A stretch of DNA of 64,000 bases. Source: Opitutus terrae PB90-1 (GTDB lineage: Bacteria > Verrucomicrobiota > Verrucomicrobiia > Opitutales > Opitutaceae). The position numbers and the translations under genes were made by a program. The stretch covers positions 1,984,001 to 2,048,000 of the forward strand of contig NC_010571.1 of NCBI RefSeq assembly GCF_000019965.1, written 5' to 3'. The notes under the pieces were generated by a model. The model saw only the letters and a list, made by a program, of their open reading frames with translations. It made no database searches and was not told the DNA's origin. Below, in pieces: positions 1-64,000 of the stretch (position 1 is its first letter; every line of letters starts with the position of its first letter).

Positions 1-335
1 ATCTCGACGACATCTACCACAACATCTTCTCCTACTCGGCGCCGAAGCGCTTCGATCTCGGCCGCTACCGGCCGGACGAGCGCCCGGTGCCGTCGCAGGT
101 TTTCGACGTGCCCGGCCTGGTCACGCTGCGCTGCGACATCCATGAACACATGCGGGGCATCATCCTCGTGCTGGATACGCCGCACTTCGTGGTGACGGAG
201 GCCACGGGCGACTTCCGGCTGGGCGGGCTGCCGGCGGGCCGCTACGTGCTGAAGGCGTGGGTGAACAGCAAAACGACGCTGGAGAAACCGGTGGAGCTGA
301 CCGACGGCGCGGTCCTGCGGATCGACTTCCCGTGA
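1..335 (+). CDS. Plastocyanin-like copper protein with C-terminal carboxypeptidase-regulatory-like domain (5' truncated)
   Basis: The reading frame is open from position 3 and stops at 333-335, so the N-terminus and any signal peptide lie outside the window. The visible 110 residues begin in a YHNIFSYS stretch and continue to RCDIHEHM; the His of the first segment and the Cys, His and Met of the second match the ligand pattern of small type-I copper proteins of the 'methylamine utilization' cupredoxin-like group. After this comes a short beta-rich segment (DFRLGGLPAGRYVLKAW) typical of carboxypeptidase-regulatory-like or SpaA-like folds. Such proteins are usually periplasmic. Its stop overlaps the GTG start of the next gene (GTGA), so it is probably translationally coupled to the sensor kinase. 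Copper binding is inferred from motifs only. Confidence 0.7.
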   Translation, partial: LDDIYHNIFSYSAPKRFDLGRYRPDERPVPSQVFDVPGLVTLRCDIHEHMRGIILVLDTPHFVVTEATGDFRLGGLPAGRYVLKAWVNSKTTLEKPVELTDGAVLRIDFP

Positions 336-2095
336 TCGCGACGCGAGAGCCGCAGCCGGCCGGGGTGGCCCGCTTTCGCGCCAAGTTGTTTGCGGCGCTG
401 ATGGTGGTGATCGTGACGGTGACCGGCGTGACGCTCTACTTCACCCAGCGCAGCGTCGCGGGCGCGTTCGAACTGGAGTTGCAGCGCGATTTCCAGGCGC
501 AGCTCGCGGCGCTGCACAACGTGCAGCAGTTGCGCGACGCCGCCCTGGCTGAGCGATGTCGATTGCTGGTGCGCCGGCCGCGCATCCACGCCGCGTTCGA
601 GGACAACGCGCTGGATCTGCTCTATCCGAGCGCCCGGGACGAACTGCGCGACATCATGGCGAGCGCGGACGATTCGGGCCGGTACGGGCTGCACGCGGAG
701 TTTTATCGGTTTCTCGACCGGCATGGCGCGCCGATTCCCCCGCCGAACGCCCGTGACGTGGGCATGCTGACGCCCAGGGAGGAAGCGCAACTGTCGCTCC
801 CCGCCGCGCCCGAGCGGCAGCAGCTGGGCTATTTGCTGCGGGAGACCGCCGTCGGGCATGATGATCTCGCGGAAGTGATCGGGCTGCCGATCGTCTCGAA
901 CGAAACCGGCGAGGTGCTCGCCGCGCTGGTGCTGGGATTCAAGCGGATCGCGTTTGCTGACGAGGCACTTGGCAGCGGCATCAAGCGCGGGTTGTGGCTC
1001 AACGGTCGGCTGCACCTCGATCGGCCGGCCGCGGCCGGACCGGCGGAACTGGCGGCCGAGGTGGCGCGCGCCGTCGCGGCCGGCGGCCCGCCGCGCAGTC
1101 TGGCCACCGTGACCGCGGGCGCGCCGCATCTGCTCTTTTACAAGCAGCTGAATCCAGGTTCCGCTTACGCGCCGGCCTATGAAGTCTGCGTTTATCCGCT
1201 CGAAGAACTTCAGCGGCGCCAGCGCGAATCGCTCTGGCGAATCGTCGCCGTGGCGGCTGCGCTGCTGCTGGCCGGTTTTGGCGCGAGTCACCTGCTCGCG
1301 CGCCGGTTCGCGCGGCCGGTCGAGGCGTTGGTAGTGGACTCCGCTCAAAATCGCGCGCAGCGGGAGAAAGCCGAGGCGGCGCTCGAGCTAACCCACGAGG
1401 AGCTGCAGCGGGCGGCGCGTTTCTCCGCGGACGCATCGCACCAGTTGAAAACGCCCGTCACGGTGTTGCGCGCCGGACTCGAGGAGTTGCTGGCCCGGGA
1501 GAATCTCACGGCGGAGGAGTGCCATGAGATTTCCACGCTGATTCATCAAACCTACCGGCTCTCGGGCGTGATCGAGGACTTGCTGTTGCTTTCGCGCATG
1601 GACGCCGGCCGGTTGAAGATCGACTTTGGGCCGGTGAACCTGAGCCAGATGATCGAGGCCGCGCTCGATGATCTTAGCGCCCAGAGCGACGACCTCGATC
1701 TGACGGTGGAGAGCGACTACCCGCCGGATCTCATGGTCGAGGGCGAAAAGCGCTATCTTTCACTGATCCTTCAGAACCTGCTCGAAAATGCGCGGAAGTA
1801 TAACGAGCCGGGCGGCCGCGTGCGCATCACCACCCGCGCCGAAACGGGCGCGGTCTTCCTGGTCGTGGGCAACACCGGCAAGACGATCCTGCCCGCCGCG
1901 CAAGAGCACATCTTCGAACGTTTTCATCGCGGCGCAGTGGGAGAGAACGTGCCCGGCTACGGGCTCGGATTGAACCTGGCGCGGGAACTGGCGCGGCTGC
2001 ATGGTGGCGACCTGCGGCTGTTGCGGTCGGAAGCGGGCTGGACCGAGTTTCAGGTCAGCTTCCGTCTGGCTCGACTCGAACCGACGCGACTCTAG
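332..2095 (+). CDS. Membrane sensor histidine kinase
   Basis: A 587-residue kinase if GTG at 332 is used; this start overlaps the upstream stop and places the first membrane helix at about residues 19-37. An extracytoplasmic region of about 260 residues follows, then a second helix near 303-322 and a short HAMP-like linker. The phospho-acceptor box DASHQLKTPV has its His at about residue 370. The ATP-binding domain shows the N box (NLLENARKYN, about 480) and a GYGLGLNLA glycine box. No partner response regulator is present downstream, so it may lie upstream of the window. Position between a copper-type protein and an outer-membrane barrel suggests sensing of an envelope or metal-related signal, which is inference. 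Confidence 0.88.
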   Translation: MIATREPQPAGVARFRAKLFAALMVVIVTVTGVTLYFTQRSVAGAFELELQRDFQAQLAALHNVQQLRDAALAERCRLLVRRPRIHAAFEDNALDLLYPSARDELRDIMASADDSGRYGLHAEFYRFLDRHGAPIPPPNARDVGMLTPREEAQLSLPAAPERQQLGYLLRETAVGHDDLAEVIGLPIVSNETGEVLAALVLGFKRIAFADEALGSGIKRGLWLNGRLHLDRPAAAGPAELAAEVARAVAAGGPPRSLATVTAGAPHLLFYKQLNPGSAYAPAYEVCVYPLEELQRRQRESLWRIVAVAAALLLAGFGASHLLARRFARPVEALVVDSAQNRAQREKAEAALELTHEELQRAARFSADASHQLKTPVTVLRAGLEELLARENLTAEECHEISTLIHQTYRLSGVIEDLLLLSRMDAGRLKIDFGPVNLSQMIEAALDDLSAQSDDLDLTVESDYPPDLMVEGEKRYLSLILQNLLENARKYNEPGGRVRITTRAETGAVFLVVGNTGKTILPAAQEHIFERFHRGAVGENVPGYGLGLNLARELARLHGGDLRLLRSEAGWTEFQVSFRLARLEPTRL

Positions 2096-2104
2096 AGGAG
2101 ATTC

Positions 2105-3439
2105 ATGCCTCGAGCTCGCTTCAGCCCGCCCTCCAGCCGCTCCGGCGCGCCGTGGCGGGCGCGCGCGGCGCGAGCGGCTTGCCTCTCGGGGCGGTACGCG
2201 CCGCTCGGAATCTGCCTGCTACTGAGCGCCAGCGCGCCGGTGCGGGCCTCCGACGCGTGGTTCGACCGGCTCGGCGAGGCGCTGGAGTTCAGCTCCGCGG
2301 ACGGCTATGCGCGGGCGCGAATCAGTGGCACACTCGATCTCGAGGGATTCGAGTTTTCGCAACCGGCGTCCGGGCTGATCGGCTCGCCGGGCGAGGCGCT
2401 TTTCAGTCCGCGGCTCACCACGTTTCTCGATGCGCAATGGGGCGAGCACGTTTACGCCTTCGTGCAGCATCGCACCGATCGCGGATTCGATCCGGGACGC
2501 CGGCGATTGCGCGGCCGGCTCGATGAATATGCCGTACGGGTGATTCCGTGGCCTGACGTGCGCTTCAACATGCAGGTGGGCAAGTTTGCGACGATCGTCG
2601 GCAACTGGGTCGGCCGCCACGGATCGTGGGACAATCCTTTCGTGACCGCGCCGCTCGCCTACGAGCAACTCACCGGGATCTGGGATGCAGCCGCGGCGCG
2701 ATCAGCCGAAGAATTGCTGGGCTGGGCGCATGTCCGCCCGCGACTGCCGGCCGGGGCTCCTGCGCGGGACAAACCGCTGCGGCTGCCACTGCTCTGGGGC
2801 CCCGTCTACGTGACGGGCGTCGCGGTGGCGGGCGAGCGGGGGCGGCTGTCGTTTGCGGCCGAGTTGAAGGACGCGGCGGTTTCATCGCGGCCGCGCTTGT
2901 GGGATTACGATGCGTTCGAGTTCCGGCATCCGAGCGTGGCGGCGCGCGTGGGCTTCCGGCCGAATGCGATGTGGTCGTTCGGCGTTTCCGCGAGCCGCGG
3001 CACCTATCTGCAGGATGACGCCACGCCGACGCTGGCGCCCGGCCGCAAGCTCGGCGACTACCGGGAGGAGATGCTCGCGCAGGATCTCGGTTTCGCCTGG
3101 CACCATTTCCAGCTCTGGGCGGAATTTTTCCAGGTGCGGTTCACGATTCCGACGGTGGGCAATGCCGAGGTGTTTTCCTATTACGTCGAGGCGAAATACA
3201 AGTTCACCCCGCAATGGGCGGGCGCGGTGCGCTGGAACGAGCAACTTTACGGCCGAATGAGTGGCCCGGCGCTCCCGTCCACGCGCTGGGGCACGAACAC
3301 CCGGCGGCTGGATATCGGGCCGAGCTACCGACTCTCCGCCCACGCGCAGCTAAAACTACAATACAGCGTGGAACAGCTGGAAGGTGAAGCGCGCGAACTC
3401 GGGCACCTCGCTGCGCTGCAGCTCACGGTGAGGTTCTAG
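2105..3439 (+). CDS. Outer-membrane beta-barrel (porin-like) protein
   Basis: A 444-residue protein starting at an ATG preceded by a strong Shine-Dalgarno (AGAGGAG, about 6 nt upstream). An Arg-rich N-terminus leads into a hydrophobic segment ending in APVRAS, a plausible signal peptide cleaved near residue 49. The rest alternates polar and aromatic residues in the manner of beta strands (for example FSYYVEAKYKF, LDIGPSYRL, LKLQYSVEQL) and ends in LTVRF with a terminal Phe, the usual outer-membrane assembly signal. It lies 9 nt after the kinase gene and is likely co-transcribed. It resembles uncharacterised verrucomicrobial barrel proteins rather than a named porin; the substrate is unknown. 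Confidence 0.7.
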   Translation: MPRARFSPPSSRSGAPWRARAARAACLSGRYAPLGICLLLSASAPVRASDAWFDRLGEALEFSSADGYARARISGTLDLEGFEFSQPASGLIGSPGEALFSPRLTTFLDAQWGEHVYAFVQHRTDRGFDPGRRRLRGRLDEYAVRVIPWPDVRFNMQVGKFATIVGNWVGRHGSWDNPFVTAPLAYEQLTGIWDAAAARSAEELLGWAHVRPRLPAGAPARDKPLRLPLLWGPVYVTGVAVAGERGRLSFAAELKDAAVSSRPRLWDYDAFEFRHPSVAARVGFRPNAMWSFGVSASRGTYLQDDATPTLAPGRKLGDYREEMLAQDLGFAWHHFQLWAEFFQVRFTIPTVGNAEVFSYYVEAKYKFTPQWAGAVRWNEQLYGRMSGPALPSTRWGTNTRRLDIGPSYRLSAHAQLKLQYSVEQLEGEARELGHLAALQLTVRF

Positions 3440-3563
3440 GCCGCTGGCGCGCATCGCCCGTTGCGCTTCCGCGTTTCCGGTCGGCGAGCAGCGCCTCGAG
3501 GCAAGGCGCTCCGCCTCGGCGGAATCAGCCGCGCGACCGCGAGAGCGCATTCAGCGCCGGCCG

Positions 3564-3579
3564 GTAACAGCCCTGTTAC
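3564..3579. promoter_or_regulatory. 16-bp palindrome, possible operator
   Basis: GTAACAG-CC-CTGTTAC is a perfect 7-bp inverted repeat with a 2-bp centre, lying about 94 bp before the likely start of the Ig-domain gene. The size and symmetry fit a dimeric repressor site. The rest of the 233-bp gap (3440-3672) shows no gene or other clear signal. Confidence 0.35.
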
Positions 3580-3672
3580 GGTCAGCCGCTTTCTTCCGCA
3601 GCCTCGTCACGCAGACTCTGCGTCCTCGACGGGCGCGTGGTGCGCCCAGGCCCGGAAATTTCCCTTCTCCCC

Positions 3673-5295
3673 ATGAAAGTGTCTCCCGCGTTCAAGCGCA
3701 GGCTCCAATGGATCAACCTGCCCACTGCTGCTCTCATCGCCCTGCTGCAACGTGCCCCAGTCGTGCGCGTGCTCGTCGCGACCGAGGAGTTCGTGCTGTC
3801 CACGCCGATCGGCGCGCTCCTCAAATCCTCCGTCGCCGCGGCCGCGACTCTCGGGACCGTGCACTCGCTGGCCGGCGCCACCGCGTTGTCGACGTCACAG
3901 GCGAGTCCGCTCTCGGTCGCAGTCGGCACCACCGTGTCCGTCGGATTCGCGATCACCGGCACGCTGTCGGAGCCGGAAACGTGGACGGTGAGCGGTTCGG
4001 TGCCGCCAGGCCTGTCCTTCAACGGCGGCGCCACGTCCGGCACGATCAACGCCGCGCAGCTGCTCCTCTCCGGTACCGCCACCACAGCCGGCAGCTACAA
4101 CATCAATCTCAGCGCACGGGACACGCCGACCGGCAACACGACGCCGGTCTACACCTTCACGATCAACGTCACCGGCGCGGCGGCTTCGGCGCCCGCAATC
4201 ACGACTCAACCGCAAAATCAGAGTGGCAATGTCGGTGCGAACGTCACCCTCACCGTCGCCACGTCGGGCTCGCCCGCGCCGACGCTGCAATGGCGGCGCA
4301 ATGGTGCCGATGTCGCGGGCGGAACGAGCGCCTCGCTGATGCTCGCGAACCTGCAACCGGCGAACGCCGGACTCTACGCGGCCGTCGCGACGAATTCGGC
4401 AGGTTCGGCCACGAGCCAGGCGGCGATGGTCGGCGTGGCCACGACGAGCAAGGTCGTCGGCGATGGCCAGGAGCTGCAACCCGTCAATATCGTGCATCCG
4501 AACGGAAACATCTTCGACCAGGTGTTGCTGATCGGCGTTGCGGAGACGATCACGGCCGATACCGGTCAGGTCACACGCACTTCCTACATCGATACCGACA
4601 ATGATATCGTGCAGGTGGAGTTCAGCGGGCCGGGGACTTTGTCGCTGGTGTTGAGCGGCTCTTCGGGTCCAGCAGCGCCGGTGAACTACAACCAGGCCGT
4701 CAACTACATGAAGGGCCATGCGGGCATCGTGATCACTGGCGCCAACGAGAACACCAACGTGTCCGTATTCACCGTCGGTCGCGCCACCGCGTTCGATCCG
4801 ACCGGCGCCTACAATATTCTCCAAGCGCCGAACTCGACGACCAACAACCCCGCGAACAACGGCAGCTCGCTGTTCCAGGGCCACGGCAGCACGGCGTATG
4901 ATGGCATCGCGGATATCGCGTTCATTGCGATCTCGAGCACGAACGGCCGGTTCGGCGGCGTGCGCACGTCCAATGCCACCTACTTCGCGTCCGCTGGGTG
5001 GACCGGAGTCTACGCGCCCGGCGTGACGTTCGACGGGCCGGTGTTTATCGGTGACATCTCTGCGTTCGACAACGCCAAGCCGGTCATCCTGCTCGGCACC
5101 GCGACGAACGTCCGGATCACGGGTGGCGACCTCGCGCAGAACAACGGCCAGCCCGTGCAGGTGAGCGGAATGACACAACTCGCTTTCACGGCCGGCAGCG
5201 ATTCAGGCGGCACCACGTTGGTGCGTCAGACGAATCAGGCCGTGCTGCAGCGCGACGGACAGGACGTCACCAATCAGCTGGTCGTGTATCAATAA
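3673..5295 (+). CDS. Exported immunoglobulin-domain protein
   Basis: A 540-residue protein starting at MKVSPAFKRR; 12 further codons are open upstream but the basic-plus-hydrophobic N-terminus fits this ATG. A hydrophobic stretch near residues 45-70 may be a membrane anchor or late signal sequence. Next comes a putative-Ig segment (PPGLSFNGG ... LSGTATTAGSYNINL, about 90-175), then an Ig/I-set module (ITTQPQNQSGNVGANVTLTV ... NAGLYAAVATNSAG, about 180-260). The C-terminal half is Gly/Thr/Asn-rich and unrecognised. Ig-like cassettes of the type ITTQPQ...QWRRNG are frequent in large verrucomicrobial surface proteins. A terminator-like hairpin follows at 5335. Role probably surface binding; no enzymatic motif seen. 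Confidence 0.7.
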   Translation: MKVSPAFKRRLQWINLPTAALIALLQRAPVVRVLVATEEFVLSTPIGALLKSSVAAAATLGTVHSLAGATALSTSQASPLSVAVGTTVSVGFAITGTLSEPETWTVSGSVPPGLSFNGGATSGTINAAQLLLSGTATTAGSYNINLSARDTPTGNTTPVYTFTINVTGAAASAPAITTQPQNQSGNVGANVTLTVATSGSPAPTLQWRRNGADVAGGTSASLMLANLQPANAGLYAAVATNSAGSATSQAAMVGVATTSKVVGDGQELQPVNIVHPNGNIFDQVLLIGVAETITADTGQVTRTSYIDTDNDIVQVEFSGPGTLSLVLSGSSGPAAPVNYNQAVNYMKGHAGIVITGANENTNVSVFTVGRATAFDPTGAYNILQAPNSTTNNPANNGSSLFQGHGSTAYDGIADIAFIAISSTNGRFGGVRTSNATYFASAGWTGVYAPGVTFDGPVFIGDISAFDNAKPVILLGTATNVRITGGDLAQNNGQPVQVSGMTQLAFTAGSDSGGTTLVRQTNQAVLQRDGQDVTNQLVVYQ

Positions 5296-5334
5296 GCCCC
5301 ATCTCTCGGCGGCTGACCGCCCATTTGGCGTCCG

Positions 5335-5370
5335 ATGCCCTCGTTGCCTGGCGACGAGGGCATTTCCGTT
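5335..5370 (+). terminator. Hairpin terminator after the Ig-domain gene
   Basis: Perfect 10-bp stem (ATGCCCTCGT, 5335-5344, with ACGAGGGCAT, 5354-5363) and a 9-nt loop, followed by TTCCGTTT. It lies between convergent genes and could also end the gspF transcript, although no T-tract is seen in that direction. Confidence 0.65.
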
Positions 5371-5397
5371 TCGAGCGCGTACACCGGACGACGAGCA

Positions 5398-6651
5398 TCA
5401 GCCCAGCTTGAAGCTGCCGCTGACCTTGAACACGGCGCTGACGATCGCGAACGCGATGAAGCCGACGAGCACGAACACCAGCAGCAGCACGCCGCTGGCG
5501 ATCACCTTGGTGAACAGGTTGAGCTGGTTCGAAACGATCTTCTGATAACTCCGCGCGATGTCGCGCAGGCTGGGCACTACATTGCCGGTGTTCTCACCGA
5601 CCGCGAGCCGGTCGAGCACGAGATCGGGGAAGCACCCCGTGCGGCCGAGGGCGAGCGACAGCGCCTCGCCCTCGAGCACGCGTGCGGTGGCCTCGTCGAA
5701 GGCGCGCCGGTGCACGCGGTTCGCGATCTGCCGCTCCGTCATCCGCAGCGCTTCGGCGGCGGTGATGCCGTTGGCGAGCAGCACGCCGAGCGTCTGGCTG
5801 AACGCGAGCACGGTCTGCGACACCACGAACGGGCCGACCACCGGCAGCTTGAGCAGCCATGCGTCCGTCGCCTGGCGGCCTGGCTCGGTGTGCCGCCAGC
5901 GCCAGAAAGCGATGGCGCCGAGCACGAGTCCGAGAGCAACGAACAACCCGTAGTGCAGGGCGAATTGGGCGAGCCCCACGAGCAGTTTCGTGGACATCGG
6001 CAGCTCCCCGCCGAGTGACGTCAGCAGGACCTGCAATCGCGGCAGCAGGAAGAACAGGAAAAACAGGATCACGCCGGTCGCGACGACGACCATGAAGATC
6101 GGGTACGCCAGCGCGGCGACCAGCTGCCGGCGCAGCTCGCGCTGCTCGTTCAGGTGGGTGATCAGCCGGTCGAGCGTCTCGTTGAGCGAGCCCGTGGCCT
6201 CGCCCGCCTGGATGAGGTTGACCGTGGCGGCGTCGAACACGGCGGGGAAGTCCGACATCGCCCGCGAGAGCGGTGCGCCTTCGCTCAGCCGTTCCCACAG
6301 CGCCGAGCAGAGCGCGCGCAGCGCGGGCTCCTTGATGCGGGTCGAGAGCAGCCGCACGGCTTCGCCCGCGGACATGCCGCTGGTCGTGAGATCGTGGAGC
6401 GATTCGAGAAACGGCAGTCGCTGGGCGCGGGCGACGTTGCGGCGGCGCTCCAACCGCGGCGAGGGCGTGGCTGCGCCGTTGGCGGAACGACCGCGGCCGT
6501 TGACGGGCGCGGGCGATGCGTCGCTGGCGCTGATGACGTGCAACCCGCGCGCGGCGAGCAGCCGGAGGGCATCGCGGCGGCTGGGCGCCTCGACCGCGTC
6601 GGACACGGTCTGCCCTGAGCGGTCGCGTGCGGTATAGGTGAAGCGGGGCAT
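5398..6651 (-). CDS. gspF: Type II secretion inner-membrane protein GspF
   Basis: A 417-residue protein with the standard PulF/GspF layout: N-terminal FTYTARDRSGQ segment, two homologous cytoplasmic T2SSF domains (about 75-185 and 280-380; the second contains GVLLANGITAAEALRMTE), and three membrane segments near 180-205, 230-252 and 380-403. It forms the platform that couples the GspE ATPase to pseudopilus assembly. The ATG at 6651 is preferred over the TTG two codons upstream. It is last in the minus-strand run gspD-gspE-(GxxExxY)-gspF. The linker at about residues 45-75 is Ala/Pro/Arg-rich and longer than in textbook GspF. Confidence 0.9.
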   Translation of the reverse strand: MPRFTYTARDRSGQTVSDAVEAPSRRDALRLLAARGLHVISASDASPAPVNGRGRSANGAATPSPRLERRRNVARAQRLPFLESLHDLTTSGMSAGEAVRLLSTRIKEPALRALCSALWERLSEGAPLSRAMSDFPAVFDAATVNLIQAGEATGSLNETLDRLITHLNEQRELRRQLVAALAYPIFMVVVATGVILFFLFFLLPRLQVLLTSLGGELPMSTKLLVGLAQFALHYGLFVALGLVLGAIAFWRWRHTEPGRQATDAWLLKLPVVGPFVVSQTVLAFSQTLGVLLANGITAAEALRMTERQIANRVHRRAFDEATARVLEGEALSLALGRTGCFPDLVLDRLAVGENTGNVVPSLRDIARSYQKIVSNQLNLFTKVIASGVLLLVFVLVGFIAFAIVSAVFKVSGSFKLG

Positions 6652-6719
6652 AATCAACGGAGTTTCACGTATCCATCGGCGGCCTGTAAAAGGAGAGGTC
6701 TGAAACCGATTCTGTTTTC

Positions 6720-7194
6720 ACAGGAGAGCGCAGAGGAAGCAGAGACATAGGATGCTTGGTCTACGAATCCGCGCCTGGAAGGATGAGCCATGAGATCCCG
6801 TCGGTCAGCTTGCTGACGTTGAAATTGATCAGCAGGCCAAGAGGGATGTTCAGTAGCTTCATATAGCTTAAAAGCTGTGCCTTGTGCATCGGAAGAATCT
6901 TCTCAACGGATTTGGCTTCCGCCAAGACACAGTCTTCGACCAACACGTCGAACCGTAACGGTTCGTCTTTCGTGAAACCCTTGTAGGCGATCCGGACGGC
7001 TTTCTGGTTTGTCGCCGTAAGGCGACGTAGGTCGAGCTCGCGCAGCAGACACCATTCATAAATCGATTCGATCAAGCCTGCCCCTTTGTCTCGATGCACT
7101 TCAATCGCCGCGCCGATTATTGTTTCCGTGCGCTTCGACGCCTTGGGAAAGAGCGGGTGCATTGCCTTTCTCTGCTTCCTCTGCGGCCTCCTGT
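6720..7194. repeat. Inverted-repeat-bounded cassette carrying the GxxExxY gene
   Basis: The left arm 6720-6745 (begins ACAGGAGAGCGCAGAGG) and the right arm 7169-7194 (ends GCGGCCTCCTGT) are reverse complements at 24 of 26 positions. Together they enclose a 402-bp gene and separate gspE from gspF. The enclosed DNA is visibly more AT-rich than the flanking secretion genes. I see no transposase and no convincing target-site duplication. A transcript from gspD through gspF would fold the arms into a long stem around the gene. Confidence 0.75.
6761..7162 (-). CDS. GxxExxY protein (PDDEXK-like family)
   Basis: A 133-residue protein from ATG at 7162, matching the typical size of the GxxExxY family. 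The signature is visible as KGAGLIESIYEWCL (Gly27, Gly29, Glu32, Tyr35). Downstream residues fit a PDDEXK nuclease-like core: Asp72 in FDVLVED, Glu82-x-Lys84 in AEAKSVE, and Gln96 in HKAQLLSYMKL. The family is known from many environmental genomes, often in multiple copies, with no established function. The gene interrupts a secretion operon, has lower GC than its neighbours and lies inside a near-perfect inverted repeat, all suggesting later arrival. The open frame extends upstream of this ATG but has no family similarity there. Confidence 0.85.
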   Translation of the reverse strand: MHPLFPKASKRTETIIGAAIEVHRDKGAGLIESIYEWCLLRELDLRRLTATNQKAVRIAYKGFTKDEPLRFDVLVEDCVLAEAKSVEKILPMHKAQLLSYMKLLNIPLGLLINFNVSKLTDGISWLILPGADS

Positions 7195-7209
7195 AAGGAT
7201 AAGGCCGAA

Positions 7210-8970
7210 CTATTTCTCGGCGACCGTGACGACGCGCAGGACCTCGTCGAGCGTGGTGTAGCCGGCCTTCACCTTTTCCCAGCCGCTCTGGCCAAGCGTG
7301 CGCATACCGTGACGGCGCGCGCATTCGTCCAGCGTACGGGTGCTTTCGCGCTTCAACACCAGCTCGTGCATCTCGTCGTTGAGCCGGAAAATCTCGAACA
7401 ACCCGATCCGACCGCGGTAGCCGGTGCCGCGGCAACGGTCACAGCCGACCGGCGCCTTGAGCGCCTCGACCGTGTCGGCCTCCTCGGCTGGACAGCCGAG
7501 GATCGAGAGGCTTTCACGCAGCTTGATCTTGTTTGCGGGCTCGTCGCGTGAGCACACGGGGCAAAGCCGGCGGACGAGTCGTTGTGCGATCACCAGCTCG
7601 ATAGCTGACGCAACGAGGAACGGCTCGATGCCCATGTCGACGAGCCGCGTGATCGCGCCGGGCGCGTCGTTCGTGTGCAGTGTCGAGAAAACCAAGTGGC
7701 CCGTGAGCGAAGCGCGAATCGCGATCTCGGCGGTGTCCTTGTCGCGGATTTCGCCGACCATGATCACGTCGGGGTCCTGACGGAGCACGTGGCGGAGCGC
7801 ATCGGCGAAGGTCAGCCCGATCTCCGGCCGGACCTGCATCTGGTTCACGCCGGGCACCTCATACTCGATCGGGTCTTCGATCGTGATGATCCGCAGGTCG
7901 GTGGAGTTGATCTTCCGGAGAAACGCGTTGAGCGAAGTGCTCTTGCCGGAGCCGGTGGGACCGGTGACGAGGATGATCCCGTGCGGGTAATCGAGCACCT
8001 GCGAGATCTGCGCCTGCTCCTCGGCGCTCATCCCCAGTCGGTCCATCGAGTAGGCCTCCTTCTTCTGGTTGAGCAGACGGAGCGAGACGGACTCGGCGTA
8101 GATGGTCGGAATCGTGGAGACGCGGATGTCGAGGACGGTGTTCTCGGCGCGGAAATTGATGCGGCCATCCTGGGGCAGCCGGCGCTCGGAAATGTTGAGC
8201 CGCGCCATGATCTTCAGGCGCGAGATGATCGCGTCCTGAAACCGCAGCAGGTTCTCCGGCACGGGCACCGGCACGAGCAACCCATCGACGCGGTAGCGGA
8301 TCCGGAGCTGGCCTTCCTGTGGCTCGAAGTGAATGTCGGTCGCCTGGTCCTCGACCGCCTGCGCAATCACGTCGCTGACGAAGCGCACCACCGCGGCCTC
8401 CTCGTCGACGACTTCCTCGGCCTGTTGCACGACCTCGGGCGCGACGTAGCCGTCGTCGCCGTCCTCGAGCGAGCCGGAGCCCACGCCGTAGTTCTCGATG
8501 ATCAGCTGGCGGACTCGCTCGGGCACGGCGAGGTGCCACACCGGACGGCGCGGCGTGAACGTGCGCAGCCAGTCGACCATGACGTCGTCCGGCAGCCACG
8601 AGGTGGCGAGGTGAAGGGGATGCTGAGAGTCCAGAGCTGAGAGCTGAGAGCCAGAATCATCGAGGCTCGGGCTCTCAGCTCTGGACTCTGGACTCTCGGC
8701 ACCGAACTTGATCGGGATGATCTGAAAGTCGTGCACCAGCCGCGCGGGCAGCAATCCGCGGGAGGCGGGGTCGGCCTCGAGATTGCTGGCGACATCGAGT
8801 CCGGAGGCGGACGCCAGCGCGGAGAGCGCCGCGGGTTCCGGCAGGTTCAACGCGCCCGCCAGAACAGTCAGCCGTTTGTCGCGCGGCGCCTCGGCGACGG
8901 CCTGGCGTTGGGATTCGCTGAGCTGGGCGGTCAGCGAGGAGGGCAGGAGATCCGTGGACAGCGCGGGCAT
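7210..8970 (-). CDS. gspE: Type II secretion / type IV pilus assembly ATPase GspE
   Basis: A 586-residue ATPase with an N-terminal MshEN-like domain, a central N2 domain and a C-terminal RecA-like motor. Walker A is GPTGSGKST (about residue 336); the Asp and His boxes (TIEDPIEYEVPGVNQ, FSTLHTNDAPGAITRL) and Walker B (DPDVIMVGEIRD) are intact. A C-x2-C ... C-x2-C zinc motif (CPVC, CDRC) lies at about 466-495. It powers pseudopilus assembly with GspF and is only 30 bp downstream of gspD. Odd point: residues about 93-115 are a Ser/Glu-rich stretch coded by an 18-bp inverted repeat that looks inserted in frame. Confidence 0.93.
   Translation of the reverse strand: MPALSTDLLPSSLTAQLSESQRQAVAEAPRDKRLTVLAGALNLPEPAALSALASASGLDVASNLEADPASRGLLPARLVHDFQIIPIKFGAESPESRAESPSLDDSGSQLSALDSQHPLHLATSWLPDDVMVDWLRTFTPRRPVWHLAVPERVRQLIIENYGVGSGSLEDGDDGYVAPEVVQQAEEVVDEEAAVVRFVSDVIAQAVEDQATDIHFEPQEGQLRIRYRVDGLLVPVPVPENLLRFQDAIISRLKIMARLNISERRLPQDGRINFRAENTVLDIRVSTIPTIYAESVSLRLLNQKKEAYSMDRLGMSAEEQAQISQVLDYPHGIILVTGPTGSGKSTSLNAFLRKINSTDLRIITIEDPIEYEVPGVNQMQVRPEIGLTFADALRHVLRQDPDVIMVGEIRDKDTAEIAIRASLTGHLVFSTLHTNDAPGAITRLVDMGIEPFLVASAIELVIAQRLVRRLCPVCSRDEPANKIKLRESLSILGCPAEEADTVEALKAPVGCDRCRGTGYRGRIGLFEIFRLNDEMHELVLKRESTRTLDECARRHGMRTLGQSGWEKVKAGYTTLDEVLRVVTVAEK
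8625..8692. repeat. Palindromic repeat inserted in frame within gspE
   Basis: AGAGTCCAGAGCTGAGAG at 8626-8643 is an exact reverse complement of 8672-8689, with further GAGAG/GGACTC iterations around both arms. On the gspE strand it codes for a low-complexity linker (ESPESRAESP ... SQLSALDSQ) between the N-terminal domain and the motor. The purine/pyrimidine-biased sequence is unlike the surrounding gene. Confidence 0.7.
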
Positions 8971-9000
8971 GGGAGCACAGACGGCGAACGAACGTCGCCG

Positions 9001-11022
9001 TTACTTCAGTTTCTCGATCAGCTTTTCCTTCGGCTGCTTCGAGGGATCGCTGAGGTACTGGTTGATCTGCTCCTTGTTCGAGAGCGAATTGATGGTGTTC
9101 GTCGCATCCGCGGTGCCCGCGTCCGGCGCGATCACGTGCGGGCGGATGAAGAGCAGCAGTTCCGTGCGTCGCACGGAATTGGTCCGGGCGCCGAACAAGT
9201 GGCTGAGGATCGGAATCTCCACGAGGAATCCGAGCTTGTTCCGGCCGCGGGTGTTTGCGGTTCGCTGTAAACCGCCGAGCACGACGATCTGGCCGTCGCT
9301 CACGTTGATGAACGAGGTCGCCTGCCGCCGGCCGATGACCGGTTGGTCGCTGTTGTTGATGGAGATGGTGCGGACCACGTCGTCGACCTTTTGGTCGATC
9401 TTTAGCTGGATGCTGCCGTCGTCGCCGATGAGCGGCGTGACCTTGAGGTCAATGGCGATGTCCTTGTAGGTCACCTGCTGGTTCTGCGCGAAGCCGGGTT
9501 CCGTGGGCGTGGTCGAGCCCACCGCGGTGGTGTAGATGCCGGTGATGATCGGCAGCGATTCGCCGACGAGGATCTGCGCCTCCTTGTTGTGCGTCGTGAC
9601 AATCGTGGGAGCCGAAAGGATTTTCACGTTGCTGCGTGTACCCGCGTCGCCGAGCGCGGCTTGGAACGCGAGCGGGTTGACCACGCCCTGCGAGATGTCC
9701 CAGCCGGCGACTTTGCCGGCGAAATTCGTGATGTGCGTGCCCTGCGAGCTGCCTTGGGGCGTGGCGACGGTGAGGTTCAGCGCGCTGAGGCCCGTTTTGT
9801 TGGAGTCATCCAGCGTGACCTCGGCGATGATCACCTCGATCCGCACTTGGGCAAGGAGGATGTCCACCTTCTCGACCAAGTCGCGAATCAACCGGATGTC
9901 GTCGACGGTGCCCGAGACCACGATCGAGTTGCTGCGCTCGTCGGGCAGGATCGTGATGTAGCTGCTGAATTCATTGGTATCCACCGTCGCACCCGCGAGC
10001 GCCACCGCGGCGTCAGGTGTGGCGGCCTGGTTCGGCTGATTGGGCTGAGGAACGGGCGCGCGCACGGAGCCGCTGGTGCCGGCGGCTTTCTGTGCGGCGG
10101 TGTTTTGGCCGGAGACCAGCTGGCTGAGCAGCGGCGCGACATCCTTCGCAGAGGCGTGCTTCAGGTAGATGACCTCGTTGCGCGTGTTCGGCTCGGCGCG
10201 GACATCGAGCTTCGCGATCAGCTCGTCGAAGAGCGGGTGCTGCCGTGGATCCGAGAGCAGGATGACCTGGTTGGTGCGATCGTCGGCGTTGTAGCTGATG
10301 GAGCTGCCGAGCTGGTTTTGCAGCGGGCCCTGGAACATGCCGCGGAGCTTTGTGACCAGGTCGCTGGCCTTGGTGAAGTTGAGCTGGTAAAACTTCGGCG
10401 TGAGCCCGGCCATGCTGGGTTTGTCGAGTTGCTGCAGGAGCATCTCGATCCGCTGCAGGTTGCTCACGGTGTCGGTGATCAGCGCGGCGTTGGCCTTGTC
10501 GAGCGGCACCACGCCGTTGGCGACGCCGGGGGTGAGCAGCGGCGTGATTTGCGGCACGAACTCGTTGACGCGCAGAAAATCGAGCTGGAACAGCTTCGTG
10601 GCCACGCGACCACTTGGCGCCAACCCCAGCGTGGAGCCCTCGATCATTTCGGGCGCCTCCGTTTTCACCTGGGAGAGCGCGACGACTTTCAGGAATTTGT
10701 CGCCGAGTGGGGCAACGCCGATCTGGTTGAGCGACAGGGCCGTCTCCAACGCCATGATCGCTTCGGACTTGGTGACCTTTCGGTCGATCACCACCCGGTA
10801 GGTGGCGGTCGGGAGTTGTTGCGGACGCAGGATGCTGCGCCCCGTGTAGATTTCGAGCAGCCCGAGGACCGTGTCGATGTCGGCATCCGGCAGCTTGATC
10901 GGACCGACCATCTCCTCGGCCGCCGCAGGGCCGGCGGCGGGTTCCGGCTGCTGCGCATGGAGGGAAAACGCGAAGGCACCTAGCGACAAGACGAGGGCGA
11001 AACGAAAGAAGCGCAGGCTCAT
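9001..11022 (-). CDS. gspD: Type II secretion secretin GspD
   Basis: A 673-residue outer-membrane secretin with a clear signal peptide (about residues 1-24, ending LHAQ). Modules in order: N0 (GPIKLPDADIDTVLGLLEIYTGRSIL), N1-N3-like domains (NFTKASDLVTKLRGMF; VIYLKHASAKDVAPLLSQL with a Gly/Ala/Pro/Gln-rich spacer at about 300-340), then the secretin domain with VPILSHLFGARTNSVRRTELLLFIRPHVI near 595-625. A charged tail (EQINQYLSDPSKQPKEKLIEKLK) could contact a pilotin. It is the first gene of the minus-strand run and diverges from aroC across 187 bp. Confidence 0.92.
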   Translation of the reverse strand: MSLRFFRFALVLSLGAFAFSLHAQQPEPAAGPAAAEEMVGPIKLPDADIDTVLGLLEIYTGRSILRPQQLPTATYRVVIDRKVTKSEAIMALETALSLNQIGVAPLGDKFLKVVALSQVKTEAPEMIEGSTLGLAPSGRVATKLFQLDFLRVNEFVPQITPLLTPGVANGVVPLDKANAALITDTVSNLQRIEMLLQQLDKPSMAGLTPKFYQLNFTKASDLVTKLRGMFQGPLQNQLGSSISYNADDRTNQVILLSDPRQHPLFDELIAKLDVRAEPNTRNEVIYLKHASAKDVAPLLSQLVSGQNTAAQKAAGTSGSVRAPVPQPNQPNQAATPDAAVALAGATVDTNEFSSYITILPDERSNSIVVSGTVDDIRLIRDLVEKVDILLAQVRIEVIIAEVTLDDSNKTGLSALNLTVATPQGSSQGTHITNFAGKVAGWDISQGVVNPLAFQAALGDAGTRSNVKILSAPTIVTTHNKEAQILVGESLPIITGIYTTAVGSTTPTEPGFAQNQQVTYKDIAIDLKVTPLIGDDGSIQLKIDQKVDDVVRTISINNSDQPVIGRRQATSFINVSDGQIVVLGGLQRTANTRGRNKLGFLVEIPILSHLFGARTNSVRRTELLLFIRPHVIAPDAGTADATNTINSLSNKEQINQYLSDPSKQPKEKLIEKLK

Positions 11023-11132
11023 GCAGGAAGAACGGTGGAGTAAAGCGGCCGGCTACAGGAACACAAATCAGAGGCGAAAGAACCCGTGATGTAAACGGCG
11101 ATGTGCTGTGACGCGCTTTCGGCGGCAATGTT

Positions 11133-11209
11133 GCCTTAGGTTTTGGCCAAATGAAAACCTAGGCTTTCACCCGGGGACAATTCCGCTCAAGGTTTGCACC
11201 GCAAAACCT
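11133..11209 (+). promoter_or_regulatory. Two stacked inverted repeats in the aroC leader
   Basis: GCCTTAGGTTTT (11133-11144) pairs with AAAACCTAGGC (11154-11164) with a single bulge, and AGGTTTG (11190-11196) pairs with CAAAACCT (11202-11209), also with one bulge. All four half-sites share AGGTTTT/AAAACCT and the last ends directly at the aroC ATG. This could be a double operator or an RNA structure occluding the start. No T-tract follows, so it is not a simple terminator. Confidence 0.4.
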
Positions 11210-12301
11210 ATGCCCAACAGCTTCGGAAAACTGTTCACGGTGACAACTTGGGGCGAAAGCCATGGGGCCAGCGTGGGCGTAGTGGTCGACGGTTGCCCGC
11301 CAAACCTGCCGCTGAGCGTAGAGGAGATTCAGACCGAACTGGACCGCCGTCGGCCGGGCCAGAGCGACATCGTCACGCCGCGGAAGGAGGAGGATCGAGT
11401 CGAGATCCTCTCCGGGCTATTCGAAGGAAAAACCACGGGCACGCCGCTGACGATGATGGTGCGCAATGCGGACCAGCGGCCGGAAGCTTATGCGGAGATG
11501 CGGGAAAAATTCCGACCCTCGCACGCCGACTACACGTATCAGGCCAAGTTTGGGATTCGCGATCACCGCGGCGGCGGCCGGAGCTCAGCCCGCGAGACGA
11601 TCGGACGCGTGGCTGCAGGGGCGATCGCGCAAAAGATTTTGCGATTGGCGGGAGGGATCGAGATCCGGGCGTTCGTGACGCAGATTCAGGATATCTGTGT
11701 GCCGGCGCTCACGGCGTTTCCGTCGCGCGAGGAGGTGGAAGCCACGCCGATCCGTTGTCCGCATGCAGCGACCGCGGCGGCGATGATCGAACGAATCAAA
11801 GCGGTGCGCAGCCAGGGCGACTCGGTCGGCGGCGTGATCGAGTGCCGCGTGCGTGGCGTGCCGGCCGGATTGGGTGAACCGGTGTTTGACCGGCTCGAAG
11901 CCGATCTGGGCAAGGCAATGCTGTCGCTGCCGGCGACCAAGGGCTTTGAGATCGGCAGCGGGTTTGCGGGCACCCGGCTGAAAGGTTCGGAGCACAACGA
12001 CCCGTTCGTGATGCGCGACGGCCGGGTGACGACCACGACGAATCATTCGGGCGGCGTGCAGGGCGGGATCAGCAACGGCGCGGAGATCGTGTTCCGCGTG
12101 GCGTTCAAGCCGACCGCGACGATCCTGCAGCCGCAACAAACCGTGGACGTGCACGGCGCGGACACCGAACTGGCCGCGCGCGGTCGTCATGATCCGTGTG
12201 TGCTTCCGCGGGCGGTACCGATCGTCGAAGCCATGACCGCGCTGGTACTGGTTGACCACTGGATGCGCCAGTCGGCGCAGTGCGGGACGTTCAAGTTCTA
12301 G
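11210..12301 (+). CDS. aroC: Chorismate synthase
   Basis: A 363-residue enzyme converting 5-enolpyruvylshikimate-3-phosphate to chorismate with reduced FMN, the last common step of aromatic amino-acid synthesis. The start [19 protein letters not shown] contains the first family signature; [21 protein letters not shown] and the GSEHNDPF and [13 protein letters not shown] blocks carry the other FMN/substrate-binding residues. Length is normal. The ATG at 11210 gives the conserved N-terminus; longer upstream frames are not conserved. It stands alone, divergent from gspD, with a repeat-rich leader. Confidence 0.96.
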
Positions 12302-12305
12302 CGGG

Positions 12306-12364
12306 CGCGAGCGGTGGCCCGGCTTGGCCGCATCTGGCTGGCTCGCGAATTGGTTTTCTTTTTT
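12306..12364 (+). terminator. Probable terminator after aroC
   Basis: CGCGAGC (12306-12312) pairs with GCTCGCG (12341-12347), with an inner GGCC/GGCC stem in the long loop. A T-rich run (TTTTCTTTTTT, 12354-12364) follows. Confidence 0.45.
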
Positions 12365-12391
12365 GCGGCTCTTGCGCCTTCTTGCCGCCAA

Positions 12392-13156
12392 ATGAATAGC
12401 GCAGAGAAACCGCTGGTTTATCTGATCCTCGGCACCGCGGGCTCGGGCCGCCGCGCGCTGGTCGCCGACCTCATCGAGGGCGGACTGGCCGAGACGGATC
12501 GGCCGGCGGTGCTGGTTTCCGACGCCGAGAACCCGGAGACCACGGCCACGCCGCTGCCGCGCGTCGATTACTGGAAGTGGACGGGTGCGCTCATCGAAGG
12601 CAGCCTGCCGGAGGAAGCGACGCATGTGTTTTTTGTGACGGATGGCCGGACGAATCCGGTGGACCAGATCGAAGTGTTCAAGCCGTGGCTCGAGGCGCAG
12701 GGCGGCGAGCTGGCGCGGGTGTTCTGCGTGATCGACTGCCAGCTCGCCGAGAAGAACCCGCCGCTGCTCGCGTGGTTTGACGCGTGTGTGCATTTCTCCG
12801 ATGTCGTGCTGCTCAACCGGCGCGAAGGCGTGGAGAACAAGTGGCTGAGCGATTTTCAGGGCCGGTTCAAAAAGCAGTTCCTCCCGACGCTGTTCGAGTT
12901 CGTGAAAGCCGACCGCGTGCGCAATCCGGGGTTGGTGCTCGAGCCGCAGGCGCGGCGGATGTCGCATCTGTTCGACGAAGATCAGGACTGGATGTTAACC
13001 GATGCGGAGGGCGAGGAAGTCGACGAGCAAGACGGCACCGCGGGCGACGAGGAGGTCGAGTTGGTGCCCGAGGAGGATCCTTATCTGGCGCGTCGGGCCG
13101 GTGGCCGGCGGGTGAAAGAGATCCCCCATATTGCGGAGTTTCTCCCGCCGCGCTGA
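12392..13156 (+). CDS. Degenerate P-loop (CobW/G3E-like) protein
   Basis: A 254-residue protein if it starts at MNSAEKPLVYLILG; 26 additional upstream codons are open but overlap the aroC terminator. The N-terminus looks like a P-loop fold, with ILGTAGSGRRALVADL aligning with Walker A but carrying Arg-Arg where Lys-Ser/Thr is expected. Later segments (VFFVTDGRTNPVDQIEVFKPWLE, ARVFCVIDC, DVVLLNRREGVENKWLSDF) follow the CobW/G3E GTPase order. An acidic tail (TDAEGEEVDEQDGTAGDEEVELVPEED) precedes a basic end. No metal-binding CxCC motif is seen. Function unknown; nucleotide binding may be weak or lost. Confidence 0.55.
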   Translation: MNSAEKPLVYLILGTAGSGRRALVADLIEGGLAETDRPAVLVSDAENPETTATPLPRVDYWKWTGALIEGSLPEEATHVFFVTDGRTNPVDQIEVFKPWLEAQGGELARVFCVIDCQLAEKNPPLLAWFDACVHFSDVVLLNRREGVENKWLSDFQGRFKKQFLPTLFEFVKADRVRNPGLVLEPQARRMSHLFDEDQDWMLTDAEGEEVDEQDGTAGDEEVELVPEEDPYLARRAGGRRVKEIPHIAEFLPPR

Positions 13157-13220
13157 GACACTGCCGCGGAGACCGGCACGGCGCGATTGCGTCGGGCGCG
13201 CGGCGGTGCTGCAGTGCGGC

Positions 13221-14534
<1,314 letters not shown>

Positions 14535-14603
14535 CGACGGCATTCCGGATCGCCGGACGGCATGGTAGTCGCACGGGCGGCGTCGCGGTCGACGCGGCTC
14601 GCT

Positions 14604-16463
14604 CTACGGTTTTTCCAGCTCGGCCAGCTTGGTCGCGGCGGTCTCCCACTCGGCGGTGGCGGCGGCGATCTGATCGACGATGACGGTGAGTTCGCGGTTG
14701 AGGTGGTGAAAACGCCCCTTGTTCGCGTAGGTTTCGGGGGCCTCCAGTTCGGCCGTGAGCTCGGACTGCTTGGTCTCCAGCTCGGCTACGCGTTGCTCCA
14801 GCTTGCCCACTTCGATGCGCAGCTTCTTCAGCTCGTTTGGGCTGGTTTTCTTGCGGGGGGCGGGCTCGGGCGCGGCAGCCGCTTTCACCTGCACGGGCCG
14901 CGCATCGGTGAAGCCGGCCGTGAGCGCCGCGCGCTCGTTGGTCGCGCGAGATTTCTCCAGGTAGTAGTCGTAGTCGCCCGCATACGGCGTGAGCCGGCCC
15001 GAATGGACGTGCAGGACGTTGCGGGCGAGCGCGCGAATAAAATACACGTCGTGGCTGATGAAGATCAGCGTGCCCTCGTAATTCTGCAGCGCGCTGACCA
15101 GCGCGTCGATTGACGCCATGTCGAGGTGCGTGGTCGGCTCGTCCATCAGGAGCAGATTGGGCGGTTTGACCAGCAGTCGGGCCAGGGCCAGCCGCGATTT
15201 CTCGCCGCCGGACAGCACGGAAACCTTCTTGAACACGTCGTCCTTGCGGAAAAGAAAAGCGCCGAGGATCGCGCGGGCTTGTTGTTCGGTGAGCTGATTC
15301 TCGTTGGTGCGCAACTCCATCACGTTGTCGAAGACCGTCGCGTCGGCGCGGAGGTTATCGAGCCGGTTTTGCGCGAAGTAGCCGGTTATCACGTTGCTGC
15401 CCAGTTCGAAGCTCCCGCCCTGGATCGGAATCACGCCGCCCAGAATCTTGAGTAGGGTGGACTTGCCGGCGCCGTTGGGACCGACCAGCACGATCCGTTG
15501 GCCGCGCTCGGCCTCGAAATTGAGGTCCCGATACACGACATGATCGCCGTAAGCTTGCTGGACGTGTTCCAAGGTGGCTACGCGCAGCCCGGAACGCGGA
15601 GGCTGCGGGAACTTGAAGTGGATCCGTTTGAGATCGTCCTCCGGCTCGTCGACGGCGACGGCCTCGAGGCGTTCGATTTGCTTCTCTTTGGATTTCGCGC
15701 GGGAAGCCATGGAGGCCTTGGCGCCGAACCGATCGACGAAGCGTTGGAGGTGAGCGATCTCGCGCTGCTGGTTCTTGAAGGCGGCGAGTTGCTGCGCCTT
15801 GCGGGCGTCGCGCTCGTTCAAGTAGTCGTCATAGTTGCCCGTGTAGCGATTCAGCCGGCCGCTGCGGAGTTCGAGGATGCCGGTGCACAGCGCATTGAGA
15901 AACGCGCGATCGTGCGAGATGACGACCAGCCCGCCCGGATAACGGCTGAGGTAGTCCTGAAACCAGAGCAGCGCCTCCAGATCGAGATGGTTGGTGGGCT
16001 CGTCGAGGAGGAGCAGCGCGGGCTCCGCGACGAGGAGCCGGGCCAGGTGGGCGCGCATCACCCAGCCGCCGGAGAAGGTCTTGGCGAGCTTGCCGGCGTC
16101 GCCCTCGCGAAAACCGAGGCCGGCGAGAATTTTCTTGGCCCGCGGCTCGAGGGTGTAGTCGATGTCGTAGTCGTCGTCGTTTTCCGGGACCAGTTTCTTG
16201 CCGCTGGTGGCGATCTCCAGGATGGTCTCGTCGGCCACGGGCGCGCTCTCTTGCGGCAGAAAGCCGAAGTCTGCACCGCGCTCCCATTCGATCGTGCCGG
16301 AGTCGGGCGATTCCTCGCCGAGGATCAGGTTGAACAGCGTGGTTTTGCCGGCGCCGTTGGGCCCCACCAAGCCGTAACGATCGGTGCGGGCGATGAACAG
16401 CGACACCTCCGCGAACAGCTCGCGGGTGCCATAGGACTTGGAAATGTCAGCGATCGTCAGCAT
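14604..16463 (-). CDS. ABC-F family ATPase (Uup/Ettr type)
   Basis: A 619-residue soluble protein with two ABC ATPase cassettes and no membrane segments. Cassette 1 has GPNGAGKTT (about residue 36), FSGGWVMRAHLARLL and LLLLDEPTNHLD. The linker (about 235-290) is rich in Lys/Gln/Arg as in the ABC-F P-site tRNA-interaction motif. Cassette 2 has GPNGAGKST, LSGGEKSRLALARLL and LLLMDEPTTHLD. A C-terminal coiled coil (ELKKLRIEVGKLEQRVAELETKQ) ends the protein. Such proteins act on the ribosome; subfamily is not decided. Confidence 0.9.
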   Translation of the reverse strand: MLTIADISKSYGTRELFAEVSLFIARTDRYGLVGPNGAGKTTLFNLILGEESPDSGTIEWERGADFGFLPQESAPVADETILEIATSGKKLVPENDDDYDIDYTLEPRAKKILAGLGFREGDAGKLAKTFSGGWVMRAHLARLLVAEPALLLLDEPTNHLDLEALLWFQDYLSRYPGGLVVISHDRAFLNALCTGILELRSGRLNRYTGNYDDYLNERDARKAQQLAAFKNQQREIAHLQRFVDRFGAKASMASRAKSKEKQIERLEAVAVDEPEDDLKRIHFKFPQPPRSGLRVATLEHVQQAYGDHVVYRDLNFEAERGQRIVLVGPNGAGKSTLLKILGGVIPIQGGSFELGSNVITGYFAQNRLDNLRADATVFDNVMELRTNENQLTEQQARAILGAFLFRKDDVFKKVSVLSGGEKSRLALARLLVKPPNLLLMDEPTTHLDMASIDALVSALQNYEGTLIFISHDVYFIRALARNVLHVHSGRLTPYAGDYDYYLEKSRATNERAALTAGFTDARPVQVKAAAAPEPAPRKKTSPNELKKLRIEVGKLEQRVAELETKQSELTAELEAPETYANKGRFHHLNRELTVIVDQIAAATAEWETAATKLAELEKP

Positions 16464-16573
16464 CGAAACCGCCCAAAAGACCGGACAGCGGGGGCGGCGT
16501 CAATGATGGGTTCAGAAATAGGAGGACATAGGTGACCTATAAGATCGAATGGGACCGATGGGACAGGGTAACT

Positions 16574-16709
16574 CTAGCCCGGAAATTTCATGAACAGGAG
16601 TGAAGCTCCGTCCGAAATTTCCGTCCGCCTCCGGCGGAGCGACGTTGTCGCGGCTAGCCCCGACAGAGTCGGCCCAGAGGGCGGATATTTCATGAAATAT
16701 CCGGGCTAG
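16574..16709. repeat. Composite hairpin element in the ABC-F / DMT gap
   Basis: Outer arms of 20 bp (16574-16593, starting CTAGCCCGG, and 16690-16709, ending CCGGGCTAG) match at 19 of 20 positions. Between them lie CGGAAATTTC/GAAATTTCCG (16580-16589/16614-16623), TCCGCC/GGCGGA (16624-16629/16633-16638), GCGAC/GTCGC (16639-16643/16647-16651), CCGAC/GTCGG (16660-16664/16668-16672) and the perfect palindrome GGATATTTCATGAAATATCC (16683-16702). The TAG stop of the transporter gene lies in the right arm. This resembles a MITE/REP-like element or a structured RNA. The rest of the gap 16464-16573 shows nothing. Confidence 0.7.
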
Positions 16710-17620
16710 CGGGCGAGGGTGAGCGCGATACAGCCGGCGACAGCGATCACGCCGCCGACAATCGAGCGGCGGGTGGGACGGTCGCCTTCGAGCCAGAGCG
16801 CGATCGGAATCGACAGCAGCGGGGTGGTGGCGGCGATTGGCAACACGATGCCGCTCGGCGTCGTGGCGAGCGCCCACTGGTAGCAGCCGACGCCGAGAAC
16901 GGGTCCGGCGAGACCGTTGGCGATCATCCAAAGCCGCGCGTGCCGTCGTTCGCGCGCCGTGGCGAGCACGGGCGCAGGGCCGACGCGGCCGAGTTGTCGC
17001 AACGCGAGAAACCACACGACGGTGAACACGAGCCCAGCGAGAATCCGGATGTAGGCGGCGCTGAGTCCGAAGGTGACGTTGTGCGTCAGCTCGCCGGCGG
17101 CGGTGGCGACGTCCACGGCTTTGCGGCTGACGAGGGCCCCGAGCCCCTGGCCGGCCGCCGCGAGGAGTCCGAGCAGGAATCCGACCGGTCGCACGCGCAC
17201 ACGCGGCGGGCTGCGGCGGGTCGGCACCAGGGCGAACGCGACGCCGACGAGGATCAGCGCGCCCCAGAGTATCTGCGGCAACGTGAGCTTGGTGCCGAGC
17301 CAGAGCCATTCGCCAAGCGCGGCGATCGGCGCGGCGAGACACTGGATCATCAGGACGGTGAGTCGCGACCCGAGCAGCGGCAGTGCGCCGTAGGTGCCGA
17401 GGTCGCCGATGCCCATGCCGATGACGCCACTGAGCAGGAACCAGCCGACGCTGGCGCTCGCGAAGCCGAAGCCCACCGTGTGCGCAAAGGCGCCGAGGAC
17501 GATCGCGGCGAGCGTGATACGGCCGAGGTTGGCGCGCAGCGCGCCGGACGCCCTGACGCTGTAGGTGGCGCAGGTGGCGTTGAGCGCGAAAAAAAGGGCG
17601 GCGAGAAACGACGCGAGCAT
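16706..17620 (-). CDS. DMT-superfamily (EamA) transporter
   Basis: A 304-residue integral membrane protein with about ten hydrophobic segments arranged as two EamA repeats (LASFLAALFFALNATCATYSVRA at the start of repeat 1; GFLLGLLAAAGQGLGALVSRKAV at the start of repeat 2). The second repeat ends with PLLSIPIALWLEGDRPTRRSIVGGVIAVAGCIAL, the common EamA closing pattern. Likely an exporter or importer of a small metabolite; substrate not predictable. Its stop codon is supplied by the edge of the adjacent repeat element. It is divergent from the DHS-like gene. Confidence 0.85.
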   Translation of the reverse strand: MLASFLAALFFALNATCATYSVRASGALRANLGRITLAAIVLGAFAHTVGFGFASASVGWFLLSGVIGMGIGDLGTYGALPLLGSRLTVLMIQCLAAPIAALGEWLWLGTKLTLPQILWGALILVGVAFALVPTRRSPPRVRVRPVGFLLGLLAAAGQGLGALVSRKAVDVATAAGELTHNVTFGLSAAYIRILAGLVFTVVWFLALRQLGRVGPAPVLATARERRHARLWMIANGLAGPVLGVGCYQWALATTPSGIVLPIAATTPLLSIPIALWLEGDRPTRRSIVGGVIAVAGCIALTLAR

Positions 17621-17736
17621 CGGTGGACGGCCGATTGCGCCCGCAAACCGGGTGCGGGCGCAAGCAACATCGGTGAGTTCGCCGGCCGTGCGATTTTGTG
17701 CTTCTTTGCAGACTCGTCCTGCCTCAAATTTCTGCC

Positions 17737-18783
17737 ATGAAAGCCAAAAAATCCCGCGCCAAACCCGAAGTCCTCAACGCCGCGCTTGCGGCCAAAAAAG
17801 GTCCGGTGTCGCAATTTATCGCGCGGAACTACCGTCACTTCAACGCGGCCGCGCTGCTCGACGCGGCGAAGGGCTACGAAGCTCACCTCACGGCGGGCGG
17901 CAAGATGCTGATGACCGTGGCGGGCGCGATGTCCACCGCCGAGCTCGGCATTTCGCTGGCCGAGATGATCCGCCGCGACAAGGTCCACGCGATCGTCTGC
18001 ACCGGCGCCAATCTTGAAGAAGACATCTTCAACCTGGTGGCCCACGACTACTACGAGCGGGTACCGCATTACCGGCAGCTCACGCCGAAGGAGGAAGCGG
18101 CACTGCTCAACCGCCACATGAACCGCGTGACGGACACCTGCATCCCGGAGATGGAGGCGATGCGCCGGATCGAGGCCGCGGTGCTGGAAGAGTGGATGCG
18201 GGCGGACGAGGCGGGCGAGCGCTATTTCCCGCATGAGTTCATGTATCTGCTGCTGCGGAGCGGGAAGTTGAAGAAAAGCTACCAGATTCCGCCGGAAAAT
18301 TCCTGGATGCTCGCGGCGTGCGAGAAGAACCTGCCGATCATCGTGCCGGGGTGGGAAGATTCCACGCTGGGCAACATGTACGCCGCGGCGGTGATCCGCG
18401 GCGACGTGAAGAACGTGCACACGGTACGCACCGGCATCGAATACATGACGACGCTGGCGGACTGGTATACGAAGACGGCGAAGCCGCTGCGCAACGGCGA
18501 AGGCTCGATCGGATTTTTCCAGATCGGGGGCGGCATCGCGGGTGATTTTCCGATCTGCGTCGTCCCGATGCTGCATCAGGATCTGCGGCGGCGCGGCAGT
18601 CCGCTCTGGGGCTACTTCTGCCAGATCAGCGATTCGACCACGAGCTACGGCAGCTATTCGGGCGCGGTGCCGAACGAGAAGATTACCTGGGGCAAGCTGG
18701 CGCCCAGCACGCCGAAGTTCATCATCGAGAGCGATGCGACGATCGTGGCGCCGCTGGTGTTCAGCTGGGTGCTCGGCGCGTAG
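17737..18783 (+). CDS. Deoxyhypusine-synthase-like protein
   Basis: A 348-residue protein starting at MKAKKSRAKPEVL. The DHS fold is recognisable: MLMTVAGAMSTAELGISLAEMIRRDKVHAIVCTGANLEEDIFNLVAHDYY near the N-terminus (NAD-binding side), FFQIGGGIAGDFPICVVPML, and PNEKITWGK with the presumed catalytic Lys at about residue 320, equivalent to the Lys that forms the enzyme-imine intermediate in eukaryotic DHS. Bacteria lack eIF5A; some bacterial DHS-like proteins are reported to make homospermidine from spermidine and putrescine. That role is inferred. No other polyamine gene is nearby. Confidence 0.85.
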   Translation: MKAKKSRAKPEVLNAALAAKKGPVSQFIARNYRHFNAAALLDAAKGYEAHLTAGGKMLMTVAGAMSTAELGISLAEMIRRDKVHAIVCTGANLEEDIFNLVAHDYYERVPHYRQLTPKEEAALLNRHMNRVTDTCIPEMEAMRRIEAAVLEEWMRADEAGERYFPHEFMYLLLRSGKLKKSYQIPPENSWMLAACEKNLPIIVPGWEDSTLGNMYAAAVIRGDVKNVHTVRTGIEYMTTLADWYTKTAKPLRNGEGSIGFFQIGGGIAGDFPICVVPMLHQDLRRRGSPLWGYFCQISDSTTSYGSYSGAVPNEKITWGKLAPSTPKFIIESDATIVAPLVFSWVLGA

Positions 18784-18920
18784 CGGCGAGCGGCTTTGAG
18801 TCCGGGGTTTTGAGTTTCGGGTTGAGGTCCTTGATCTGATCAGGAACCGGCATAATTGAATGAACAACGCGGAACGCGAAACCCGGAACCCGCAACTGCG
18901 GCACGCGTGCCGCGTGCCGC
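18784..18920. other. Gap with imperfect repeat-like sequence before mutM
   Basis: The 137-bp gap holds an imperfect palindrome TCCTTGATC-T-GATCAGGA (18828-18845) and, on either side, G/T-rich (GAGTTTCGGGTT, 18812-18823) and complementary-style A/C-rich text (GCGAAACCCGGAACC, 18876-18890). It looks like a decayed inverted repeat. No promoter is evident. Confidence 0.3.
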
Positions 18921-19826
18921 ATGCCTGAACTGCCGGACGTCACGGTTTATCTCGAAGCGCTTGAGCGGCGGCTGATCGGCCGCGTGCTCGAGAAGATCCG
19001 ATTGCTCGACCTCTTCGTGCTGCGCACCGCGCTGCCGCCGATCGATTCGCTCGAGTCGCGGCGCGTGGAGCGACTCCGGCGGCTCGGCAAGCGGATCGCA
19101 CTCGGTTTCGACGACGGCCGTTGGCTCGTGATTCACCTGATGATCGCCGGCCGGCTGCAGTGGACGCCCCCGGGGGAGAAGAGCCGCGCGAAAAATGTCA
19201 TCGCCGAATTCCGGTTCGAGAACGGCACGCTCGCTCTGACCGAGGCGGGAACGAAGCGGCGCGCCTCCTTGCACGTCGTGGCCGACGAAGCAGGACTGGA
19301 GGCACACGATCGCGGCGGGATCGACGTGCTGACGTGTTCGCCCGAGGAGTTTCGCGGACGGCTCATGCGCGAGAATCACACGCTGAAGCGCGCGTTGACG
19401 GATCCGCAGCTCTTCAGCGGAATTGGCAACTCGTATTCCGACGAGATCCTGCACGCGGCGAAATTGTCACCGGTGACGTTGACCCAAAAACTGTCGCCCG
19501 AGGAAATCGCCCGGCTGCATCGAAGCACGCGCGAAGTGCTGATGGCATGGACGGATCGCTTGCGCCGGGAAGCAGGCGAGGGGTTTCCCGAGAAAGTGAC
19601 CGCCTTCCGGCCGGAAATGGCGGTGCACGGAAAATTTGGGAAGCCGTGTCCGGTGTGCGGCACGACCGTGCAGCGGATCGTGTATGCCGAGAACGAGGTG
19701 AACTACTGCCCGCGCTGCCAGACGGGCGGGCGGTTGCTCGCGGATCGTTCGCTCTCGCGGCTGCTGAAACAGGACTGGCCGCGCACGGTTGAGGAAGCGG
19801 AGGCGGCGAAGCAGGCGCGGCGCTGA
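18921..19826 (+). CDS. mutM: Formamidopyrimidine-DNA glycosylase / endonuclease VIII family
   Basis: A 301-residue base-excision repair enzyme of the Fpg/Nei family. Pro2 (Schiff-base nucleophile) and Glu3 are present in MPELPDV; a candidate catalytic Lys lies in RLGKRIAL (about residue 54). The helix-two-turns-helix region contains QLFSGIGNSYSDEILHAAKLSP, and a C-terminal zinc finger uses Cys243, Cys246, Cys263 and Cys266 (CPVC...CPRC). A tail of about 30 residues beyond the finger is longer than in E. coli MutM. Fpg and Nei substrate preference cannot be separated from sequence alone. Confidence 0.88.
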   Translation: MPELPDVTVYLEALERRLIGRVLEKIRLLDLFVLRTALPPIDSLESRRVERLRRLGKRIALGFDDGRWLVIHLMIAGRLQWTPPGEKSRAKNVIAEFRFENGTLALTEAGTKRRASLHVVADEAGLEAHDRGGIDVLTCSPEEFRGRLMRENHTLKRALTDPQLFSGIGNSYSDEILHAAKLSPVTLTQKLSPEEIARLHRSTREVLMAWTDRLRREAGEGFPEKVTAFRPEMAVHGKFGKPCPVCGTTVQRIVYAENEVNYCPRCQTGGRLLADRSLSRLLKQDWPRTVEEAEAAKQARR

Positions 19827-19887
19827 CGCAGCATGAAAACGTATGGTGGGACGTCAGTGCGCCGCCTAGCGCCGGCGGCGTGGAGGC

Positions 19888-19977
19888 ATTTTCACGTATT
19901 ACGTGAAAATACCGGAAACCAGACACGTCTGGGCGATGGAGAGGCCGAAGGGCAATTTCACGTAATACGTGAAATTG
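19888..19977. repeat. Pair of related palindromes between mutM and the DUF255 gene
   Basis: Palindrome 1 (19888-19910) is ATTTTCACGTA-T-TACGTGAAAAT; palindrome 2 (19953-19977) is an exact odd-length palindrome with core TTTCACGTA-A-TACGTGAAA. Their centres are 67 bp apart, and a small hairpin CAGAC-AC-GTCTG lies between. They may be REP-like repeats, a double hairpin in the mRNA, or paired operators. Confidence 0.65.
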
Positions 19978-20040
19978 GCTCGGCACGGGCAGACGGGCGG
20001 GGGTGCTTTGCAAGTTCGGGGTTTTGCGCGAGGGTGGCCG

Positions 20041-22296
20041 ATGCCGAATGCGCTCGCCCAGGAGAAGTCGCCTTATCTGCTCCAGCACGCGGACAATCCC
20101 GTGAATTGGCTGCCGTGGGGGGAGGCGGCGTTCGCGAAGGCGCGCGCGGAACAGAAGCCGATTTTCCTGAGCATCGGCTATGCGACGTGCCACTGGTGCC
20201 ATGTCATGGCGCACGAGTCGTTCGAAAACGAAGCAGTCGCGCAGCTGCTGAACGAGTCGTTCGTGGCGATCAAGGTCGACCGCGAGGAGCGGCCCGACGT
20301 CGATCGCGTTTACATGACCTACGTGCAGGCGATGACCGGGCACGGCGGCTGGCCGCTCAGCGCGTGGCTGACACCGGACTTGAAACCGTTTTTCGGGGGG
20401 ACGTATTTCCCGCCCGAGGATCGGCAGGGCCGCGCCGGATTTGCGGCGATCCTACGCGCGATCGCGCACGGCTGGTCGACGGAACGTGAGAAGCTCGTGG
20501 CGGAAGGCGAGCGGGTGATTGCCGCGTTGCGCGAGCACCAGCAATCGAAGACGGCGGACGTGAGCAAGTCCACGGGCGGCGAATCGGCCGGGGCCGAGAT
20601 CGGCAGCGGAATCGACGCACTGATCCACCAGTTGCATGAGCGCGGTGCGCCCGCGTTCGAGCGTGGATTTCAGTATTTCTATGAGGCGTTCGATCCGGAG
20701 CACGGCGGATTTGGCGGCGCGCCGAAGTTCCCGCGCGCGAGCAATCTGAGTTTTCTGTTCCGTGCGGCGGCGTTGCAGGGGGTGGCGAGCGAGGCTGGCG
20801 CGGAAGCGATCAGGCTTGCCAGCGCGACCTTGCAGGCGATGGCGCGAGGGGGAATTCACGATCACGTCGGCGGCGGGTTTCACCGCTACTCGGTCGACGA
20901 GCGCTGGTTTGTGCCGCACTTCGAAAAGATGCTGTACGACCAGGCGCAGATCGCGTTGAACGCGCTGGAGGCCAAGCAGGCGACCGGCGATGAACGGTTC
21001 GCCTGGCTGGCGCGTGACATTCTAACGTATGTGCTGCGCGATCTCGCGCATCCGGACGGCGGATTCTATTCGGCGGAGGATGCGGACAGCGCGGCAGCGA
21101 ACGCGGAGCCGGGACACGGTGGAAAGAAGGTTGAAGGGGCGTTCTACGTTTGGGCGCAGTCGGAGATTGAGCAGGTGCTCGGCGATGAGGCGCGGCTGGT
21201 CTGCGAGCACTTCGGGGTGAAGCCGGACGGAAACGTGCCCGGGCAGCTCGATCCGCACGGCGAATTCACGGGCAAGAACGTCCTCGCCCAAGCACAGCCG
21301 CTGGCCACCACCGCGAAGGCGCACGAGCTCACGCCGGAGATGGCGAGCGAGCGGCTGCAGGCTGCGCTGGAGCGACTGCGGGCGGTGCGCGCGCAGCGGC
21401 CGCGACCGCTGCGCGACGACAAGATCATCACCGCGTGGAACGGCCTGATGATTTCGGCGCTGGCGAAGGCTCACGTCGTGCTGGAGCTTGCGGAAGACGC
21501 GGCGGAGACGCTGTACCTCGGGGCGGCGACGCGAACCGCGGAGTTCGTCGAGCGCGAGTTGTTCGATCGCGATCGCGCGATTCTGTTTCGCAGCTGGCGA
21601 GGGGGACGCAGCGCGGTGGAAGGTTTTGCGGAGGACTATGCCTTCATGATTCAAGGCCTGCTCGACTTGTATGAGGCGGGTTTCGACGTGCGCTGGCTGC
21701 AGTGGGCGGAGCGACTGCAGGCGACGATGGACGCGCGATTTTGGGACGCGGAGCACGGCGGCTACTTCAACTCCGCGAGCGACGATCCGCACCTTGTGCT
21801 GCGATTGAAGGAAGACTACGACGGCGCGGAGCCGGCGCCGAGCTCGGTGGCGGCGATGAATCTGCTGCGACTCGGAGTGATGATCGAGCGGCCCGGGGCA
21901 GCGGCAGCAGCGGGAGGGATCGACTATCGCGAGCGCGGGTTGCGAACGATCCTCGCGTTTCAGGAGCAGTGGAGCCAGACGCCGCAAGCGCTGCCGCAGA
22001 TGCTGTGCGCGTTGGAACGGGCGTTGATGCCGCCCGCGCATGTGGTACTGGCGGGGCAGCCGGGCGACGAGGCGTTTCGGGCGCTCCTGCGCGTGGTGCA
22101 AGGCCGCCTCGGATCGCAGCACGTGCTACTCGTGGCGGATGGAGGCGAAGGCCAGCGATGGTTGAGCGCACGAGCGCCTTGGCTGACGACGATGACGCCC
22201 CGCAACGGCCAGGCCACCGCTTACGTGTGCGAGGATTTCACCTGTCAGGCGCCGGTCGAGAGTCCCGCGGCGTTGCGGGATCTCCTCACTCGGTGA
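20041..22296 (+). CDS. Thioredoxin-domain DUF255 / YyaL-type protein
   Basis: A 751-residue protein starting [23 protein letters not shown], the conserved N-terminus of the YyaL/SPATA20 family. A thioredoxin-like domain (residues 1 to about 165) carries CHWC at Cys50-Cys53 in [17 protein letters not shown]. The rest forms an alpha/alpha-barrel-like region with [34 protein letters not shown] and [12 protein letters not shown]. The family is widespread but not biochemically settled. Length is normal. It is preceded by the paired palindromes and appears monocistronic. Confidence 0.88.
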
Positions 22297-22366
22297 GCGC
22301 TGCTCGTTCCCGATGAGCGGCTACCTCGGATGGAGACCGGACGCCGGGCGCGGAACGCGCGTAGCG

Positions 22367-22909
22367 TCACTTCGATCGCGAGGAGGCCGCCGTGGAACGC
22401 GGGGCCGGCTTGGTTTCGTAGGCCGCTGCGTCTTCCGCGGCTTTGAGCTCGAGCTCCGCGGCGGCGATGGCCGCCGCGCCTTTGGTCAGCGCGCGGACCT
22501 GTTCCAGGATTGAAAGCACTTCCGGCGTCTGTGCGGCGAAGATGAGCAGCTCAATCGCTTTCGGGCTGAGGCTCGCGGCCGTGACGGTCGCTTCCAGCTC
22601 GCGCGCGGCCTGGCGGAGCGGAGCACGGTAGCTGGCGATCGCCTGCCGCGCGGTGCCCTCGGCGTCCGCGCGTGAGAACGGGATGCCGCTGACCGACTCG
22701 AGCCAGAGCAGGGCGATGCTGCGCAGCTCCGTGGAGTCGGCCGCGTAGCCCATCCTCTTCATGAGCCGGGCGATGGTTTTGAACTTTACCGGTCGGCCAC
22801 TCTCGATGTTGACGACGGTGTTGCGGTGCACCCGCGCGAGTTCCGCCAGCTGGTCCAACGTGAGCCCACGGCTTTCCCGCAGTTTTCGGAAGAGCTGGGT
22901 ATAGTCCAC
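22367..22909 (-). CDS. XRE-type helix-turn-helix transcriptional regulator
   Basis: About 180 residues from the likely GTG at 22909 (VDYTQLFRKLRESRGLTLDQLAELARVHRNTVVNIESGRPVKFKTIARLMKRMGY), which places a complete HTH_3/Cro-type domain at residues 1-57. Residues 60-180 are helical and Ala/Glu-rich and may form an oligomerisation region; no ligand domain is recognised. The upstream frame stays open for about 100 codons but crosses the divergent promoter region and is not convincing. The gene diverges from the response-regulator run, sharing an 86-bp gap with an inverted repeat. Confidence 0.7.
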   Translation of the reverse strand: MDYTQLFRKLRESRGLTLDQLAELARVHRNTVVNIESGRPVKFKTIARLMKRMGYAADSTELRSIALLWLESVSGIPFSRADAEGTARQAIASYRAPLRQAARELEATVTAASLSPKAIELLIFAAQTPEVLSILEQVRALTKGAAAIAAAELELKAAEDAAAYETKPAPRSTAASSRSK

Positions 22910-22938
22910 GCGCAGGGAGTAGCCGCGGCGGGGGAGAC

Positions 22939-22977
22939 TTGTCAACGCACCGGCGGTCAGCAGCCAATGGTTGACAA
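22939..22977. promoter_or_regulatory. Divergent promoter region with TTGTCAAC/GTTGACAA inverted repeat
   Basis: TTGTCAAC (22939-22946) and GTTGACAA (22970-22977) are perfect complements with centres 31 bp apart, about three helical turns. Each contains a TTGACA element, one per strand, that could serve as a -35 box for the divergent genes. A good -10 match is not visible on either strand. The neighbouring XRE-type protein is the obvious candidate to bind here (inference). Confidence 0.4.
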
Positions 22978-22995
22978 AAGGTAAGCAACCACAAA

Positions 22996-23217
22996 ATGTG
23001 TGAATCGATGTCGGCGATCCTGAAAACCGATGCGAGTTTGCTGACGGAGCCGGCCCGCCAGCGGCGGATCGAAGTACTGTCGACGCTGCTCGCGATCTGC
23101 CGATCGCTCGAACGGATGCAGACCTCGCCGGGCTCGCGCAGCGCGTGTCGCGAGGTGTACGCGCAACTGGCCGCATTGCGCGAGCGCGAGCGCAGCGGGC
23201 GGCCCTTCCGGCCATGA
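22996..23217 (+). CDS. Small hypothetical protein coupled to response regulator
   Basis: A 73-residue ORF (MCESMSAILKTDAS...) with predicted helices and a Arg/Glu-rich C-terminus; no family recognised. It is considered real because its TGA overlaps the next ATG (ATGA) and it starts at the head of a co-oriented run. The start may instead be the ATG at 23008. If the TTGACA at 22971 is a true -35 box, the transcript would begin close to these codons. Function unknown. Confidence 0.5.
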   Translation: MCESMSAILKTDASLLTEPARQRRIEVLSTLLAICRSLERMQTSPGSRSACREVYAQLAALRERERSGRPFRP

Positions 23218-23666
23218 CACGGATCCTGTTCATTGAGGAGAGCGATCTGTTCCGCGAGGCAATGGAGTTCTGCCTGCCGCGGTTCGGGCATAGTGTCTTC
23301 GCGGTGGCGGGTGAACGCGAAGCCCGCGCAGTGGCGGATACCGAGGTGATCGAGGTGATCCTGATGGATCTCGACCTCCCGATTGGTGGTGGGCTGGCGC
23401 TGTGCGCCTCGCTGCATCAGGACGCGCAGCTCGGCCGGATACCGATCATTGTCCTCACCGAACTCGTCACGCCGGAGGTGAGCCGCCGGGCGTTGGAGGC
23501 GGGTGCCGCAGGCTTGGTCGCCAAGCCGTTCGAATGGGACCTGCTGCTGGACCTGATCACCCGCGTGACCCGGAGGGCGACCCCACCGCTGCCAGCACTT
23601 TTCCCGATTGCCTGTCGACCGGTTTCCCCACCATCCTGCGTTGCCCGTGAAAATTCTGACCGTTGA
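23214..23666 (+). CDS. Single-domain response regulator (receiver)
   Basis: A 150-residue protein with a CheY-like receiver: acidic pocket Glu8-Glu9, phospho-acceptor Asp52 (VILMDLDLP, Pro at +4), Thr in IIVLTELVT and Lys in GLVAKPFEW. About 25 Pro/Arg-rich residues follow the domain and overlap the next gene, so the true functional unit is the receiver alone. No output domain. It is coupled to the preceding small ORF and overlaps the next regulator by 20 bp, suggesting joint expression. Confidence 0.82.
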   Translation: MTRILFIEESDLFREAMEFCLPRFGHSVFAVAGEREARAVADTEVIEVILMDLDLPIGGGLALCASLHQDAQLGRIPIIVLTELVTPEVSRRALEAGAAGLVAKPFEWDLLLDLITRVTRRATPPLPALFPIACRPVSPPSCVARENSDR

Positions 23667-24255
23667 AGATGACCCGGTTGCACGTGCGGTGCTGCGGCGA
23701 GCGCTGCTGCGACTCGGGCATGAAGTGGTCGAAGCGGTCGATGGCGAGGAAGCGCTGGAGGTGCTCCGCCAGCAGCCGGTCCGCGTGGTGGTCAGCGACT
23801 GGGTGATGCCGCGGGTTGACGGTTTGGACCTGTGCCGGCAGGTGCGCGGCCGCATGGGCGATGAATATGTCTATTTCATTCTTCTCACCAGCAGCGACGC
23901 GACGGAGGAAAACCAGCGCACGGCGGCGGACGCCGGGGTCGACGATTTCCTGACGAAGCCGCTCGATCTCTCCGAGCTCTGGACGCGGTTGCGCGTCGCC
24001 GAGCGGATCCTCCGCTACACCACGCAGGTTCGCCAGTTGGAGCAGCTGATGCCGATCTGCACCTACTGCAAAAAAGTCCGCGACGACCACAACTACTGGC
24101 AGCAGATCGAGGCGTTCATCAACGAGCGGACCGGCAGCGAATTCAGCCACTCGATTTGCCCCGATTGTTATCAGCGGGTAGTGGTGCCGGAGCTGCAACG
24201 CCTGCGCGAGGCCACGGCCGCGCGGCAGGAAACCTCCAACTCATCCTCATCGTGA
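23647..24255 (+). CDS. Response regulator with C-terminal Cys-rich (YCKKxRDD) domain
   Basis: About 202 residues from GTG at 23647, chosen because it yields VKILTVEDDPVAR, the start of a canonical receiver. Asp51 (VVSDWVMP) is the phospho-acceptor and Lys lies in FLTKPLDL. A helical linker leads to LMPICTYCKKVRDDHNYWQQIEAFI ... FSHSICPDCY, a conserved tail with two Cys pairs that could bind a metal. This tail is common on environmental sensor proteins and regulators but has no proven function. The gene ends in GTGA, overlapping the SlyX-like gene. Confidence 0.82.
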   Translation: MKILTVEDDPVARAVLRRALLRLGHEVVEAVDGEEALEVLRQQPVRVVVSDWVMPRVDGLDLCRQVRGRMGDEYVYFILLTSSDATEENQRTAADAGVDDFLTKPLDLSELWTRLRVAERILRYTTQVRQLEQLMPICTYCKKVRDDHNYWQQIEAFINERTGSEFSHSICPDCYQRVVVPELQRLREATAARQETSNSSSS

Positions 24256-24458
24256 ACGAGGCGATTCGACGACTGGAAGAAAAGATCGCCTACCTCGAGC
24301 ACCATGTGACGGCTCAGGACAAGGCGATGCTGCAGTTGACGGACGATCTGGCGCGACTCCGGCGTGAGCTACAGCAGGTTGTCCAGCGGTTGACCGAGGC
24401 CACGGCAGAGCAGGCGGAGGCGCCGAATCCGGCCGTGGAGCGTCCGCCGCACTACTGA
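24252..24458 (+). CDS. SlyX-like small coiled-coil protein
   Basis: A 68-residue protein from GTG at 24252, which overlaps the TGA of the preceding gene. The heptad-rich sequence IRRLEEKIAYLEHHV ... QLTDDLARLRRELQQVVQRL and Pro-rich end (PNPAVERPPHY) match the SlyX family, where a terminal PPHY is characteristic. SlyX has no settled molecular function. It is the last gene of the run. Confidence 0.8.
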   Translation: MNEAIRRLEEKIAYLEHHVTAQDKAMLQLTDDLARLRRELQQVVQRLTEATAEQAEAPNPAVERPPHY

Positions 24459-24724
24459 ACGGCGCGGAATCTGTCTGATGTAGGGCGGGCTCTCCCATCC
24501 TGCCGGCTCGTGCGCCAACGTTGCGCGTCCATCGTCACACCGCGCCTCAGCCGCGGCGCGTTACGGCACGTCGCACGGTCAAGCGCGCCGAGCGCTCGGA
24601 CCGGGGATCGCCAACGACATTTGGCCGTAGGTGCGGCTGGCACGAGCGACTGCCTTGCCGCTTGCGAGAGCTCGTACGGAGTGGGCCCGGCGGGGCCAGG
24701 TGGGCCCCGCCCTTCAAGGGGCGC
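24459..24724. other. Non-coding gap with a GC hairpin near the M3 peptidase stop
   Basis: Between convergent genes. The only clear structure is GGCGGGGCC (24689-24697) pairing with GGCCCCGCC (24703-24711), 14 bp past the peptidase stop on the minus strand. It has no T-tract, so it is only a possible terminator. Nothing else is recognised. Confidence 0.4.
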
Positions 24725-26881
24725 TTAAGGCGCGGCTGGCGCCTTGAGCCCGCGGCGTTCCAAGAGCGGTTCGACGTACGGATCGCGGCCGATGAACTTG
24801 CGGAACATGTCGAGCGCGTCTTCGGAGCCGCCGCGCGAGAGCAGCAACTGGCGGAAGCGGTCGCCGTTTTCGCGCTTCAGTCCGCCGTTCTGCTTGAACC
24901 ACTCCACCGTGTCGGCATCGAGCACCTCGCTCCAGATGTAGGAGTAGTAGCCAGCAGAGTAATCGTTGCTCGAGAAAACGTGGGAGAAATATGTCGTCCG
25001 ATAGCGCGGCGGCACGGGTGCGAAGTCCACGCCGGCGGCGCGCAGCGCGTCCGCTTCGAAGGCGACCACCTGCTCGGCGGACGGCAGCTCGGCGGCGGGC
25101 CGCTGGTGCCACGCCTGGTCGAGCAGCGACGCAGCGAGGTATTCGGTTGTGGCGTAACCCTGGTTGAACTTTTGCGTGGCGACCACCTTGTCCACCAGCT
25201 CCAGCGGCATCGGCTCACCTGTCTGATAGTGTCGCGCGTAGTGCTTCAGCACCTCGGGCCAGGTCGCCCACATTTCGTTCACTTGAGACGGGAACTCCAC
25301 GAAATCGCGGGGCACGTCGGTGCCGCTGAACCGCGGGTAGTGCACGTTCGAGAGCATACCGTGCAGCGCGTGGCCAAACTCGTGGAACGCGGTGATGACC
25401 TCGTCGAACGTGAGCAACACGGGCGCGCCGGCCTGCGGCTTCGGGATGTTGTGGTGATTGCCGACGACGGGCTTCAAGCCGAACAGCCCCGACTGCGACA
25501 CATATTCGTTCATCCACGCGCCGCCGCGTTTCGAGGGGCGGGCGAATGGGTCGAACAGGAACAGCGCCAGCGGCGCGCCGTTGGCATCGAACACCTCGAA
25601 CACGCGCACGTCGGGATGATAGACCGGCAGATCGTGACGTTCCTTGAACGTGACACCGTAGAGTTGCGTGGCCGCGTAGAACACGCCGTCGATCAGCACG
25701 CGGTTGAGCTCGAAGTACGGCTTCAGCTTCGATTCGTCGAAATTATAGCGCGCCTGACGAACCTTCTCGGAGTAGAACGCCCAGTCGGCGGCGCCGATCT
25801 GGAAGCCGCCGCCCGCCTGATCCACCAGCGCCTGCATGTCGGCGGCTTCGCGCCGGGCGTTGGCGACCGCGGGCTGCGCGAGATCGGCGAGCAGCTTGTT
25901 CACGTTGCCGATGTTTTTGGCGGTTTGCTCCTCGAGCTGATAGGCGGCGTGATTCGGAAACCCGAGCAACGCGGCGCGCTCGGCGCGCAGTCGGACCAGC
26001 TTCGCGACCAAGGCCCGGTTGTCGAAGGCCCCACCGTGGCTGCCGCGGCGCAGCGACGCCTGCATCAACTGCTCGCGCACGGCGCGATTCGTCAGCGACG
26101 CGAGCGGCGGCTGGCCGGTCGTGTTGAGCAGGCGCAGCACGTACTTGCCGGGGTGACCATCCTCCTTCGCCGCGTCCGCGGCGGCGGCAACCTCGGCTTC
26201 AGTGAAGCCGTCGAGCAGCGCGCGATCCTCGAGCACCACCGAGTCGGCGTTTTTCTCCTTCAGGACGTTCTGGGCGAAATTCGTTTCGAGCACAGCAATC
26301 TCGGAATTGAACGCCTTCAGCCGGTTCTTTTCCGCATCGGAGAGGTTCGCGCCCGCGCGAACGAAGTCGCGATAGTAGCGCTCGACGACGCGTTTCGACT
26401 CGGCGTCGAGATCGAGCGCGTCGCGCTTCTCATAGACGGCCTTGATCCGGGCGAAGAGCGGACCGTTGAGCCGGATCGCGTCGCGATGTGCGGCGAGCTT
26501 CGGCGCCATGGCGGCTTCGACTTCCTGGATGGCGGGATTGGTGTTTGCGGCGGAAAGGTTGGAGAAGACGTTGTTAACGCGGGTCAGCAGCACGCCCGAG
26601 CGTTCCAGCGGGATGATCGTGTTGGCGAAGGTGGGCGCTTCGGGGTTGCGCGCGACCGCGTCGACTTCGGCGAGTTGCTCCGTCATGCCGCGTTCGAATG
26701 CGGGTGCGAAATGCTCGTCCCTCAGCTGATCGAATGGCGGTAGCTGGTAGGGGAGTGAGCTGGCAGTGAACAGCGGATTGGCCGGGACGGCATCGGTCGC
26801 GCCGAGGCTGGCGGCGAAACAGAAAAGCGCCGGCGCGGACAGCAGCAGGCGCGGAACCACGAACGGGGGGATATGACGCAT
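24725..26881 (-). CDS. dcp: M3 family peptidase (peptidyl-dipeptidase Dcp type), exported
   Basis: A 718-residue zinc metallopeptidase. The ATG at 26881 gives MRHIPPFVVPRLLLSAPALFCFAASLGATDA, a signal peptide, so the enzyme is likely periplasmic. The catalytic FHEFGHALHGML (HExxH about residues 498-502) is intact, followed by the third ligand region. Other family blocks are visible: NPLF...PYQLPPFDQLRDEHFAPAF at the N-terminus, LFLFDPFARPSKRGGAWMNEY, and SNDYSAGYYSYIWSEVLDADTVEWF. Length matches Dcp rather than oligopeptidase A, though the two are close. It probably degrades peptides from N-terminal-blocked or C-terminal ends in the envelope. Confidence 0.9.
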   Translation of the reverse strand: MRHIPPFVVPRLLLSAPALFCFAASLGATDAVPANPLFTASSLPYQLPPFDQLRDEHFAPAFERGMTEQLAEVDAVARNPEAPTFANTIIPLERSGVLLTRVNNVFSNLSAANTNPAIQEVEAAMAPKLAAHRDAIRLNGPLFARIKAVYEKRDALDLDAESKRVVERYYRDFVRAGANLSDAEKNRLKAFNSEIAVLETNFAQNVLKEKNADSVVLEDRALLDGFTEAEVAAAADAAKEDGHPGKYVLRLLNTTGQPPLASLTNRAVREQLMQASLRRGSHGGAFDNRALVAKLVRLRAERAALLGFPNHAAYQLEEQTAKNIGNVNKLLADLAQPAVANARREAADMQALVDQAGGGFQIGAADWAFYSEKVRQARYNFDESKLKPYFELNRVLIDGVFYAATQLYGVTFKERHDLPVYHPDVRVFEVFDANGAPLALFLFDPFARPSKRGGAWMNEYVSQSGLFGLKPVVGNHHNIPKPQAGAPVLLTFDEVITAFHEFGHALHGMLSNVHYPRFSGTDVPRDFVEFPSQVNEMWATWPEVLKHYARHYQTGEPMPLELVDKVVATQKFNQGYATTEYLAASLLDQAWHQRPAAELPSAEQVVAFEADALRAAGVDFAPVPPRYRTTYFSHVFSSNDYSAGYYSYIWSEVLDADTVEWFKQNGGLKRENGDRFRQLLLSRGGSEDALDMFRKFIGRDPYVEPLLERRGLKAPAAP

Positions 26882-27350
26882 TGGGCCAAGGTGGCAGGCC
26901 TCGTTCCGGTTGCAAGAATCCGCCGGCCCGCGAGCGGTCGCGCCGGGGTATCTCGATTTCCGGCAAACCCACGCGTGAAACGCCCGTGCCACGTATCGGG
27001 AAAGCGAGCTGCGCCTCGGTCCCGCCCATCCGTCGCGCGGGCCGCTCATCCAATTAACGTGTAACTTTGCGACCCGAGCCCGTGTTGTCGCGCCATGTCG
27101 GCGTTCTTCGAAGCCAGCGGATCGACCTTCCAGCCCTCCGGCGAGGTACTCTCGTCGCGGGCCGGCGATCGCCTCCGCGCGGGTTCGGCGGGACGCGACA
27201 TGTTTGTTCCTATCGTTCGTAGCAATCAGTTGTGTGGTGTGGAGGGGTCGTTGTGGGCCCCTCCACATGTTTTCTACGGCGGACACGCCCGCCGCTTGCC
27301 AAGGCGCCGGTGATTTCCGAGCCTTCCTTTTTCTAGCTCCTACCTGACCC
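26882..27350. other. 469-bp divergent gap before the efflux operon
   Basis: Divergent between the M3 peptidase and the efflux adaptor. A strong hairpin TGTGGAGGGG (27238-27247) / CCCCTCCACA (27258-27267) followed by TGTTTTCT is oriented like a + strand terminator, although no recognised gene ends there. A short open frame (27095-27313) runs through the hairpin and is not credible. A small RNA starting upstream of 27238, or attenuation of the efflux operon, are possible readings. Confidence 0.4.
27238..27275 (+). terminator. Intrinsic-terminator-like hairpin in the efflux operon leader
   Basis: 10-bp stem with a 10-nt loop and a short T-rich tail, about 76 bp before the adaptor start codon. 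Confidence 0.5.
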
Positions 27351-28748
27351 ATGACCTCGGCTCTCCCCGCCTCCCAACCTGCGTCTGCGGCCCCGCGCAA
27401 GAAGTCGCGCATGAAATGGATTATCCTCGCTGCGGTCGTGCTCATCATCGGCCTCGGCGTTGCCGCCAAGTTCGCCAGTGCCAATCGGCAGCAGGGCGCG
27501 CTCGTCGTGACCGAGAAGGCCGTCGTGAAGACGATCACGCAGCTCGTGAACGCGACCGGCAAGATCCAGCCCGAAGTCGAGGTTAAGATCTCGCCCGAGG
27601 TCTCCGGTGAAATCATCGAGTTGCCGCTGCGCGAAGGCGCGGTGGTGAAAAAGGGCGACCTGCTCGTGCGGATCAAGCCGGACAACTACGTTTACCAAGT
27701 CGAGCAGCAGGAGGCGAATCTCACGGCCGCCAAAGCCACCGCGGTGCAGAGCAAGGCCCAACTGCTCAAAGCCGAGGAGGACTTCAAACGCAGCGACGAC
27801 TTGTTCAAGAAGCAGCTGATCTCCGATTCCGATTTCACCGCGATCCGCACGTCACTCGAGGTGGCCCAGGCCAACTACGACAACGCGCTGGCGCAGATTC
27901 GCCGCACGGAAGGCCTGCTCAACCAGTCGCGCGAGCTGCTCTCGAAGACGACGATTTACGCGCCGATGGACGGCACCATCAGCTCGCTCACCAGTGAGAT
28001 TGGCGAGCGCGTGGTCGCCACGGGCAGCTTTGCCGGCACCGAGGTCATGCGCGTCGCCAACCTCAACGACATGGAGGCGCGGGTGAACGTGAATGAAAAC
28101 GACGTCGTCAACGTGAAGATCGGCGACAAGGCGCGGATCACGATCGACGCCTATCCGGGCCGCAAGTTCGTGGGCACGGTGAAGGAGATTTCCTCGGCGG
28201 CGAAAACCCAAGGGCTCAACACGCAGGAGGAGATCACCAATTTCCTCGTGAAGGTCCGCGTCGGGGACAAGGACGTGAGCATCCGGCCCGGCATGAGCGC
28301 CAACGTCGACATCGAGACCAAGACGGTCGAGAACGTCGTCGCGGTGCCGATTCAATCAGTCACCGTGCGCAGCCGTGAGGGCAACAAGACCATCGACGAG
28401 CTGAGTGCCGATCGCGAGAAGAAGGCCAAGGAGACGCAGGGCGACGGCGCCGCGACCGCGGTCAACGAAAAGCAGCAGCGCGACCGCGAGCGCACCGACC
28501 GCGAAGGGCTGCAGCGGGTGGTGTTCCTGCGCACCGGCGACACGGTGAAGATGGTGTCGGTCGAAACGGGCATCGCGGACACGACGCACATGGAGATCAA
28601 GTCCGGGCTGAAGGAAGGCGACGAGGTGGTGACCGGGCCGTTCAGCACGATCACGCGCACGCTCAAGGACGGCGCGAAGATCCGCCTCGACAAGCCGAAG
28701 CCGGCGGCGGGCGCCGACAAGGCCGCGAAAACCGAGGCCAAAAAGTAG
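27351..28748 (+). CDS. Efflux periplasmic adaptor (MacA/HlyD type)
   Basis: A 465-residue membrane-fusion protein with an N-terminal anchor (WIILAAVVLIIGLGVAAKFA, about residues 24-43). It then shows a lipoyl half (PEVSGEIIELPLREGAVVKKGDLLVRI), a long coiled-coil hairpin (about 110-190), the second lipoyl half (KTTIYAPMDGTISSL) and beta-barrel/membrane-proximal domains (NVNENDVVNVKIGDKARITIDAYPG; IRPGMSANVDIET). A charged Lys/Glu/Asp/Arg-rich insertion (about 355-385) is unusual. It is the first gene of an operon with an ABC ATPase and two permeases, so it should link them to an outer-membrane channel. Confidence 0.9.
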   Translation: MTSALPASQPASAAPRKKSRMKWIILAAVVLIIGLGVAAKFASANRQQGALVVTEKAVVKTITQLVNATGKIQPEVEVKISPEVSGEIIELPLREGAVVKKGDLLVRIKPDNYVYQVEQQEANLTAAKATAVQSKAQLLKAEEDFKRSDDLFKKQLISDSDFTAIRTSLEVAQANYDNALAQIRRTEGLLNQSRELLSKTTIYAPMDGTISSLTSEIGERVVATGSFAGTEVMRVANLNDMEARVNVNENDVVNVKIGDKARITIDAYPGRKFVGTVKEISSAAKTQGLNTQEEITNFLVKVRVGDKDVSIRPGMSANVDIETKTVENVVAVPIQSVTVRSREGNKTIDELSADREKKAKETQGDGAATAVNEKQQRDRERTDREGLQRVVFLRTGDTVKMVSVETGIADTTHMEIKSGLKEGDEVVTGPFSTITRTLKDGAKIRLDKPKPAAGADKAAKTEAKK

Positions 28749-28766
28749 GATGCTCCGCCGCCTGTC

Positions 28767-29501
<735 letters not shown>

Positions 29502-29517
29502 AGCCGGCCGCTAGTCC

Positions 29518-30765
29518 ATGAGACGCCTGGTTTACGAATTGTTCGAGTCGCTGCGGATCGCGTTCACGCAGATCTGGGCGAACAAGATGCGCTCGGCGCT
29601 CACCGCGCTCGGCGTGATCATTGGCATCGTGGCTGTGACGCTGATGGGCACGGCCATCAAGGGCATCGACGTCGGCGTCGATCGCAGCTTTTCCGGGTTC
29701 GGCGACGACGTGCTGTATGTGACGAAGTGGCCGTGGCACGAAATCGACGACTGGTGGAACTACCGCAACCGCCGGCCAATCCGGTTTGAATATGCGCGTC
29801 AGATCAACGACTGGATTGCGACGCAGCCGAACAGCGCGATCCGGCTCGCCGTCCCCGTGGCCAACCGCGGCACGAACGTGATCCGCGGCGAATACCGGGT
29901 GAACAACATCTGGACGATGGGCACGACGGCGGACTACGTGCGCATCGCCCGGTCGGAGATGAAGGAAGGGCGGTTCTTCAGCGAGTTCGAGGCGCAGGCC
30001 GGTTCGAACGTGGCGATCATCGGCTACGACGTGGCGGATGCGTTGTTCGCCAACGAGTCCGCGCTTGGCCAGACCGTGCGGATTCGCGATCAGAATTTCC
30101 GCGTGATCGGGGTGGCGGCGCGGCAGGGAAGTTTCCTCGGGCTGTTCAGCTGGGACTCGATGCTGGCCATGCCGCTCACGACGTATCGGCGTTATTTCCG
30201 GCTCAATGATGACAACGAGATCCGCGTGCAGGTCGACGCGACGCGGATGGAAGCGGCGCGCGATGAGCTCCGCGGGCTGATGCGCCGGCTGCGGCAGCTC
30301 GGGCCGGAGCAGCGCGACGATTTCGAGCTCAACGAGCAGGGCACGATCCGGAAGCAGCTCGATCCGATTAAAAACGGCATCGCGATGGCGGGGCTGTTCA
30401 TCACCGGGCTGGCGCTTTTCGTGGGCGCGATCGGGATCATGAACATCACCTACGTGAGCGTGAAGGAGCGCACGAAGGAGATCGGTACACGCAAGGCGCT
30501 GGGCGCCCGCCGCCGGACGATCCTGCTGCAGTTTCTCATCGAGGCGACGTCGATCTGCTTCGTCGGTGGCACGGCCGGACTGTTGCTCGCCTACGGAATG
30601 TCCGTGCTCGTGGGGGCGGTCGCGCCCTCGTTCCCGCTGGTGTTCTCGGCCGGCTTGGTGGTGACCGGTATCACGATCTCGGTGCTCACGGGCGTCTTCA
30701 GTGGCTTTGCGCCCGCCTGGCAGGCTAGCAAACTCGATCCGGTGGAGGCGCTGCGCTACGAATGA
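29518..30765 (+). CDS. ABC transporter permease (MacB/FtsX type), first copy
   Basis: A 415-residue permease with one N-terminal membrane helix (MRSALTALGVIIGIVAVTLMG), a large periplasmic MacB_PCD domain (about 50-280) and three C-terminal helices (MAGLFITGLALFVGAIGIMNITYVSVKERTKEIGTRKALGA; two more after FLIEATSICF). The VKERTKEIGTRKALGA coupling motif contacts the ATPase. Its stop overlaps the next start (ATGA). It should form a heterodimer with the second permease, since the two have equal size and order. Confidence 0.9.
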   Translation: MRRLVYELFESLRIAFTQIWANKMRSALTALGVIIGIVAVTLMGTAIKGIDVGVDRSFSGFGDDVLYVTKWPWHEIDDWWNYRNRRPIRFEYARQINDWIATQPNSAIRLAVPVANRGTNVIRGEYRVNNIWTMGTTADYVRIARSEMKEGRFFSEFEAQAGSNVAIIGYDVADALFANESALGQTVRIRDQNFRVIGVAARQGSFLGLFSWDSMLAMPLTTYRRYFRLNDDNEIRVQVDATRMEAARDELRGLMRRLRQLGPEQRDDFELNEQGTIRKQLDPIKNGIAMAGLFITGLALFVGAIGIMNITYVSVKERTKEIGTRKALGARRRTILLQFLIEATSICFVGGTAGLLLAYGMSVLVGAVAPSFPLVFSAGLVVTGITISVLTGVFSGFAPAWQASKLDPVEALRYE

Positions 30766-31988
30766 TTTTCGCTGAGATCTTCAAACTCGCTCTCTCGTCG
30801 TTGGCCGCGAACAAGCTGCGGTCCGGGCTCACCATGCTCGGCATCGCGGTGGGCGTGTTCTCGGTCATCGGCGTGATGACCGTGATCACGGGGCTGCGCA
30901 CCAACATCGAGAACGGATTGAACGTGCTCGGCGCGAACAGCTTTCAGTTCACAAAATATCCCGCGATCAACTTCAGCGATCCGCACCAGCGTTTCGCCAA
31001 TCGCCGCGACATCGTTTACGCGCAGGCGGCCCGCTTCAAGGACCTGATGGGCGACGACGCCACCGTGAGCCTGTCGACGTTTCGCCGCGGCCGGCGGGTG
31101 ACCTATGGCGAACGGCGTACAAACCCGAACGTCGGGCTCGCCGGTGGCGACGAGAATCTGATCGTCAGTCGGAACTTCGATATCGCGACCGGTCGGAACG
31201 TCGGGCCGGACGACGTGGAGTTTGGTCGCGCGGTGGTCGTGCTGGGCGCCGATATTCTGAATAAACTTTTCTCCGGCGAGGATCCGTTGGGCCGGGTGGT
31301 GCGGATCGACGGGCAGAACTACACCGTCATCGGCACCCTGGCGCCGAAAGGCACGTCGTTCGGCCAGAGCCAGGACAATGTGGCGTTGGTGCCGATCACT
31401 GCTTTTCTCGAGGCCTACGGCCGGAACCGCCGCTCGATCGGCATCAATGTGCAGGCGCCCAGCCAGGCGGCGCTGGCGGCGACGCAGGACGCGGCGATCG
31501 GCGTGATGCGATTGGTCCGCGGGCTGAAACCCGAGGATCCGAACGACTTTGAGGTGTTTTCCAACGAGACCCTGATTGAGTCTTTCAACAAGGTGGCGAG
31601 CATCGTGGCCACGGGCGCCTTCGTGATCAGCGCGATCGCGCTGCTGGCGTCGGGCGTGGGCGTGATGAACATCATGCTGGTCAGCGTAACGGAGCGCACG
31701 AAGGAGATTGGCATTCGCAAGAGCATCGGGGCCAAGCAGCACAATATCCTGAGCCAGTTCCTGCTCGAGGCGGTGACGCTGTCGATGGTCGGGGGCCTGG
31801 CGGGAATTCTGGCCGGCGTGATCGGCGGCAACATCGCCGCGAAGCTGTTGAACGCGGTGTCCGTGTTCCCTTGGGGCTGGGCGATGATTGGGATGCTCGT
31901 CTGCTCCGCGATCGGCGTCGGCTTCGGTTTCTATCCCGCGTGGAAAGCGGCGCGGCTCGACCCGATCGAGGCGCTGAGATACGAATAA
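30762..31988 (+). CDS. ABC transporter permease (MacB/FtsX type), second copy
   Basis: A 408-residue paralogue of the preceding permease with the same one-plus-three helix layout: LRSGLTMLGIAVGVFSVIGVMTVIT at the N-terminus, a periplasmic domain, then ISAIALLASGVGVMNIMLVSVTERTKEIGIRKSIGAKQ. Both permeases end in LDPIEALRYE or LDPVEALRYE, which confirms their common origin. It is the last gene of the efflux operon. The left arm of the four-helix-bundle cassette starts 3 bp after its stop. Transported substrate unknown; macrolides, peptides and lipoproteins are options for this class. Confidence 0.9.
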   Translation: MIFAEIFKLALSSLAANKLRSGLTMLGIAVGVFSVIGVMTVITGLRTNIENGLNVLGANSFQFTKYPAINFSDPHQRFANRRDIVYAQAARFKDLMGDDATVSLSTFRRGRRVTYGERRTNPNVGLAGGDENLIVSRNFDIATGRNVGPDDVEFGRAVVVLGADILNKLFSGEDPLGRVVRIDGQNYTVIGTLAPKGTSFGQSQDNVALVPITAFLEAYGRNRRSIGINVQAPSQAALAATQDAAIGVMRLVRGLKPEDPNDFEVFSNETLIESFNKVASIVATGAFVISAIALLASGVGVMNIMLVSVTERTKEIGIRKSIGAKQHNILSQFLLEAVTLSMVGGLAGILAGVIGGNIAAKLLNAVSVFPWGWAMIGMLVCSAIGVGFGFYPAWKAARLDPIEALRYE

Positions 31989-31990
31989 GC

Positions 31991-32446
31991 GGATTTTCGA
32001 TTCTAGAATTTCGATTTTCGATTGGCCGTCGTTTCGACGTGGCCGTCAGCGGTATCCCTTCCGCCATGAACGAAAACGAAATGAAAGCGCGCACGAAGAG
32101 CTTTGCTCTTCGGATTCTGAAGCTGATCGATGCTCTCCCGGAAAAGCGGTCGGGCAGGATCATTGCGAATCAACTCGGTCGATCGGGAACCTCAGTCGGA
32201 GCCAATTACCGTGCTGTGTGTCGAGCTAGGTCGAGGGCCGACATGATCGCCAAGCTGGGGGTGGTTGAAGAAGAGGCCGATGAATCCGCCTTTTGGCTGG
32301 AGATGATCCCGGAGGCCAAGCTGATTCCGGCGGCGCAGACGGAGGCATTGCGTCAGGAAGCGTCGGAGCTCACGGCCATCATGGTCGCGTCGCGCAAGAC
32401 ACTTCTGACCCGCAATCCAAAATCGAAATTCGAGAATCGAAAATCC
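31991..32446. repeat. Inverted-repeat-bounded cassette carrying the four-helix-bundle gene
   Basis: Left arm 31991-32020 (begins GGATTTTCGATTCTAGAA) and right arm 32417-32446 (ends GAATCGAAAATCC) are complementary at 28 of 30 positions. They enclose the four-helix-bundle ORF; the right arm codes for its last residues (about NPKSKFENRK). The arms are AT-rich blocks in GC-rich DNA, placed between the efflux operon and a convergent gene. No transposase and no clear target duplication are seen. Confidence 0.78.
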
Positions 32447-32452
32447 GTCTAG
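32066..32452 (+). CDS. Four-helix-bundle protein (23S rRNA-intervening-sequence protein family)
   Basis: A 128-residue protein beginning MNENEMKARTKSFALRILKLIDALP. The family core is clear: SGTSVGANYRAVCRARSRADMIAKLGVVEEEADESAFWLEMI (about residues 40-81). This family was first seen as ORFs inside intervening sequences of 23S rRNA genes, but here it lies outside rRNA. Function is unknown; the basic/acidic bundle has been suggested to bind nucleic acid. The C-terminal tail RNPKSKFENRKSV is encoded by the right inverted-repeat arm. The stop TAG overlaps the stop of the convergent gene in CTAG. Base composition is lower in GC than neighbours. Confidence 0.88.
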   Translation: MNENEMKARTKSFALRILKLIDALPEKRSGRIIANQLGRSGTSVGANYRAVCRARSRADMIAKLGVVEEEADESAFWLEMIPEAKLIPAAQTEALRQEASELTAIMVASRKTLLTRNPKSKFENRKSV

Positions 32453-33681
32453 CCGCGGCGGATCTCGGAGCCTTGGAACCGGATCTGGATCCGGAAGACC
32501 TTCTTTACGCGGCAGGTGATCTGGCCGGTCTGCAGATCGAACTTTTCGGGAATCTCGATTCGATGAATGTCGACGACGGCGTGGTAGCCACGCTCGGAAA
32601 ACACGTCGATCAACATGGCCAGCGCCGTCGGATCCTCCAGGAGCGGTTCCTGCGTGTTGAACAAGGCCACGCCCGAAATCGAGTGGCGCAGCACGACCGG
32701 CATGATCTTCCGCGCCACAAAGCCGACGACCTGCGAGAAAAGTTCTGGCTGGCCAAACTCGTAGCTATCGAGCCGCTTCACCAGTTCCTGGCGCGAGTGG
32801 ACGATGATCTCGCTCGCCACCGGCAGAATCCGCAGCCGGTCGACCGTGCGCGGGTCGAGCTCGAGCGTGCTCTGGTATTCAAGCTCCTTGACGATGTTCT
32901 GCTCGACCTCGCCGATCGGGCCCTGCGCGTTGATGAAGTGGTAGTGGAAGATCTCCTTCAGTGACTGCAGCGCATCCCAAGTCTGCTCCTTGAAGACCCG
33001 GTAGCGCCGCTGCGCGAGCATCTCGTCGTGATCGGTCGGCCGGTCCTCCCAGAGCTCGCCGACGCCGGTGCGCTTCACCTCCTCGTTGTGTTCGATCGTC
33101 TGCCGGCCGCGCTTGAGCTGGCGCGCGATCGATTCCTTCTCGTCGACGAACAGTACCATGATGTGCACCGTCGGCTGCCGAAAATGAATGCTGAGCGGTG
33201 TGTTGAAGAACTCGCGCCGCAGCGCGTGCATCTTGTCGACCAGCATCTTCAAACACTCGACCTGCACGCGCGTCCGCGGAAAGCCGTCGAGGATCACGCC
33301 GTCGCGGTAGATCGGCTTCATCAGCTCGCGCAACAGCAGGCTGACCACCTCGCGATCGCCGACCATGTTGCCCGCATCCTTCAGTCGCCGCGCCTCCGGC
33401 GAGTCCAGCAGCGCGCTCATCACGATTGGGGGACAGGTGAGCCCGCGCGCTTTGGCGATGAATGCCGTGTTGGTGCCCTTACCCGCACCGGGCGCGCCGC
33501 CGAGCAGGAGGATCTCCTTGGGAAAGCGAAGGTTTTCGCGGCCGAACTCCGCCTCCAACGCTTCCCAGGCGGCGCCGAAGATCAGCTGCGCGTCCTTGAT
33601 CTCGAGATCGGTGATTTTGCCGGCGGTGGGGCTTGAGGCCGAGGCCTGCGCCGAAGGGGCAACATAGCGGGAGTTGGACAT
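32449..33681 (-). CDS. Adenylate-kinase-like nucleoside monophosphate kinase with C-terminal extension
   Basis: About 410 residues from ATG at 33681 (MSNSRYVAPSAQ). A 45-residue lead precedes the kinase P-loop GGAPGAGKGTNTAFIAKARG (about residue 60). YRDGVILDGFPRTRVQVECLKMLVD matches the adenylate-kinase signature DGFPR, and FVDEKESIARQLKRGR resembles the LID/NMP region. Canonical enzymes are about 215 residues; this one carries roughly 190 extra C-terminal residues (from about EIFHYHFINAQG) that I cannot assign. Substrate may be AMP or another nucleotide. It is convergent with the four-helix-bundle gene and divergent from the NtrC-type gene. Confidence 0.75.
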   Translation of the reverse strand: MSNSRYVAPSAQASASSPTAGKITDLEIKDAQLIFGAAWEALEAEFGRENLRFPKEILLLGGAPGAGKGTNTAFIAKARGLTCPPIVMSALLDSPEARRLKDAGNMVGDREVVSLLLRELMKPIYRDGVILDGFPRTRVQVECLKMLVDKMHALRREFFNTPLSIHFRQPTVHIMVLFVDEKESIARQLKRGRQTIEHNEEVKRTGVGELWEDRPTDHDEMLAQRRYRVFKEQTWDALQSLKEIFHYHFINAQGPIGEVEQNIVKELEYQSTLELDPRTVDRLRILPVASEIIVHSRQELVKRLDSYEFGQPELFSQVVGFVARKIMPVVLRHSISGVALFNTQEPLLEDPTALAMLIDVFSERGYHAVVDIHRIEIPEKFDLQTGQITCRVKKVFRIQIRFQGSEIRRG

Positions 33682-33974
33682 GAGAATCTGGAGGCGGCAG
33701 GGCTTAGACGCTTTGGGTCCGATACTCGACACAAGAATGACGCCGACGAGAGTAGGGGAACCTACTGAATGGACCATCGTGGCGGGCCCGGGTTTTTTCG
33801 CCTATTTCCCGGACGCATCCGACACGTCGCGAGCTCCGGCGTCGGCGGACCCGTGGAGCGCGCGGAAACTTCGCGTTCTGTGGGAGCGAGTTCCGTAAGG
33901 CGCGGGAGCGTCGGTCGCGGACGAGATCGCGCGTGAAGCTTTTGAACCGCGACAAACGCGGGAAATTCCCCGGC

Positions 33975-34026
33975 ACAACCGCGTGAGACCGGACGGAACA
34001 CCGCTAAGGTGCGGTTGTCGTTTTTT
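33975..34026 (+). terminator. Intrinsic terminator A (leader of NtrC-type gene)
   Basis: 8-bp outer stem with additional pairing inside its 28-nt loop, then CG and six T residues. Confidence 0.5.
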
Positions 34027-34081
34027 CCGACACTGCTCGCAGGCCCTTGGCTTGCGGGACAGTGAGTTGAAGCTGGACCTG

Positions 34082-34115
34082 GCGGGGTCGCGCAAGCGGC
34101 CCCGCCTTGTTTTTG
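34082..34115 (+). terminator. Intrinsic terminator C (leader of NtrC-type gene)
   Basis: 11-bp GC-rich stem closed by a GCAA (GNRA) tetraloop with one G-U pair, then TTGTTTTT. This is the best-formed terminator in the window, yet it lies 46 bp upstream of an ATG with no gene before it. Confidence 0.7.
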
Positions 34116-34153
34116 GCATTGGCGAAACCTGCGCGACTTCATCAGTTTGCCGG

Positions 34154-35488
34154 ATGCGTGTTCTGATCGTGGACGATGAAGCGAGCATTCGACGGACCAC
34201 GCGCATCGCCGTCGAGACCACGGGCCACGCAGTCACCGAAGCGGCGAGCGGAGCCCGAGCGCTCAAGCTGCTCGAGGAAACTTCCTTCGATGCCGCGTTC
34301 GTCGATCTCAAGCTGGGCGCGGAGGATGGACTGGATCTGCTGTCGAAGCTGCTCAAGGCGCAGCCGCAGATCGCGGTGGTGATGTTCACTGCGTACGCGA
34401 ACGTCGCGACCGCCGTCGAGGCGATGCGACGCGGCGCGTTTGATTTCATTCCGAAGCCGTTCACGCCGGATCAGATCCGCGGAGTGCTCGCGAAGATCGA
34501 GAAGAACCGGGCGCTCGAGAGTCGGCTCGCGTCGCTGGAAACGCAGCTGGCCGACGCGTCGCCGCCGGTGGACCTCGAATCCGCCGAACCGCCGGTGCAG
34601 CGGGCGCTGGAGATTGCGTTCAAGGGTGCGGAGACGCCCGCGACCATCCTGATCCTGGGACCGAGCGGCACGGGCAAGAGCGTGCTGGCGCGGGAAATCC
34701 ATCGCCGCAGCGCGCAGCGCGACGCGGCGTTCGTGACGGTGAATTGTCCGAGCCTGTCGCGCGAGCTGCTCGAGAGCGAATTGTTCGGTCACGTGAAAGG
34801 CGCGTTCACGAGCGCCGTCGCGGATGCCGTGGGCAAGGTCGCCGCCGCTGACGGCGGCACGCTTTTTCTCGACGAGATCGGCGAGCTGCCGCTGGAAATC
34901 CAACCCAAGCTGCTCCGGCTGCTCCAGGAACGGGAGTATGAGCGTGTTGGCGATCCGCGGCCGCGACACGCCAACGTGCGCGTGATCGCCGCCACCAACC
35001 GCGACCTCGCCGCCGAGATGAAGGCCGGCCGGTTCCGCGAGGATCTGTTTTACCGCTTGAACGTGATCACGGTAACGCTGCCGGGCTTGAGCGAGCGGCC
35101 CAGCGATCTGCTGCGGTTCGCGGAGGATTACCGGAAGTTTTTCGCCGCGCGCATGGGCAAGCGCATCTCCCGGTTCGCGCCGCCGGTGCTGGCGGCGTTC
35201 GCGGCGTATCGCTGGCCGGGCAACCTGCGCGAACTCCGCAACGTGATCGAGCGTGCGGTGATCCTGACGTCGGGCGAGATCATCGAGCTCCACGATCTCC
35301 CCGAGGAGCTGGGCGCGCAGGTGAGCCCGACTGTCGCGGTCGGCGCGCCGGTGACGATCGATGCGCTGGAGGCCGAGCACATCCGGCGGGTGTTGGCGAC
35401 GGCACGCAACTTGGAGGAAGCCGCGCGCACCTTGGGCATCGATCCGGCCACGCTCTATCGCAAGCGCCAGAAGCTCGGTCTGCTCTGA
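34154..35488 (+). CDS. NtrC-family sigma-54-dependent response regulator (AlgB-like)
   Basis: A 444-residue regulator from ATG at 34154 ([11 protein letters not shown]). Receiver domain 1-115 with Asp51 (AAFVDLKLG) and Lys in [11 protein letters not shown]+ domain with Walker A GPSGTGKS (from about residue 169), [13 protein letters not shown] (216-221 is GAFTSA instead of GAFTGA), [14 protein letters not shown] and the arginine-finger region. The C-terminal Fis-type HTH is [24 protein letters not shown]. It pairs with the kinase 18 bp downstream; the arrangement and kinase architecture resemble KinB/AlgB. The loop substitution may alter sigma-54 contact. Confidence 0.9.
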
Positions 35489-35505
35489 GGCGCACGGCCG
35501 TCTCC

Positions 35506-37299
35506 ATGCTGCGCACCCGCCTCTATCTCGGCTTGCTGCCGCTGCTGCTGTTGGTGGTCGGCTCCGGCGGTTACGCGATTTACGTCACGCGCGAGCTGGC
35601 AGGCTCGCTGCAACGCGACCTGATCGGCAACTATCGCGACATCCTCGCGTGCCAGCAGATGCGCGCGTCGGTGCGGCTGATGACCTCCGCGGTTTCGCTC
35701 GCGCGCCGCGGCGAGCCGCTCGCTGCGCAACAGGAATTCGAGGAACAACGCGCCGCCTTCACCCGAGAGTTGATGGAGCAGTCGGCGCGCTCCGCCGGCA
35801 CGCCGCGGGCGGCTTTCATCGAGCGCTTGGACGACGCTTTTACCGAGGTCGCCACGCGCGGCGAGGCCCTGCTGCAGGCCGGCGGAGCCGGGCGGCTCGA
35901 AGTGGTGCAGGCGCACGAGCGGGCGCTGTACCGGACGCTGGCCGCGATTGAAGAGTTGAACGGCCGCGACTTCGCCGCCGCGCAGCAGACCGCCGCGCGG
36001 GCCGAGCAGATGCAGGCGACGACCGAACGCGTGCTGTTCACGGCGATCATCGTGGCGTTCGTGCTCTCGTTGCTCGTCGCGTGGCGATTGGCGGCGGCGT
36101 TGCTCAAGCCGATCAAGGCGCTCACCGCCTCCGCCGTGGCGGTCGGCGAAGGCGAACTCGAACGCGATGTGCCCGCGGAATCGCGCGACGAGCTCGGCCA
36201 ACTCGGCCGCGCATTCAATCAGATGGCGGTGAAACTTCGCGCCTATCGCGACGCTACGATGGCGAAGGTGTTGCGCACGCAGCGCACGATGGAGGCGACG
36301 CTGACCTCCACGCCCGATCCCGTGTTCGTCGTGGCGCGCGACGGCACGCAGGAGGTGCGCAATCCGGCGGCGGACCAACTCGCGGCCACGGCTGACTTCG
36401 CGCAGGGTTTTCCGCCGGCGATCGCCGAACCGCTGGCGGACGTGCTCGCCCGCGGCGAGCACTACTTGCCCACCGACTACGGACGCGTGGTGACGTTGCG
36501 CGTCGACCGCGAGGATCGTCACTACCTGCCGCGCATCCTGGCCATTGGCGACGCGTTGACGGAGTTCAAAGGTGCGGCCGTGGTGCTGCAGGACGTCACC
36601 AAGTTCCGGCTGCTCGACGACGCGAAGACCAACCTGGTCGGCACGGTGAGCCACGAGCTGAAGACGCCGCTCACCGGGCTGCGGATGGCGGTCTATCTTT
36701 TGCTGGAGCAGCAGATAGGCACGTTGACCGCGCCGCAGCGCGAACTGCTCGAAGGCGCGCGCGACGATGCGGACCGGCTGCTGCGCATTCTGGATAATCT
36801 GCTCGATCTAGCGCGGTTGGAGGCGGGCGCGACGGCGTTGCAACGGCGAGAGATCGGCATTGGCGAGTTGCTCGCGGCCATCACGGCGGAGGCGCGCGGG
36901 CTCTTCACGGCGGCAGGCCAGCGGCTGGAGGTGCAGTGTGCGCCGGAGGTCGAGGCCACCCGGCTGCACGTCGATGTCGACCGGTTGCGCCATGTGTTCA
37001 TCAACCTGTTGGCCAACGCGGCAAAGTTTTCCCCGGAAGGAGCGACGATCCGGTTGAGCGCAGCGAAGGCCGATCCGGGCTTCGTGCGCTTCGCCGTGCA
37101 CGATGAGGGACCGGGGATTCCCGCGGACGCGTTGACACATGTGTTCGATCGATTCTATCGCGCCCCCGGGCAGACGAAATCCGGCGCAGGGCTCGGGCTG
37201 GCGATCGCGCGTGAAATTGTGGTGGCGCACGGCGGCACGATCGCGTGCCGCAGCGAGGAAGGACACGGGGCGGAGTTTCATTTCCTGCTGCCGGTTTGA
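35506..37299 (+). CDS. Sensor histidine kinase with HAMP and PAS (KinB-like)
   Basis: A 597-residue kinase: first helix LYLGLLPLLLLVVGSGGYAIY (about 6-26), a periplasmic four-helix-type region of about 145 residues, second helix near 175-198, HAMP (about 198-250), PAS-like segment (TLTSTPDPVFVVARDGTQEVRNPAADQL), phospho-His383 in GTVSHELKTPLTGL, and an ATPase domain with NLLANAAKFS, DEGPGIPADAL and GAGLGLAIAREIV. It follows the NtrC-type regulator closely and is its expected phospho-donor. The ligand is unknown. Confidence 0.9.
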   Translation: MLRTRLYLGLLPLLLLVVGSGGYAIYVTRELAGSLQRDLIGNYRDILACQQMRASVRLMTSAVSLARRGEPLAAQQEFEEQRAAFTRELMEQSARSAGTPRAAFIERLDDAFTEVATRGEALLQAGGAGRLEVVQAHERALYRTLAAIEELNGRDFAAAQQTAARAEQMQATTERVLFTAIIVAFVLSLLVAWRLAAALLKPIKALTASAVAVGEGELERDVPAESRDELGQLGRAFNQMAVKLRAYRDATMAKVLRTQRTMEATLTSTPDPVFVVARDGTQEVRNPAADQLAATADFAQGFPPAIAEPLADVLARGEHYLPTDYGRVVTLRVDREDRHYLPRILAIGDALTEFKGAAVVLQDVTKFRLLDDAKTNLVGTVSHELKTPLTGLRMAVYLLLEQQIGTLTAPQRELLEGARDDADRLLRILDNLLDLARLEAGATALQRREIGIGELLAAITAEARGLFTAAGQRLEVQCAPEVEATRLHVDVDRLRHVFINLLANAAKFSPEGATIRLSAAKADPGFVRFAVHDEGPGIPADALTHVFDRFYRAPGQTKSGAGLGLAIAREIVVAHGGTIACRSEEGHGAEFHFLLPV

Positions 37300-37307
37300 C
37301 GCACCGG

Positions 37308-37343
37308 GCTCGTGCAATCCGCGAACGTCGGGGGCGCACGAGC
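37308..37343 (+). terminator. Hairpin after the KinB-like gene
   Basis: GCTCGTGC (37308-37315) pairs with GCACGAGC (37336-37343), 9 bp past the stop codon. No T-tract, so only a weak terminator candidate. Confidence 0.3.
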
Positions 37344-37470
37344 GCAGGTTGCGCGGCGCGGCGCTAGCCTTCGCCGCGCGACGGCCTGCTCGCTGCGGGT
37401 AGCGGCTGCACCGCAAGCAGTTTGGTGGCCCGACCGCGAACTGGCACGGCGCGTAATGCACGCTCCGGTC

Positions 37471-37674
37471 ATGAATCGGCTTTTGGGCTCAGGGCTGCTG
37501 TTGGCTGGCGCGGTGATGCTCTACGAGGGCAGGCAGGCGCATGAACTCGCCATGGCGAATGCCGCCGCGATGGGCGCGCCGGACACCTCAGCCAAATCTG
37601 TATGGTTGCTGGCATTGGGAGCCGTTGCTATAATTTGGGGTCTGTTCGCGGTGCTGCGTCGAACGATCACCTGA
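37471..37674 (+). CDS. DUF3185-like two-helix membrane protein
   Basis: A 67-residue protein from ATG at 37471 (MNRLLGSGLLLAGAVMLYEGRQ), with a second helix SVWLLALGAVAIIWGLFAVL and a short basic end. The spacing of two helices around a polar loop, and the SAKSVWLLALG motif, resemble DUF3185 proteins, which often neighbour YqjD-type genes. The ATG 15 bp upstream is an alternative start. Function unknown; it heads the envelope-stress set that follows. Confidence 0.65.
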   Translation: MNRLLGSGLLLAGAVMLYEGRQAHELAMANAAAMGAPDTSAKSVWLLALGAVAIIWGLFAVLRRTIT

Positions 37675-37724
37675 AATCACCGGCGGTCGACGGTCGCGCA
37701 ACCAACCCTCAACCCACCGAAACG

Positions 37725-38039
37725 ATGAAGAATGATTCTGGAACCGCCACTGAGACCCCGGAGCAAATCGTCGAGCACATCAGCCGGCTGATGGCTGAGG
37801 CCGAAGCGATGCTGGAAGGACCCGTCTCCGGACACGGAGGGGAAAAACTCAACAAGCTGCGGGCGCAGTTCGAGTCGCTGCAGGCGAAAGCGTCCTCCGC
37901 CTACGGTGAAGCCCGGGACAAGGTCGTCGCCGGCGCGAAAAGCACCGATCAGGTGATTCGGCAGCATCCTTACGAAGCGCTCGCGATCGCCCTGGGCGTG
38001 GGAGTGCTTTTGGGCGTGTTGATCCGTCGCAATGACTGA
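37725..38039 (+). CDS. YqjD/ElaB-family (DUF883) membrane-anchored protein
   Basis: A 104-residue protein starting MKNDSGTATETPEQIVEHISRLMAEAEAML. A long amphipathic helix (about 10-80) is followed by HPYEALAIALGVGVLLGVLIRRND, the characteristic C-terminal anchor of ElaB/YqjD proteins, which in E. coli bind ribosomes and the inner membrane in stationary phase. Its end overlaps the next gene by 8 bp, in the YqjD-YqjE-YqjK order known from E. coli. Confidence 0.85.
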   Translation: MKNDSGTATETPEQIVEHISRLMAEAEAMLEGPVSGHGGEKLNKLRAQFESLQAKASSAYGEARDKVVAGAKSTDQVIRQHPYEALAIALGVGVLLGVLIRRND

Positions 38040-38448
38040 GCGCGGCATGGCCGACGGCGCGGCGCCGACGAGCGGCGGGCTGTTGAACGCAGTCCGCGGT
38101 CTCGCGGACGGCCTGTTCGCGTCGGCGCAGCAACGGCTGGAACTCTTCGCCCTCGAGCTGCACGAGGAAAAGCTGCGCGCTGTGCAGCTTTTCATCTGGC
38201 TGAGCGTCGCCGTTTTTGCCGGCGGACTTGGCTTGATCTTCGCGAGCGTGACCGCGGTTTACCTTTTCTGGGAGACGGCGCGGTTGCCGGTGCTAATCAC
38301 GCTGACGCTCGTCTATCTGTTCGTTGCCGTGGCGGCGGCATGGGCGGCGCGCCGCTGCTTGAAACGACTGCCGAAACCGTTCGAGGCCAGCCTGGCTGAA
38401 CTCCGCTCCGATCGCGCATGTATTCCACCGCGGACTTGGACGAACTGA
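38032..38448 (+). CDS. YqjE-like / phage-holin-family (DUF1469) membrane protein
   Basis: A 138-residue protein with an N-terminal LLNAVRGLADGLFASAQQRLELFALELHEEKLR segment and two membrane helices (LFIWLSVAVFAGGLGLIFASVTAVYLFW; VLITLTLVYLFVAVAAAWAA), typical of the YqjE/holin-X family. The ATG at 38032 overlaps the previous stop; an internal ATG at 38047 is also possible. It overlaps the following gene by 31 bp, so the three are probably expressed together. Confidence 0.8.
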   Translation: MTERGMADGAAPTSGGLLNAVRGLADGLFASAQQRLELFALELHEEKLRAVQLFIWLSVAVFAGGLGLIFASVTAVYLFWETARLPVLITLTLVYLFVAVAAAWAARRCLKRLPKPFEASLAELRSDRACIPPRTWTN

Positions 38449-38735
38449 CGCAGCGCAAGCGCGTGTTGCAGCAGCAGATCGCGCTTACGCGCGAGCACTG
38501 TGCGTCGTTCGCGACGGAGATCGCCCGTCCGCTTGCGTTGATCGACCGGGCGCGAGCGCAATGGAAACGAGTCTCGCCGGTGGTGAAGCTGGCGACGATT
38601 CCGCTCGCGCTGCTGCTGTTCCGAGGCCGGGCCCGCGTGCGCGCGCGGATCCGCTTCCTGCAGGGGGCGTGGCGCTGGATGCCGGTGGTGTTGGGCGTTG
38701 CGCGCTGGGCGCGGGCGTCGAGGCCTGTGAGCTAG
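38418..38735 (+). CDS. YqjK-like small protein
   Basis: A 105-residue basic protein (MYSTADLDELTQRKRVLQQQIALTREHCASF...) with a helical N-terminal half and a hydrophobic segment VSPVVKLATIPLALLLFRG. Homology is too weak for a firm family, but position after YqjD- and YqjE-like genes and the N-terminal RKRVLQQQI pattern fit YqjK. Convergent with the U32 peptidase, 11 bp apart. Confidence 0.6.
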   Translation: MYSTADLDELTQRKRVLQQQIALTREHCASFATEIARPLALIDRARAQWKRVSPVVKLATIPLALLLFRGRARVRARIRFLQGAWRWMPVVLGVARWARASRPVS

Positions 38736-38746
38736 CGAAGCGGCGC

Positions 38747-41305
<2,559 letters not shown>

Positions 41306-41462
41306 AGCGGAACGCGAGGCGAGGGAAGGAGAGGGCGCGGCGGCGACGGACATTGGCGGAGAAACTGTGCGAGCAGCGGTGGGCGGGCAAGCAACCGCAG
41401 CGACCGGCGACAGAATCTGGTGCGCGATGCGTAGTTGGGCGGCCGCGAGGAAGCGGACGAAC

Positions 41463-42368
41463 CTACTCGAGAGAAGGTTCCTGCTGCTTCAGCCGAACCT
41501 GTTCGTGCAGCAGTTGCAGGAATTGCTGGGCGCCACGGCTCTGGTAACGCTGCAAGTGACGCACGACGACGAGCTCGCGCGTCGGTGCGCTGCCGGTCAG
41601 CCGCAGGTAAGTGAGCGTCTCCCGGTCTTTCTCTTCCTGGTCGACGCGGGGCAGGATCGAGATCGCCAGTCCCATCGCGACGAGAGTCTTCAGCGTAGCG
41701 ACTTGCGCGCACCGATAGCCGACCTTCGGTTGGAAGTTGTGCCCGCCGAAGAAGCTGCGGATTTGGGCGGCGAGCGTGCTGGATTCGCCCATCGTGACGA
41801 AGGTCTCGTCGGCGAGGTCGTTGATCGAAATTTCCTTTCGCGTCGCAAACGGGTGATTTTTGCCGACAACCAGCAGCAGCGGCTCGGTCATCAACGGCTC
41901 AACGGACACGCGTGGATCGTCCACCGGCAGTGTGACGATCGCCAGGTCCAGGTCGCCCTCGACGACGCCGTGCACCAAGTCGACCCGGAAGTCCTCGATC
42001 AGGTTGATCTGAAGGTTCGGCAGCTCGCGTTTGCACACCTCGATCATCGGCAGCAGCAAATACGGGGCGACCGTCTGGATCGCGCCGACCGTGATTCGGC
42101 GATCCAGCGAGGGGTGATCGCTGAGTTCCTTGGCGGCGTTCTCGACGTCGTAGACGATTTGCCGCGCCCGCTCGATGAAAACGGCGCCCGCCTCGGTGAG
42201 CACGGCGCGCCGGCCGAGCCGGTGGAAAAGTTTGTGGCCAACCTCTTTTTCCAGATTTATAATCTGTTGGCTTAGCGACGGCTGAGTCACGTTGCACCGC
42301 TCCGCCGCCCGGGTGAAGTTTCCCGTGTCGGCCACGGCCACGGCGTAGCGGAGTTGGTATAATTCCAT
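41463..42368 (-). CDS. LysR-family regulator, OxyR-like
   Basis: A 301-residue regulator beginning MELYQLRYAVAVADTGNFTRAAERCNVTQPSLSQQIINLEKEVGHKLFHR, an OxyR-type winged HTH. The effector domain ends with QVATLKTLVAMGLAISILPRV as in OxyR. The two redox cysteines of E. coli OxyR (199 and 208) are not at the aligned segment, which reads MGESSTLAAQIRSFF; a Cys occurs instead shortly after, in GYRCAQV. An OxyR-pattern operator overlaps the start codon, so autoregulation is likely. It is divergent from a 60-residue membrane protein gene. Confidence 0.87.
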   Translation of the reverse strand: MELYQLRYAVAVADTGNFTRAAERCNVTQPSLSQQIINLEKEVGHKLFHRLGRRAVLTEAGAVFIERARQIVYDVENAAKELSDHPSLDRRITVGAIQTVAPYLLLPMIEVCKRELPNLQINLIEDFRVDLVHGVVEGDLDLAIVTLPVDDPRVSVEPLMTEPLLLVVGKNHPFATRKEISINDLADETFVTMGESSTLAAQIRSFFGGHNFQPKVGYRCAQVATLKTLVAMGLAISILPRVDQEEKDRETLTYLRLTGSAPTRELVVVRHLQRYQSRGAQQFLQLLHEQVRLKQQEPSLE

Positions 42369-42403
42369 AGGAGGATCCTATGGATCAGATAGGATAACGC
42401 AAT
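42367..42403. promoter_or_regulatory. OxyR-type operator (ATAG-N7-CTAT-N7-ATAG-N7-CAAT)
   Basis: ATAG at 42367, CTAT at 42378, ATAG at 42389 and CAAT at 42400 have the exact 7-bp spacers of the extended OxyR site; only the last element differs by one base from CTAT. The first half is also the palindrome CATAGGA-GGA-TCCTATG (42366-42382). It covers the start codon of the oxyR-like gene and lies about 78 bp before the divergent ATG. Confidence 0.7.
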
Positions 42404-42480
42404 TTCAACTATTGAAGGGTTTGCCGTATTATCCCGTCGCACCGGTTCCTGACGGAGCCGACCAGCAACGACAAACACAC

Positions 42481-42663
42481 ATGAAATACAGCAAACTGAT
42501 CCTAGCGGCCACCCTTGGCGCAGTCGCCCTCGCCGCCTTCGTGCTTTCTTTCCGTTCCCCCGTTGGTGCCGACACCGTGATTGCCTACGGCAGCGTTCTC
42601 GCGCTGCTCGCAGTCACCGCGGTGGAATACCGCATCAACTGGCGACGGGTATTCGGCCGCTAA
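42481..42663 (+). CDS. Small two-helix membrane protein
   Basis: A 60-residue protein, MKYSKLILAATLGAVALAAFVLSFRSPVGADTVIAYGSVLALLAVTAVEYRINWRRVFGR, given here only in part by motif: two hydrophobic helices (about 5-24 and 32-49) separated by a short polar loop, and a basic C-terminus facing the cytoplasm. No family recognised. It is divergent from the OxyR-like gene, shares its operator region and ends in a strong terminator, so it is a complete small transcription unit. Peroxide- or stress-linked expression is an inference from the operator. Confidence 0.7.
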   Translation: MKYSKLILAATLGAVALAAFVLSFRSPVGADTVIAYGSVLALLAVTAVEYRINWRRVFGR

Positions 42664-42692
42664 TTCGGCTGAGTGACGTAACACCTAATAAC

Positions 42693-42721
42693 AAGGGGCC
42701 CGGGCAACCGGGCCCCTTTTT
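42693..42721 (+). terminator. Rho-independent terminator
   Basis: Stem GGGGCCCGG (42695-42703) with CCGGGCCCC (42708-42716), GCAA tetraloop, then TTTTT; two upstream A residues extend the stem into the T-run. Confidence 0.9.
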
Positions 42722-42841
42722 CGTGCCCGCACCGCCCGGAGGGAGGTTGCCAAGGCGGTCGCGTGCCGGGACTCTCTGCCTGCGTTTAGACAAAACCGGC
42801 CGCCGGCGCCGCTCTATTGGAAAACAACGCGCTCCACCCAC

Positions 42842-43357
42842 ATGGAGGATGTCGATGACCACACGTCTTGGGCAGAATGGTTTCAGCTTCACGGCTCCAG
42901 GCTGCTGCTGTGCGCCCGGCAATGGACGCCCTCGCTGGCGGACGCCGAGGACGTGGTTCAGGAAGGATTCGTTCGCTACTGGAAACATCAGCGGCATTTG
43001 GGCGGAGATCCCTTTGCGCTGGTGCTTACGTCGGTGCGGCGCGCGGCATTGGATCGTGCGCGGAGCGACGCACGGCGGGCGCAACGCGAGGATCACTATG
43101 GCCAGGAAGGAAGTGGGGACGCGCCGTTCTTCGCCGTTGGCGCTGAGGCCGATGAACGCACCCGCGCGGTGGAAGCGGCGCTGCGACAGCTGCCGGCCGA
43201 GCAGCGCGAGGTCCTCGTACTCAAGCTCTGGGGCGAACTCACCTTCGCCGAGATCGCTCGGGAGTTGGACCTTTCGCCCAACACCGCGGCCTCGCGCTAC
43301 CGCTATGCGCTCGGAGCGCTCAAGGAGCACTTGACCGCTGCTGATTGCCATGGATGA
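42842..43357 (+). CDS. ECF-type RNA polymerase sigma factor
   Basis: A 171-residue sigma factor. Region 2 is visible in FQLHGSRLLLCARQWTPSLADAEDVVQEGFVRYWKHQ and region 4 in ALRQLPAEQREVLVLKLWGELTFAEIARELDLSPNTAASRYRYALGALKEHL. The linker is Arg/Asp-rich. Overlaps the next gene by 8 bp; that gene codes for a membrane protein that could act as its anti-sigma factor. Target promoters are unknown. Likely a local envelope-stress switch together with the PDZ protein. Confidence 0.88.
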   Translation: MEDVDDHTSWAEWFQLHGSRLLLCARQWTPSLADAEDVVQEGFVRYWKHQRHLGGDPFALVLTSVRRAALDRARSDARRAQREDHYGQEGSGDAPFFAVGAEADERTRAVEAALRQLPAEQREVLVLKLWGELTFAEIARELDLSPNTAASRYRYALGALKEHLTAADCHG

Positions 43358-43799
43358 CGCATTTCAAGAACTGGAGAGCGAGCTCCGCGGGCTGATGCCG
43401 TTAGCGCCGTCGCACCGGTTGCGGACGGCAATCGCCCAGGAACTGGCGCCGAATCGGAATCACGTGCGTTACGTGTGGTGGGCCCTGCCGATCGCTGCGG
43501 CCGTCGCGCTCGCCGCGAGCCAGTGGTCAGCCGATCCCGCGGCCGGGCGACTGGATTCGCCGCCCGCCGGGGCCGCGGCGCAAGTGCCAGCGGACGTGTT
43601 TCGGCCGGTGGCGGCGGAGAACGTGCTATTGCGCTCCGAAGAGGAGGGCGTCCTCACGTTCGCTGACGGCACGCCAGCGCGGCAGATCCGCGCATCCTAC
43701 GTCGACACGATCACGTGGCGGAATCCCGCGACGAACGCCTCGCTGACGTGGACGCTGCCACGCGAGGAGATCCGGGTGGTTCCCGTTTCGTACCAATAA
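43350..43799 (+). CDS. Membrane protein, putative anti-sigma factor
   Basis: A 149-residue protein: cytoplasmic N-terminus (about 40 residues, MDDAFQELESELRGLMPLAPSHRL), one membrane helix (VWWALPIAAAVALAASQW) and a periplasmic tail ending in SLTWTLPREEIRVVPVSYQ. It has the topology of an anti-sigma factor and overlaps an ECF sigma gene, but the zinc motif HxxxCxxC of the ZAS group is absent. Function is inferred from position only. Confidence 0.65.
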   Translation: MDDAFQELESELRGLMPLAPSHRLRTAIAQELAPNRNHVRYVWWALPIAAAVALAASQWSADPAAGRLDSPPAGAAAQVPADVFRPVAAENVLLRSEEEGVLTFADGTPARQIRASYVDTITWRNPATNASLTWTLPREEIRVVPVSYQ

Positions 43800-43819
43800 G
43801 GCGTCCGATTTTCCCACCT

Positions 43820-44809
43820 ATGAAAACATCGATGTGTGTTACGCTCGCATTCGCGGCGCTGGCCTCCTGCTTGTCGGCGGCGCAGCCGGAAAAATCCGAT
43901 GGCAGACCGCAGCCAGCCGACGCTCCCGCGGCGCCGAAGTCGGAGCGACGGGTCTTGATCCGACATGAACGCGCGACCGGCGAGACCGAAAACGTGCCAT
44001 TTCTCGGGGTCGAGACGGGCCGCATTTCGCCGACGCTGACCGCGCAACTCGGGCTCGCGGAAGGCGCCGGTTTGATCGTGCGCAGCGTGGTGCCGAACAG
44101 CCCCGCGGCCGCGGTGCTGCACGCGCATGACGTGTTGCTCAAGCTCGACGACCAGATCCTGGTGGAGACGCATCAGCTCGCGGTTTTGATCCGCCAGCGC
44201 AAGGAAGGCGACGAGGTGGTGCTCACCTACGTTCGCGCAGGAAAACAGGAAACGGCCAAGGTGAAGCTATCGACCCAGGCGGTGCCGAAGCTGGCCCTGC
44301 GCGCGCCGTTGGGTGGCGACGAGGGTTTCGATCGGCTGCTGCGCGACGGAGGCGAGATGCCCCACGAGGATCTCAACCGTGTCTTGTCGCTGCTCGATCA
44401 ACGCGCCGCTCGCGCGCCCGAGGCATTGCATCGTTTCGCGGAATCATCCGGCCCGGGGCCGCATATTCGTGCGCTCAAGGTCCACCCCGCCAACAGCAAC
44501 ATCGTGTTCACCGATGACGAGGGCGAATTGGCTCTCACCATCAAGGACGGCAAGAAAACACTGGTCGCGAAAGATCCGAAAGGCGAGGCGCTCTACTCCG
44601 GCCCGATCGACACGCCGGAGCAACGCGCGGCCCTGCCCGACAAGGTGCGTGATCGGCTGGAGCAGATCGAGTCGATGGACGACTTCAGCTTTCGCGCCGA
44701 GGAGGATCTGCCGAACAAACTGCGCGTGCTGAAGCCGTCTGCGCGACGGGTCCAGCCACCGCGGCATCTCCGCACGATGCAACACCGCCGGGCGCCGGCC
44801 GCCATCTGA
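43820..44809 (+). CDS. Exported PDZ-domain protein
   Basis: A 329-residue protein from ATG at 43820 with a signal peptide (MKTSMCVTLAFAALASCLSAAQ). A PDZ domain spans about residues 60-150 (FLGVETGRISPTLTAQLGLAEGAGLIVRSVVPNSPAAAVLHAHDVLLKLDDQ; then LAVLIRQRKEGDEVVLTYVRAGK). No protease residues are seen, so it is not a DegP-type enzyme. The remainder is charged and unrecognised, with a basic tail. Downstream of the ECF and anti-sigma genes, it may be a target or sensor of that module. Confidence 0.8.
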   Translation: MKTSMCVTLAFAALASCLSAAQPEKSDGRPQPADAPAAPKSERRVLIRHERATGETENVPFLGVETGRISPTLTAQLGLAEGAGLIVRSVVPNSPAAAVLHAHDVLLKLDDQILVETHQLAVLIRQRKEGDEVVLTYVRAGKQETAKVKLSTQAVPKLALRAPLGGDEGFDRLLRDGGEMPHEDLNRVLSLLDQRAARAPEALHRFAESSGPGPHIRALKVHPANSNIVFTDDEGELALTIKDGKKTLVAKDPKGEALYSGPIDTPEQRAALPDKVRDRLEQIESMDDFSFRAEEDLPNKLRVLKPSARRVQPPRHLRTMQHRRAPAAI

Positions 44810-44817
44810 CCGTGTTG

Positions 44818-44844
44818 GCGGGCCCGGGTGACGCGTGGGCCCGC
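44818..44844. terminator. Bidirectional hairpin between convergent genes
   Basis: GCGGGCCC (44818-44825) pairs with GGGCCCGC (44837-44844) around an 11-nt loop, 17 bp from the stop of the DUF4199 gene and 9 bp from that of the PDZ gene. No T-tract. Confidence 0.4.
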
Positions 44845-44860
44845 GCGATGCGAGGGCCGT

Positions 44861-45409
44861 TTAGCTCGCGGCGGCGGGCGGCGGCTCAGCGAGGGGGGCG
44901 GCCGGGCGTTTGACGAACGCCGAGGTGATGAGCGCGAGAATGGTGCCGAAGAGCATTCCGCCGATGATCTGGAAGACGGCTTGAAGCGCCGGATGCGACA
45001 TCTTGCGCATCATGCCTTCGGCGGCCTCCATCTGGGAGCTGCTCATCCCCGCGGCTTCCCATTTCGCGATCTGCGCCTGCACCGCCACCTCCTGGAGGTT
45101 GGGATTGATCATGTTCGCGTAGACGTATTGGAGGACCGTGCCGAAGAGCGTGGCGAACAGCACGATCATCACGCCGGCGCCGAGTGCGCGGCCGTATCCA
45201 AACGCCTCGGTCGCGGGTACCTCTTGGCGGCGGGCCTTGGTGCCGAGAAGCAGGCAGGTGACGCCGATCACCAGGCCGATCGCGAGGGCAATCCACTGTC
45301 CGGTCTGCAGCTTCTCCGGCGAGGAGTGGAAGCCGGTGAAGAACAACGCCAGGTTCAGCAGGGCTCCGGCGAGCGCCCACACTACACCGTAGGTAACATA
45401 AGTTTTCAT
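44861..45409 (-). CDS. DUF4199 membrane protein
   Basis: A 182-residue protein from ATG at 45409 (MKTYVTYGVVWALAGALLNLALFFTGFHSS). Four membrane helices are likely: the N-terminal one, WIALAIGLVIGVTCLLLG, ALGAGVMIVLFATLFGTVLQYVYANMINP and IIGGMLFGTILALITSAF, with a hydrophilic segment rich in Met and Glu between the last two. The layout and TYGVVWAL / GYGRALGAG motifs fit DUF4199. Function unknown. It follows the AIM24 gene on the same strand at 96 bp. Confidence 0.7.
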   Translation of the reverse strand: MKTYVTYGVVWALAGALLNLALFFTGFHSSPEKLQTGQWIALAIGLVIGVTCLLLGTKARRQEVPATEAFGYGRALGAGVMIVLFATLFGTVLQYVYANMINPNLQEVAVQAQIAKWEAAGMSSSQMEAAEGMMRKMSHPALQAVFQIIGGMLFGTILALITSAFVKRPAAPLAEPPPAAAS

Positions 45410-45505
45410 CGCGCCCGCCACCATGACGGGGCGCGGTCAGAAAACAATCCTGCTGTGGACCGACGGTTGTCTTAACGCTTGAACGGTCGGATGATTGGCG
45501 GCCGA

Positions 45506-46306
45506 TCAGCTGTTGTCGCCGTCGATCATCCGGCCGAGTCCGCCGAGCAGCGAGCCTTCCTCGCGACCGCCGCGGCCGGTCTGCGGGGCGGCGGCGATGA
45601 TCCGGCCTGCCAGCCGCGAGAACGGCAGCGACTGAAGCCAAAGCTTGCCCGGACCGCGGAGCGTGGCGAAGAACAGGCCTTCGCCGCCGAACAATGCGGA
45701 TTTGATGCCGCCGACCCACTGAATGTCGTAATCGACCGACGGCTGAAAGGCGACGATGCACCCGGTGTCGACGCGCAGCAGTTCGCCCGGCGCCAGGGTT
45801 CGTTCGCACAGCGTGCCGCCGGCGTGGACGAAGGCCCAGCCGTCGCCGGTAAGCCGCTGCATGATGAAGCCTTCACCGCCGAACAGACCCGCGCCCAGCC
45901 TGCGCTGAAACGCGATGCCGATGCTCACCCCCTTGGCCGCGCACAGAAAGGAGTCTTTCTGCGCAATGAGCTCGCCGCCCACGTCGGCAAGTTTGATCGG
46001 GAGAATTTTTCCCGGGTAAGGTGCGCCGAACGAGACGCGCTTTTTGCCCGCGGCCTGGTTCTGAAACACCGTCATAAAGAGGGATTCGCCCGTGAGCAGA
46101 CGCTTGCCCGCGCCGAGCAGCGCGCCCATCACGCCCGAGTTCCGCGTCGAGCCATCGCCGAAGACCGTTTCCATGGCGATGCCGTCCTCCATGAACATCA
46201 TGCCGCCCGCCTCGGCGACGACGGCCTCGGCCGGATCGAGCTCGATCTCGACGAACTGCATGTCGTCGCCGTGGATCTGGTAATCAACTTCGTGCATGGT
46301 GCTCAT
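45506..46306 (-). CDS. AIM24 / TIGR00266-family protein
   Basis: A 266-residue soluble protein. The family hallmark is a tandem beta-rich repeat: [57 protein letters not shown], and [23 protein letters not shown] through [29 protein letters not shown]. Proteins of this family are broadly distributed and structurally related to tryptophan-RNA-binding-like beta barrels; the function is not established. Gly-rich C-terminus. Confidence 0.85.
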
Positions 46307-46350
46307 AGCCGGGGGGAAGAGGTTCAGCGGGCGTTTAGGCGGTAATGCGA

Positions 46351-46385
46351 CAAGTGACTCCCGCCGCGAGGCGGAGAGTCACTTG
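46351..46385. other. Long hairpin with GCGA tetraloop
   Basis: CAAGTGACTC (46351-46360) pairs with GAGTCACTTG (46376-46385) and the inner CCGCC with GGCGG, closed by a GCGA loop, with one bulged A. It lies between the AIM24 gene and the small membrane protein gene. No T-tract on either side; a processing or terminator-like role is possible. Confidence 0.45.
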
Positions 46386-46414
46386 GAGCCGCGCAGGATG
46401 ACGCGGGATCGGCA

Positions 46415-46648
46415 TCAAGCGGCAAGCCGGAAACGATTCGGCCCACGGACGGCCGCCGTGCGGACGGCGGCGACCCGGGGTTGCCAGCGGCGGGTAGCCG
46501 GCGCGTAGTCATGCGCCATGATCAGCAGGAGGAGGGCGGAGGAGGCGGTGAGAAAGCAGGCGGCAGTGTAGTGGCCGGAGATGAGTCCGAACGCGAACCC
46601 GGCGGTGGCCAGGAGGGAAAGGCGCGAGAGAAGGGAAACGAGTTTCAT
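46415..46648 (-). CDS. Small hypothetical membrane protein
   Basis: About 77 residues from ATG at 46648 (MKLVSLLSRLSLLATAGFAFGLISGHYTAACFLTASSALLLLIMAHDY), giving two hydrophobic helices and a basic tail. The next upstream ATG at 46669 adds seven residues. No family recognised. Included because the N-terminal pattern is a convincing membrane insertion signal and no overlapping gene explains it. Confidence 0.45.
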   Translation of the reverse strand: MKLVSLLSRLSLLATAGFAFGLISGHYTAACFLTASSALLLLIMAHDYAPATRRWQPRVAAVRTAAVRGPNRFRLAA

Positions 46649-46862
46649 GGCGTGTGTGATTGCGGTCATGGCAGGTCTGGATGTCGCAAAAACACGACGT
46701 GCCCGGAAAAGTTACAGGCGGCCCGAGAAACATGACACAACCGATGGTCGACGCAGTTTCCGCGCGGGGCCGCTGGCGCAGCTCTCAGGGTGGTTTTGAC
46801 GAAACATCGTCCACGTGCTCCGGGTGCTCGGCCACGTGCGGGCGACGACCCGCGTGAAATGA

Positions 46863-48104
46863 CTAACGGAGCATCGCCTTGACCAGCCGGTCGTCGCCGT
46901 CGTTGGGCGCAGGCGAAAGGTGGAGCGCGGCGCAGAGCAGATTGTAGATGTGGATGTTCTCCACGCGTTCGATCACGGTGCCGCCGGATTGGAACGAGGG
47001 ACCGGAGGCAATCAGGATTCCGTGCATCGATTCGAGTTGCGGGTCGTAGCCGTGCTGGCCCTGGGGAAACTCGCGCTGGGCCTTCGCGAACGAGACGCGC
47101 GACATCACTTGCCAGCCCTCGGCCGGCACGATCCAGATCGGCGGCACGCGCGGGCTATGCGGATCGACGTGAAAATGCGCCGGCAACTCCTCGGCGCGAT
47201 AGGCCTTCGCCACCGCCGGCAACTTGGCAAGCGCGGTCAACACGGTTGCGGGATCGACTCCCGGCCGCGGACGGAGCCCCACCGTGCTGTGTTCGAAGTC
47301 GAGCTCCACCGTCCCGAGATCGAGGTAATCGTCCAGGAGAACGACGCGCTCCGGGCTGGTCGAGGTCATGCCATGATCGGAGACGATCACGTAATTCGGG
47401 GTGAGGCCGAGGCGCGCCAACCGGTCACGAATTTCCCCGATCTCGGCATCGAGTTGGCGAAGGGTTCGCGCCAACTTGGGCGAATCGGGGCCGAAGTGAT
47501 GCCCCGCGGAGTTCGACTCCTCGAAGTAGAAGGTCGCAACGGCGGGGCGTTCCGGCTCCGGCAGCGAGAACCAACGGACGAGTTCGGCGAGCCGATCGGA
47601 GAACGGGGCTTGGGGATCGAAAGGCCGCCACCAGGTGGGCCGCACCCCCTCGATCGCCGCCTCGGAACCGATCCAGAAAAGACACCCGCTCTTGCGGCCT
47701 TGGCGGACCGCGGTCGCCCAAATGGGTTCGCCATGCCACCAGCGGCTGTCCTGTACCGAAGCGCGCTGGCTGGACACAAATTTGGGGCCGAGTCGCACAT
47801 CCCGCATCTGGTTGTTGATGATGCCGTGATGCGACGGATACAGGCCCGTGACGATCGAGTAGTGGTTGGGAAACGTGTTTGACGGGAACACCGGGATCAG
47901 TCCGCGCGCCGACGTGCCCTCGCGCATGAACCGATGCAGGTTGGGCGTTTCGTCCGCGTAGTGGGCGCAGTAATCCCAGCGGAATCCGTCCAGCGAGATC
48001 AGCACGAGCGGTGGAACGGTCTCGGCGGCGCTGCCGACACGGGGCAGCAGCGCCAGCAGGCAGAGGACCAGAAAAAGAATGCGCCGACGACAGCGGGATT
48101 TCAT
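46863..48104 (-). CDS. Exported type I phosphodiesterase / nucleotide pyrophosphatase (ENPP family)
   Basis: A 413-residue enzyme with an N-terminal signal peptide (MKSRCRRRILFLVLCLLALLPRVGSA). Metal and catalytic motifs are intact: LISLDGFRWDY (first Asp), PSNTFPNHYSIVTGLYPSHHGII (nucleophile Thr), SAGHHFGPDSP and IVSDHGM (Asp-His), and QHGYDPQLESMHG near the end (His). This is the ENPP arrangement with two zinc ions; substrates could be nucleotides or phospholipid headgroups. The ATG overlaps the TGA of the Smr gene upstream (ATGA). Confidence 0.9.
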   Translation of the reverse strand: MKSRCRRRILFLVLCLLALLPRVGSAAETVPPLVLISLDGFRWDYCAHYADETPNLHRFMREGTSARGLIPVFPSNTFPNHYSIVTGLYPSHHGIINNQMRDVRLGPKFVSSQRASVQDSRWWHGEPIWATAVRQGRKSGCLFWIGSEAAIEGVRPTWWRPFDPQAPFSDRLAELVRWFSLPEPERPAVATFYFEESNSAGHHFGPDSPKLARTLRQLDAEIGEIRDRLARLGLTPNYVIVSDHGMTSTSPERVVLLDDYLDLGTVELDFEHSTVGLRPRPGVDPATVLTALAKLPAVAKAYRAEELPAHFHVDPHSPRVPPIWIVPAEGWQVMSRVSFAKAQREFPQGQHGYDPQLESMHGILIASGPSFQSGGTVIERVENIHIYNLLCAALHLSPAPNDGDDRLVKAMLR

Positions 48105-48394
48105 CGCGAAAGCGTGACGACCGTAGCGCCCCAGGAGCCCGAATGCTCGTCGCCGAGTCGGAAGGATTTTACCCGTGGACAGCGGCGTAGCAGCGCGTGC
48201 ACGGTTGTGCGCAAGGTGCCGGTGCCTTTGCCGTGGACGATCCGCACTTCGAAAATCCCGCGTGCGGCGCACTCGTCCAGATAAGCGGGAATCAGCTCAC
48301 CGAGGTCCGCGGGCCGAAACGTGTGCAGATCCAACTCGCCGGTGATGGGCAAAGGTACGGGATCCGGTTCGGCATTTTGATCGGGCACGTTCAA
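48101..48394 (-). CDS. Smr-domain protein
   Basis: A 97-residue protein consisting of a single Smr domain: GELDLHTFRPADLGELIPAYLDECAARGIFEVRIVHGKGTGTLRTTVHALLRR, with LDLH and HGKGTGxLR motifs. Such domains nick or bind nucleic acids in MutS2-related and standalone forms. It overlaps tatA by 4 bp at its start and the phosphodiesterase by 4 bp at its end, so the three form an operon tatA-smr-phosphodiesterase. Confidence 0.88.
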   Translation of the reverse strand: MNVPDQNAEPDPVPLPITGELDLHTFRPADLGELIPAYLDECAARGIFEVRIVHGKGTGTLRTTVHALLRRCPRVKSFRLGDEHSGSWGATVVTLSR

Positions 48395-48801
48395 GCATTC
48401 GGCGGCGGCACCGGTCGCACGTCGGCCCCGTTTGGCGCCGGTGGCGGCACAATGGTTTCCGGTGGCGCCAGCGACTCGGGAGGAATGCTCGAGATGACGG
48501 GCTCCGTCACGGGCGCGGCGGCCGGAGCGACAGGCGTCAGCCGTTTGGGTTTGTCCTCCAACGCGCGGCGGAACGGCGCGCCCACATCGGGCGTGTCCGG
48601 CACCTCGTCGATGGCCTTCTTGATTTCGCGCTCCACTTCGTTGGCCGCTTTTTTGAATTCCCGCAGCGACTTGCCGATGCTCTTGGCCAGCTGCGGCATC
48701 TTGTCGCCGCCGAACAGCATCAGCACGACGAACAAGATCAGCATCAGCTCTCCGCCGCCGACATCGGCCAGGATTGCGAGCAGGGTGGAGGAGAAAACCA
48801 T
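48391..48801 (-). CDS. tatA: Sec-independent translocase TatA/TatB-type protein
   Basis: A 136-residue protein: N-terminal helix MLILFVVLMLFGGDKMPQLAKSIGKSLREFKKAANEVEREIKKAID is the TatA/B core, with membrane part, hinge GGDK and amphipathic helix. The C-terminal half is Pro/Ala/Val-rich and disordered (APAAAPVTEPVISSIPPESLAPP), longer than in most TatA. A tatC gene is not nearby. TatA versus TatB cannot be decided. Confidence 0.85.
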   Translation of the reverse strand: MVFSSTLLAILADVGGGELMLILFVVLMLFGGDKMPQLAKSIGKSLREFKKAANEVEREIKKAIDEVPDTPDVGAPFRRALEDKPKRLTPVAPAAAPVTEPVISSIPPESLAPPETIVPPPAPNGADVRPVPPPNA

Positions 48802-48860
48802 GGGAAAATCAGACGCCGAAATCGGAAAAACGTAAGGCGAAAATCACCGGTGCGCCACAC

Positions 48861-49781
48861 CTACTTGAGGGCCACGCTGACGACGAACGAGCCTGTTTCG
48901 CGCGGCGCGACCCACTGCAGGCCGCGCTTGTGCTCCGGCGCGTTCGGCGGGCCCATCCACGGCTCGACGCAGTAAAACGGGGCTGCGGCGTCGGTGGTCC
49001 AGGTCACGAAGGTGGCATCGGGCGGCGGCACTTTGGCGGTGCCCAGTCGCACGATCACGTCGCCCGGCCGGCCGCGTTCGCCGAAGACGACTTCGCTGCT
49101 CCGGAGCCGCGTGTGCAGCGTGTCGATCAGCGCCGGCTCGGCGAGGCGTTCCTCATTGCGCAAGTGCGGACCCGGGACCAGTTGTCCGTCGGGCGCCTGC
49201 CGCAGCCGCTCGGCGGCGGGAATGCGAATCAGATAATCCTCGCGCCGCGCCCCCTCGCTCCACGGTACGGTGAAATAGAAGTGGTGCCCCGGGCTCCACG
49301 GCAGCGGCTCGCGGCCGAGATTCTTCAATGTCAGCTCGCAACTCAGGGCATACGCCTCGAACCGATACGCGACGCTGAATTCGTAGTTATACGGATAGCT
49401 TTCAGCTGCGGCGGCGTCGGGGACCAATTGGGCGGCGAACCCACGCGCGTCCTCCCAGACCAGCTTGAACGTCCCCTGCCGGGCGAACCCGTGCTGCGGC
49501 ATCGGCCGGCGCACGCCGTCGGCGCCGCGCCAGAAATTCTGCTCGCCGCGATCGAAGCAGCGCGCGCTAAACGGAAACAGGATCGGATTGCCGCCACGGA
49601 CCTTCGCAAACTGGTCGAAGTCGGCGTTCTCGGGCCAGTAGATCACGTCGCGGATCGAGCCGTCGCCGAGCGTGAGATTCCAGTTCATCAGCCGCGCGCC
49701 GCGTTCAGGCAGCGCCAAAAACGTGGAGGAACCGACGCGCCAGCGACCGAGCGTGTGGCCGTGATAGTCGATGCTTTCCAT
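48861..49781 (-). CDS. Aldose 1-epimerase / hexose-6-phosphate mutarotase family
   Basis: A 306-residue protein. Key features of the galactose-mutarotase fold: GGNPILFPFSARC, QHGFARQGTFKL (His), WSPGHHFYFTVPW (His) and CVEPWMGPPNA (Glu). It interconverts anomers of a sugar or sugar phosphate; the YeaD/glucose-6-phosphate group is possible given GGNPILFP and HGFAR. 60 bp downstream of tatA with its own gap. Confidence 0.85.
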   Translation of the reverse strand: MESIDYHGHTLGRWRVGSSTFLALPERGARLMNWNLTLGDGSIRDVIYWPENADFDQFAKVRGGNPILFPFSARCFDRGEQNFWRGADGVRRPMPQHGFARQGTFKLVWEDARGFAAQLVPDAAAAESYPYNYEFSVAYRFEAYALSCELTLKNLGREPLPWSPGHHFYFTVPWSEGARREDYLIRIPAAERLRQAPDGQLVPGPHLRNEERLAEPALIDTLHTRLRSSEVVFGERGRPGDVIVRLGTAKVPPPDATFVTWTTDAAAPFYCVEPWMGPPNAPEHKRGLQWVAPRETGSFVVSVALK

Positions 49782-49901
49782 GAGGGGGACGATTCAACGC
49801 GGTCGCGTGCGCGCCAAGCGTTTTGTGGAAACAGCTCCGGGATTTTACACGACCGCGGGGCTTGCGCTACGCGGCGGCCAACCTATTAACTCCGCGTTAG
49901 C

Positions 49902-51383
49902 ATGTGCACTTGGCTGCGATTGCTGCTTGGACTTTGTGTCGGTGCCGTGGCTGCGAAGGCCGAGGCGGAGCCGACGGCATCTCCGACGGCGGCGCCGCCC
50001 GCGAAGGCCATTCCCGACGCGGCGCCGGCGACAACGGCGAAACCGGCGCCGGAGATTCGGCGCATCTACGTCATTCCTGTTCGCGAGCAGATCGGCTCGG
50101 CCGTGCTTTACGTCGTGCGCCGGGGGATCAAGGAGGCGATCGAGCAGCGCGCCGAGGCGGTGATCTTCGACATGGACACGCCGGGCGGCGCGCTCGACAA
50201 GACGATGAGCATCATGGAAGCGATCGGCCGTTTCCCGGGGCGCACGCTCACATACGTGAACACGGATGCGATCTCGGCGGGCGCCTTCATCTCGGCGACG
50301 ACCGACGAGATCTGGTTCGCGCCGCGCGGCAAGATCGGCGCCGCGGCGCCGGTCGGCATGTCGGGTCAGGACATCGACAAGACGATGCGCCAAAAGGTCG
50401 TGAGTTATTTGAAAGCGGAGGTGCGGTCGCTATCGGAGGGCAAGGGCTATCGCGGCCAGGTCGTCTCCGCGATGATCGACGAAGATTATGAGCTGAAGAT
50501 CGGTGACACGGTGTTGAAGCCGAAGGGCGAGCTCCTGACACTCACCGCTTCGGAAGCGGCGAAAACCTATGGCGAGCCGCCGCAGCCGCTGCTCTCTGCG
50601 GGCACGGCCGACACGCTCGAGCAGCTCGTCACACAGCGTTTCGGTGCGGAGCACGTCCAGATCACCCGGCTGGAACTGACGTGGTCCGAGGTGCTGGCCA
50701 CCTGGCTCAACGCGATTTCACCGGTGCTGCTGGGGCTGGGCATGCTCGCGCTGTTCATCGAATTCAAAACGCCGGGTTTCGGGATTTTTGGCATCATCGG
50801 AATCGCCTGCCTCGCGCTGGTGTTTCTGGGCAACTACATCGCGGGCTTGTCGGGCCACGAGCCGCTGTTGGTGTTCGGGCTGGGCCTGTTGTTCGTGGCG
50901 GTGGAAATTTTCTTCTTCCCTGGGGTGGGCGTGCTCGCCTTGGCCGGGGTGGTGTTGGTTCTCGGATCGCTGTTCTGGTCGATGGCTGATTTCTGGCCGA
51001 AAGAAGCCGTCCCGGTGGCGTGGACCGCGGATATTTTCCTCCTGCCGGCGCTCAATCTCACGCTCGGCGTATTGGTGGCAATCGCGCTGGGCGTGGTGCT
51101 GGCGCGGTTCCTGCCGCGCGGCTGGGTCTGGGACCGGTTGGTGCTCGCCGCGGCGATCGCGGGCAACTCGCAGCGCGGCGCAGATACGCCCGAGGTGAAA
51201 GAGGCGTCGCTGATCGGCGCGCGGGGCGTCGCAGTAACGGCGCTGCGGCCGGGTGGCGTGGTGGAGGTAGAGGGCCAGCGGTATGAGGCAACCGTGGAAG
51301 TGGGCGATGTCGCGCCGGGCGAAGCCGTCGTGGTGCGTGGGCGCAGCGATTTCGCGCTGATCGTGGAAAGGCTGAACCCATGA
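49902..51383 (+). CDS. NfeD1b-type membrane protein with ClpP-like serine protease domain
   Basis: A 493-residue protein: signal peptide (about 1-20), low-complexity Ala/Pro linker, a ClpP/SppA-like domain (AVIFDMDTPGGALDKTMSIMEAI, then TYVNTDAISAGAFISATTDEIWFAPRGKIGAA, with the Ser of SAGAF and a Lys in the following helix as catalytic-dyad candidates), four or more membrane helices and a C-terminal OB-fold NfeD domain (SLIGARGVAVTALRPGGVVEVEGQRYEA). This layout is NfeD1b, usually encoded with a flotillin-like protein, as here. Overlaps the next gene by 4 bp (ATGA). Confidence 0.88.
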   Translation: MCTWLRLLLGLCVGAVAAKAEAEPTASPTAAPPAKAIPDAAPATTAKPAPEIRRIYVIPVREQIGSAVLYVVRRGIKEAIEQRAEAVIFDMDTPGGALDKTMSIMEAIGRFPGRTLTYVNTDAISAGAFISATTDEIWFAPRGKIGAAAPVGMSGQDIDKTMRQKVVSYLKAEVRSLSEGKGYRGQVVSAMIDEDYELKIGDTVLKPKGELLTLTASEAAKTYGEPPQPLLSAGTADTLEQLVTQRFGAEHVQITRLELTWSEVLATWLNAISPVLLGLGMLALFIEFKTPGFGIFGIIGIACLALVFLGNYIAGLSGHEPLLVFGLGLLFVAVEIFFFPGVGVLALAGVVLVLGSLFWSMADFWPKEAVPVAWTADIFLLPALNLTLGVLVAIALGVVLARFLPRGWVWDRLVLAAAIAGNSQRGADTPEVKEASLIGARGVAVTALRPGGVVEVEGQRYEATVEVGDVAPGEAVVVRGRSDFALIVERLNP

Positions 51384-51844
51384 ACACGGTGATCCTGTTG
51401 CTCGCGCTGGGCGTGGTGTTGCTCGTGCTCGAAGTGTTCGTTCCGGGCGGAGTACTCGGCGTGTTGGGCGGGCTGGCGATGCTCGGCGGCTGTGCGCTCG
51501 CGTTTTACCGATACGGTTTGCAGGGCGGGGCGATTGCCACCGCTGCGGCAATCGGCTGCCTGGGCATTGCGGTCTACGTCGAGTTCGGGCTGCTGCCGAA
51601 AACGCGCGCCGGCAAAAAGCTTTTCCTGCAGCAATCCGTCGACGCGGCGAGCCAGCCGCCGCCGGCGGCCGTCGGCGCCATCGGCCGCCAGGTCGAGACG
51701 TTGACCACGCTTGCGCCGAGCGGCTATGTGGCGCTCGATGGCCGGCGCTGTGAAGCGCGTTCGCAATCCGGCCTGATTCCAAAAGGCGCGATGGTGCGCA
51801 TCGTCGGCATGGATAATTTCAGTCTGATCGTCTCCCGTACCTAA
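51380..51844 (+). CDS. NfeD-like membrane protein
   Basis: A 154-residue protein with two to three membrane helices ([39 protein letters not shown]) and a short OB-type end ([35 protein letters not shown]). It looks like the C-terminal part of an NfeD1b protein as a separate chain. Lies between NfeD1b and FloA, and starts at an ATGA overlap with the former. Probably assists flotillin assemblies. Confidence 0.8.
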
Positions 51845-51848
51845 TCCC

Positions 51849-52853
51849 ATGAACCTCTACCTGATCTTCCTGATCGTCGTTGGTGTTGTCGGCCTGGTGC
51901 TCGTCGGCCTGTTCCTGTCGTTCTTCAGCGTCTGGCTGCGGGCGCTGCTGGCGGGGGCGCCGGTGAGTCCGTTCAACCTCGTGGCGATGCGGCTGCGGCA
52001 GGTGCCTTACAGCGTGATGGTCGACGCGCGCATTCGGGCCACGAAAGCCGGCATCAAGCTCTCCATCGACGAAATCGAGGCGCAGTATCTCGCCGGCGGC
52101 AACGTGATCGCCTGCGTACACGCGCTCATCGCCGCGCAGAAGGCGCGGATCGCGCTCGACTGGCAGCGCGCGTGCGCGATCGACCTCGCCACGAAGGGTT
52201 CCGGCAAATCCGTCGAGGAGGCGGTGCGCACTTCGGTCGACCCCAAGGTGATTGACTGTCCCAATCCGGAGAGTGGCCGCACCACGATCGATGGCGTGGC
52301 CAAGGACGGCATTCAGGTGAAGGTGAAGGCACGCGTGACGGTGCGCACCAATCTCGACCGGTTCGTGGGCGGCGCGAAAGAGGAGACAATCATCGCTCGC
52401 GTCGGCGAGGGCATTGTTTCCACCATCGGCTCGGCGGAGAGCTACAAGGTCGTGCTGGAGAGCCCCGACGCGATTTCGAAGACCGTGCTCCATCGCGGAC
52501 TCGATGTCGGCTCGGCGTTCGAAATCCTCTCGATCGACATCGCCGACGTGGACGTCGGCGAGAACGTGGGCGCCAAGCTGCAGGAGGCACAGGCGCAGGC
52601 CAACAAATCGATCGCGCAGGCGCAGGCGGAAATTCGCCGCGCGGCGGCGGTCGCCCTCGAACAGGAAATGGTCGCGCGCGTGCAGGAGATGCAGGCCAAG
52701 GTTGTCGAGGCGCAATCGCAGGTGCCGCTCGCGATGGCCGAAGCATTTCGCTCAGGCCGACTGGGTGTAATGGACTATTTCCGCATGGAAAACATCCAGG
52801 GAGATACCGCGATGCGGAACAGCCTCGCCCGGCCGGAGGACAAGAAGCAGTAG
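51849..52853 (+). CDS. floA: Flotillin-like protein FloA
   Basis: A 334-residue protein of normal FloA length. A single N-terminal membrane hairpin or helix ([26 protein letters not shown]) is followed by [42 protein letters not shown] and [33 protein letters not shown], the SPFH-like domain, and an Ala/Glu/Gln-rich coiled coil ([40 protein letters not shown]). FloA organises membrane microdomains. It sits 5 bp after the NfeD gene. Confidence 0.92.
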
Positions 52854-52890
52854 CGGCGAAAACGCCTCCTCAACCGAATCCGCCGCTGGC

Positions 52891-53523
52891 ATGAATTGGA
52901 TCCTCGAGCATTTTCAGATCGTCGTCGCCTTAGTGGCCGCGCTGGCGTATTACCTGACAAAAGCGAAGCGATCCGACGGCGAGGAACCGGAGCGCGAGGT
53001 CGATCGGCGCCCCAGCGAGGCCGAGCGTGAGCAAGCGGAACGCACCCGCCGCATCCAGGAGGAAATCCGCCGAAAGATTGCCGAGCGTCGCGGCGCAGCG
53101 GGCGACGTGATCACGGCGGAACCGCGACCGGATCTGATGCCGCCGGCGTTGGAGCCGGCGGCGGGAATCCCGCCCGTGGATACCTTTGGCGGGCCGGCCG
53201 GCCGGTTGCGCCGCGAACTCGAGAAGGCGGCGGAGCGGCGGAGCAGCGAAACGGACGAGGCGCGGGCCCGCGCGGCGGAGATCGAGCGGCAGACCCGGCT
53301 GGCCGAACAATTGCGCACGCTGCAAGCGAAGCGTGCGGCCGAAGAGCGCTGGGCCGAGGAAATTGCCGCCACCGCGAAGGCGGCGGCGAACCGCCGGTTG
53401 CTGGCGCGAGCGGCGCAAGCAACGACCGTGACGGGCTGGCAAGCACGTCTGCGGAATCGCGAAGAGCTGCGGCGAGCGATCGTGTTGCGGGAAGTGCTCG
53501 GTCCGCCGGTGGGAATGCGGTAG
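52891..53523 (+). CDS. Membrane-anchored coiled-coil protein
   Basis: A 210-residue protein: N-terminal helix ILEHFQIVVALVAALAYYLT, then a highly charged Arg/Glu/Ala region with two predicted coiled-coil stretches (about 45-65 and 105-180). No family recognised. It lies 38 bp after floA on the same strand and is probably in the same operon; an accessory role in flotillin assemblies is inference. Confidence 0.65.
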   Translation: MNWILEHFQIVVALVAALAYYLTKAKRSDGEEPEREVDRRPSEAEREQAERTRRIQEEIRRKIAERRGAAGDVITAEPRPDLMPPALEPAAGIPPVDTFGGPAGRLRRELEKAAERRSSETDEARARAAEIERQTRLAEQLRTLQAKRAAEERWAEEIAATAKAAANRRLLARAAQATTVTGWQARLRNREELRRAIVLREVLGPPVGMR

Positions 53524-53754
53524 ACAGAGCGCGGCGGCGCGAGCCGCATGGTGGCCGCTATTCCTGGCTGCCACGTTTAGCGCTCTCGAGCCGGAAGGCA
53601 CGGAGGCCTGCCGCTGCGCACAGCGAAACGGCGTCGTTTCTGAACGCGCGCTTTGGTGCTGTCTACCGACACGAGAACGCGTCGTGGAGGAGGACACGTG
53701 AGCTGGCCAGAGCTGTGGGCGGCGCATGCAGCGCTTCCGCCCACCGCCGCGCCG
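53524..53754. other. Gap between convergent genes
   Basis: No gene recognised. One small hairpin GAAACG-GCGT-CGTTTC (53625-53640) is visible, without a T-tract. Confidence 0.4.
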
Positions 53755-54585
53755 CTACTTGATCATCGCGCGATCCATGCCGTCGGTCGGCATTGGATAC
53801 CGCTTGCCGTTCACTTCGACCTCCAGATTCCGGCCCGCGCTATAGCGGATGTAGATGGGGCCGGATTTGCTGACGGTACGGGACTGACCGCGATTGAGTG
53901 TGATGTCGGGCAGGATCACGCGTCCATCCTCGGCCGAGACCACGCCGACGCGCACCACTTCCAACGCGTGCAGCGTGATCGTGGTTTCATTGGCGACAGG
54001 GCTCGCCGAGACGGGCGAGGAAGCTGCTGCGGAAGCCGGCGCGGTAGCGGCCTTGGACGCAGGCTCGGAGGAACCGCCGCTGAAGAGCGAGATGATGCCC
54101 CAAAGCAGCACGATCGCGACGAGGCCGATGCCGACCCACTTCGCGATTTTCCAGAGGAGCGCCGGATCGATGCCGACGCCGGGGGTGGTGCCGATGCCGC
54201 GGTTCGCCGGGCTCGGCCGGCGCGCGGGGGTGGGAGCAGCCACGGCCTCGGGTTCGTTCGGCGCCGCGGACTCGGCGGCTTCGTCGGCGGAGGAGATCGA
54301 CACGTCCATGCGGCCGTAGATTTCGCGGCTGGGCTGGCGGGGGCGGGACTCGCCGCGGCCGAGCGCCGCGTAATCGTTAAGAATGCGGTCGGCGGGCAGA
54401 CGCAGGAACTGCGCGTAGCTGCGCAGGAAACCGCGGACGTAGAGTTCGGTCAGGTTGATGTCGAACTGGTTGTTCTCGAATTTGCTCAGGTAATCACCGC
54501 GGATCTTCGTGGCTTCAGCGGCTTCACGGATCGAAATCCCTTTCTTCTTGCGAGCTTCCTCGAGGCGTTCGCCGATGGTCTGCAT
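53755..54585 (-). CDS. RodZ-like membrane protein with N-terminal HTH
   Basis: A 276-residue protein: an XRE-type HTH (IGERLEEARKKKGISIREAAEATKIRGDYLSKFENNQFDINLTELYVRGFLRSYAQFL) at residues 4-70, a Pro/Ala/Ser linker, one membrane helix (LLWKIAKWVGIGLVAIVLLWGIISLF, about 150-170) and a C-terminal beta-rich DUF4115-like domain. In other bacteria RodZ links MreB to the membrane and sets rod shape. It follows ftsK on the minus strand at 96 bp, which supports a cell-shape/division role. Confidence 0.82.
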   Translation of the reverse strand: MQTIGERLEEARKKKGISIREAAEATKIRGDYLSKFENNQFDINLTELYVRGFLRSYAQFLRLPADRILNDYAALGRGESRPRQPSREIYGRMDVSISSADEAAESAAPNEPEAVAAPTPARRPSPANRGIGTTPGVGIDPALLWKIAKWVGIGLVAIVLLWGIISLFSGGSSEPASKAATAPASAAASSPVSASPVANETTITLHALEVVRVGVVSAEDGRVILPDITLNRGQSRTVSKSGPIYIRYSAGRNLEVEVNGKRYPMPTDGMDRAMIK

Positions 54586-54681
54586 GGGGTTGAGTTAGGA
54601 GGGGCCGAAATTTATGTCACCACGAAACGCGCGACCGCACAACCGTTGATGCAAGCGGGCGGGGCGCAGGAGTAGGCAAAC

Positions 54682-57174
54682 TCAAAGTGAATCCAGGTCG
54701 ACGAGAATCTCGCGCGGGCTGGAGCCATTCTCCGGGCCGACGATGCCCTTCTCCTCCATGATTTCCATGATGCGCGCGGCGCGATTGTAGCCGATCCGCA
54801 GCCGGCGCTGCAGCATCGAGGTCGAGGCGCGCTTCGAGGCCCTGAGCACGTCGAGGGCCTGGTTGAACAAGTCCTCGTCGTCGCCGAGATCAGCGTCGTC
54901 GCCGCCGCCGTCCTCGTCCTCCTCGCTGGCGGCGCGATCGATCTGCTGCTGGACCGTGTGCGCGTACTGCGGCGGCCCGTTGCGTTTGAGGAACTCGACG
55001 AGTTCCATGACCTCGTCGTCGGAAACGAACGCGCCCTGCGCGCGCACCAGCCGCGAGGATCCGGGCGGGGCAAACAGCATGTCGCCGCGACCGATCAGCG
55101 TATCGGCGCCCTTCACGTCGAGGATGGTCCGCGAGTCGACCTGCGAGGCGACCTGGAACGCGATGCGCGAGGGCAGGTTCGCCTTGATGACGCCGGTGAT
55201 GACGTTCACCGAGGGGCGCTGCGTGGCGATGATCAAATGGATACCGGCGGCGCGGGCGAGCTGGGCGAGCCGAGCGATCGAGGTCTCGATCTCGGCGGGC
55301 GCCACCATCATCAGGTCGGCGAGTTCGTCGATGATCGCGACGATGTAGGGCAGCCGTTCGGGGATTTCGATGTCGTCCATCGGCGGCGTGATGCCTTCCA
55401 GCGTGGGCTGGGCTTCGGTCGGAGGAAATTCGGGCGTGGGATGTTTCTTGCGCGAATTGAAGCCGAGGATGTTCCGCACATTGCACTTGGCGAAGATCTG
55501 GTAGCGCTGCTCCATCTCGGCGAGGAGCCACTTCAGCGCCGCCGGCACCTTCTTCGGCTCCGTCACCACCGGAATCAGCATGTGCGGCAGCGGGTTGAAG
55601 ACCTTCAACTCGACCACCTTCGGGTCGACCATCAGCAGCCGGACGTTTTTCGGCGAGGCGCTGTACACGATCGAGGCGACGATGGAATTGATGCAGACGG
55701 ACTTGCCCGAACCGGTGGCTCCCGCGATGAGCAAGTGCGGCATCTTGGTCAGATCCGAGATGAGCGGGCGACCGGACACGTCCTTGCCGAGCGCGATCGG
55801 TAGCTCCGCGCGCGCGCTGACCCACTCCTCGCTCTCGAGAATCTCGCGCATGCCGACGGGCGTGGGATGCTGGTTGGGTACCTCGACACCAACGGCTGCC
55901 TTTCCGGGAATCGGCGCGAGAATCCGGACCGACTGCGCGCGCATGCCGAGCGCGATGTTCTTGTCGAGGCCGGCGATCTTCTCGACGCGCACGCCGGCCG
56001 CCGGGACGACCTCGTAGCGGGTGATGACCGGACCGACGTGAATCTCGCCCAAGCTGACCTCGACGCCGAACTCGCTGAGGATGCGGAGGAGGTTTTCGGC
56101 GTTTTGGCGGTGTTCCTCTTCACCGTTGGCGGTGGAGGATTTCGTCTGCTCCTTGAGGAGCGTCAGCGGCGGATATTCGTAGTCCTTGTCGTCGCTGCGA
56201 ATGGTGACGGAGGCGGCCTTCGACTTCTTGTTCTCCTCGGGCTTGACGATGTTCAGTTCGAGCTTGCCGCCGGCGGGAGTCAGAGCCGCCGCACGGTCCG
56301 CGGAAGCTTCGGCAGTGCGGGCCGGCAGCCGCAGCGAGGCGGGCTTGGATTCGGCCTTTTGCGGGGGAGGTTCGAGGGTGGCGGCCGCGGCCGGAGCCAG
56401 CGCAGGTTTCGCGAGCGGATCGTCGGACTTGGGCACGACGAATTTTTTTGCGCTCGGGCCGATCGCCGCGGGGGCGCCGGCTGAGCTCGGAGCTGGAGCC
56501 GCAGGGGCGAGGCCGGTTTTGGCTGCCTTCGCTTGCTCGGCCTTCGCCTTCGCGGCGAGTTCGGCCAACTCTGCCCTCCGTTTTGCCCGGGCATCGCGCC
56601 AGGCATGGAAGGCGGCGAGATAGCGTTCGAGTTCGGCCCCGAGATCCTTCGTGAAGATGAACACCAAGCCGCACACGTAAACCGTGCCGAGGAGCAGGCC
56701 CGAGCCAAACAGCCCGATCGTGTCGCTCAGCGCGCGCTTGTAGAGCAGCACCCCAGCGAGTCCTCCCAGCCCTTGGGGAAACCAGGCGTTGTCGCGAAAC
56801 TCGATCATCGCGGCGAGACTCGCGAGGGCGATGATGCACACGAGCATCGCTCCCGAGCGGGAGGCGGTCAGCCGGCGCGGGTTGCGGATCGAGACATACA
56901 GCATCCAAAACAGGAAGATTGGCACCAGCACGACGCTGACGCCAAAGATCCACAGCATGCACCAGACGGTGTTGGCGCCGAACGTGCCCACGATGTTCGT
57001 GGCCGTGGCATGGGTGCTATTGAGCGTGACCTGGTTCGGCGCGTAGTCGATCAGGGCCACGGTCAGGGACGGACCGAGGACAAAGCAAATTGCTGCGACC
57101 AACCAGTTGGGCTTGTAACGCGGGGCTTGGAAAGACGGGCCGCTGTTTGAGTTTGAAGTCTCGGACTTGGGCAT
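54682..57174 (-). CDS. ftsK: DNA translocase FtsK/SpoIIIE
   Basis: An 830-residue protein: about four N-terminal membrane helices (from residue 24), a Pro/Ala/Lys linker, the alpha domain (EVSLGEIHVGPVITRYEVVPAAGVRVEKIAGL) and the RecA-like motor with Walker A GATGSGKSVCIN and Walker B YIVAIIDELADLMM. IIATQRPSVNVITGVIKANLPSRIAFQVASQVDSRTILD matches the family. The C-terminal gamma winged helix (STSMLQRRLRIGYNRAARIMEIMEEKGIVGP) binds KOPS-like sequences. Length matches short FtsK proteins. It is divergent from manA. Confidence 0.93.
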   Translation of the reverse strand: MPKSETSNSNSGPSFQAPRYKPNWLVAAICFVLGPSLTVALIDYAPNQVTLNSTHATATNIVGTFGANTVWCMLWIFGVSVVLVPIFLFWMLYVSIRNPRRLTASRSGAMLVCIIALASLAAMIEFRDNAWFPQGLGGLAGVLLYKRALSDTIGLFGSGLLLGTVYVCGLVFIFTKDLGAELERYLAAFHAWRDARAKRRAELAELAAKAKAEQAKAAKTGLAPAAPAPSSAGAPAAIGPSAKKFVVPKSDDPLAKPALAPAAAATLEPPPQKAESKPASLRLPARTAEASADRAAALTPAGGKLELNIVKPEENKKSKAASVTIRSDDKDYEYPPLTLLKEQTKSSTANGEEEHRQNAENLLRILSEFGVEVSLGEIHVGPVITRYEVVPAAGVRVEKIAGLDKNIALGMRAQSVRILAPIPGKAAVGVEVPNQHPTPVGMREILESEEWVSARAELPIALGKDVSGRPLISDLTKMPHLLIAGATGSGKSVCINSIVASIVYSASPKNVRLLMVDPKVVELKVFNPLPHMLIPVVTEPKKVPAALKWLLAEMEQRYQIFAKCNVRNILGFNSRKKHPTPEFPPTEAQPTLEGITPPMDDIEIPERLPYIVAIIDELADLMMVAPAEIETSIARLAQLARAAGIHLIIATQRPSVNVITGVIKANLPSRIAFQVASQVDSRTILDVKGADTLIGRGDMLFAPPGSSRLVRAQGAFVSDDEVMELVEFLKRNGPPQYAHTVQQQIDRAASEEDEDGGGDDADLGDDEDLFNQALDVLRASKRASTSMLQRRLRIGYNRAARIMEIMEEKGIVGPENGSSPREILVDLDSL

Positions 57175-57242
57175 TTGTGTGAGCCGACCGGAATCAGCAC
57201 AGAGTCGAAGTTAGTTACCCGGCGCGCCAATGTAAATGCCCC

Positions 57243-57256
57243 CGCGAAGCTTCGCG
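57243..57256. promoter_or_regulatory. 14-bp palindrome upstream of manA
   Basis: CGCGAAGCTTCGCG is perfectly self-complementary and lies 20 bp before the manA ATG in the ftsK/manA divergent gap (57175-57276). Could be an operator or a small hairpin near the ribosome-binding region; nothing else stands out. Confidence 0.3.
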
Positions 57257-57276
57257 CAGATCTTATCTATATTTTT

Positions 57277-58257
57277 ATGCGAGACGTCCTTCGGTTTGAG
57301 CCCATCTATCAGGACCGCGTTTGGGGGGGCCGCGTGCTCGAATCGACTTTTGGACGAACCCTCCCGGCCGAACGTCCGATCGGCGAGAGCTGGGAGATCG
57401 TGGATCGGCCGGAAGCGCAATCGATCGTGAAGTTCGGCACGCATAAAGGCAGCACCTTGCGTCAGCTGATCGAAGCTCGCGCGGCCGACATAATGGGCCC
57501 GAAGTGGCCGGCGGATCGCCGGTTTCCGCTCCTGGTGAAGTGGCTCGATTGCCGTGAGCGGCTGAGCTTGCAGGTCCATCCCCCGGCCGCCGCCGCGGCG
57601 GAGCTCGGCGGTGAGCCGAAGACGGAGAACTGGTATATTGCGCATTCGAGCGCCGACGCGAAGCTGCTGGTCGGGCTGCAGCGGGGCGTGACGCGCGAGC
57701 AGTTCGAGCGTGCGATCGCCGACAACACGCTGGAGCAGTGCATTCACCAGTTCCGGGTGGCGGCGGGCGACTCGATTCTCGTGCACAGTGGACAGGTTCA
57801 TGCGATTGATGCGGGCAATCTGATTCTCGAGATCCAACAGAACTCCGACACGACTTATCGCGTTTATGACTGGGGTCGCGTGGGGCTGGATGGAAAACCG
57901 CGCCAGCTGCACATCGATCAGTCGCTGCGCTCCATCCTGTGGGACGATTTCGAACCGGCTCCGGTCCGCGGTGCGCCGACCTCCGGCGTGATTGCCAGCT
58001 GCGCTGAGTTTACCATCCGACGGTTGGTGCTGGGCACGGGCGAACGGTTTTCCGTACACGCCGAGGAGCAGCCGCGGGTGCTCAGTGTGGTCAGCGGGTC
58101 CGTGCGTATCGGGAACGAGAACACCTCCGCGAGCCGGGCGCCGTTTGGCCAAGTGCTGGCCTGCGGTGAAAACGTGCTGTTGCCCTACGCGGGGGCGTTC
58201 ACCTTCAGCGCGGCGAGCACGTCCATTCTGCTGCTGACCGAAGATTTTTGCGGTTAG
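57277..58257 (+). CDS. manA: Mannose-6-phosphate isomerase, class I
   Basis: A 326-residue enzyme interconverting mannose-6-phosphate and fructose-6-phosphate. Starts MRDVLRFEPIYQDRVWGGR. Metal-binding residues appear in LSLQVHPP (Gln, His), a Glu in GEPKTENWYI, and the third His in VHAIDAGNLILEIQQNSDTTYRVYDWGR. The Tyr-Arg-Val-Tyr-Asp-Trp block is the family signature of the short (class I, Bacillus-type) form. An upstream in-frame extension was discarded because it crosses the divergent promoter area. Confidence 0.9.
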   Translation: MRDVLRFEPIYQDRVWGGRVLESTFGRTLPAERPIGESWEIVDRPEAQSIVKFGTHKGSTLRQLIEARAADIMGPKWPADRRFPLLVKWLDCRERLSLQVHPPAAAAAELGGEPKTENWYIAHSSADAKLLVGLQRGVTREQFERAIADNTLEQCIHQFRVAAGDSILVHSGQVHAIDAGNLILEIQQNSDTTYRVYDWGRVGLDGKPRQLHIDQSLRSILWDDFEPAPVRGAPTSGVIASCAEFTIRRLVLGTGERFSVHAEEQPRVLSVVSGSVRIGNENTSASRAPFGQVLACGENVLLPYAGAFTFSAASTSILLLTEDFCG

Positions 58258-58343
58258 GACGCGCAGCCAACTTGCTGGACCGAGCGGCTTAGCGGTGGGG
58301 TCGCCGCCCTGCGCGGGCGCGCGACCCGCTACGGCTCGGCGCA

Positions 58344-58369
58344 CTTGAACTATCGCGAAAGGCATAGTT
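58344..58369 (+). promoter_or_regulatory. Possible heat-shock-type promoter of grpE-dnaJ
   Basis: CTTGAA (58344-58349) resembles a sigma-32 -35 box. AACTAT (58348-58353) and ATAGTT (58364-58369) form a 6-bp inverted repeat spaced by 10. No CIRCE element (TTAGCACTC-N9-GAGTGCTAA) is present. Weak evidence. Confidence 0.25.
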
Positions 58370-58384
58370 TAGTCACTGTTTCCC

Positions 58385-58981
58385 ATGTCATCTTCCGAAT
58401 CCACCGATCTCCTCAATACCAGCGAAAACCCCGCTTCCGAAGGGAAGGGCGCCGCTCCGCTGACGCCGGAGTCGGCCGCGACCCCGCCGACGCCGGCGGC
58501 CGACGCCTTGGCCGCGGCAAAAAAGGAAGCGGCGGACAACTACGACCGGTATCTGCGGGCGGTGGCGGATCTCGAGAATTTCCGTCGGCGCACCACGCGG
58601 GAAAAGGACGACCTGCGGCAGTTCGCCGCCGCGCGCGTGCTCGAAGATCTCCTGCCAGTGATGGACAACCTTTCCCTCGCGTTGAAGGCGGCCAAACACC
58701 CCGGCGCGGACGCGGCCTCGGTGGCAAGCGGCGTCGAGATGGTGCTGACGCAGCTCAAAACCGGTTTGGCCAATCACGGGCTGAAGGAAGTGGATCCGGC
58801 GGGGCAGCTGTTCGACGCAAACTTCCACGAAGCGGTCTCCGCGCAACCGAGCCAAGACGTGCCCGAGGGGCACGTGCAAACCGTGGTGCGCACCGGCTAT
58901 GTCTTGAACGGCCGGCTGCTGCGGCCGGCGACCGTCGTGGTCTCGAGCGGAGCTCCGAAGCAGGAGGGGCAAAAGAGCTGA
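58385..58981 (+). CDS. grpE: GrpE nucleotide exchange factor
   Basis: A 198-residue co-chaperone that releases ADP from DnaK. The N-terminal 35 residues are disordered; then a coiled coil (AAAKKEAADNYDRYLRAVADLENFRRRTTREKDDLRQFAAARVLEDLLPVMDNL) and the C-terminal beta domain with DANFHEAVSAQPSQDVPEGHVQTVVRTGYVLNGRLLRPATVVVS. Length is normal. Followed by dnaJ at 92 bp. Confidence 0.93.
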   Translation: MSSSESTDLLNTSENPASEGKGAAPLTPESAATPPTPAADALAAAKKEAADNYDRYLRAVADLENFRRRTTREKDDLRQFAAARVLEDLLPVMDNLSLALKAAKHPGADAASVASGVEMVLTQLKTGLANHGLKEVDPAGQLFDANFHEAVSAQPSQDVPEGHVQTVVRTGYVLNGRLLRPATVVVSSGAPKQEGQKS

Positions 58982-59073
58982 CGCGTGGCGTCGTTGCGCG
59001 CGTGGCGAAGCACCCGGGATCCGGGGCGACGTCGCGAGCGCGCTGATCAGGTCCGGCAACAACTTACCCAAAC

Positions 59074-60222
59074 ATGGCGAAGGACGACTATTACGAGCTG
59101 CTCGGCGTGCAGAAGGGCGCTTCCGAAGAGGAACTCAAGAAAGCTTACCGCAAGAAGGCGGTGCAATACCATCCGGACAAAAACCCCGGCAACAAAGAGG
59201 CCGAGGAGATGTTCAAGAAGATCTCCCACGCCTACGAGGTGCTGAAGGATCCGGAGAAACGGGCGGCCTACGATCGCTATGGTCCGGCCGCGTTCGAGGG
59301 CGCTGGTGCTGGTGCGGGAATGGGCGGCATGCGCGGCGGCGGCGGCTTCCATGATCCGTTCGACATTTTCCGCGAAGTCTTCGGTCAGCAGGGCGGCATG
59401 GGCGGTGGCATCTTCGAGGAAATGTTCGGCGGCGGCCGCGGCGGTGGTGGTCAGGATGGCGCGGACCTGCGCTACGATCTGGAGATCACGCTCGAGGAAG
59501 CGGCGCGCGGGGCCGAAAAGGAGATTTCATTTCGCAAGCTCGTCGCCTGCGAGCGCTGCGATGGATCGGGCGCCGAACCCGGATCGAAACGCGTCACGTG
59601 TCCCACCTGCCGCGGCGCGGGGCAGGTGCGTCGCTCGGGCGGCATCATTACGTTTACGCAGACCTGTCCGACCTGCGGCGGGATGGGCACGAAGATCGAG
59701 AAGCCGTGCACGGTTTGCCACGGCGAGGGCCGCGTGCGCAGGACGACCAAGCTGAATGTGCGGATCCCCCCTGGGGTGGACAACGGGTCGCGACTGCGCT
59801 CATCAGGCAACGGCGAAGCGGGCGTGGCGGGCGGGCAGAATGGGGACCTTTACATCGTGATCTCGGTGCAGGAGCACGAGCTGTTCGAGCGGCAGGGCGA
59901 CGACCTCTTCTGCGAGATTCCGATCAAGTTCACGCTCGCGACGCTCGGCGGCACGATCGAGGTGCCGACGTTGTTCGGCAAAGCCTCGCTGAAGATCCCG
60001 GTCGGGACGCAGAGCGGTACGACGTTCCGGCTGCGCGACAAAGGCATGCCGTCGCTGCGCGGCGGCCGGCAGGGGGACCAACTCGTGCGGGTGCACGTGG
60101 AAGTGCCGCAGTCGCTCACGCCCGAACAGAGGAAGATTCTCGAAGATTTCGCCCGCGTGAGCGGCGACGCGAGCGAACCCACGTCGCGCAGTTTTTTCGA
60201 AAAAGCGAAGAAGTTCTTCTGA
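59074..60222 (+). CDS. dnaJ: Chaperone DnaJ
   Basis: A 382-residue DnaJ with all four regions: J domain with HPD at residues 33-35, a Gly/Phe-rich linker ([21 protein letters not shown]), four CxxCxGxG zinc repeats ([32 protein letters not shown]) and the C-terminal client-binding domains. It stimulates DnaK ATP hydrolysis. dnaK itself is not in this neighbourhood. Confidence 0.95.
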
Positions 60223-60258
60223 GCGGCGCGACAGCTCAAACAGTGCCCGCACCAGGAG

Positions 60259-60281
60259 GAGCCCACCATGCCGGTGGGCTC
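60259..60281 (+). terminator. Hairpin after dnaJ
   Basis: GAGCCCACC (60259-60267) pairs with GGTGGGCTC (60273-60281), loop ATGCC, 37 bp after the dnaJ stop. No T-run follows. The remaining 220 bp to the next gene show no clear signal. Confidence 0.5.
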
Positions 60282-60502
60282 TCGCAACCCCGTTGGTCAG
60301 CCCGTCCGACGGATTGCCGCTGTGCGCGCGGGAACGCACGCGGCGCAGCCGTGGACGGTGGTCAACCCGGTGCGCACATCAGGCCCGCACACCGGGCGGC
60401 GCAGTCAAAAAAGCTTCCCACCCTGCGCACCCGGCTGCTACGCATTCACCTGCGATCTTGGCACCGAGGCGCTGACGCCCGGTTCACTCCCAAAACACTC
60501 CC

Positions 60503-62284
60503 GTGCATATCTCGCTGCTTGCTCCCGTGCTTGCAGTCGCTGGCGGCAGCCCTGCCGTCACCGGCGGCAATCCTGTCCACCTGCAACTCGCCTGGGTCGA
60601 CTACCTGATCCTCGGGCTTTATTTCGTCTTCGTTCTGGGGATCGGTTGGATTCTCCGGAAATACATCAAGACGAGCTCGGACTTTTTCGAATCGGGCCGT
60701 TCGCTGCCGGCGTGGATTTGCGCGCTGGGATTTATCGGCGCCAACCTCGGCGCACAGGAGGTGATGGGCATGGCGGCGTCGGGCGCGAAATACGGCATCG
60801 CCACCAGCCACTTTTACTGGGTCGGCGCCATTCCCGCGATGGTCTTCGTCGGCATTTTCATGATGCCGTTCTACTACGGCTCGAAGGCGCGCTCGGTCCC
60901 CGAATACCTGAAGCTCCGGTTCGACGAGAAGACCCGCGTGTTCAACGCGGCGTCGTTCGCGTTCATGACGGTGTTCTCGTCCGGCATCTCGATGCACGCG
61001 CTGGCGCTGCTGCTGCAGGCGGTGCTCGGTTGGAACTACGATCTGTGCATTGTGCTCTCGAGCGCGATCGTGTTGATCTACATCTACACGGGCGGGCTGA
61101 CCTCGGCGATCTACAACGAGGTGCTACAGTTCTTCCTGATCGTGCTCGGTTTCCTTCCCTTGGTGCTGCTCGGGCTGAACGACATTGGCGGTTGGGACGG
61201 CCTGATGACGCAGCTGAACGGATACTCCGCCGACAAGGGCATGCCCGGCGCGTGGAGCCATTCGTGGGCGCACATGGGCGACGCGACGGCGAATCCGATG
61301 GGCGTCGAGTGGTTCGGGCTGATCATGGGCCTCGGGTTCGTGCTCTCGTTTGGCTACTGGTGTACGGATTTCCTGGTAATTCAACGCGCCATGGCCGCCA
61401 AGGACATGAATGCGGCGCGGCGCACGCCCTTGATCGCGGCGATCCCGAAGATGTTCTTCCCCGCGCTGGTGATCCTGCCGGGCATGCTGGCGATCGCGCT
61501 CTTCCACAAGGGCGGAACGGATCTGGCCTTGCCGGTGGACGCGAACGGAACACCGGACTACAACATGGTGGTGCCGGCGATGCTCGCGAAGTATTTCCCG
61601 AACGGGCTGCTCGGCGTCGGGCTGACGGCGTTGATGGCTTCGTTCATGTCCGGCATGGCTGGCAACGTGACCGCGTTCAACACGGTGTGGACCTACGATC
61701 TTTATCAGGGACACATCAACAAAAGCGCATCCGACGCCCACCTCGTGAAGGTGGGTCGGATCACGACGGTGGTCGGGCTTCTGATCAGCGCAGCGTGTGC
61801 TTATCTTGCGCGGCAGTTCAACAACATCATGGACATGCTGCAGCTGGTCTTCGGATTCGTGAACGCGCCGCTGTTCGCGATCTTTCTGCTCGGTATGTTC
61901 TGGCGCCGGGCCACGGGCCACGGCTCGTTCTTCGGTCTGCTGATTGGCACGGTGTCGGCGATGATCTTCCACGGTCTCACGCTGCCAGTGGGCGAGGCGG
62001 TCGGCATCAAGGGCGGCTGGATTTCGGTCCAAGGGACGTTCACCAGCTCGATGGCGCAAAACTTCTGGATGGCGATCTGCGCGTTCGTCGGCTGCTTCGT
62101 TGCCACGGCCGCGATCTCACTGGCGACCAAACCGAACCGGACCGACGACGAACTGCGAGGGCTGGTCTATTCGCTCACCGAGAAGCCCAAGGACGAGCAC
62201 GGCGCGCCATGGTATGCTAAACCGATGGCTCTCGGTGCGCTGGTGCTCGCGGCGACGCTCGTGCTCAACATCATCTTCTGGTAA
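60503..62284 (+). CDS. Sodium:solute symporter (SSS family)
   Basis: A 593-residue transporter starting at GTG (60503), with about 13 membrane helices. The family signature appears as SDFFESGRSLPAWICALGFIGANLGAQEVMGMAASGAKYGIATSHFYWVGAIP, and the Na+-linked motif region as GLTALMASFMSGMAGNVTAFNTVWTYDLYQ. It belongs to the large sugar/sialate-type SSS group (SGLT-like); substrate not resolved. The downstream 65-residue membrane protein is 19 bp away and probably co-expressed. Confidence 0.9.
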   Translation: MHISLLAPVLAVAGGSPAVTGGNPVHLQLAWVDYLILGLYFVFVLGIGWILRKYIKTSSDFFESGRSLPAWICALGFIGANLGAQEVMGMAASGAKYGIATSHFYWVGAIPAMVFVGIFMMPFYYGSKARSVPEYLKLRFDEKTRVFNAASFAFMTVFSSGISMHALALLLQAVLGWNYDLCIVLSSAIVLIYIYTGGLTSAIYNEVLQFFLIVLGFLPLVLLGLNDIGGWDGLMTQLNGYSADKGMPGAWSHSWAHMGDATANPMGVEWFGLIMGLGFVLSFGYWCTDFLVIQRAMAAKDMNAARRTPLIAAIPKMFFPALVILPGMLAIALFHKGGTDLALPVDANGTPDYNMVVPAMLAKYFPNGLLGVGLTALMASFMSGMAGNVTAFNTVWTYDLYQGHINKSASDAHLVKVGRITTVVGLLISAACAYLARQFNNIMDMLQLVFGFVNAPLFAIFLLGMFWRRATGHGSFFGLLIGTVSAMIFHGLTLPVGEAVGIKGGWISVQGTFTSSMAQNFWMAICAFVGCFVATAAISLATKPNRTDDELRGLVYSLTEKPKDEHGAPWYAKPMALGALVLAATLVLNIIFW

Positions 62285-62303
62285 CCCCCAACTCTGAACG
62301 ATC

Positions 62304-62501
62304 ATGGAACTCGACGTTCGCATTCCGATCGGCTGGCTCTTCCTCCTGCTGGGATTGATCCTCGTGATCTACGGCTTCGCCTCCGATCCCGCGATTTATG
62401 CGCGGCACTCATTGGGCCAGAACGTGAATCTCATCTGGGGCACCGTCTTCGCGATCTTCGGCGGTTTTGTGCTCTTCCTCGCCAAGCGGAAGAAGCGCTG
62501 A
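62304..62501 (+). CDS. Small membrane protein paired with the symporter
   Basis: A 65-residue protein with two hydrophobic helices (IGWLFLLLGLILVIYGFAS; VNLIWGTVFAIFGGFVLFLA) and a basic tail AKRKKR. Proteins of this size and pattern are frequently found next to SSS transporters in this bacterial group (general knowledge, not checked). Position suggests an accessory subunit or expression partner. Confidence 0.75.
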   Translation: MELDVRIPIGWLFLLLGLILVIYGFASDPAIYARHSLGQNVNLIWGTVFAIFGGFVLFLAKRKKR

Positions 62502-62565
62502 TCCTGCTGCGGCGTCCGCGGAGAATCTCATCGCCTCCGGCGCGCAGAGCCGAAAGATCCTGCGC

Positions 62566-63162
62566 ATGCGAGTGGTCGTTCTCGGTTCCGGCCGCGGCTC
62601 AAACGCCGAGGCTCTCCTCAACGCGCAAAAAGCCGACCGGCTCGGGCGTGCGCGCGTCGTGCAGATTTTTGCCGACCGCCCCGATGCGGGGATTCTGGAA
62701 CTGGGACCACGCTTCGGAGTCGCCGCGCAGTTTCTCGATCCAGCCCCATTCAAGACCAAGCTTGAAGGCGAGGCGGAGGCGCGCTACATCGCCGCGGTGC
62801 GGGGATGTCAGCCTGACATCGTCGTGCTCGCGGGATTCATGCGCGTGCTGAAACCGGGCTTTCTGGCCGCGTTCGAAGGCAAGATCATCAACCTGCATCC
62901 GAGCCTCCTGCCCAGTTTCCCGGGACTGGATGGAATCGGGCAGGCTTGGCGACGCGGAGTGAAAGTCACGGGCTGCACGGTCCACTACGTGACTGGCGAG
63001 GTCGACGGCGGCCCGATCATCGATCAAGCGGCGGTGCGGATTGAGCCAGGCGATACGCTGGAGTCGCTGACGACGAAGATTCACGCAGCCGAGCACGCAT
63101 TGTTGCCGGCGGTCGTCGCGCGACTCAGTCAGCAGCCGCCCGCAGCGGCGCCATCCCGATGA
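62566..63162 (+). CDS. purN: Phosphoribosylglycinamide formyltransferase
   Basis: A 198-residue enzyme of purine synthesis, transferring formyl from 10-formyl-THF to [21 protein letters not shown] contains the phosphate-binding loop; the catalytic Asn and His are in [19 protein letters not shown], and the Asp in [13 protein letters not shown]. Length normal. The TGA overlaps the ATG of prmA (ATGA), so the two are probably translationally coupled. Confidence 0.93.
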
Positions 63163-64000
63163 GCTTGGTCGAGGTGCGGGTGGAGATTCCGTCGGCCGAG
63201 GCGGAGGCGGTGAATGAACTGCTGCTCGAGCAGGAACTCGCCGCATGGAGCGTGTTCGAGGACGTGGTCGTTGGCCGGGCCTGGCTGATCGGTCTCTTTC
63301 CTGACCAGACGGCGGCGCGCGACGCTGCTGCCGCGTTGCGACCACTACTGCCGTTGGCCGCGCAAGCTGAACCGGGTTACCGCGAAATGGCGGAGTCCGA
63401 GTGGCGGGACAGCTACAAGACGCATTTTCATCCCTGGCAGTTCGGACGACTGCACTGGGTGCCTGTGTGGCAGCGGGAGACGTACGTTCTGCCAGCTGGC
63501 CACCACGCTCTGTGGTTGGATCCCGGTTTGGCGTTTGGCACTGGCAATCACGAGACGACCCGCCTTTGCGTCGAGCGCTTGGTCGCTCTCGCGGACGAGT
63601 TCGGTACGGCCGGTCTGGTGGTGGACGCCGGTTGCGGATCCGGTATTCTGGCGTTGTCCGCGGCGAAGCTCGGGTTTCGCGACGTCGTTGGTTTTGACAA
63701 CGATCTGGAAGCGGTACGCGTCAGCGAGGAAAACGCCGTGCTGAACGAACTGAACGGACAGGTGCGCTTTTTCGTCGGTGATCTCGTGAGCGGGCTAAAG
63801 GACGTCCAAGCGCAGGTGCTGATGGCGAATATCCTCGCGGACGTGCTGATTCGCTACGCTTCACACCTAGTGCAGGCTGTACGCCCGGGCGGAGTGCTCA
63901 TTCTAAGCGGTATTTTGGCCACGGAGGTGGCTCAGGTGCGGGCAGCGTTCGGCCAAGAGGCCCCGGACTGGGCGATCGAATCAAAGACGATGGGCGATTG
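63159..64000 (+). CDS. prmA: Ribosomal protein L11 methyltransferase (3' truncated)
   Basis: The first 280 codons are present and the frame runs off the window. The N-terminal substrate-recognition domain ([35 protein letters not shown]) and linker [24 protein letters not shown] are typical. The SAM-binding region shows [18 protein letters not shown] and [19 protein letters not shown], then [15 protein letters not shown] with the NxL motif of PrmA. It trimethylates amino groups of L11. Only a few residues seem missing at the end. Confidence 0.9.

Follow-up and report, generated by a model that had tools for sequence, protein, structure and literature searches.

A heptad-armed four-helix-bundle gene in Opitutus terrae suggests that intervening sequences of rRNA are copies of a widespread, probably mobile element at one of its targets

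Intervening sequences (IVSs) in rRNA have been known since about 1990. In Coxiella, the 28-bp terminal stem of the IVS is cut by RNase III, and the number of its tandem heptamers (GACAGAT) varies between strains by one heptamer (PMC4990558). For CPR bacteria, IVP ORFs have been described within insertions of both 16S and 23S rRNA (PMC11270868). A Xanthomonas relative of the encoded four-helix-bundle protein is a homopentameric toroid, and both the origin of rRNA IVSs and the role of their ORF have been called unclear (PMC4990558). The 23S IVS with its S23/IVP ORF, e.g., of Coxiella and Leptospira, is the described system with which the locus of the current study has most in common, i.e., a PF05635 ORF in an insertion of ~430-460 nt, a terminal inverted repeat (IR) of ~28-35 nt with tandem heptamers in the arm, and filled as well as empty alleles, both at the ABC/adk junction described here and in relatives. 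In contrast, the Opitutus element lies between protein genes and has heptads of the CGATTTT type.

The window, i.e., the whole 64-kb stretch of the O. terrae genome that was analysed, contains the following features at this locus.

31990..32447, plus strand: whole element from left arm through right arm, 458 nt, delimited by the IR boundaries
31990..32024, plus strand: left arm, 35 nt, about five 7-nt units of the CGATTTT type
32413..32447, minus strand: right arm, with 33/35 positions matching the reverse complement of the left arm
32066..32452, plus strand: four-helix-bundle protein gene (TIGR02436 / PF05635), 128 aa
30762..31988, plus strand: flanking ABC transporter permease gene, whose stop ends at 31988 and abuts the left arm
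32449..33777, minus strand: adenylate-kinase-like gene on the other side, convergent, given with the extent of the listed ORF and an uncertain start codon; its stop abuts the right arm

We take the gene at 30762-31988 to encode an ABC permease, based on sequence similarity among relatives and general knowledge, and the adenylate-kinase-like name was inferred from a GxPGAGKGT-type motif in the translation of 32449-33777. The two arms are 94% complementary over 35 nt and enclose 388 nt, each consists of tandem 7-nt units (4.6 copies), and the length of the element equals the median span of the family. It is the top-scoring long-range IR of the 64-kb window, in which the chance expectation for such an arm pair within 1 kb is ~5e-9 according to base composition. 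The left arm starts 1 nt past the permease stop codon; since this stop ends at 31988 and that of the adenylate-kinase-like gene begins at 32449, the arms fill the 460-nt gap between the two convergent stops almost to the base. The original prediction had placed a 30-bp IR around the gene, with the end of the protein encoded in the right arm, in a setting between two convergent genes far from rRNA. The repeat proved to be real and slightly longer, the last ~12 residues are indeed read from the right arm, and the setting was confirmed by the abutting stops and the lack of an rRNA match in the window; the tandem 7-nt structure of the arms had been missed. The Rfam search detected neither rRNA nor any other family anywhere in the 64-kb window, and no group I or group II intron ribozyme core matched at the gathering threshold. 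The element is therefore not filed as a 23S IVS, whose location inside an rRNA gene it lacks. In the RNA fold predicted for it, the two arms pair and close the structure (z -3.4).

The ORF at 32066-32452 scores 79 bits with TIGR02436 and 49.7 bits with PF05635. PF05635 is all that is encoded between the palindromes, where a Y1 HUH transposase is absent. The AF2 model of the protein (pLDDT 94.7) has its best PDB match in 2RLD; 2GSC is another match, and a weaker one is Avd of the DGRs (4DWL and 8UB7 among the Foldseek matches). The two solved relatives 2RLD and 2GSC contain five chains per entry, and to our knowledge no function has been assigned to either structure so far.

Comparison of the orthologous ABC-permease/adk-like junctions in 16 other genomes and in the same-genus genome G003 revealed that the gene is absent from all 17 of them. 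Their stop-to-stop gaps range from 6 to 502 nt, compared with 460 nt here, and at five junctions the two stop codons are merely 6-22 nt apart. The same 35-nt arms are kept in G003 around an unrelated non-coding interior of 202 nt, for which no resemblance to the four-helix-bundle gene or to another of the compared loci was detected, and in G066, a representative of another genus, the same arm is kept around a 12-nt loop without the gene. The persistence of gene-less arms in G003 and G066 implies that the arms at this junction are older than the gene or outlived it in some lineages, and that they need no protein there. The G003 interior (L088), which lies between arms homologous to those of the window, is GC-rich and contains recurring GGTCGCG / AAGGTGCG motifs. 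Junctions of other genera (L059, L062, and L086) harbor gene-less palindromes of unrelated 7-8-nt units in the same gap, which suggests that the ABC/adk gap is a hot spot or a tolerated site.

Filled and empty alleles are also found in cyanobacteria. On Nostocales plasmids, the flanks of filled and empty alleles are 97-98% identical, and the ends of the insertions fall at the IR. The Trichormus and Scytonema insertions differ from the empty plasmids (flanks ~98% and 97% identical) by 420 or 406 nt and show an additional 8-nt imperfect target repeat; the left arm of the Scytonema element is shorter than that of the Trichormus copy at one site by exactly two heptads. The elements of the plasmids pNsp_c and pC052_D are different and occupy different gaps of the same operon, and each plasmid provides the empty site for the other. 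In other comparisons, the element takes the place of a short stretch, i.e., of 32 nt in PCC 7003 versus 7002 (cas10/cmr3) and of 13 nt in Nostoc versus Calothrix (nrd). The target duplication varies by site and is an 8-nt imperfect repeat, 3 nt or lacking. MITEs and DDE transposons likewise have terminal IRs and filled and empty alleles, but the present elements contain no transposase, their target duplication is inconsistent and their ends vary between copies of one genome. Two individual copies are worth recording. In the type III-B CRISPR operon on the Picosynechococcus PCC 7003 plasmid, an element (L166) separates cas10 from cmr3, and it is absent from PCC 7002. Nostoc C052 plasmid pC052_E harbors a truncated copy (L251), of which the left arm and the 5' part of the gene are left and the remainder is deleted.

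An rRNA-borne counterpart is present in Azospirillum lipoferum, where the AZO_p2 copy lies inside 23S rRNA (LSU_rRNA_bacteria, 2527 bits) and has arms (TCAGAGGACGGATGACAGAGGACGGAGGACAG) of the heptad type of IR. The AZO_p3 operon, whose flanks are 100% identical, has a 19-nt hairpin (GTGTGATCTTCGATCACGC) at the position of the element, which is presumably helix 45 of 23S rRNA; the 23S copy thus replaces a hairpin that is retained in the second rRNA operon of the strain. With the anatomy shared by the A. lipoferum and Coxiella IVSs, rRNA IVSs and non-rRNA elements are alike in all tested anatomical features except location.

The association of IR and gene extends across the PF05635 family. An IR above the 99% null was found at 55/73 PF05635 loci of the Opitutaceae; 55/79 GTDB-wide loci from many phyla (pseudo-gene null) and 25 of the 28 scorable loci of the protein's own clade (P0001 clade) also have the IR. 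PF05635 loci on viral contigs reached an IR score of at least 15 in 23 of 27 cases, and nine of ten plasmid copies scored at least 19 (the tenth, 14.5). Over the many phyla, the plasmids, and the viral contigs covered, such an IR accompanies ~70-90% of the PF05635 genes. The nulls for these scores were derived from pseudo-genes, because mismatched flank pairs are contaminated by shared heptad motifs, and a 268-ORF control was included in the Opitutaceae survey. The 138 scored elements had arms of 32 nt and spans of 458 nt in the median, and 7 was the best arm period in 126 of them, compared with 11% of shuffled arms. In the open-access literature, no earlier description of heptad-armed IRs around non-rRNA members was found, which does not prove priority.

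The single 5,957,605-bp contig of the O. terrae genome contains eight PF05635 genes, seven of which are bracketed by IRs of 26-36 nt. Each IR is distinct and built from 6-8-nt units (AGTTGAG, CGGTGAAG, TCGTTC, AAACGCC, TAGGCGA, and others); two of the seven (L001 and L006) score 11-13, i.e., below or near the 99% null, and were recognised mainly by their unit structure. Only ~3 other tandem-armed palindromes occur in 400 kb of this genome, and the association with the gene is therefore not background. A single conserved terminal sequence is ruled out by the differences between the arms of the eight copies. The original reading of the locus as an IVS-type element outside rRNA is accordingly supported by three lines of evidence, namely by empty counterparts at the 17 gene-less junctions, on Nostocales plasmids and in 23S rRNA, by an IR that is kept as a feature and not as a sequence around PF05635 genes of many phyla, and by a 23S copy with the same heptad-armed IR.

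Arm type and protein clade are correlated. Protein identity and arm similarity are associated with a Mantel rho of 0.25 (permutation maximum, 0.08), and the GANYRA clade, which includes the protein of the window, has GATTKYN heptads, compared with AGNNNTN in the NIAEG clade. The clade was predicted correctly from the arm alone in 116/127 leave-one-out trials (91/101 and 25/26 for the two clades) versus 81/127 (66/101 and 15/26) by base composition, a success that is partly helped by shared descent, because close relatives stay in the test. In 14 sets of orthologous loci, the pairing score of an element's own arms was 21.0, compared with 11.5 when arms of orthologs were crossed (P ~1e-16). Between orthologs, both arms have switched together from one whole heptad type to another. 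The gene itself is under purifying selection, with a dN/dS of 0.00-0.27 in 14 of 15 scorable gene pairs, the remaining pair having very few changes. The low dN/dS and the arm matching among orthologs indicate that the protein is maintained, that many copies have long been inherited vertically, and that the arms turn over in concert. Instead of selection, fold-back templated copying or repair could keep the arms concerted, and a hairpin would be needed either way.

Based on these data, we consider it probable that the stretch at 31990-32447 is a compact mobile element of the IVS kind whose protein reads its own heptads and whose hairpin moves. The proposed element would consist of one IVP/S23 gene between terminal IRs of 4-5 tandem 7-nt units, and its insertion would have been placed exactly between the two convergent stop codons. 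A homopentameric ring, as in the solved relatives, may bind its own element at the heptad array, at a ratio of roughly one heptad to each subunit, a model suggested by the five chains per solved entry, the homopentameric toroid and the arithmetic of a 35-nt arm (5 x 7). Pairing of the arms would turn the element into a long hairpin, be it of DNA at replication or of RNA upon transcription, and the complex of protein and hairpin would be what is protected and occasionally moved. Less certain is the route; movement may proceed via a DNA hairpin or single strand together with host functions, and not via reverse transcription. Entry would replace or abut a short stretch, sometimes a pre-existing hairpin, with no fixed target duplication. 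Within transcribed rRNA, the stem would be removed by RNase III, which would explain why rRNA tolerates the element.

A second type of gene in the window has a similar framework. The GxxExxY gene (TIGR04256, 129 bits) at 6761-7165 on the minus strand lies inside a tandem-armed IR (6720-6745/7169-7194), and an IR above the 99% null was detected at 23/30 GxxExxY loci (PF13366/TIGR04256; median span, 455). The arms comprise three units of ~YRCRRAK that are spaced 8-10 nt. The nuclease-like GxxExxY genes form parallel elements that are laid out in the same way but follow another arm grammar. Further repeats of the window are a gene-less heptad hairpin with a short loop (TGCTGAGAGTCCAGAGCTGAGAG...) at 8621-8701, which is located in frame inside the GspE-like CDS 7210-8970 (minus strand) in a linker of varying length among relatives, an insertion not being proved, and four ATTTTCG-type heptads of the type of the element's arms at 39470-39498, in frame in the CDS 38747-41353 (minus strand). 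Another recurrent palindrome family around TTTCACGTAATACGTGAAA, which is not based on tandem units, occurs at 19883-19981 and also at 200224 and 213226 of a joined 400-kb stretch (genome position 100001 on).

The element might alternatively be a passive passenger of Y1 (HUH, REP/RAYT-like) or GxxExxY PD-(D/E)XK enzymes that act in trans on its palindromic ends. Across genomes, its copy number rises with Y1 transposases (rho 0.49) and with GxxExxY genes (rho 0.63), so that a trans-acting enzyme may be involved, and the GxxExxY genes sit in similar tandem-armed palindromes. However, these correlations ignore phylogeny and genome size, include several incomplete genomes and may merely reflect repeat-permissive genomes. 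The GxxExxY arms have their own grammar, and two genomes with five copies each and no detected Y1 (G017 and G023) speak against a strict dependence on Y1. REP/REPIN sequences with their RAYT (Y1 HUH) resemble the element in the palindromic ends around a small gene and in the occurrence of gene-less derivatives, but here the gene encodes a four-helix bundle without an HUH motif and the ends are 7-nt arrays; moreover, REP/REPINs amount to hundreds of one sequence, whereas a genome has one to ~15 of the present elements, which are scattered and differ in arm type. The role of a mere passenger is regarded as unlikely.

The Avd protein of DGRs is known to bind both RNA and a reverse transcriptase. 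An RNA route would start from a transcribed hairpin that is cut by RNase III, reverse transcribed in trans and inserted, with the Avd-like protein recruiting the enzyme as in DGRs. This scenario could build on the fold and homology that the four-helix-bundle protein shares with Avd, on the paired arms of the predicted RNA fold and on the observation that rRNA copies leave as RNA (PMC4990558). Unlike in DGRs, the gene stands alone between its arms, and there is no match to the reverse transcriptase family PF00078 in the O. terrae genome despite its eight copies. G030 has 13 copies and no reverse transcriptase either, but the enzyme could have been lost since in the relatives, and copy number was uncorrelated with reverse transcriptases over 61 genomes (rho 0.04). 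The missing PF00078 match and the missing correlation disfavor reverse transcription, and we rate this route as quite improbable.

Where genes converge, the hairpin might also serve as a bidirectional terminator or stabilise mRNA, and the small gene would then be an incidental passenger. It occupies the gap between convergent stops here and in G003/G066, and several relatives have unrelated gene-less palindromes at the junction. However, other copies lie in operons, between genes of one direction (cas10/cmr3, the nrd locus, and a VirB10 operon), or inside 23S rRNA, some orthologous junctions measure merely 6-10 nt, and a gene under purifying selection whose clade is tracked by the arm type is hardly incidental; a terminator function as the whole explanation is very improbable. 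It is scarcely credible that the arms are ordinary short tandem repeats that a host gene merely attracts or tolerates, since, even though the repeat units of many bacterial genomes are most often 7 nt long (work summarised in PMC4679880), seven of eight family genes have such a palindrome against a background of ~3 per 400 kb, the 268-ORF control speaks against the same IR frequency around other genes, the arms form inverted, matched pairs that go with the clade, and insertion boundaries coincide with them. Heptameric repeats of cyanobacteria and other bacteria (TAACTGA; PMC4679880) share the 7-nt tandem units and the location in intergenic DNA, but they are direct arrays, mostly upstream of start codons, whereas the element has paired inverted arms around one gene family.

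With the mobile, heptad-reading element as the preferred reading, the expression "IVS outside rRNA" may have the direction wrong, i.e., the non-rRNA form may be general and rRNA one of its targets. The comparison suggests that rRNA genes are just one of the sites at which a widespread mobile element settles, and that ribosomal IVSs are its copies there. More tentatively, and at somewhat less than an even chance, these loci might represent a pan-bacterial class of transposase-less minimal elements with a small gene and arms of short tandem units read by their own protein, in which a five-fold ring would read about five heptads, 23S/16S IVSs would be the rRNA-targeted subset and GxxExxY elements a second, independent branch. 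The heptad-armed IR around nearly every gene of a common family and the exact empty alleles turn IVSs of unclear origin into a testable family of mobile elements. For PF05635 proteins, including those of the solved structures 2GSC and 2RLD, the predicted ligand is their own heptad arms, and the clade-specific heptad code makes this prediction falsifiable by simple binding assays.
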